A stretch of DNA of 30,005 nucleotides, taken from positions 1 to 30,005 of IMG/VR virus record IMGVR_UViG_3300010885_041055; one strand, given 5' to 3'. Under the pieces are notes generated by a model, which saw only the letters and a list, made by a program, of their open reading frames with translations, did no database searches and was not told the origin of the DNA. Every line of letters starts with the position of its first letter. The first letter of the stretch is position 1. Positions 1 through 30,005 of this stretch are shown piece by piece. Source of the DNA: a virus. Position numbers and translations under genes: made by a program.

Positions 1-118
1 CCTTATCAGTGGCCCATTTAATAAAATTAAGACAATCTTCATTGTGCTGTGTGCTATTTGACTTTAATCCAAAGTGGATGTCAGTCATTAACATTGCTTT
101 TTTAAATAAATTACTCAT
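1..118 (-). CDS. 47: Recombination endonuclease subunit, gp47-like (SbcD/Mre11 family), N-terminal part only
   Basis: Only the first 39 codons lie in the window; the gene runs off the left edge. The visible protein starts MSNLFKKAMLMTDIHFGLKS, and D13-x-H15 (TDIHFG) is the first metal-binding motif of calcineurin-like metallophosphoesterases. In T4, gp47 is the nuclease subunit that works with the ATPase gp46 to resect DNA ends for recombination-dependent replication. The start is the ATG at 118-116. It lies 48 bases after the stop of the gp55-like sigma gene on the same strand, and gp47 next to gp55 is a T4-type arrangement. No strong ribosome binding site is visible. A family member other than gp47 is possible, because only motif I can be seen. 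Confidence 0.75.
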   Translation of the reverse strand, partial: MSNLFKKAMLMTDIHFGLKSNSTQHNEDCLNFIKWATDK

Positions 119-166
119 GTGAGCAGTATAACAAGAACCTGGGGCATAAGTCTAGCAATACGGCGT

Positions 167-1042
167 TTAATCGTGATCGCCATCGCTACCACTGTGTCCA
201 GACATGAGTCCTTGTCTGGTGTAACTTGGATTAAAATTGTTCATTTCTAAAATGTCATCACGTAAATTCTGATTGCGTTTTTCAATATTCAATACCCGAG
301 TAAAACTGTTGGTAATGGCAGCAGTATAGTATGCAAAAGGATTTTGTGACTTTGACTCGTCAAACTGCAATCCAATTTGACTGAGTTGAAGCAGCGCCTG
401 GCTACGCATCTCGTCGTTATAAGTATATCCGCGCCAGTTGCTACGAGTAGCATAGCGTTCACACAGTTTCATAAACATAAGTGCCAATTTCTTGGTCATT
501 GCTCCATGGTCTCTGCACCACTCTCCAGTTTCTAAATCACCTGTCCAATGGCTTTTCCCAACACAAATTGGAGCACCAGCTGCATCAATCATGTAATGGT
601 TAAATGGCGGAAAATTACACTTCATGTATTTGACAATTGCTGCAGGAACCTTTGCATCTGCTTCGTCATCGTATTCGGTGTATGTTGCTTCTTCATTTGC
701 CGCATCCTGAATTTTTTTAGTAGCTGCTTCATTGATAGGAACATGAGTCCATGTCATTACACGGAATACAACTTCTGTTGGCAATATGTTGTTTACATCA
801 ATTGCAAACTCGTCCAGTTTTCTTTTTTCTCCGGTGGCAGTTGCTTCTTCTAATGCCAATTTGGCCAAGCGTTCGGCCCTGTTCTCTCGCGCCAAATTGG
901 TATTCTCTGTAGTAATTTGATCAAGACTATGAATAATCATGTCGTAATCAACAAACCCCGGCGACAAAAAAGTGCAGTATGTAGTCTTACTACGATGTAT
1001 CTCCTTGAGAATGTCTTTGTTGTTTAGATAATTGTGTTTAAT
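167..1042 (-). CDS. 55: Late-transcription RNA polymerase sigma factor, gp55-like, with probable ATT start
   Basis: A 291-residue protein that would recruit host RNA polymerase to TATAAATA-type late promoters. The C-terminal core shows the family signature: NWRGYTY at about 202-208, then NPFAYYT at 234-240 and a basic helix (NIEKRNQNLRDD), a sigma region 2-like fold. T4 gp55 is shorter (185 residues), so about 100 extra residues lie between the N-terminus and the core. The first ATG in frame is at 940, GTG is absent, and a TTG lies at 967. However, the frame stays open upstream and reads protein-like (KHNYLNNKDILKEIHRSK). An AAGGAG site at 1055-1050 lies 7 bases before ATT at 1042-1040, so I place the start there. 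The tail (SGHSGSDGDHD) shows no obvious hydrophobic clamp-binding motif. Family assignment is firm; the start is an inference. Confidence 0.82.
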   Translation of the reverse strand: MKHNYLNNKDILKEIHRSKTTYCTFLSPGFVDYDMIIHSLDQITTENTNLARENRAERLAKLALEEATATGEKRKLDEFAIDVNNILPTEVVFRVMTWTHVPINEAATKKIQDAANEEATYTEYDDEADAKVPAAIVKYMKCNFPPFNHYMIDAAGAPICVGKSHWTGDLETGEWCRDHGAMTKKLALMFMKLCERYATRSNWRGYTYNDEMRSQALLQLSQIGLQFDESKSQNPFAYYTAAITNSFTRVLNIEKRNQNLRDDILEMNNFNPSYTRQGLMSGHSGSDGDHD

Positions 1043-1049
1043 TTTATTT

Positions 1050-1073
1050 CTCCTTAAGGATTACTACGTAATC
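1050..1073 (-). promoter_or_regulatory. gp55 leader: small hairpin plus palindromic ribosome binding site
   Basis: GATTAC and GTAATC (1059-1073) can form a 6-bp stem with a 3-base loop directly upstream of the ribosome binding site. The site itself sits partly in the perfect palindrome TCCTTAAGGA (1051-1060). The AAGGAG core ends at 1050, 7 bases from the proposed ATT. The arrangement could limit translation of the sigma factor, but that is inference. Confidence 0.4.
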
Positions 1074-1085
1074 GCTAGTTCTAAC

Positions 1086-1115
1086 AGTGTAGCACATACC
1101 TCGACCAAATTGCAA
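1086..1115 (-). promoter_or_regulatory. Sigma70-like promoter for the gp55-gp47 unit
   Basis: On the minus strand, TTGCAA (1115-1110) is followed after 18 bases by TACACT (1091-1086). A TGC directly before it gives an extended -10 element. Transcription would begin near 1079 and give a leader of about 37 bases before the proposed ATT start. It points away from the late promoter at 1145, as expected if the sigma factor is made before late genes. This is a consensus match only. Confidence 0.45.
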
Positions 1116-1144
1116 CCACAATTAACATACCACTTTTAAAATAT

Positions 1145-1152
1145 TATAAATA
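1145..1152 (+). promoter_or_regulatory. T4-type late promoter TATAAATA
   Basis: A perfect match to the T4 late promoter element, in the intergenic region directly before the first baseplate gene. Expected transcription start is near 1158, followed by a purine-rich ribosome binding site (AAAAGAGG, 1156-1163) and the ATG at 1173. It is the only exact copy I found in an intergenic region here, and it lies opposite the gene for the sigma factor that should read it. Confidence 0.85.
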
Positions 1153-1172
1153 TACAAAAGAGGTCCAACTTC

Positions 1173-1922
1173 ATGATTGACGACATTGTAAACATAATAC
1201 AGCCAAATGGTTTCCTCAAAGCTGCTGTGGGGTTGTTTTATAAAAATCCTGCAACTGCACGGCTGGCTGCTGCGGGACTTCCTGCAGGTGGCCGACGACC
1301 TACTGTAGACAGACTAAACCCAGCAACAGTGGTCTTCAAAGGTGCACAGGGTTCGGGTAAGGACTGGCGGGTCAAAATAAGCTGTCCTGCTCTTGGATAT
1401 CCTGGAATCATGTTCCCATTGAGCAAGACAAATGGTGTGGTATTCCCATATACTCCACAAGTTTCAGTAGTTTATCAAGCCAATTACACCCCACAAAAAT
1501 TCACGCACAGCAACTATCCAGCATATGCATATGAAAACAGCGAAGTGCAAGCAATTAATATCACAGCTGATTTCACTGCACAAAATATGGAAGAAGCAAA
1601 ATATGTACTTGCTTGTATTTATTTCTTTAGATCTGCAACTAAAATGTTTTTTGGAGAAAGTAGCAAGGCAGGAAATCCACCACCATTGGTATTTTTAGAT
1701 GGTTACGGAGACAATTATTTTCCGCATGTTCCTTGCCTACTGACACAGTTTTCTCATACCATGCCTCCGGAGGTTGATTATATAAGCTCGGGAACAGATC
1801 GTATTCCTGCAGCAAGCCAAATAACAATTTCTTTACAGCCAATTTATAGTAAAAAGTCAATCAGTAGTTTTAGCCTTGAGTCGTTTGCAGCCGGCGAGCT
1901 AGTAGGTAAAGGATTCATTTAA
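1173..1922 (+). CDS. 48: Baseplate tail-tube cap protein, gp48-like
   Basis: A 249-residue protein that I assign to the T4 gp48 family (tail-tube cap on the central baseplate hub, from which the tube grows). Recognisable segments are the mid-region ITADFTAQNMEEAKYVLACI (about 134-153), followed by FFRSATKMFFG, and the GNPPPLVFLDGYGDNYFPHV segment (about 171-190). The end (AAGELVGKGFI) is also typical of the phage versions. T4 gp48 is longer (364 residues). It is the first gene after the late promoter, has a good ribosome binding site, and its stop overlaps the next ATG by one base. The related tube initiator gp54 is the main alternative. Confidence 0.7.
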   Translation: MIDDIVNIIQPNGFLKAAVGLFYKNPATARLAAAGLPAGGRRPTVDRLNPATVVFKGAQGSGKDWRVKISCPALGYPGIMFPLSKTNGVVFPYTPQVSVVYQANYTPQKFTHSNYPAYAYENSEVQAINITADFTAQNMEEAKYVLACIYFFRSATKMFFGESSKAGNPPPLVFLDGYGDNYFPHVPCLLTQFSHTMPPEVDYISSGTDRIPAASQITISLQPIYSKKSISSFSLESFAAGELVGKGFI

Positions 1923-2224
1923 TGGCCGCACAATATACAAAATTTAGCCCTTATTATAAAACAGGATTGTTTGGGCAATTTCTTGACGTGTATGTACATC
2001 GGTCAATTCCTAAAAATTCATTGGATATTGAATATACGATTGATTCAGTTTACAAATATAGGCCAGACATGTTGGCAGCTGATCTATATGGTAATGCAGG
2101 ATTATGGTGGGTGTTTTCAGTACGAAATCCGGATATAATCAAAGATCCTGTATTTGATTTCTATCCTGGACAAGTAATTTATATTCCCAGCAATGAAACG
2201 CTGACCACTGTGCTGGGAATTTAA
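1922..2224 (+). CDS. 53: Baseplate wedge subunit, gp53-like
   Basis: A 100-residue wedge component. The segment YRPDMLAADLYGNAGLWWVF (about 46-65), followed by VRNPDIIKDPVFDFYPGQ and the ending VIYIPSN, is the hallmark of gp53. The C-terminal part has a LysM-like look. T4 gp53 is about twice as long, so this is the compact form. The ATG overlaps the stop of the gp48-like gene by one base (TAATG), and AAGGA about 8 bases upstream lies inside the previous gene. In T4, gp53 joins neighbouring wedges around the hub. Confidence 0.85.
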   Translation: MAAQYTKFSPYYKTGLFGQFLDVYVHRSIPKNSLDIEYTIDSVYKYRPDMLAADLYGNAGLWWVFSVRNPDIIKDPVFDFYPGQVIYIPSNETLTTVLGI

Positions 2225-2225
2225 A

Positions 2226-4565
2226 ATGGCCGATTTCAGATACGCCGCCGAACAATCAGCTGTTGACTATGGATCGGCAGCTATCGGCATGTCAGATTAT
2301 GAGCAACAGGCTGTCGCAAATAATACTGCTGCAACTGACGAAAACGCAGGTGATGATCCATCAAGACAAAAGCAGTCAGAATTTGAAGAACCAGCCGCAG
2401 ATGATCCACAAACAGAAGGCGGCGGCGGCGCAGCATCTGGTACTTCTCGCTTTCCCAACCCACTGGACGATTATGTTAATTATACATACGGATTAAGTTT
2501 ATATGCGTTATCCCCGGAGGATTACAATGGGATATCAGAAGGTTTTTCTCCTGACGGCAAGGTATTGATTGTAAGCGGTGGCCGACATGGTGACGGATTT
2601 AGTCGAGCACCTGGATTTGAGGACGATTTTTATTTTGAAAACATGAAAATGACCACAGTTATAGGAATGAATAGTCGTGGTCGTGGCAGTAATGTGATTG
2701 ATATACAGTTTACTATTGTAGAGCCATTTGGTATTACACTATTAAATCGATTACTTAGTACTGCTGATTCTTTGGGAGCTAAGAATTGGGGAGAAATGCC
2801 GTTTTTGTTACAAGTTGATTTCTTTGCCAATGCCGAGAAAGGCGAACTGGTTCATCCAGTTCAAGGCCAGACCAAGCAACTTCCACTGAGAGTAATTGCA
2901 TGTCAGATAAAGGCCTCTACGCGAGGGTCCGAATACCAATTCAGTGCGGTGCCATACTCTCATATGGCATTTCAGGAAAATGCAGGATCTACTCCTGCAA
3001 TGAACGAATCAACTGCAAAAACAGTTAAAGAATTTTTTAGTGATGACGAAAATGCGGTGGGTAGTTATACTTCGGCACTCAATAGTTATCAAAAGAAAAA
3101 CTCAGAAAACAAAAAATATCAAGAATTTCCTGATATTTATAAATTTGTCATTGATCCAGAAATTGAAAACGCTAAAATTGTCTCACCCAAAAATAACAAT
3201 GTTAGAACTACACCTATTGCCCACGCCAACAATAAAGATGCAAATACCGCCGCTGGAGTAGGTGCAGCCAAAGGAGGCAAAGCTGCAACACTGTCAATGG
3301 GTGCCCAAGCAATTTCTATCAATGCCGGCACAAGTATAATTGATGTAATAAATCAAGTTATACGTAATTGTGATTATATTTCTGATCAGGTGTTAACAAA
3401 AGAGTCTGGTCAAGTCAACTGGTATAGAATTATTCCAACAGTTGAACTTTTAGAATTTGATAACATAAGAAAAACATATCAGAAAAAATACACCTACTTT
3501 GTTAAAAAAGCATTGATATACAATACCAAATACCCTGACGCCCCACTGAGTACTCCAACCAGGGACAATTGCTCAAAAGAATACTTATATATGTTCACTG
3601 GAAAAAATCAATCTATACTTGATTTTAGTATTGATTTTAACTCTATGTTTTATACTGCAATGACAGCCAATAGAGAAAAGTTAAAGAAAGTTGAAATTGA
3701 CAAGGGCACTGTAAAATCTCAAGAAGATCCAGGGAACAAAAATAAAGCAGCCGATAGCACTATTACACCAAACCAACTTGTAATAGTTGCAGCACAAACA
3801 GATGTTTCTAATTCTAGCGAAGGCGCCAATGATGTTAAGAATGTGTCAGCAAATGATTTGTACAAATCAATTATGTCTAATTCTCGTGGGGATATGATTA
3901 ACGTCAAGTTAAAAATATCAGGCGATCCTCATTTTATTAAACAGGATGATGTATTTTTTAAACCAACAATGGATTCTGATGGCAGTGTTGGTAAAATTGA
4001 TAGCAACGGAAGTTTAACCACCGACGGCGGCGAATTATATGTATATTTGTTTTTCAGAACCCCAACAGATATTATACAAGAAACTGGCTTATATGATTTT
4101 TCAACCTGGAAAGACAGTGTATTCAGTGGAGTCTATAGAATACTAACAGTTGACAATGTTTTTGAACGAGGGCAATTTACGCAAACACTTGATATTATTC
4201 GGGTGTTTGGTCAAGATGAAGATACAGCATCGGGCACCGGCGGGCGCGGTGACGACGGGTACGGCGGGTCAGCCGATGCTGGAAGAAATACAATTGTTCC
4301 AACAGGAGCAGCTGGCCAGGCCACAGACGGTGCAAATCAAAAATCAATGGCCTTGTTGAAACAAGGATCACCACGTAGTATACTAAATGATCCCAATGGT
4401 ATCAATCAACAATACAGTATAGCTAACTTAGAAAATAAAAAGGCAATTGATGGTGTTGAAGTGGATACAGCCGCAGCAAATATAACAACCCTACAAAATA
4501 AGGTGGGAAATGCAGTCAGTCAATCTATTGCTCAGGCCGGCGACAATATTTTTGCTGGTGGCTAA
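2226..4565 (+). CDS. Large baseplate hub structural protein (gp27 position)
   Basis: A 779-residue protein between gp53 and the gp5-like spike, the place where a gp27-type hub belongs. The first 75 residues are acidic and Gly-rich (GGGGAASG near 66-73). A structured part follows from about 78 (LDDYVNYTYGLSLYALSPED). The central stretch around 370-480 (IDVINQVIRNCDYISDQV, then WYRIIPTVELLEFD) resembles hub proteins of T4-like phages. A second Gly-rich linker (about 665-690) precedes a 90-residue tail. T4 gp27 has 391 residues, so this is about twice as long. It starts 1 base after gp53 with only a weak GGGA ribosome site. The hub role is inferred from position and partial resemblance; I do not see a diagnostic motif. 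Confidence 0.6.
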   Translation: MADFRYAAEQSAVDYGSAAIGMSDYEQQAVANNTAATDENAGDDPSRQKQSEFEEPAADDPQTEGGGGAASGTSRFPNPLDDYVNYTYGLSLYALSPEDYNGISEGFSPDGKVLIVSGGRHGDGFSRAPGFEDDFYFENMKMTTVIGMNSRGRGSNVIDIQFTIVEPFGITLLNRLLSTADSLGAKNWGEMPFLLQVDFFANAEKGELVHPVQGQTKQLPLRVIACQIKASTRGSEYQFSAVPYSHMAFQENAGSTPAMNESTAKTVKEFFSDDENAVGSYTSALNSYQKKNSENKKYQEFPDIYKFVIDPEIENAKIVSPKNNNVRTTPIAHANNKDANTAAGVGAAKGGKAATLSMGAQAISINAGTSIIDVINQVIRNCDYISDQVLTKESGQVNWYRIIPTVELLEFDNIRKTYQKKYTYFVKKALIYNTKYPDAPLSTPTRDNCSKEYLYMFTGKNQSILDFSIDFNSMFYTAMTANREKLKKVEIDKGTVKSQEDPGNKNKAADSTITPNQLVIVAAQTDVSNSSEGANDVKNVSANDLYKSIMSNSRGDMINVKLKISGDPHFIKQDDVFFKPTMDSDGSVGKIDSNGSLTTDGGELYVYLFFRTPTDIIQETGLYDFSTWKDSVFSGVYRILTVDNVFERGQFTQTLDIIRVFGQDEDTASGTGGRGDDGYGGSADAGRNTIVPTGAAGQATDGANQKSMALLKQGSPRSILNDPNGINQQYSIANLENKKAIDGVEVDTAAANITTLQNKVGNAVSQSIAQAGDNIFAGG

Positions 4566-4586
4566 TACCTATAACAAATATAAATT

Positions 4587-6764
4587 ATGACAACTGATCG
4601 AAGAATTGGAAGAAAAATTCCATCATTTATTAGACGGGAAGATGCTGCTGGCGTAAGGTTTGATTCTGGACCTTACATTGGAAAAATTAAAAATAACCTA
4701 GACACTGCACGACAAGGTAGATTGCAGGTATGGATTCCAGATGTAGGTGCCGGCGATGAACACGACCCCAGTAATTGGCGTACAGTAAGTTATGCCAGTC
4801 CGTTTTTTGGATCCACAACACAACAGCCCGACGATAAAAATAATAAATTTAAAAATGTACGTCACACGTACGGATTCTGGTTTACCCCGCCTGATATTGA
4901 CAACTTTGTGTTGTGTACGTTTATTGCAGGAGATCCTCAGCGCGGATTTTGGTTTGCTTGTATCTCTGGCCAACTTGGTCAACATATGGTTCCGGCCATA
5001 GCTGGTAGCAAAAAATTTGATGAAAGCGGAATTGAAGATTCATTGGTCAAGTCTATGTCCAAAAATGGTCCATTACCAGTGACTGAGTTTAATGAAAACA
5101 TTGATCAAGATTGGAGCAACTTCACTGAACTTAAAAAGCCTATTCATGAAATTCAAACAAACATCTTAGTAAAGCAAGGACTAGATAGAGATCAATCCCG
5201 TGGAGTAATTACTAGTAGTAGTCAACGAGAAAGTCCAAGCGCAGTGTTTGGTATTAGTACCCCTGGCCAAGCAGTGGAAGACAAAGCCAAAAAAGATGCA
5301 GTTGCATCAAAACTTAAATCTGGTAACTTGACTGCCGACGACATGTTGGTTTATACACGCAAAGGTGGTCACACTTTTGTAATGGATGACGGTGATTTTG
5401 AAGAGAAAAATAAACTAATTAGATTACGCACAGCCGGCGGTCATCAAATCATGATGAACGATACCAATGAGGTACTATACATTAGTAACAATACAGGTAC
5501 AGCCTGGATTGAATTGTCTGGGTCCGGCAATGTCAGTGTATTCAGTGAAACCAATATCAACTTCAGATCCAAGGGAAGTTTTAACTTTCACGCCGATAAA
5601 GATTTTTCTATTCATGCCGGCGGAACTTTTAATGTATTTGCTGCAACTGCAATAAAAATTGAAACAGAAACCCTTACCTCGGTCAGTAGCAAGGAAACTA
5701 CTATCTACGGCAATGGTGTAGAAATTGGGAGCGAAGGCAAAATAGATATCAACCCCAAGGGCGCAGGTAGTTTTACCGCTGGGCAAGAATTGGTACTATC
5801 CGGAACCACTATTAAATTAAATTCTGGTAAAGGACCAACAGTTAAAAAACCCAAACCAATACCAGTATTTGATCACAACGATGCTGAAAAAGACGGGAAT
5901 GGACAGTGGCAAACCAAACCTAAGAAATTAAAAAGTATAGTCAAAATAGCTCCCAGTCATGAACCTTGGCCAAGAGAATCAGGAACTCCAAACCCAGCTG
6001 CTAGTAGTGCAGCCAGTGCGTCAGGATCATCGTCGGAACCACCAACAAAATCATCGGTAACACCTGCTACTCCTAACAACGCAGTAACAACTGGTACAGG
6101 TGGAGTTCTAGTTGATGGCTCAGGAAAGCCAGTGGTCTCGGGCTCGACCAGCAGTCCGGATGCTGGACCAAATTCAGCATTGACAGGCAGTGTTAAAAAT
6201 CCAGCAGATAAAAGTTATATGTCACGTGCTGATAACCCAACACCAACTACCGGTGTTGGCAATCTGTCACCAATTGAAACCAAAGCATTAAAGACACAGA
6301 TAGCCGTGAGAGAAAGTGGATATAACAATTCTGCAGTTACCCCGTCGGGTAGTTATTTAGGAAAATATCAGACTGGCGCAGCAGTTTTGACGGACCAGAA
6401 GTATATTAAGGATGATGCGTATGCCAAATACGGAAACAGCGCAGTAAATTATCCGTCAAGTTGGACTGGCAAAGATGGTATTGATTCAAAAGCCTCTTAC
6501 TTATCCAATGGAGCAGTGCAAGAAAACGTAATGACAAATTTAATGAACCGTAATTATAATACAATGGTAAAAATTGGTGCAATTAACCCAGGTGACGATT
6601 CATCGACTGTTGCCGGCATGCTAGCAACAAGTCACCTACTGGGTGCTGGCGGTGCAAATACCTGGAGAAAAACAGGTGCAGGTGCAGATGGAAATAACAC
6701 CAGCGGCACCAGTTACTTCAATATGGGTAGATACGCAGCTGATGTACTATCTAAAACATTTTAA
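4587..6764 (+). CDS. 5: Baseplate central spike with C-terminal muralytic domain, gp5-like
   Basis: A 725-residue membrane-puncturing spike. Residues about 28-140 form the gp5-type OB-fold (GPYIGKIKNNLDTARQGRLQ, then VWIPDVG; later DNFVLCTFIAGDPQRGFWFA). Residues about 250-415 are a run of short beta repeats (GNVSVFSETNINFRSKGSFN onward) like the gp5/VgrG needle. A Ser/Pro/Thr/Gly-rich linker covers about 445-560. Residues about 565-725 look like a lytic-transglycosylase-type domain, with AVRESG (probable catalytic Glu576) and GKYQTG. In T4 gp5 the lysozyme lies between the OB-fold and the needle; here it follows the needle. No ribosome binding site is visible. The spike role is firm, the enzyme class less so. 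Confidence 0.85.
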   Translation: MTTDRRIGRKIPSFIRREDAAGVRFDSGPYIGKIKNNLDTARQGRLQVWIPDVGAGDEHDPSNWRTVSYASPFFGSTTQQPDDKNNKFKNVRHTYGFWFTPPDIDNFVLCTFIAGDPQRGFWFACISGQLGQHMVPAIAGSKKFDESGIEDSLVKSMSKNGPLPVTEFNENIDQDWSNFTELKKPIHEIQTNILVKQGLDRDQSRGVITSSSQRESPSAVFGISTPGQAVEDKAKKDAVASKLKSGNLTADDMLVYTRKGGHTFVMDDGDFEEKNKLIRLRTAGGHQIMMNDTNEVLYISNNTGTAWIELSGSGNVSVFSETNINFRSKGSFNFHADKDFSIHAGGTFNVFAATAIKIETETLTSVSSKETTIYGNGVEIGSEGKIDINPKGAGSFTAGQELVLSGTTIKLNSGKGPTVKKPKPIPVFDHNDAEKDGNGQWQTKPKKLKSIVKIAPSHEPWPRESGTPNPAASSAASASGSSSEPPTKSSVTPATPNNAVTTGTGGVLVDGSGKPVVSGSTSSPDAGPNSALTGSVKNPADKSYMSRADNPTPTTGVGNLSPIETKALKTQIAVRESGYNNSAVTPSGSYLGKYQTGAAVLTDQKYIKDDAYAKYGNSAVNYPSSWTGKDGIDSKASYLSNGAVQENVMTNLMNRNYNTMVKIGAINPGDDSSTVAGMLATSHLLGAGGANTWRKTGAGADGNNTSGTSYFNMGRYAADVLSKTF

Positions 6765-6771
6765 ATACATT

Positions 6772-7149
6772 ATGAACACATACAACGGATTTAGTACCTA
6801 CAACCGAGTACGCAAATTTACCCTAACAGATTTTGAGTTGGTTAAACAAGATTTATTCAATCATTTTTCCATTAGAAAAGGCGAAAAATTAATGAATCCA
6901 AATTTTGGAACAATTATTTGGGATCTGATGTTTGAGCCGTTGTCAATTGACATTAGGTCTGTTATAAGGGATGATATTAAAACAATCATAGACTACGATC
7001 CTCGTGTTACTGCCACCCAAGTTTTAATAACTGAATACGATCACGGCATACAGATTGAGTTGGAATTGAACTACGTGTTGACTAACCAAGTGAGTACCAT
7101 GGCATTGAATTTTGATAGAAATGCCAGATCACTTACTCTAGCAGGTTAA
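6772..7149 (+). CDS. 25: Baseplate wedge subunit, gp25-like
   Basis: A 125-residue protein close to T4 gp25 (132 residues), a sheath-initiator-like wedge subunit of the gpW/gp25 family. Diagnostic segments are NPNFGTIIWDLMFEP (about 43-57), the middle YDPRVTATQVLITEYDHGIQ (about 78-97) and the ending IELELNYVLTNQ. The frame is open upstream to 6643, but that stretch overlaps the gp5-like gene and is not gp25-like, so the ATG at 6772 is chosen. It lies 7 bases after the gp5 stop. No ribosome binding site is visible, so translational coupling to gp5 is likely. Confidence 0.9.
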   Translation: MNTYNGFSTYNRVRKFTLTDFELVKQDLFNHFSIRKGEKLMNPNFGTIIWDLMFEPLSIDIRSVIRDDIKTIIDYDPRVTATQVLITEYDHGIQIELELNYVLTNQVSTMALNFDRNARSLTLAG

Positions 7150-7167
7150 CTGACTACTTTTAAATCT

Positions 7168-7175
7168 AATAAATA
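7168..7175 (+). promoter_or_regulatory. Possible late promoter before gp6 (AATAAATA)
   Basis: Seven of eight bases match the TATAAATA element, 23 bases before the gp6 ATG in a 49-base gap. AT-rich DNA gives such matches by chance, so this is only a candidate. Confidence 0.3.
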
Positions 7176-7198
7176 CATACAACAGAGTCCTAACAATT

Positions 7199-10100
7199 AT
7201 GGCTATTATTTCCAGACAAACTAGTCTTTTGGCAGCAGAAGATTGGAAAAAAATATATCAGACCTTTCGCGAGGCTGATTTTACTACCTACGATTTCGAA
7301 ACATTGCGTAAAAGCATGATCGATTATATTAAAATTTACTATCCTGAAGATTTTAATGATTTTACCGAAAGTAGTGAATTTATAGCTCTTATTGATCTTG
7401 TTGCCTTCATGGGTCAAAATCTTGCGTTCAGGACTGATTTAAATGCAAGAGAAAATTTCTTAGACACAGCCGAGCGTAGAGATAGCGTTTTAAAACTGGC
7501 CAAACTGATTAGTTATAATCCCAAGAGATCCACACAGGCCTCTGGTTATTTAAAAATTGATAGTGTGTCAACCACAGAGAATTTATTTGACAGCGACGGA
7601 TTTAATCTAAGTAACTCTATTATAAATTGGAACGATCCAGCCAGTGACAATTGGTTAGAACAATTTACCACAATATTAAATGCAGGATTGACCAGCAGTC
7701 AAGTCATTGGGCGTCCAGGTAATAGTCAGGTACTGAATGGTATTACTACAGATGAATATAATTTAAATATTTCTCCTGACGTTGTGCCAGTATATCGATA
7801 TGAGTCAGCAGTTGAGGGTACACGTTCCTCCTTTGAGATTGTTAGTGCAACTAGTGTAAACAAACCTTATATATATGAAGCTGCACCAGACTTCTATAAA
7901 GTTTTTAATTTTTTGTATCGCAATGATAATACTGGAAATGCTAGTAATAATACGGGTTTCTTTTTTTATTTTAAACAAGGCGAACTGGCCAGTTTGGACT
8001 TTAATGTAGCAGAAGCGTTACCAAATAAAGTAATCAATATTGATATAAACAATATCAACAACACTGACGTGTGGTTGTATAGTTTAAATAGTAATGGAAC
8101 AACACAAGCTCTTTGGACTCCTGTGCCATCAACCTCTGGTATCAATGTAATTTACCATAATATTAAACAACGTAACCTATATCAGATCAATACTCGAGCA
8201 GCAGATCAAATCAGCCTGGTGTTTGGTGATGGTGCCTTTTCTAATGTTCCACAAGGTAATTTTAGACTATACTACAGAACAAGCAACGGATTAAGTTACA
8301 AGATTGCACCCGACGAAATGAGAGCCATTTCTGTATCTTTTAATTATATAAGCCGTCAAAATCGCACAGAAACCATTACATTCCGCGCCAGTTTAAAGTA
8401 CACTGTTGCCAATGCAGCAACAAGAGAATCAACAGAACACATTAGACAAAAAGCTCCTCAGCAGTATTATACTCAAAATCGTATGATCACTGGAGAAGAT
8501 TATAACATCTTACCTTACACTTCTTTCAGCAAGATTATTAAAACAAAAGCCATTAACCGTACCAGTTCGGGATTGAGTCGATATCTTGACATGTTGGATA
8601 CCACTGGAAAATACAGCAGTACCAATATCTTTGGTCAAGATGGAGTGCTATACTTTAACGAGTATGTAAAAACATTTACGTTTGGTTTTAACAATGCAAA
8701 TGATGTGCAGAAGATATTGTATAATCAAATTATTAATAATATTATTGCAAGTAGAGAAATGTTGCACTATTATTATTCTACTGCTCCCTTTATTACTTCT
8801 ACTTCTGTTTCATTGCCCGCGGGTCAACTAATAATTGGTCGACGATATGTGATTGACTCAGTTGGTACCACAGACTGGATTGCCCTGGGTGCAACAGAAA
8901 ATAAAACTGGTATTAACTTTATTGCCACCGGAACTGGAGTTAATACCGGAATTGGAGTTGGTACTGCATACGAAGTGTCTACATCGTGGAAATTAAGCAC
9001 AATTGGTAGTAACAGCGCCACTGGATATTTCATTCGCAATGAATTACCATTGGATCTATCTACTAGTATTGGCGCAACAACCAGATATCTACGGTCAGGG
9101 GCAACTATTAAATTCTTGGCACCTGCTGGGTATTATTTTAACACAGCTAATTCCTTATTGCCTGGGGCACCAAAACAAGCCGACGACAAGTTGTTTATGT
9201 ATGCGTCAATTGTTGAAGTTTTAGGAAATGGTACCAACAACGGATTAGGAAATTTTACAAACGGAGTTGGACCAGTAACATTAAATACAAAAGTGCCAAG
9301 TGGTGCGATCATTGATTCTATTATTCCTGTATTTAAGAACAACTTTGGCACTGGATTTTCAAGTTTTATAGTTAGCAATATTGTTGCCTACAATAATTTT
9401 GGATTAACTTACAGTGCTGTATCGCAATCTTGGAGAATTATTCCAAGTATAGAATTAATGAATGATACAACCTGGATGTTAAAATTTGAGTACAACAACA
9501 GTACTAATAAATTTTTGGTAAGTCATAAAGGAAGTGAGTATATATTTCACAGTCCGGTTGAAACAACATTCTATTTTGACAATTCATTGAAAATTTACGA
9601 TAGTAAAACTGCGTCAGTTATATACGATCATATTAAAGTTTTAAAATCTAACCCTGGGCCAGACTCAGTTTTACCATTAGGTAGGGATGCCCAATGGAGT
9701 GTTCACAAAACATTTACCGACGGTGATGGTTTCACTGACAGTAGAAGAATTTATTTAACATTTGGTGACACCAATAATGATGGAGTTCCTGATGATCCAA
9801 AGTTGTTTGAGTTTATTGTCAACCCACAGACCAACCCAAAATCCAAATTGATTTTCTTTCAATTGGTAAACAGTATGGATTATAATAAGTATGCCGAACT
9901 TAATCTAGTTGGCAGCGGTGTAATTATTTCTAGTTATGCAACACGAAACGAAATATTAGTTGATGCTAATCTATTTTTTCCCGGACAGGTGTTATATGCA
10001 ACTGATGAAAATAAGTTTTATTCAATCATTATGAACACTGCAATTGGCACCACAGGTAATTCAGTCAGTGCTGAATTAAAAAAATATGTAGCATACATAG

Positions 10101-10759
10101 GAAGGCAAGATCTTTTTTATCAATACAGACACAATTCACCAAATACCAGACGGGTTGATCCGAGTATCAGCAATATTATTGATCTATATGTATTGACATC
10201 AGCCTATGACACTGAATATCGTCATTGGATTCAAGATTCTTCTAATACTATCACAATGCCCACTGCTCCAGCTAATACTGAGTTGACAATGGATTTTTCT
10301 GAGTTAAATAACATCAAGTCAATCAGCGATACAATTATTTTTCAAAGTTCAAATTATAAACCTATTTTTGGTGACAAGGCCGATCATAATTTACAAGCAA
10401 TATTTAAAGTGGTAAAAAATCCAAATTTAAACATCAGTGATGCAGATATAAAAACATCTGTTATTAATATGATCAATAATTATTTTGATATAAACAATTG
10501 GGATTTTGGCGAAACTTTTTACTTCAGTGAACTATCTGCATATCTGCACACCACATTGAGTCCAAATATTGCCAGTATTATTATTGTTCCTAGAGACTCC
10601 AATATTTCGTTTGGCAATTTATATCAAATAAATGCTGAGCCAAACGAAATCATTATCAGCGCCGCAACTGTGGGTGATGTTGAGATTATTTCAGCAGTAA
10701 ACGCTTTGCAGTTAAATCAAGGTTTGTCTTCACTTAAAAATAACAACACATTTCAATAG
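7199..10759 (+). CDS. 6: Baseplate wedge subunit, gp6-like, enlarged
   Basis: A 1,186-residue wedge protein of the T4 gp6 family (Baseplate_J-like). gp6 forms the ring of wedges that opens at sheath contraction. The N-terminus is characteristic: YDFETLRKSMIDYIKIYYPE (about 31-50), FNDFTESSEFIALIDLVAFM, then GQNLAFRTDLNARENFLDTA followed by ERRDSV. The middle has the J-like segment RESTEHIRQKAPQQYYTQNR (about 405-424), then MITGEDYN. T4 gp6 has 660 residues. Part of the extra length is an insert holding a short module (542-591) that also occurs twice in the next protein. The gene starts 49 bases after gp25 with no clear ribosome binding site and ends 7 bases before the giant gene. Confidence 0.88.
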   Translation: MAIISRQTSLLAAEDWKKIYQTFREADFTTYDFETLRKSMIDYIKIYYPEDFNDFTESSEFIALIDLVAFMGQNLAFRTDLNARENFLDTAERRDSVLKLAKLISYNPKRSTQASGYLKIDSVSTTENLFDSDGFNLSNSIINWNDPASDNWLEQFTTILNAGLTSSQVIGRPGNSQVLNGITTDEYNLNISPDVVPVYRYESAVEGTRSSFEIVSATSVNKPYIYEAAPDFYKVFNFLYRNDNTGNASNNTGFFFYFKQGELASLDFNVAEALPNKVINIDINNINNTDVWLYSLNSNGTTQALWTPVPSTSGINVIYHNIKQRNLYQINTRAADQISLVFGDGAFSNVPQGNFRLYYRTSNGLSYKIAPDEMRAISVSFNYISRQNRTETITFRASLKYTVANAATRESTEHIRQKAPQQYYTQNRMITGEDYNILPYTSFSKIIKTKAINRTSSGLSRYLDMLDTTGKYSSTNIFGQDGVLYFNEYVKTFTFGFNNANDVQKILYNQIINNIIASREMLHYYYSTAPFITSTSVSLPAGQLIIGRRYVIDSVGTTDWIALGATENKTGINFIATGTGVNTGIGVGTAYEVSTSWKLSTIGSNSATGYFIRNELPLDLSTSIGATTRYLRSGATIKFLAPAGYYFNTANSLLPGAPKQADDKLFMYASIVEVLGNGTNNGLGNFTNGVGPVTLNTKVPSGAIIDSIIPVFKNNFGTGFSSFIVSNIVAYNNFGLTYSAVSQSWRIIPSIELMNDTTWMLKFEYNNSTNKFLVSHKGSEYIFHSPVETTFYFDNSLKIYDSKTASVIYDHIKVLKSNPGPDSVLPLGRDAQWSVHKTFTDGDGFTDSRRIYLTFGDTNNDGVPDDPKLFEFIVNPQTNPKSKLIFFQLVNSMDYNKYAELNLVGSGVIISSYATRNEILVDANLFFPGQVLYATDENKFYSIIMNTAIGTTGNSVSAELKKYVAYIGRQDLFYQYRHNSPNTRRVDPSISNIIDLYVLTSAYDTEYRHWIQDSSNTITMPTAPANTELTMDFSELNNIKSISDTIIFQSSNYKPIFGDKADHNLQAIFKVVKNPNLNISDADIKTSVINMINNYFDINNWDFGETFYFSELSAYLHTTLSPNIASIIIVPRDSNISFGNLYQINAEPNEIIISAATVGDVEIISAVNALQLNQGLSSLKNNNTFQ
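8822..8971 (+). repeat. Shared 45-50-residue module, copy 1 (in gp6)
   Basis: Residues 542-591 of the gp6-like protein: GQLIIGRRYVIDSVGTTDWI, then ALGA, later FIATGTG and a GIGVGTAY end. The pattern (G-x-x-x-x-G-x-x-Y-x-I, G-x-T-D-aromatic, IG or LG, then F-x-ATG-x-G) recurs twice in the downstream giant protein. The DNA is well diverged between copies, so the similarity is at protein level. Confidence 0.75.
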
Positions 10760-10766
10760 GTAAACA

Positions 10767-13700
10767 ATGGCCACTAGCAGAAAGACAATAAATTTTCTTC
10801 CAGATATTTTTAAAACTGATGTTAATAAAAAGTTTTTAGGGGCAACGCTTGATCAATTGATTAGCGAACCAAAACTTTCCAAAATCAACGGTTTCATTGG
10901 TAGAAAATTCTCACCGGCAGTGACGCCCAGTAATAATTATATACAAGAACCTACAACTCAACGTGGTGACTATCAATTTGAGCCAGCAGTGGTTGTTAAA
11001 AATAGTAGCAATGATCTTGATTTATACAGTGACTACACCGACCTGGTAGATAAAATTAACTATTACGGAGGAATAACTGATAATCAAGACCGACTATTCA
11101 AATCTGAATATTACAGTTATACGCCCAGGATTGATTTAGATAAATTTATTAATTATACTCGATATTACTGGTTACCAAATGGCCCAACTGAGGTTCCGGT
11201 TTCACCGGGGGTCAGTCCTACTCCTAAAACATTTACAATCACAAAAGGTGACAACGGATATACCACCGATCAAACAGGATCACAAATTAATCCCGATATT
11301 ACTTTGGTGCGTGGAGTCACCTATCAATTTGATCTCAATCAGGCTGGGTCCGAGTTTTGGATTCAATCAGAACCGGGGTTTGATGGAATAAAAGATTATA
11401 ATAACAATGTGTCAAGTCGATTAATATACGGTACCACTGGTAACGGAACAGAGTCGGGGACTTTAACCTTTACAGTGCCTGACAGTCAGGCCCAAGATTA
11501 TTATTTTAAGATGCCATTGTTAAGTTTTGTTGATTATGCAGTCAGCCAATCTTTTTCAAGTCTTGACGGAAATTACTGGTATGCTGGTGCTACCCCAGTT
11601 AGTGATATTGATGGATCAACAAGATACCCTAATTTGTCGTATATTATATTTGTTTCAAACAGCACTGATCCTAACGACTGGGTTGATTATATAGGTAATG
11701 TTGTTCCGGTTGAGCGCAGATCTGGGGTATGGCAAATTACGTTGGACCCTAACTTTCAAATACGTTTGGTATACATTAGAGATATTCCCAAAGGTTACAA
11801 AGTTCGTGCCAATAAAGGAAGTATACATACTGGATTTGAGTTTTTTAAAAATACAACCGGCAATCTATTAAGAATACCTGCAATTACTGCACCATTATCT
11901 GTGCTATATTATCAAGACAGCTTGAATTCATCTTTTACTGGTAAGATTTTTATTGTCAACGCATCAGGTGCAGCAATTGATGTTGTAACTGATATTCTTG
12001 GGAAACTTACATATACAAGTCCCAACGGAGTTGTACTGACCAATGGGCTAAAAATCTCTTTTGCCGCTTCGGTTACTCCTGCTTTGTATAGAAATAAATC
12101 ATACATAGTTGAAGGAGTAGGTATTGGTATTAAACTAGTAGATTTTAACAAGTTGAAACCAATTGAAAGTAATGTACCTGATTCATCTATTCCGTTTGAT
12201 ACTGAACCTTTTGACTCAAGTACTTTTGACCAACCGGTTCCTGGAATTCCACTGGTTGATTACATTATTATGAATCGAGCATCAATTGATTTAAATGCAT
12301 GGTCACGTGGTAATTTTTGGTTTCACGAAGATGTTATAATAAAAACTGCAGAATATATAGGTGTTGCTGTAACAATTGATCATACACAAAGAGCCACACG
12401 ACCTATCATTGAATTTGAAGCAGACTTGCAATTATTTAACAACGGAAGAATATTGTTAGACGCAATTGACAGGGCCGACTTGCAAATTAAAAATACCGGG
12501 CCAGTGTCATCGTGGGTTAAAATAACTGACGCATTTACGCAGATTCATAATAAAACTGTGTCAGACCCATTGATTAAATTGATGAGATATGTTGAAAAAC
12601 AAGTAACTATTTTTCCCAATGACATTGACATAAATGTCAGATCTAAATTGTTTCGCATAGACTTTAAAGACCGGTCTACCGAGATACTATTTGACGGAAC
12701 CGGAACTGGATCTATCAAAACAATTGCTGGGTCTACACATATTACAGATGCTGCTACAATCAACCAAACTCCTAAAACTGATTTTCGCATAGAACTTGAA
12801 ATAGGATCAACCCTACATACTGCTAGCGGACAATATATTGGTAAAGTAAAAACAATATTCAACAGCAGTGAATTGCTGTTGGTCAGTCCTGCAGCAGTGA
12901 GCTATACCAGCACTGGTTTTAAATATAACAAGCCCAAGATAGAATTAGTTGCAATTTCTACCGCTGATGCGTACGATACAGTTGTGGTTAAAACAGGAAT
13001 TAATGCCAAACAAAGTTATTGGTTCAACGGCAGCACCTGGACATTGGCACAACAAAAAACATCAATTAATCAATCACCATTATTTGATGTAGTAGACAAT
13101 CAAGATCAAAGTTTTTCTGACTCTGTTGCCTATCGTCAAAGTAAATTTGCTGGGACCAAAATATTTTCTTATAAGACGGGTTCGGGCACCAATGATATAG
13201 TACTTGGGTTTAGTTTGAGCTATAGTAATATTGGAAATTCAATTGCAGATATTAACTTTGATAACAATTTTGAAATTGATTCATTTATATACAATCCAGT
13301 GACCGAACAGACTAAAAAAGTGTCAACTGGTTATCTACGTAAAAACATTAATCGATACAACTCTAGTAGAGTTAATGTATGGGCCACAGTAGCGGAACCA
13401 AGTAAACAATATCAGCATATAACCAACGAGTATGACGGTCAAACCAGTTATTTTGAAATTGACATACTTCCAACAACTGAAACCAATGAGCCCAATCTTA
13501 AAGTTTTTATTAATAATAAAATTATTAATCGCCTGGAGTTTTCAATTGAATCCGTTGGAATCCGGAATGCAATCAACATAAATCGAACCATGACCAAAGG
13601 TGATAAGATTGACATTTTAATTTATAATAATCAATCGGTAAGCAAACTGGGGTATTATGGAATTCCAAGTAATCTAGAATTTAACGCACAAAATCTTCCA

Positions 13701-16700
13701 ATTACATCAGTCACATTGGGACAACTACGAGGTCACTGGTATGCAATTGGTCGAAATACTTCTTTTGTAACCGGTGATATACTTGCCAGTAACAACCTAC
13801 GTGACCTAGACACCAGATATCAAAGTGGTGTGATTTTGCAACATTCGGCACCAACAATATATAGTTCATTATTTTTAATTGATTCACAAGTTAATTTGAT
13901 GAGTGGCATTGAACTTGCTCGCAGAGATTATACCAAGTTTAAAAACAAATTTCTAGAATTGTGTTTGACCACTGAAGGACTTGACCCAACAAATCCATCG
14001 GGCGGCGTTGAAACTATTCTAAAAATTATTAATGGAGTAAAGAATTCTACATTTGCCTGGCACTACACTGACATGTTGGCCTGGGGAAAAAACTACGTAA
14101 CTGATGAATATAAAATTGTTGATACTCAGAATAAAATATATTCTATTGCAAACATTTATGCAACAATAGGCGACTTTATATATCCCAATTCTGGACTAAC
14201 TAACAAAGGCCTGCTAGTTTATCTCAATAACAGACTATTGGTAATTGGATTGGATTATTTGATAGTTTCTGGTACCCCTGCGATAACACTAACTACAAAT
14301 ATTATCATTGGCGACATGTTGGTAATCAAAGGATATAAAAATACTGATGGCAGTTATATCCCAGAAACACCAACCAAATTGGGTTTATTTCCAAAACATG
14401 TGCCGTCTATATTAACAGACACAACTTACCGAACACCGGTGCAGGTGATACAAGGGCACGATGGTAGTTTAACTCCGGTATTTGGCGATCTCAGGGATAC
14501 GTATCTGATTGAACTTGAAAAACGAATATACAACAATCTTAAGACTGAATATAATACTCAACTGTTTGATATAATGTCTGTCATCCCTGGAAAATTTCGA
14601 CAGAGAGATTACTCTATTAAAGAGTTCAACCAGGTATTAAATACTGAATTTTTAAAATGGGTTGGTACCAATCAGATTGATTTTGGAACCAATGAATTTT
14701 TTAAATCAAATGATCCGTTTACTTGGAATTATAATCAAACCAGTGACACGATTGATGGGGAAACATTACTTGGATACTGGAGGGGTATTTACAAATATTT
14801 TTATGATACCGACCGACCGCATTCACATCCTTGGGAGATGTTAGGGATAGCAGAAAAACCAGTCTGGTGGGAGTTCCATTATGGTGCAGCACCATATCGA
14901 TCCGATAACACAATGTGGATTGATTTAAAACTTGGGTATTCTCAAGGTACTGCTGCTGTTAATGAAACTTATGCTCGCCCAGGATTATTAAATATTATCC
15001 CAGTTGATATTGATGGTAATTTATTACCGCCAACGGCGCACCTGGTAAAGAATTTTGATGGAACCAAATTCAGTCAAGGATATATAATTGGTGATCATGG
15101 GCCAGTTGAATCGGCCTGGAGAAGAACAAGCGAATATCCTTTTGCATTGCAACGAGCACTGGCATTGCTGAAACCTGCTCGGTACTTTGGATTATTGTTT
15201 GATTCAACAGCATATCAAAAAGATACAATCCTGAATCAATATATTATACAAAAAACCAACAAGCGAGTCACTGCTGGGGCCATTGTTATCAATGGAGAAA
15301 ATGATACTGCCCGTGCCAGTGGTTACTTGAATTGGATACATGGTCACCTGACCAATTTGGGAATTGATGCAGCAGTTCATATTCGATCTGTCCTGAACAA
15401 TTTGGATGTTAAACTTGGTTACAAGATTGCTGGATATACTGACAAAAAATACATTACTGCATTATTAGAACAATTTAGTCCGACTAGTACAAGTCAAACT
15501 GTTATTGTGCCTGATGAAAATTATGTAATACATTTGAATAAAAGTGTTCCAATTCGCCGAGCAACTTACAGTGCAGTAATTGTACAAAAAACTGGAACCG
15601 GTTATCGGATCAATGGCTACAATCTGCATTATCCGTACTTTACTGTAATACCCAGCGAGTTCAATAATAATGCCTATGTGATTTCAGCCTTGTCTCGACG
15701 TGCAACAATATTCAATGACTATAAAAAACAAAAAATTGTTGTACCGTACGGTTACGAATTTAAAAATGAGCAACAAGTTGTTGACTTTTTAGTTGGTTAT
15801 GAGCGGTATTTAACTTCTCAAGGATTTGTATTTAATAAATTTGATACTGATCTGAAACATCTGACAGATTGGGTACTCAGTGCCAAAGAATTTTTAACTT
15901 GGTCATTACAAGGATGGCGTCCCGGCAACGTAATTGTTTTAAGTCCAGTATCATATATCTTGAAAATATATAGTGCTGACTCAGTGGTTGATTCAATCAC
16001 AAACCAAATTGGCAATTCTCAAATTCTAGGCCCTAATTTCAATGTTATTCGTAACGATGAGACCAGTATCCTAAGAGAGCCAGGACTGACTACTATTACT
16101 GTAATCTCTGGACAAACTATTGCATTTGCTGAATTAAATTTAGTTCAGTATGAACATGCATTGGTATTTGACAATGTGACTGTCTTTAATGATATTGTAT
16201 ACAAACCGGAATTAGGTAGTAGGCAATATAGATTAAAACTTGTTGGTAATAAAACAGGTGATTGGGATGGCGCTCTTAATCCACCAGGATTCATTTATAA
16301 TACCGGTAAGATTGATGAATGGCAACCGGGTCGCGATTTTATCAAAGCCGATATTGTTAAATACAAGAATCAAAAATACACAGCAATTAAAGATATACCC
16401 GGTACCAATACGTTTAACTTTGATAACTGGAGTATCTTAGATAGGCCGCTCGAATCTGGACTTATACCAAACTTTGCACTCAATGCTAGCAAGTTCATTG
16501 ACATTTATGACATTGACAGCCCAATCATTGACGAGCAATTTGATACGTTTAGTAATGGCTTAATTGGATACAGAAGTAGATCTTATCTAGAAGATTTAGG
16601 TATGGATCAAAATACACAGAGCAAATTCTATCAAGGATACATCAAAGAAAAAGGTACTAAAAATTCTATTTCTGCTTTGTTCAACGGTCAGTTTGATAAT

Positions 16701-19700
16701 CTAACCAATGAATTCGGACTTTTTGAAGAATGGGGATTAAGAGTTGGAGAATATGGTGCGACTCGATCCAAGTTAAGCATTGAGCTGATATTAGATGAAT
16801 CAAAATTTAAAAATAATCCATCAGTATTCAAATTGTTAAATTCTAGTGATTACTCAATTGAGCCAGTCATAAGCATTCGCCCTGGACAATTATTAGTACG
16901 CCCATTGGATTATAAAGTGCCAATCTTTTTAGATCGTCCATTGGGGTTGAATTACGAAACTGACATTAAATCTGCCGGGTACGTCAACGTCAATGACGTG
17001 GACTTTACATTATTTGATTTTAGTAACTTTTCAACACTGGGAATAAAAGTTCTTTCATCTTTGGTCAATGGGTTTAAACTTTGGGTGGCTAAAGATTTTA
17101 ACAACGACTGGCAAGTGTATAAAGTAATGCAAGCCAATAATACAGTTGTTACAGTTGAATACAGCCTTGACAATAAAATCAAAGTTACAACAAACTTTGA
17201 CCATGGACTTCAGATTGGTGATGTATTTGCTATCAGAGATTTCAGTGATATAATTGATGGTTTTTATCAGGTACTAAATGTCGAAACACCAAACACATTG
17301 ATAACTATAGTCAACACTGATATAATTATAGAGTTACTTAATAATACAATTGATAGCACCGGTGACTTGTTTATCCTACAAAAATCTCGATACACAAATA
17401 TTGCATCTAGAGATATTGATGTAACAAAAAACTTCAGATCTGTCAACGACACAGTGTGGGTGGATGATATAGATGATGGCACCTGGGCAGTATACAAATA
17501 CAACAACGGTGCTGTTGGAAGTTACAGCGGTATCAATAGTTTCTGGGGCATTGAACAAGGGACAATAACCTTACGTGCAACAGGATTGCCGTACCATAGT
17601 TATGGTAATGTTTCGATTGACATGTCTGCATCTGTTCAAAATTATAATCGATCGTGGCCTTTGTACGCAGGATCAAATGTTGCTGCAACTACCCAGACTA
17701 ACATTGGCACAGGATTGATTGGATTTTGGTTAAACGGTGTTGCAATCTACAGTCCTAAGGGTTCTGATTATTATGCTCCGGGCGACTTTTTATCTATACC
17801 AGAGCTAAACTACAATCTGGCATATTCAGATTACCAAACCTTTGACAAAGACCTAGCTGGTGGGACCATACCCGATGACGGACAATATTTTTATCGTAAT
17901 TTTAGTTTTGCTGAAGCATGGATCAGCGGTGTTGGCGCAACTGGACAATCCAACACCGGTGGAGCACACGAAACAGAATCAATACCGTATTTAAATGGTG
18001 GCCTGATAAACAACGATAACCATAGCAAAATTTTAGGTTTTGCAATTGATGGTTATCCAATTTATGGCCCTTATGGATACAATTCCCCATTGGTGGCAGG
18101 AGCAGTAACAAGAATGCAAACTGGATACACTATACGTAGTTCCGCATATCGAGCACCAACTCAAGCATGTGATCTTACTGCATATCCGATGGGCATGTTT
18201 ATACAAGATTATGTATTTCAATCCTCTGGGCATCTTGATGCACACAACGGTCGTTTCTGCGTTACACCAGAGTATCCAAGTGGAACATATGCATATTTTA
18301 CCACTGTGGATTCCGGTGGCGCACCAGTTTACCCTTATGTAATTGGGCCAACATATTATGGTAATTTACCAAGTGTTGGCAATTCTTTAATTGGCGGGCC
18401 TGGCATTGCACCTGTAGGATTTACATCAATGGTTGATGTGACCTGGACAAAAATTGTTAGTCAAACACCAGCGGTTGATATCAACAGCATAGCTGGCATG
18501 TATTTGTTTGACAAGGTAACTAAAATAATACTCACACGCCTGGATTTTATTGATCCTGCCAAAGGAAGAATTTTAGGCACTGCGCAAGCTGACATAGATT
18601 TTACAACCTCAACAGATCCTGCCAGATACAATCAAGGCACTTCAACCAATTTACCAATTGATTTGGAATACAGTTGGGGTGAACAACAAATAGGTATGAT
18701 CTGGTGGGACTTGGATGTTTGTCGATTCTTTGACTATGAGCAAAGCGATTTAGAATATAGAACTGCTTATTGGGGAAAGTTATTTCCTGGCAGTAGTATC
18801 CATGTGTATGAATGGGTAGCAAGCCATGTATTGCCATCAGCATATGTCGATGCTGGACTAGTTGGTATTCCAAAATTCCAAGATGATAGTGCTTATGTGG
18901 CATTGTCTTATGTAGATTCCAGTACTAACATTTTACAAACCAAATTTTACTTCTGGGTCAGAGGTAATACCACAGTAACATTGCCATCAAAGTCACACAG
19001 TGTGTCTACACTGACTCAAATGATCAACTCGCCTGTTATGCAAAATATACCATATGCAGCGGTATTAAGTGGCAATAGTATTGCATTATATAATATTGGA
19101 AGATTTTTAAAAGAAAAAAACACAGCTCTGCATATTGATTACAATGTTGTACTGAATGAAAATATTATCCATAGCGAATTTGAATTGTTCCAAGAAGGCA
19201 ATAAAGATAGTATTATGCATCCTCGTATTGAGGACAAATTAATTGATAGTATCGTTGGAGCAGATATAAACAACAATATTGTACCCGATCCTAGTTTATC
19301 GCCTGGTGATCGTATAGGATTGTCAGTTAGACCAAGGCAAACACTAATTATCAATAGATTAAAAGCTGTCAAGGATATGACAATTTTTATTAATACAGTA
19401 TTGATCAAGTATCCAGTAACGTCTCGTATTATAAACAAAGAAACTATCTATTCAAATAATTTTTATGCATATCAGCCAATTCCGGACACATCTCAATTTG
19501 ATTATACCGTGAACACATTTGAAGAAGTGGACTATATGCCAGAAGTGGGAGCCGGATCGTTTATAGTTGGTAAAAAATACATTATTACAGCAATAGGCAA
19601 CACTGACTTTACTGCAATTGGATCTATAGCAAACACATTGGGTGTAATATTCACAGCAACTGGCCCGGGCACAGGTACCGGGTATGCCTATCCTAGTCGC

Positions 19701-21839
19701 GTATTAGTTAAAGCAGATTTTGGTTATGGTAATCGTTGGACTATATACCAGAAAAATATTGGGGTGGCCAATTCAATAATTAAAATTCAAAGCTACAATA
19801 CTACAAACCTATGGAGTAAAATTGATTGGTATGCCAACGGATACGACAGCAAAACAATTATAATTGATTACACAATTAATAAATTTTATGACATATACAA
19901 ACTTAATTTAGTTGTTGGTAATATTATTAAAGTCAAAGACGATGGCGCCGGGCTATTTGAAATTTACAAATACAATTCTAGCGGCAAATTTGATCTTGTT
20001 GCACTAGAAAAAGGAACTATACAACTGAGCCAAGATTTATGGAAACCGGCTGGATTTGATTATTCTCCATTGGATACCGAGACGTTTGACTTGAACTTCT
20101 TCAATGAATTACGTTACATACTCAAAGGTATAAAGGAAGATATATTTGTCAGGGATCTGGCTATTTACTATAATCAATTCCTATTCTTTATAGTTGAATT
20201 CATACTGGCTGAACAGAAGTATGTAGATTGGATTTTTAAAACTAGTTTTATTTCAATATCTCACCGTTTGCAAGGGCTAATACAAACTCCGTTCTATGTT
20301 AAAGATAGACAGACCTTCTACGAACAATATATCAAAGAAGTTAAACCATATAGAACAAAATTAAGAGAATACATATTGACATATCATACATCCGAGTCGC
20401 TGGACAGGGCAACAGTTACTGATTTTGATTTACCGTCATATTATGACTTGGACTTGCAAATTTATCGCAGTCCAAATGGACAATTACCATCAAAAGATAC
20501 AGAATTACTAAACACCAGGGCTGAATATCAAGATTGGAATAACCACCATACTTACCAGCTTTCAGACATTGTTATTGCCAATGGAGGTAGAGGATTTGTA
20601 ACAGAACCTGATATTTCTATTGTTAGTAATGGATCGGGCACTGGCGCAAGTGCACGTTCTGCTATCAACTCAACCATTGGATCAATCTCAAATATATATA
20701 TAACCAATCCAGGTAACGGATATATAACTACTCCAGTTGTTGCAGTTACTGGTACTGGCACAACCCCAATGAGCAAGTATCAAACAGGGAAATACAAACA
20801 AGCGGTGATTAGCGCACGTATTGACAATACAAAAATAAGAAAACTCAAAACCGTAATGCGTTTTGACCGTATTCAATACTTGTCACAGGTAGTTGATTGG
20901 ACTGCCAATACCAGTTATGCTCGGGGTACCTATGTAAGCCATTTGGGCAAAGGGTACGTTGCTAATTCTCCTGCACTGGCTGCAACATTCTTTGACAATG
21001 CAGTGTTTACACCAGTCAATTCAGCCATGTTTGATAATGCAAATGACAGGATTTTTGCATCATATAGTCCCACAGTTAGTATGGTACCCAAAGTGTTAGC
21101 TAGACTCATGACTGGATTGAATAACCCTCAGGCACAGACAGATCCAACAGTAACTGCTGATACTGCTATCCTGGGCGGCGCCTTTACTGGATCTGCTATC
21201 CCAGCTGGACAATTTGTTGTGGGCGAAACATATATCATCACAGTAATTGGCAATACCGATTACACTCTAATTGGTGCAGTTGCTAATAAAATTGGTTTGC
21301 AATTTACAGCAACCGGCGCTGGTACAGGCACAGGATCAGCAGCAATTGCAATTTCAGCCAATGCAATCAGCACAGTCGATGGTATATCTGCAGGCGACAT
21401 AGCTGTGTACGGCGGAGCATTTGTATACGAAATATTCAGTCATGCTCCAGAAGAATTATTACCTGGAATTGTATTTGATGCAATAAGTATCTATTCAATA
21501 GATCACGATGGCGTGGGCTATCGAAGATTTACTGACATGAATAAAACAAGGATTACATCAGTGGTTGATCCTGCTACTAATACTGTACTGTCACAACCAC
21601 TGGCAATGACTGATATAGAAATAAATGTAGCAGATGGATCTGTATTAGCAGTACCAAACCCAATGGCCTTTTTACCTGGAATTATACATATAGGTGGCGA
21701 AAGAATTGAGTACTATACCAAAGTTGATAATACCTTAGGACAAATACGTCGTGGTGTTGGCGGCACGTCAACTCCAATGTTACATAGGACTGGTAGCAAT
21801 GTTGAAAATGCCAATGTTGCTGGTCCGTTGTATAGTTAA
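10767..21839 (+). CDS. Giant virion structural protein with YHYH domain, at the gp7 position
   Basis: A single 3,690-residue reading frame, about 37% of the window. No similarity to T4 gp7 is obvious; the role in baseplate or tail periphery is inferred from its place after gp6. Visible parts: a beta-rich domain near 140-250 (VTYQFDL onward, ending LTFTVP) like cupredoxin-type modules of marine phages; a carbohydrate-binding-like stretch at 1852-1888; a YHYH domain at about 2280-2530 (GFAIDGYPIYGPYGY at 2424-2438, HLDAHNGRFCVTPEYP at 2489-2504); shared modules at 2930-2975 and 3481-3524; and Gly-rich GxGYxTxP repeats near 3261-3335. The end (GGERIEYYTKVD, then RRGVGGT) resembles adhesive phage proteins. 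The ATG follows a weak AGG site 7 bases after gp6. Confidence 0.7.
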   Translation: MATSRKTINFLPDIFKTDVNKKFLGATLDQLISEPKLSKINGFIGRKFSPAVTPSNNYIQEPTTQRGDYQFEPAVVVKNSSNDLDLYSDYTDLVDKINYYGGITDNQDRLFKSEYYSYTPRIDLDKFINYTRYYWLPNGPTEVPVSPGVSPTPKTFTITKGDNGYTTDQTGSQINPDITLVRGVTYQFDLNQAGSEFWIQSEPGFDGIKDYNNNVSSRLIYGTTGNGTESGTLTFTVPDSQAQDYYFKMPLLSFVDYAVSQSFSSLDGNYWYAGATPVSDIDGSTRYPNLSYIIFVSNSTDPNDWVDYIGNVVPVERRSGVWQITLDPNFQIRLVYIRDIPKGYKVRANKGSIHTGFEFFKNTTGNLLRIPAITAPLSVLYYQDSLNSSFTGKIFIVNASGAAIDVVTDILGKLTYTSPNGVVLTNGLKISFAASVTPALYRNKSYIVEGVGIGIKLVDFNKLKPIESNVPDSSIPFDTEPFDSSTFDQPVPGIPLVDYIIMNRASIDLNAWSRGNFWFHEDVIIKTAEYIGVAVTIDHTQRATRPIIEFEADLQLFNNGRILLDAIDRADLQIKNTGPVSSWVKITDAFTQIHNKTVSDPLIKLMRYVEKQVTIFPNDIDINVRSKLFRIDFKDRSTEILFDGTGTGSIKTIAGSTHITDAATINQTPKTDFRIELEIGSTLHTASGQYIGKVKTIFNSSELLLVSPAAVSYTSTGFKYNKPKIELVAISTADAYDTVVVKTGINAKQSYWFNGSTWTLAQQKTSINQSPLFDVVDNQDQSFSDSVAYRQSKFAGTKIFSYKTGSGTNDIVLGFSLSYSNIGNSIADINFDNNFEIDSFIYNPVTEQTKKVSTGYLRKNINRYNSSRVNVWATVAEPSKQYQHITNEYDGQTSYFEIDILPTTETNEPNLKVFINNKIINRLEFSIESVGIRNAININRTMTKGDKIDILIYNNQSVSKLGYYGIPSNLEFNAQNLPITSVTLGQLRGHWYAIGRNTSFVTGDILASNNLRDLDTRYQSGVILQHSAPTIYSSLFLIDSQVNLMSGIELARRDYTKFKNKFLELCLTTEGLDPTNPSGGVETILKIINGVKNSTFAWHYTDMLAWGKNYVTDEYKIVDTQNKIYSIANIYATIGDFIYPNSGLTNKGLLVYLNNRLLVIGLDYLIVSGTPAITLTTNIIIGDMLVIKGYKNTDGSYIPETPTKLGLFPKHVPSILTDTTYRTPVQVIQGHDGSLTPVFGDLRDTYLIELEKRIYNNLKTEYNTQLFDIMSVIPGKFRQRDYSIKEFNQVLNTEFLKWVGTNQIDFGTNEFFKSNDPFTWNYNQTSDTIDGETLLGYWRGIYKYFYDTDRPHSHPWEMLGIAEKPVWWEFHYGAAPYRSDNTMWIDLKLGYSQGTAAVNETYARPGLLNIIPVDIDGNLLPPTAHLVKNFDGTKFSQGYIIGDHGPVESAWRRTSEYPFALQRALALLKPARYFGLLFDSTAYQKDTILNQYIIQKTNKRVTAGAIVINGENDTARASGYLNWIHGHLTNLGIDAAVHIRSVLNNLDVKLGYKIAGYTDKKYITALLEQFSPTSTSQTVIVPDENYVIHLNKSVPIRRATYSAVIVQKTGTGYRINGYNLHYPYFTVIPSEFNNNAYVISALSRRATIFNDYKKQKIVVPYGYEFKNEQQVVDFLVGYERYLTSQGFVFNKFDTDLKHLTDWVLSAKEFLTWSLQGWRPGNVIVLSPVSYILKIYSADSVVDSITNQIGNSQILGPNFNVIRNDETSILREPGLTTITVISGQTIAFAELNLVQYEHALVFDNVTVFNDIVYKPELGSRQYRLKLVGNKTGDWDGALNPPGFIYNTGKIDEWQPGRDFIKADIVKYKNQKYTAIKDIPGTNTFNFDNWSILDRPLESGLIPNFALNASKFIDIYDIDSPIIDEQFDTFSNGLIGYRSRSYLEDLGMDQNTQSKFYQGYIKEKGTKNSISALFNGQFDNLTNEFGLFEEWGLRVGEYGATRSKLSIELILDESKFKNNPSVFKLLNSSDYSIEPVISIRPGQLLVRPLDYKVPIFLDRPLGLNYETDIKSAGYVNVNDVDFTLFDFSNFSTLGIKVLSSLVNGFKLWVAKDFNNDWQVYKVMQANNTVVTVEYSLDNKIKVTTNFDHGLQIGDVFAIRDFSDIIDGFYQVLNVETPNTLITIVNTDIIIELLNNTIDSTGDLFILQKSRYTNIASRDIDVTKNFRSVNDTVWVDDIDDGTWAVYKYNNGAVGSYSGINSFWGIEQGTITLRATGLPYHSYGNVSIDMSASVQNYNRSWPLYAGSNVAATTQTNIGTGLIGFWLNGVAIYSPKGSDYYAPGDFLSIPELNYNLAYSDYQTFDKDLAGGTIPDDGQYFYRNFSFAEAWISGVGATGQSNTGGAHETESIPYLNGGLINNDNHSKILGFAIDGYPIYGPYGYNSPLVAGAVTRMQTGYTIRSSAYRAPTQACDLTAYPMGMFIQDYVFQSSGHLDAHNGRFCVTPEYPSGTYAYFTTVDSGGAPVYPYVIGPTYYGNLPSVGNSLIGGPGIAPVGFTSMVDVTWTKIVSQTPAVDINSIAGMYLFDKVTKIILTRLDFIDPAKGRILGTAQADIDFTTSTDPARYNQGTSTNLPIDLEYSWGEQQIGMIWWDLDVCRFFDYEQSDLEYRTAYWGKLFPGSSIHVYEWVASHVLPSAYVDAGLVGIPKFQDDSAYVALSYVDSSTNILQTKFYFWVRGNTTVTLPSKSHSVSTLTQMINSPVMQNIPYAAVLSGNSIALYNIGRFLKEKNTALHIDYNVVLNENIIHSEFELFQEGNKDSIMHPRIEDKLIDSIVGADINNNIVPDPSLSPGDRIGLSVRPRQTLIINRLKAVKDMTIFINTVLIKYPVTSRIINKETIYSNNFYAYQPIPDTSQFDYTVNTFEEVDYMPEVGAGSFIVGKKYIITAIGNTDFTAIGSIANTLGVIFTATGPGTGTGYAYPSRVLVKADFGYGNRWTIYQKNIGVANSIIKIQSYNTTNLWSKIDWYANGYDSKTIIIDYTINKFYDIYKLNLVVGNIIKVKDDGAGLFEIYKYNSSGKFDLVALEKGTIQLSQDLWKPAGFDYSPLDTETFDLNFFNELRYILKGIKEDIFVRDLAIYYNQFLFFIVEFILAEQKYVDWIFKTSFISISHRLQGLIQTPFYVKDRQTFYEQYIKEVKPYRTKLREYILTYHTSESLDRATVTDFDLPSYYDLDLQIYRSPNGQLPSKDTELLNTRAEYQDWNNHHTYQLSDIVIANGGRGFVTEPDISIVSNGSGTGASARSAINSTIGSISNIYITNPGNGYITTPVVAVTGTGTTPMSKYQTGKYKQAVISARIDNTKIRKLKTVMRFDRIQYLSQVVDWTANTSYARGTYVSHLGKGYVANSPALAATFFDNAVFTPVNSAMFDNANDRIFASYSPTVSMVPKVLARLMTGLNNPQAQTDPTVTADTAILGGAFTGSAIPAGQFVVGETYIITVIGNTDYTLIGAVANKIGLQFTATGAGTGTGSAAIAISANAISTVDGISAGDIAVYGGAFVYEIFSHAPEELLPGIVFDAISIYSIDHDGVGYRRFTDMNKTRITSVVDPATNTVLSQPLAMTDIEINVADGSVLAVPNPMAFLPGIIHIGGERIEYYTKVDNTLGQIRRGVGGTSTPMLHRTGSNVENANVAGPLYS
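19554..19691 (+). repeat. Shared 45-50-residue module, copy 2 (in giant protein)
   Basis: Residues 2930-2975 of the giant protein: GSFIVGKKYIITAIGNTDFT, then AIGS, later FTATGPGTGTGYAY. It matches copies 1 and 3 in the spacing of the Gly, Tyr, TD and ATG residues. Confidence 0.8.
21207..21338 (+). repeat. Shared 45-50-residue module, copy 3 (in giant protein)
   Basis: Residues 3481-3524 of the giant protein: GQFVVGETYIITVIGNTDYT, then LIGA, later FTATGAGTGTGS. It is closest to copy 2 and lies near the C-terminal end of the protein. Confidence 0.8.
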
Positions 21840-21856
21840 TTAACCAGTGGAGTAAT

Positions 21857-22003
21857 ATGATAAATAATGATAATGACCAGGTAAAAACGGAAAAAGTAGA
21901 AACAGCAGAAACCCCTGATGAGAGCTCGGGTATTGTTGTACAAGGATTTCTTAAGATATTTGATCCAGAATCTGGCGAAGTGCTAGCTCAAGGTAGAGCT
22001 TAG
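21857..22003 (+). CDS. Small 48-residue protein with a VQGFLKI motif
   Basis: A 48-codon gene between two structural genes. It starts at ATG with TGGAG about 4 bases upstream and ends TAG at 22001-22003. Residues 1-24 are polar and acidic; residues 25-48 read GIVVQGFLKIFDPESGEVLA followed by QGRA. This second half resembles the beginning of the next protein (MVQGFIKISD), so the two may share a small N-terminal domain. It lies 17 bases after the giant gene and 25 before the next gene, in the same direction, which supports a real gene. Function is unknown; a small virion or assembly factor is plausible. Confidence 0.7.
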   Translation: MINNDNDQVKTEKVETAETPDESSGIVVQGFLKIFDPESGEVLAQGRA

Positions 22004-22028
22004 TACTATTTTAATTTAAAGGGCAGCA

Positions 22029-22655
22029 ATGCAACCACATGAAATATTAGAACCGATGGTGCAGGGATTTATTAAAATTTCTGATGTGTCGGATCACGCT
22101 AATCCTATTGTAATAGTAGAAAAGAAAAATGCTATTCACTATGAAAATATCAGCGAAGCGCTGGCTTTTGGTCTATCTAATAGAGGATCAAATTTTATTT
22201 TTGAAATGCACTTTGGTAACGGTGGGACTAGTGTAGACCCAACTGGTATCATTAACTATTTGCCACCCAACGTAAACACACAAAATGCTGATTTATATAA
22301 TCCTACATTTTATAAAGTAGTAGACGACACTGATGAAAACAATACAGATCCAGTAAGAAATAAAATGGAAGTCAGGCATATCCCAGGAACAGTTTATTCA
22401 GACATTCTGGTAACTTGTTTGTTAGATTATGGCGAACCAGCTGGACAATTGGCATTTGACAACAGCTCTTATGTTACTGATACCTTTGTATTTGACGAGT
22501 TGGGTCTCAAAGGCTGGAGTGCAGCAGGCTTAGGATCAGGTAAATTATTGACTCATGTAATTTTCCATCCAGTGCAAAAGAGCTTGAACAGGTTGATACA
22601 AATTGAGTACACTGTTCGAATACAGTCGCTAACTAACCTGACAGGCACTGCGTAA
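22029..22655 (+). CDS. Virion structural protein of unresolved type, 208 residues
   Basis: The N-terminus MVQGFIKISD, then KKNAIHYENISEALAFGLSN (about 42-61), then MHFGNGGTSVDPTGIINYLP (about 70-89), and late segments TDTFVFDELGLKG and LLTHVIFHPVQKSLNRLI are typical of a structural protein seen in T4-like phages of aquatic bacteria. I do not recognise a T4 counterpart with confidence; gp8 is in the equivalent place but is longer (334 residues). The start has an AAAGGG ribosome site 5 bases upstream. It lies between the giant protein and the tail fibre, so a baseplate or fibre-attachment role is inferred. Confidence 0.65.
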   Translation: MQPHEILEPMVQGFIKISDVSDHANPIVIVEKKNAIHYENISEALAFGLSNRGSNFIFEMHFGNGGTSVDPTGIINYLPPNVNTQNADLYNPTFYKVVDDTDENNTDPVRNKMEVRHIPGTVYSDILVTCLLDYGEPAGQLAFDNSSYVTDTFVFDELGLKGWSAAGLGSGKLLTHVIFHPVQKSLNRLIQIEYTVRIQSLTNLTGTA

Positions 22656-22661
22656 CAGCAG

Positions 22662-22669
22662 TATAGATA
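22662..22669 (+). promoter_or_regulatory. Possible late promoter before tail fibre (TATAGATA)
   Basis: Seven of eight bases match the late element, 36 bases before the tail-fibre ATG in a 50-base gap. A second partial match (GGTAAATA) lies at 22675-22682. Weak evidence on its own. Confidence 0.3.
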
Positions 22670-22705
22670 AAATGGGTAAATACAATAACTCGGAGTTAAA
22701 GTTTC

Positions 22706-23917
22706 ATGGCATATAATGTGAATTTATCAAATGGCGATTTGTTGGCTGTCGTCGAAGATGGGACAGCTGATATAAGTTCCAGTAGTGTTGCGTTGATTGG
22801 TAAGAATTTTCCTGGTTACGGCGAATATCTAAACGAAAATTTTATACATATGATGGAAAATTTTTCTGGAGAATACGCACCAGCAAACCAACTCACTGGA
22901 CAACTTTGGTTTAATACAACTTTAAAAGAATTGAAAATTTGGGACTCCACCGACTGGGTTTCGGCCGGAAAACCTACAATTTTTAATGATAAAGTTAGTA
23001 GCACTCCTCATTATTTGACTTTTGTAAACGCAAGTTCGGGCTCACCAGCTTTTAAAGTTTCTGCTACCAAAGGTATAGTTTATGTACCCAGCACAGGAAA
23101 GTTTGGTCTTGGTACAGCTGACCCGAGTGCGCCACTCACAGTAAGCACAAATACTGGAAATGTAATTTCCAGTGTCTCACCAAATACAAATACCACTGTG
23201 CATGTGCATGGTGATAATGGCAAAGATCAAGTTGTTCTGATTGAAAGCTACGGCGGCCCAGCCGGAAGCTACAATGTAAACAATGCTCCAATAATTTCAT
23301 TTCGCAGGAGCAACGGGACTGGGGCAGCATTAGAAGCAGTTAAGACTAACGACATGTTGGGTCGTATTGGTGCACAGGGGTATACGGGTATTGCGCACAC
23401 CGTTACTCGTGCCAGTATGGCATTTTATGCAAGCGAAAATTGGTCAGCTGGATCCAATGGAACCAAGATTGTATTTCAAACCACAGCAGTTGGATCAACG
23501 CTGTCTTCGAATGCAGTGGGTATATTAAGCGACAAAACTTTAGAATGCTATGGTAATTTGAGTATTGGCGGAACTTTTATTGCATCTGGCGCAATCAAAG
23601 CAGGTGGTGACATTACAGCATATTACACATCGGACAGCAGACTTAAAACAAATGTAGAACGTATTTCAGATGCATTGGATAAAACATGCTCACTGGACGG
23701 CGTAACTTTTAATTGGAATGAGTTAGCTATAGGAAAAGATCAATCAGTTAAAGAAGCTGGTGTCCTTGCACAACAGATTCAAAAAATATTGCCTGAATCT
23801 GTTACAGAAAGAACAGATGGTCATCTAGCTGTTCGTTACGAAATGCTTGTGCCATTATTGATTGAAGCTATTAAAGAACTTAAAGCTGAAGTTGATTCTC
23901 TTAGAAATGCTGCTTAA
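22706..23917 (+). CDS. Tail fibre protein with S74 intramolecular chaperone
   Basis: A 403-residue fibre. The N-terminal 80 residues (VALIGKNFPGYGEYLNENFI, later QLTGQLWFN) form a head domain that recurs in phage fibres. The middle is Gly/Ser/Thr-rich beta structure. The C-terminal 95 residues are a peptidase_S74 domain: SDSRLK with Ser309 and Lys314 five apart (the catalytic Ser-Lys pair in the endosialidase family), GVTFNWNE, EAGVLAQQIQKILPESV and an ending EAIKELKAEVDSL coiled coil. Such domains help the fibre trimerise and then cut themselves off before the Ser. GGAG lies 10 bases before the ATG. The receptor-binding role is inferred from the family. Confidence 0.85.
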   Translation: MAYNVNLSNGDLLAVVEDGTADISSSSVALIGKNFPGYGEYLNENFIHMMENFSGEYAPANQLTGQLWFNTTLKELKIWDSTDWVSAGKPTIFNDKVSSTPHYLTFVNASSGSPAFKVSATKGIVYVPSTGKFGLGTADPSAPLTVSTNTGNVISSVSPNTNTTVHVHGDNGKDQVVLIESYGGPAGSYNVNNAPIISFRRSNGTGAALEAVKTNDMLGRIGAQGYTGIAHTVTRASMAFYASENWSAGSNGTKIVFQTTAVGSTLSSNAVGILSDKTLECYGNLSIGGTFIASGAIKAGGDITAYYTSDSRLKTNVERISDALDKTCSLDGVTFNWNELAIGKDQSVKEAGVLAQQIQKILPESVTERTDGHLAVRYEMLVPLLIEAIKELKAEVDSLRNAA

Positions 23918-23930
23918 ATAGGACACTGCT

Positions 23931-25907
23931 GTGACTTTACCAATTTGGACAACAAATCCTTATACACCATTATCATTGGGTAATATTCAAACAGAATTTG
24001 ACGGCCAAGATCCAATTAATTTTAGTGAATACTATAAATCACCATCGGGCTATGTTACTCCTGACAGAAAGGGCTATCCCGGCGGAGTAGAAGTTGCTAT
24101 TCCATCAGCAGGAGACCCAATTTCAATTAGTAATTTTTATGGTGCCAGTGCAGTTCCGTACAGTATTACAACTGACAAGACAGTATATAATGAAGGAGAT
24201 GTTGTATATTTTACAATCACTGCACCAGAGCCAAATGGTAATGTATTATATTGGACAATTGAAGACGCAACAGTATCTGTAACAGTAAATCCATCAACAT
24301 TACCCAATGGCCTACAACGTGTACCATATAGTCAAACAATAACAGCATCAGGCGGCATTGGGTCATATACATATAGGGTGTCACATGGTGCTCTCCCCGG
24401 CGGCCTATCAATTGGTTCAGGGTCGGGTGTGATTTCAGGAAGTCCAACATCCGTTGGCAGCTCAGCATTTATAATTGAAGCAACAGACTCTGCATTTAAT
24501 TCGGGAGTGCGATCATATTCTGTTGCAATCACAGCAGTAACAATTACTCTATCTCCATCAACGTTAACTGCGGCATTCAAGAACGCAAACTATACCAATT
24601 CAGTCAGTGCAAGTGGTGGTCAGGGTCCGTATACGTTTGCAGTTACTTCGGGCACCTTGCCAACAGGTATCTCACTAAACTCCTCAGGAGCAATATCAGG
24701 CCGGGCAACTACACCATCCAGTAATAATATCACTATAACTGCAACTGACGCCAATGGTAACACAGGGTTCAGAGCCTACACATTCACTGTCAGTGATGTT
24801 GTTATTTCTTTAAGTCCAGCAACATTGCCAAGCGGATTACAAAATGTTGCATATACAACTACAGTATCTGCTAGTGGCGGCCAAGCAGCATATCAATATG
24901 CTATTACTTCGGGCACATTGCCAGCTGGGTTGTCATTGAATACAACAAATGGTTTAATTTCTGGAACACCAACAGCAGTTGTTAACTCCACTATTACTAT
25001 AACAGCCACTGATGCAAATACAAATACTGGTAGTAAGGAATACACACTGTCAATTGGTCTAGTAACTATTACGCTTGACCCAACAAGTCTACCTGGCGCA
25101 AGCAGGAATATTGCTTATAGTCAACAGATTACTGCAAGTGGCGGCACCAGCCCGTATGCATATTCTTTATTCTCAGGCTCTCTTCCAGCTGGTTTATCAA
25201 TATCTGGTACAGGACTTATCACTGGATCGCCGAGCGCAACCGGTACGTCATCATTTGTAGTTAAAGCAATTGATGCTAATTCTAATTCTGGTTCACGTTC
25301 ATATACTATTGTTGTGGCCGCTGTGACTATTACGCTAAGTCCACCAACACTACCAAATGCGCCTACTAATACCTCCTATACGCAGACCATTACAGCGTCT
25401 GGCGGTACCAGCCCGTATACATTCACAGTAACCTCTGGATCATTGCCAACTGGTCTAACATTGTCTTCATCTGGAGTTATATCCGGAACACCAACGGTAG
25501 CCGGATCATCAAGTTTTACAGTCACCGCAGCTGATGCAAATACCAACACTGGCACTCGAGCATATACTATTGTTGTGTCCTCAGTGACTATTACACTGAG
25601 TCCATCCACACTTCCAGGTAAAGCCATCAATGTTTATGCACATGCTGTTATTGGTGGTACAGTAGGAACACCTTTGATAAGTGCCTTGGTTGACAACTCC
25701 TATACCCAGACCATTACAGCGTCTGGCGGTACCAGCCCGTATACATTCACAGTAACCTCTGGATCATTGCCAACTGGTCTAACATTGTCTTCATCTGGGG
25801 TCATTACTGGAACACTAACAACAACCGGGTCATCAAATTTCACAGTCACCGCAACTGATGCAAATACCAACATTGGTACCCGAGCGTATTCAATAGCAGT
25901 CACTTAA
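23931..25907 (+). CDS. Adhesin-like tail protein with six putative-Ig repeats inserted in a Calx-beta-like domain
   Basis: A 658-residue protein starting at GTG, supported by AGGA 7 bases upstream. Residues 1-76 are a phage N-terminal module ending SISNFYGAS. Residues 77-113 (YSITTDKTVYNEGDVVYFTI, then NGNVLYWTIEDA) look like the first half of a Calx-beta-like domain. Residues 115-658 are six repeats of about 87 residues of the He_PIG type, each with VTITLSPSTLP, YTQTITASGG, SLPTGLTLSSSGVISGTP and DANTNTGTRAYTI-like segments. The sixth repeat carries about 21 extra residues. The missing half of the Calx-beta-like domain seems to start the next gene. A surface adhesin or receptor-binding role is inferred. 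Confidence 0.75.
   Translation: MTLPIWTTNPYTPLSLGNIQTEFDGQDPINFSEYYKSPSGYVTPDRKGYPGGVEVAIPSAGDPISISNFYGASAVPYSITTDKTVYNEGDVVYFTITAPEPNGNVLYWTIEDATVSVTVNPSTLPNGLQRVPYSQTITASGGIGSYTYRVSHGALPGGLSIGSGSGVISGSPTSVGSSAFIIEATDSAFNSGVRSYSVAITAVTITLSPSTLTAAFKNANYTNSVSASGGQGPYTFAVTSGTLPTGISLNSSGAISGRATTPSSNNITITATDANGNTGFRAYTFTVSDVVISLSPATLPSGLQNVAYTTTVSASGGQAAYQYAITSGTLPAGLSLNTTNGLISGTPTAVVNSTITITATDANTNTGSKEYTLSIGLVTITLDPTSLPGASRNIAYSQQITASGGTSPYAYSLFSGSLPAGLSISGTGLITGSPSATGTSSFVVKAIDANSNSGSRSYTIVVAAVTITLSPPTLPNAPTNTSYTQTITASGGTSPYTFTVTSGSLPTGLTLSSSGVISGTPTVAGSSSFTVTAADANTNTGTRAYTIVVSSVTITLSPSTLPGKAINVYAHAVIGGTVGTPLISALVDNSYTQTITASGGTSPYTFTVTSGSLPTGLTLSSSGVITGTLTTTGSSNFTVTATDANTNIGTRAYSIAVT
25383..25474 (+). 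repeat. 92-base perfect direct repeat, copy 1
   Basis: Identical over 92 bases to 25707-25798, lying in repeat unit 5 of the adhesin gene. Identity stops at single-base differences on both sides (G/C before, A/G after). Confidence 0.92.
25707..25798 (+). repeat. 92-base perfect direct repeat, copy 2
   Basis: Identical to 25383-25474, in repeat unit 6. The offset is 324 bases (108 codons), so recombination between the copies would keep the reading frame. Confidence 0.92.
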
Positions 25908-25925
25908 CTATACCAAAGATAAATT

Positions 25926-26450
25926 ATGCCATTAAATACATCTGATTTTATACCGGGCTCCTTGTCGGGCAGTGCAGAATTATTTTCTAAAGGATCTGCA
26001 TTTAACAAAACCATCACCCTTGACGGTGTGCCCGAAGGAAACGAAAAGTTCATAGTCAAGTTGCGAAAAAATAGTACCTCCGGCGAAGTTGTTGCGTCAA
26101 GTGACATTATTAGATTAAATGATACTAGCCAGGCAGACGAAGCAGCAGTTTATAACTTGTCCGCCAGTGCCTTTGCAGTGGCCGAAGGAAGTAGTGTTGT
26201 GATCACCCTTACTACTATAAATGTACCAAATGGCACAACAGTGCCTTATAACATAACAGGCATCTCTTCTGCTGATATAGGTTTATCACCATTGGTAGGA
26301 ACATTCACTGTTACATCAGTTGGTGTAGCAACTGCTACACTCACACTGGCATTGACACAGGACAACATTGCTGAAAACAATCAAGTCATGACAGTCACGC
26401 TAACTGGTATTACTCCAGTCACACTTGTAAGAGTCACAATTATTGGGTAA
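25926..26450 (+). CDS. Calx-beta-like protein, probably the detached C-terminal half of the upstream gene
   Basis: A 174-residue protein. Residues 4-68 (TSDFIPGSLSGSAELF, then GVPEGNEKFIVKLRKNSTSG and RLNDTS) look like the second half of a Calx-beta-like domain. Residues 76-161 form a complete copy (AEGSSVVITLTTINVPNGTT, later DNIAENNQVMTVTL). It is in the same frame as the upstream adhesin; two TAA stops (25905-25907 and 25920-25922) separate them. No ribosome binding site is visible before the ATG, so expression may depend on re-initiation after the upstream stop 18 bases away. It ends just before the terminator. A virion surface role is inferred. Confidence 0.65.
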   Translation: MPLNTSDFIPGSLSGSAELFSKGSAFNKTITLDGVPEGNEKFIVKLRKNSTSGEVVASSDIIRLNDTSQADEAAVYNLSASAFAVAEGSSVVITLTTINVPNGTTVPYNITGISSADIGLSPLVGTFTVTSVGVATATLTLALTQDNIAENNQVMTVTLTGITPVTLVRVTIIG

Positions 26451-26453
26451 TAA

Positions 26454-26478
26454 AAAACAGGACCTCGGGTCCTGTTTT
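26454..26478. terminator. Bidirectional rho-independent terminator
   Basis: A perfect 11-bp stem (AAAACAGGACC at 26454-26464 with GGTCCTGTTTT at 26468-26478) and a 3-base loop. A-runs and T-runs flank it on both sides. It lies 3 bases after the last plus-strand structural gene and 20 bases after the end of thyX on the minus strand, so it can stop both convergent units. Confidence 0.92.
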
Positions 26479-26498
26479 ATTATCAATTTTCAATCATA

Positions 26499-27182
26499 TC
26501 ACTGAGTTATATACTCATCGGCCATTGGGAAAACTGCCGTAATTGCTCGGGCACAGGCCAGTGCGACAAGTTGATGTTCTTTCTGTGTACCATTTGCACT
26601 GCGCAATTCAATAAAATGAATCCAAGAACGTAATGTTCCATTCATATATAATCGGCTTACTGTGTTGCCTTCGGGCAGTACTACCCGAGCCTGTTCTTTT
26701 GCAATACCGTGATCAACAGCCCAGGCGTATGCTTCTTGTGCTCGGTTGATTACTCCTTGTTGCATCTGTTCCCATTGCCATGCTAGTCGACGACCATCAT
26801 CGGTAGTTAGATCCAGTTCAATGCTATTCTGTCTGTTTTTAGTATCCTGGAGTCGGGCCTCTCTGATCTCAAAACTAAGATCCTTTGTTGGATCTGCATA
26901 CCGTTGGCTAAACTCTTGAAAAGCAAAGCTACGATGTCGCAGGATTTGTCTTGCAATATCACGAGTTGTTTCAATCTCTAAACAAGCACTGACCATTTCA
27001 AGTGGGCTCCAATGTGCATGTTTGACCAAATACCGAATCAGCTTTTCACTAGTTTCTGTGTTAAGTTGATTAGAAGGATTGCTAACGCGAGCACAATAAG
27101 CAATTAGCTCTTGTGCATCAACAATGCCTTGTTGTGCAAACTCAGCCGTGGGTTGTGAATAAGATAAAAGTGAGACTTTCAT
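26499..27182 (-). CDS. thyX: Flavin-dependent thymidylate synthase ThyX
   Basis: A 227-residue enzyme that methylates dUMP to dTMP using methylene-tetrahydrofolate and FAD with NAD(P)H. The ThyX motif RHRx7S is complete: R82-H83-R84 and S92 in RHRSFAFQEFSQRY. Other family segments are VSNPSNQ (33-39), HAHWSPLEM (55-63), VVLPEGNTVSRLYMNG and LRSWIHFIELRSA near the end. Length is normal. It is the last gene of the minus-strand operon and overlaps the upstream gene by four bases (ATGA). Phages carry it to supply dTTP during replication, often when the host relies on ThyX or to boost host synthesis. Confidence 0.97.
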   Translation of the reverse strand: MKVSLLSYSQPTAEFAQQGIVDAQELIAYCARVSNPSNQLNTETSEKLIRYLVKHAHWSPLEMVSACLEIETTRDIARQILRHRSFAFQEFSQRYADPTKDLSFEIREARLQDTKNRQNSIELDLTTDDGRRLAWQWEQMQQGVINRAQEAYAWAVDHGIAKEQARVVLPEGNTVSRLYMNGTLRSWIHFIELRSANGTQKEHQLVALACARAITAVFPMADEYITQ

Positions 27183-27520
27183 AGGTCTTTAAGAATTTCG
27201 TCTGTGATTGGTTGAACAGCACTTACAACATCATCGATGCTGACAAAAAAGTCAACGTCCACAATGATATTGTCTAGTGCCTTGAGTTTCAAGTCTAACA
27301 TTTCTTCGATATCAACTGGATCAATACCGTCTTTAAGTAGCTCTTTGATGTCAATGTTAACTACTGTTCCGTCGATTAAATTTACACTAAGCGACTGTAG
27401 CATGGTAATAGGGACTTCGTCTTTTTCTACTTGTTTAAGAATGCTTTTCCATTGATCTCGAAGGGTAACATTAATCTTTTTTAGCTTCGACCGGGGTTTT
27501 TTTCTTGGTTGAACGGACAT
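27179..27520 (-). CDS. Conserved-looking phage protein of unknown function, 113 residues
   Basis: The first 17 residues are very basic (MSVQPRKKPRSKLKKIN); the rest is acidic and partly helical (VNIDIKELLKDGIDPVDIEE, then DNIIVDVDFFVSIDDVVSAV). I recall similar proteins in T4-like cyanophages but know no function. Its stop overlaps the thyX start (ATGA), implying translational coupling. Its first 50 bases overlap the end of the upstream gene in another frame, and the ATG lies at the end of an eight-A run with no clear ribosome binding site. The next in-frame ATG is at codon 40, too late to keep the whole protein. Confidence 0.7.
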   Translation of the reverse strand: MSVQPRKKPRSKLKKINVTLRDQWKSILKQVEKDEVPITMLQSLSVNLIDGTVVNIDIKELLKDGIDPVDIEEMLDLKLKALDNIIVDVDFFVSIDDVVSAVQPITDEILKDL

Positions 27521-28145
27521 TTTTTTTAGTCTTTGGGAATAATGCCGCTGCTTCTGTTAGCAAACGGTCTGCTTCTTGCATCATTGATTCGGCATTCTTT
27601 TTCATAGTAGCAGCCTGATTGATACGATCCCGTGCTAGGTCTTCATCGCTGAGTGCTTCAGTTAGAGATGCTGTGATTGGAGCAGGAGTTGATCTACTAT
27701 TTTTGGGCACTCCCACTTCACGCACATCTTGTGTACGTTTTTTACCAGTCATACCAGTGTTTGAATCAAGGTCTTTCAATCGTTTAATTGCATCTTCACC
27801 TAAGGCCATCTCAGACAAAATGGAGTTCAATTCATCAAGACGAACCGAACTGTTATTTGTAGGCGTGACCAAAATTTGATTAGTTGGTACCTTTTTCATA
27901 AGTCCATCTTTATGCAAGGCCTCCAGGCAGTTGCGACCGTCGTGCATTAAACTTCTGAATAATGCATCTGACAGATTGTCTGCTTGTTGCCCAACTGGAC
28001 TTTCAAGAACCTTCATTACCACGTCGTGATATAGTCTAGGTAACAAATCGCTATATGCTACCAAGCACATATGGTCTTCACCAGGTATTACTCGAAATAG
28101 AATAACTACTTTTTTGTCGTTGTGTTTTCCAACATGTTTATACAT
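27471..28145 (-). CDS. Phage protein of unknown function with basic tail, 224 residues
   Basis: The N-terminal 80 residues form a compact domain (MYKHVGKHNDKKVVILFRVI, then PGEDHMCLVAYSDLLPRLYH). A linker follows. Residues about 165-205 are helical (DEDLARDRINQAATMKKNAE, then MMQEADRLLTEAAALF), and the last 20 residues are Lys-rich (KKNVRSTKKKTPVEAKKD), suggesting nucleic-acid or acidic-partner binding. The start is ATG with AAAGGAAA 6 bases upstream. It lies 18 bases after the preceding small gene and overlaps the next by 50 bases. It resembles hypothetical proteins I recall from T4-like aquatic phages; no function is known to me. Confidence 0.75.
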   Translation of the reverse strand: MYKHVGKHNDKKVVILFRVIPGEDHMCLVAYSDLLPRLYHDVVMKVLESPVGQQADNLSDALFRSLMHDGRNCLEALHKDGLMKKVPTNQILVTPTNNSSVRLDELNSILSEMALGEDAIKRLKDLDSNTGMTGKKRTQDVREVGVPKNSRSTPAPITASLTEALSDEDLARDRINQAATMKKNAESMMQEADRLLTEAAALFPKTKKNVRSTKKKTPVEAKKD

Positions 28146-28163
28146 GATATTTCCTTTGTTGAT

Positions 28164-28391
28164 TTATTCAGTTTCTTCTGATTTGCCTTGGGCTTCGTGT
28201 GCAGCAGCCAAAAATGCTGCAATACGATCATAAAGTCCGCCAACAGTTGATAATTCGTTGGCCTTCCAAACGCCGCGTGTTGACGCAGTTCCTAGTGCTT
28301 GAAGCATTGCACTTAAATCCTGTAGCGTCAATGTTGGACGAGCTTCTGTTGGTTGATCCACACTTGAAGTGGTAGTTGTTTCAGATATCAT
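28164..28391 (-). CDS. Small phage protein of unknown function, 75 residues
   Basis: Starts at ATG with a good GGAG site 7 bases upstream. Residues 1-18 are Thr/Ser-rich and disordered; residues 20-66 (LTLQDLSAMLQALGTASTRG, then VWKANELSTVGGLYDRIAAF followed by LAAAHE) predict two or three amphipathic helices. This helical segment resembles small proteins I recall from T4-like cyanophages, all of unknown role. It lies between two other small genes on the same strand with gaps of 47 and 18 bases. Confidence 0.75.
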   Translation of the reverse strand: MISETTTTSSVDQPTEARPTLTLQDLSAMLQALGTASTRGVWKANELSTVGGLYDRIAAFLAAAHEAQGKSEETE

Positions 28392-28438
28392 TATTAATCT
28401 CCGTTGATAAACATATTTAATGTTAGACCGTCGGGTGC

Positions 28439-28729
28439 CTAAAATTTATTAATCTCAGGTAAAGATAAAGCAAAATAAGAAGCTTCGCTATGAATTTCAA
28501 ATGCAGCACGACTACATAGTATCAAATTGGTAACACCGTTATTGCTATTGCTACTAGCAACTTGTCCAAAATAAAATCGTCCCTGCAAATTGCTATAAAT
28601 CCAATCAGTGACTTTTTTAGAGGAACAACTCATGTCAAAGTCCACTGCAAAAAAATGCAGTGGACATCGACTGACTATTCTCAAATTGGCTACACTAAGC
28701 GGATTAGGCTGGTAAAATTGTAGTGACAA
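28439..28729 (-). CDS. Small phage protein of unknown function, 96 residues, TTG start
   Basis: The frame starts with TTG at 28729-28727 preceded by AGGAAG, and overlaps the upstream gene by 26 bases. The later part (KKVTDWIYSNLQGRFYFG, then AAFEIHSEASYFALSLPEIN) looks like a small alpha/beta phage protein, with the ending typical of such proteins. An ATG at 28633-28631 (residue 33) is an alternative start giving about 64 residues; it follows a perfect hairpin (28640-28665). The segment before it (CPLHFFAVDFDM) looks protein-like, which favours the longer form. No known function. Confidence 0.6.
   Translation of the reverse strand: MSLQFYQPNPLSVANLRIVSRCPLHFFAVDFDMSCSSKKVTDWIYSNLQGRFYFGQVASSNSNNGVTNLILCSRAAFEIHSEASYFALSLPEINKF
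28640..28665 (-). other. Perfect 10-bp hairpin inside a small gene
   Basis: GTCCACTGCA (28640-28649) and TGCAGTGGAC (28656-28665) are perfect inverted repeats around a six-base loop (T6 on the coding strand). It falls within the 96-residue gene, 6 bases upstream of an internal in-frame ATG. No T-run follows, so it is not a typical terminator. Confidence 0.7.
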
Positions 28730-28955
28730 TATCTTCTTCCTGAACTTCGAGATCCAACCTGTCCTTCAAATATTCACTTGCAGTGTCAACAAAGGTATTT
28801 AACAAGTGCGGTTGACCAGTCATGATTGAAATCTCAGCTGCTCTGGCCAAGTCATCCAGGTACCGTTCGCAGTCTAATAATTTTAAAGTCAGAGACTTGG
28901 CCAGCTCTTGCGCCTCTGCCAGATCTGTAATTGTTGTGGGGTTGGTAACTTTCAT
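28704..28955 (-). CDS. Small helical phage protein of unknown function, 83 residues
   Basis: The ATG at 28955-28953 overlaps the stop of the HExxH/VWA gene as ATGA, so it is probably translated by coupling. The sequence predicts long helices (DLAEAQELAKSLTLKLLDCE, then RYLDDLARAAEISIM; later FVDTASEYLKDRLDLEVQEE) and has an acidic C-terminus. The last 26 bases overlap the next gene. Its tight link to the VWA gene suggests a partner role, which is inference. I do not recognise the family. Confidence 0.7.
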   Translation of the reverse strand: MKVTNPTTITDLAEAQELAKSLTLKLLDCERYLDDLARAAEISIMTGQPHLLNTFVDTASEYLKDRLDLEVQEEDIVTTILPA

Positions 28956-30005
28956 TTTGCAGCATCCTCATAGTGAGCCCAGATACCGAATGGTGCTTCT
29001 GCGCCAGGGTTACCTTTGATAATCCAAACAGTATCGCAGTAATCTGGGTCGCCCCAGCTACCGTATGGCATACCGTCTGTGAACACAATCAATTTTTTGG
29101 GTTGAATATCTTCTTCTTTCATGTAGCGCCAATTGGCCATAAAGTCTGTACCGCCACCGCCCTTGGGCTCATAGGTTCCAATACTTTCCATATTGTCGTG
29201 TGTGAACTGTTGCAGGTTATAAACGTCGGTGTCAAAGGACCAAACACTAATTTTATAATCTGAGTATGAATCCATAATGCCTTGGATCTCACCAAGGAAT
29301 ATCTTCAATTCAGCTTCGCCGATACTGCCCGACGTGTCAATGGCAACACACAAGTCTACAGTTTCACCGGGTTTCATTCCAGGCAAAATTGCATCCATGT
29401 GCCAGCTTCGACGGTTGGGCTTGCTCCAGCTAAAGTCATCTTTGATTGTGCTTTGTATCTGCTGCAACAACAGTTCTCGCCAATCGATCACACTTTCGGT
29501 CATGTCTTTGATCAGCCGCTTGACACCCAATGGCAAGTCGCCGGTACCACAGGCCTGTGCTGCTTGTAAAATTGCTTCTTTGACTTCGTCACGCAGAGCT
29601 TTACGTTGATCCTTAGACAACTTTGGCCTGCCGTCTTTGCCTTCGTTGTCACCATCATCACCATCACCTTCGTCATCATCCAGGTGTTCATCTAGCAATT
29701 GATCCAGCAATTGCTGCATATTGATCTTCTTGGCATTTTTATACAAATCGTCGTAGACTTCTTCGTAGCTCATGCCCCGATATTTGCGATCATACAAGAT
29801 TGGAACAGTGGTAATTTTTTGCCCAATATTGTGATCAATAAGATCGCTGTTAACACAATAGTCAGCGGCAATATTACTCAATACAGGATCACGGTCTTGC
29901 CGGCGTCCCAAGTGGTCATATACCACGTGAAGTACTTCATGCCCAAACAAAAATTCACATTCTTTAAGACTCAACCGCTGAATGAAAGTGCTGTTATACC
30001 AAAAA
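28952..30005 (-). CDS. VWA-domain protein with zinc-peptidase-like N-terminus (DUF2201 type), 5' end outside window
   Basis: The N-terminal part has HEVLHVVYDH (nt 29941-29912), a HExxH metal motif of the predicted metallopeptidase half of DUF2201 proteins. An Asp/Gly-rich linker (DDDEGDGDDGDNEG) follows. The C-terminal half is a VWA-like domain with a MIDAS motif DTSGS (about nt 29338-29324), a GGGGTD segment and VFTDG. A TTG lies at 29974, but the frame stays open to the edge and reads FWYNSTFIQR just before it, as in family members, so the true start lies beyond 30005. In bacteria such proteins often act with a MoxR-type AAA ATPase encoded next to them. Function in phages is unknown. Confidence 0.88.
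   Translation of the reverse strand, partial: FWYNSTFIQRLSLKECEFLFGHEVLHVVYDHLGRRQDRDPVLSNIAADYCVNSDLIDHNIGQKITTVPILYDRKYRGMSYEEVYDDLYKNAKKINMQQLLDQLLDEHLDDDEGDGDDGDNEGKDGRPKLSKDQRKALRDEVKEAILQAAQACGTGDLPLGVKRLIKDMTESVIDWRELLLQQIQSTIKDDFSWSKPNRRSWHMDAILPGMKPGETVDLCVAIDTSGSIGEAELKIFLGEIQGIMDSYSDYKISVWSFDTDVYNLQQFTHDNMESIGTYEPKGGGGTDFMANWRYMKEEDIQPKKLIVFTDGMPYGSWGDPDYCDTVWIIKGNPGAEAPFGIWAHYEDAAK

What the first reader, a model, noticed from the sequence alone, without database searches (positions are those of the whole stretch)
24155..26170. A Calx-beta-like domain is split by an Ig-repeat cassette, leaving two in-frame genes
Residues 77-113 of the adhesin (YSITTDKTVYNEG..., ending NGNVLYWTIEDA) look like the first half of a domain whose second half starts the next gene (TSDFIPGSLSGSAELF ... 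GVPEGNEKFIVKL). The intact copy later in that gene (residues 76-161) gives the template: EGSSVVITLTT..NVPNGT aligns with the first fragment, and SSADIGLSPLVGTF ... DNIAENNQVMTVTL aligns with the second. The break falls between these halves, where about 1.6 kb of repeats sits. Both genes are in the same frame, with two TAA stops in the 18 bases between. This suggests a repeat cassette landed in one ancestral gene and cut off its C-terminal part.
Basis: partly seen in the sequence, partly recalled or inferred. Interest (0 to 1): 0.7.

Follow-up and report, generated by a model that had tools for sequence, protein, structure and literature searches.

The report
Phage adhesin domain split between genes
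In a group of jumbo bacterial viruses one protein domain has been cut in two by a stretch of inserted repeats, the two halves are now made by neighbouring genes, and both halves have been kept by selection in at least nine related viruses, which suggests that the two proteins click together to rebuild the domain and form a two-armed virus fibre.

Summary
Gene A (23931-25907) carries strands A-C of a Calx-beta-fold sandwich (residues 77-113), then about 1.6 kb of He_PIG Ig repeats and a stop. AlphaFold2 models that intact domain at pTM 0.81, and NCX/CALX Calx-beta domains head its Foldseek hits. The split is old: nine distinct phages share it, they form one clade on the neighbouring gene's tree (SH-aLRT 92), and unsplit relatives lie outside. 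Halves are under purifying selection (dN/dS 0.04-0.21 in the closest pairs) and co-inherited. The in-frame relation is not conserved, so readthrough is unlikely. Likeliest working: A and B reassemble non-covalently through the split domain, docking B, which lacks A's N-terminal domain, on A as a two-armed fibre. Reassembly is inferred, not shown. It works like phage 'genes-in-pieces' (Aeh1 NrdA, split gp43), but in a virion-type protein and without a homing endonuclease.

The parts
22029..22655 (+). Conserved 208-aa tail-cluster gene (phrog_11259), used as synteny anchor and for the phage tree
   Evidence: phrog_11259 E 2e-69; tree
22706..23917 (+). Tail-fibre-type protein with C-terminal intramolecular chaperone (Peptidase_S74)
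   Evidence: PF13884 55 bits; PHROG tail-fibre/baseplate families
23931..25907 (+). Gene A: N-terminal domain + half 1 of the Calx-beta-fold domain + He_PIG Ig array, 658 aa
23931..24158 (+). Conserved N-terminal 'SISNFYG' domain of A (residues 1-76), probable virion attachment (inferred)
   Evidence: shared by split and unsplit orthologues (alignment A4; HMM); absent from B
24159..24269 (+). Half 1 (A residues 77-113): strands A, A', B, C of the split domain
   Evidence: alignment A10; secondary structure
24270..25904 (+). Insert: array of He_PIG Ig-like repeats sitting in the C-D connection
   Evidence: PF05345 278 bits, 6 stretches; first repeat homologous in all split phages
25905..25925 (+). 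Stop codon of A and 18-nt spacer with a second in-frame TAA; no evident Shine-Dalgarno sequence
25926..26450 (+). Gene B: half 2 plus one intact Calx-beta-like domain, 174 aa
25926..26135 (+). Half 2 (B residues 1-70): turn and strands D, E, F, G of the split domain
   Evidence: alignments A5, A8, A10; pLDDT 88-96 in the read-through model except one block at 81
26151..26447 (+). Second, intact Calx-beta-like domain of B, also present after the unsplit domain in L021
   Evidence: alignment A5

Best explanation
A single ancestral virion gene (N-terminal domain + Calx-beta-fold domain + further C-terminal domains) received an Ig-repeat array in the loop between strands C and D, and the reading frame ended after the array with a new start just before strand D. 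Gene A now makes the N-terminal domain, strands A-C and an Ig arm; gene B makes strands D-G and its own arm. The two polypeptides most likely reassemble non-covalently: A's half 1 and B's half 2 complete one beta sandwich, which is the docking joint that fixes B (which lacks A's N-terminal domain) onto A and makes a two-armed, Y-shaped fibre or adhesin. Shown: the split, its derived origin, exact complementarity, conservation, co-inheritance, the predicted fold of the intact domain. Inferred: reassembly in trans, virion location, arm function. Translational coupling of B to A (stop and start 8-28 nt apart, no evident Shine-Dalgarno sequence at B) is suggested only.
For: Unsplit orthologues in the same slot. 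Halves tile the intact domain exactly. Split phages are one clade with SH-aLRT 92, and shuffled labels never cluster as well. In every split A whose contig reaches far enough, an adjacent B opens with half 2; ORFs opening with the full half 2 occur only in that clade. dN/dS of half 1 and half 2 is 0.04-0.21 in the three closest pairs, and both evolve at the same pace (mean identity 55% and 53%). NT/half2 distances correlate at r=0.84 (Mantel p below 0.001) and half1/half2 at 0.69. AlphaFold2 of the intact domain: pLDDT 89.6, pTM 0.81; Foldseek top hits NCX1 and CALX CBD1, VIA Z 9-9.7 to Calx-beta. The read-through chain of the window gives half 1 at pLDDT 92-94 and half 2 mostly 88-96, with the same strand order as the intact domain. 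The cut falls between strands C and D, dividing both sheets of the Calx-beta fold (sheet assignment from established knowledge of the fold), so neither half has a full core alone. B lacks the N-terminal domain in all split phages.
Against: No direct evidence of contact: AF2 gave no coordinates or PAE here, the read-through model's pTM is only 0.40, and its alignment included intact homologues, so packing is inferred from confidence and strand pattern. No control fold of a half alone was run. No proteomics. Isolated halves could be stabilised otherwise. Virion location is by gene context and domain type only. Co-inheritance partly reflects shared phylogeny: the anchor gene correlates with half 2 at r=0.74.
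Confidence: 0.68

Rival explanations
1. The gene is split, but the halves do not pair with each other: half 1 is capped by the first Ig repeat and half 2 is used in another way (for example strand-swapped homomers of B, or binding another virion protein).
For: Each half is conserved, which does not by itself say what its partner is. B starts several residues before strand D, as if adapted as an N-terminus.
Against: The residues kept are those of one exact, non-overlapping domain; both halves evolve at the same rate and are always found together. No partner other than A is needed.
Confidence: 0.2
2. One full-length protein is still made by stop-codon readthrough, ribosome hopping, or removal of the insert as an intron or intein.
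For: In the window B is in frame with A across two TAA codons.
Against: The frame differs in the relatives (+1 or +2). No Rfam match in the region at E up to 1. Pfam finds no intein or endonuclease in A. The insert is coding almost to its last base. No flanking repeat above chance.
Confidence: 0.04
3. The two-gene state is ancestral and L021/L107/L024 are fusions.
For: The tree is rooted at the midpoint only.
Against: Two separate unsplit lineages flank the split clade, which would need two fusions at the same residue; half domains are implausible as primitive units, since intact domains of this family are common (62 of 84 matches have both halves in one ORF).
Confidence: 0.03
4. The halves are decaying leftovers of a broken gene, without function.
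For: In L022/L023 half 1 is gone and the downstream gene starts with a scrambled half 2.
Against: dN/dS 0.04-0.21 in the closest pairs and retention of both halves down to about 40% identity in nine phages.
Confidence: 0.03
5. Assembly or sequencing artefact.
For: The window is a metagenome-derived virus record.
Against: The same junctions recur in contigs of about ten different metagenomes.
Confidence: 0.01

Closest known systems
Aeromonas phage Aeh1 split nrdA ('genes-in-pieces' ribonucleotide reductase), split gp43 of phage 25, T4 topoisomerase gene 60 (review PMC2988022, read)
   Same: A contiguous phage gene is broken by an insertion into two coding regions, and the polypeptides must reassemble; unsplit relatives exist.
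   Different: Those are enzymes split by, or next to, a homing endonuclease gene (gp43 of 44RR by an untranslated sequence). Here a virion-type repeat protein is split inside one small beta sandwich, the insert is an Ig array fused to the N-terminal fragment, and no endonuclease is present. Function of the split form was shown for Aeh1 and phage 25, not here.
Calx-beta domains (NCX1/CALX CBD1, integrin beta4; virion protein Q58ME0 of Prochlorococcus phage P-SSM2 as a viral structural match)
   Same: Predicted fold of the intact orthologous domain.
   Different: Sequence is below Pfam's cut-off for the split domain; here the domain is encoded by two genes.
He_PIG Ig-like repeat arrays (PF05345)
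   Same: The inserted array belongs to PF05345.
   Different: Here the array sits in the loop of another domain and ends the protein.
Donor-strand complementation and split-domain tags (pili, engineered split Ig-fold tags; own knowledge)
   Same: Two chains would complete one beta sandwich.
   Different: Here nearly half of the domain is on each chain and it arose by gene fission; pairing not demonstrated.

Membership tests
Calx-beta (PF03160) | Pfam score above gathering cut-off (27 bits) for the split domain | tested here: not met
   B half 13.7 bits; intact L021 domain no PF03160 hit. A later domain of L020 B reaches 27.4.
Calx-beta (PF03160) | Calx-beta fold: two-sheet sandwich of strands A-G | tested here: met
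   Intact L021 domain, pTM 0.81; Foldseek best hits NCX1 E 1.7e-4 and CALX CBD1 3.7e-4; VIA Z 9.7, rmsd 2.7 over 98 residues to 3ead_C. TEP1 and alpha-2-macroglobulin domains score equally (Z 10-10.8), so the fold class is shared.
Calx-beta (PF03160) | Calcium binding at the loop cluster | not tested
   Not examined
He_PIG (PF05345) | Score above cut-off over repeated stretches | tested here: met
   278 bits against 24, six stretches
Phage genes-in-pieces | Unsplit orthologues in related phages at the same position | tested here: met
   L021, L107/L108, L024
Phage genes-in-pieces | Both fragments retained as complementary coding regions under selection | tested here: met
Phage genes-in-pieces | Fragments assemble into a working complex | not testable with these tools
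   Needs co-purification or cryo-EM
Homing-endonuclease-mediated split | Endonuclease gene in the insert | tested here: not met
   Pfam finds He_PIG and no nuclease in A; A and B are separated by 18 nt
Intron / intein | Ribozyme or splicing domain in the insert | tested here: not met
   No Rfam match, no intein in the Pfam scan, frames not conserved

The most novel reading that the evidence does not exclude
The split Calx-beta domain is an evolved docking joint: by encoding half of it on each gene the phages turned a linear fibre into a branched, two-chain adhesin whose arms (A's Ig array and B's domain array) can lengthen and be exchanged separately. In L020 two tandem A genes could compete for, or share, one B.
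Probability: 0.35. Interest if true: 0.75.

Novelty: new variant of a known kind. Interest (0 to 1): 0.6.

Why it matters
The phage genes-in-pieces described in the review read here are enzymes broken by, or next to, mobile endonucleases. This case would show gene fission inside a single small structural domain kept over long divergence, and a simple route from a linear to a branched virion fibre. It comes with natural before (L021, L024) and after (nine phages) states, so whether a split beta sandwich is a working joint can be tested with short soluble fragments. It also gives a naturally evolved split domain that could serve as a protein-coupling pair.

Tried and rejected
Readthrough or recoding: the frame is conserved in no relative's adjacent pair. 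RNA families: none. Flanking direct repeats or target duplications at the insert ends: none above chance in seven loci. A promoter-like TAAATA motif upstream of B: present in some loci only, no consistent motif. Searching isolated phages with the joined domain or with A's N-terminus: only a weak marine hit or none; the cultured relatives Phosso and Atu_ph07 were fetched and their annotations show no adjacent A/B pair after the anchor. Structure search with the whole read-through model: swamped by the Ig array, no use for the split domain. Tandem Repeats Finder on the array: nothing; the repeat finder shows the repeats. Phmmer of the intact domain against PDB: no significant match. Literature: no paper found on Calx-beta domains in phage tails. 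A second AF2 job on half 2 alone as control was prepared (A8) but the job went to the intact domain. The genome-contig scan gave only two contigs of one MAG.

Full report
What is there. The window lies in the tail region of a jumbo myovirus-like phage fragment (record of 30,005 bases). Its 208-aa gene at 22029 is phrog_11259, and the best isolated relatives are Sinorhizobium phage Phosso and Agrobacterium phage Atu_ph07 at 55-58% identity, then the Rak2-like jumbo phages. Downstream lie a fibre-type gene with a Peptidase_S74 chaperone (22706-23917), gene A (23931-25907) and gene B (25926-26450), followed by a terminator-like hairpin and thyX on the other strand.

The observation. A residues 1-76 form a conserved 'SISNFYG' N-terminal domain. 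Residues 77-113 are the first half of a domain. The rest is an Ig-repeat array (He_PIG, 278 bits). B residues 1-70 are the second half and 76-174 a complete related domain. The two genes share a frame here, with two TAA codons across the stop and 18-nt spacer.

Relatives. Scans of IMG/VR with the anchor gene, A and B and ORF-level profile searches gave two kinds of locus. Split: window, 3300010160 (A and B on two contigs), L007, L010, L011, L012/L013, L016, L018, L020, that is nine distinct phages. Each has A with half 1 followed at once by a homologous He_PIG repeat, and a B opening with half 2, 8-28 nt after the stop of the preceding array gene. Unsplit: L021, L107/L108 and L024 in the same slot, and L118 and L099 with intact domains, where half 1 runs directly into half 2 in one protein. 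In L021 the second domain of B follows as well. Of 84 good half-2 matches, 62 have half 1 just before them in the same ORF, 11 open an ORF (all in the split clade) and 11 are preceded by inserted or diverged sequence.

Direction and age. On the tree of the anchor gene the split loci are one clade (SH-aLRT 92) with the L021/L107 group as sister and L024 further out; the label needs one change, against five for shuffled labels. Unsplit is therefore the older state and the simplest reading is one fission event. The split clade spans 72-99% identity in the anchor gene and 39-94% in half 1.

Selection. Pairwise dN/dS in the three closest pairs is 0.04-0.21 for half 1 and 0.10-0.19 for half 2; synonymous sites are saturated in some more distant pairs. 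The two halves have the same mean identity (55% and 53%). Distances of A's N-terminus and B's half 2 correlate at r=0.84, and half 1 with half 2 at 0.69, so A and B travel together; part of this is plain phylogeny, since the anchor gene also correlates.

Structure. AlphaFold2 on the intact L021 domain, with intact rows and both kinds of half as alignment, gave pLDDT 89.6 and pTM 0.81, with strands at 5-10, 14-16, 20-28, 34-40, 55-59, 64-71, 79-89 and 96-106. The gene break lies at residues 41-44, between the fourth and fifth listed strands (C and D). The best solved matches by Foldseek are NCX1 and CALX Calx-beta domains; VIA-align gives Z 9-9.7 to CBD1 domains, tied with TEP1 and alpha-2-macroglobulin domains at 10-10.8. 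Viral matches include P-SSM2 virion proteins (TM 0.82-0.86). The window's own chain, read through both TAA codons, was folded with its 545-residue array: half 1 has pLDDT 92-94, half 2 mostly 88-96 (one block at 81), and the strand order is that of the intact domain, including the small turn before strand D. The overall pTM is 0.40, as expected of a flexible array; contacts between the halves could not be read out, so packing is inferred.

Mechanism. Three routes were considered. Restoring one chain by readthrough, hopping or splicing is unlikely: frames differ between phages, no ribozyme or intein is seen, and the insert is coding almost to its end. Independent use of the halves cannot be excluded but does not explain why exactly one domain's worth is kept. 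Reassembly in trans explains the exact tiling, the constraint, the constant adjacency and the fact that B never carries A's N-terminal domain. The joint would yield a forked fibre: A's Ig arm leaves from the C-D loop, B's arm from the C-terminal end of strand G. B has no evident Shine-Dalgarno sequence in these phages while most A genes have a TAGGA-type one and a GTG start, which hints at translational coupling. The same C-D region also holds in-frame insertions in other domains of these proteins: in L007, L011 and L012 a half-2 match is preceded by a DUF4214-like stretch, and in L007 a half-1 match lies about 500 residues upstream in the same ORF. An in-frame insertion followed later by fission is therefore a plausible path.

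Known kinds. The closest are phage genes-in-pieces: Aeh1 nrdA split by mobE, gp43 of phage 25, T4 gene 60 (PMC2988022). The present case shares the logic but not the agent (no homing endonuclease), the protein class (virion-type instead of enzyme) or the insert (Ig array fused to the N-terminal piece). It is a new variant of a known kind; reassembly is untested.

Noticed in passing
L022 12436-14424 and L023 12956-14944, with A genes at L022 11233 and L023 11753: In these relatives A has lost half 1 (a Thr/Gly-rich linker instead) and the next gene opens with strands F-G followed by strands D-E of the half domain, as if circularly permuted.
   Followed up: partly
L020 11907-15218 and 15227-19195: Two tandem A paralogues, each with N-terminal domain and half 1, followed by a single B with half 2.
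   Followed up: partly
L007 12785-18331 (B residues 586-1087), L011/L012 B near residues 820-895: DUF4214-like modules inserted in frame in the C-D region of other Calx-beta-like domains, near the place of the gene split.
   Followed up: partly
window 25373-25570 and 25697-25894: Two Ig repeats are 89% identical over 198 nt, a recent duplication; the last repeat carries an extra insertion of about 20 residues of low predicted confidence.
   Followed up: no
A genes of window, L002, L007, L010, L011, L012, L016, L018, L020 (first copy), L021, L024: A starts with GTG in all of these, split or not; only the second A of L020 starts with ATG.
   Followed up: no
window 26452-26480: Strong terminator-like hairpin (ACAGGACCTCGGGTCCTGT flanked by A and T runs) between B and the opposing thyX-type gene.
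   Followed up: no
window 10767-21839, residues 2305-2515: The 3,690-aa tail protein contains a YHYH domain (PF14240, 91 bits) and a CBM_5_12 match.
   Followed up: no
L164, L165 (NZDU01000049.1, NZDU01000036.1): Two contigs of a Pacearchaeota MAG carry this phage tail gene; probably phage contigs misassigned to the bin.
   Followed up: no
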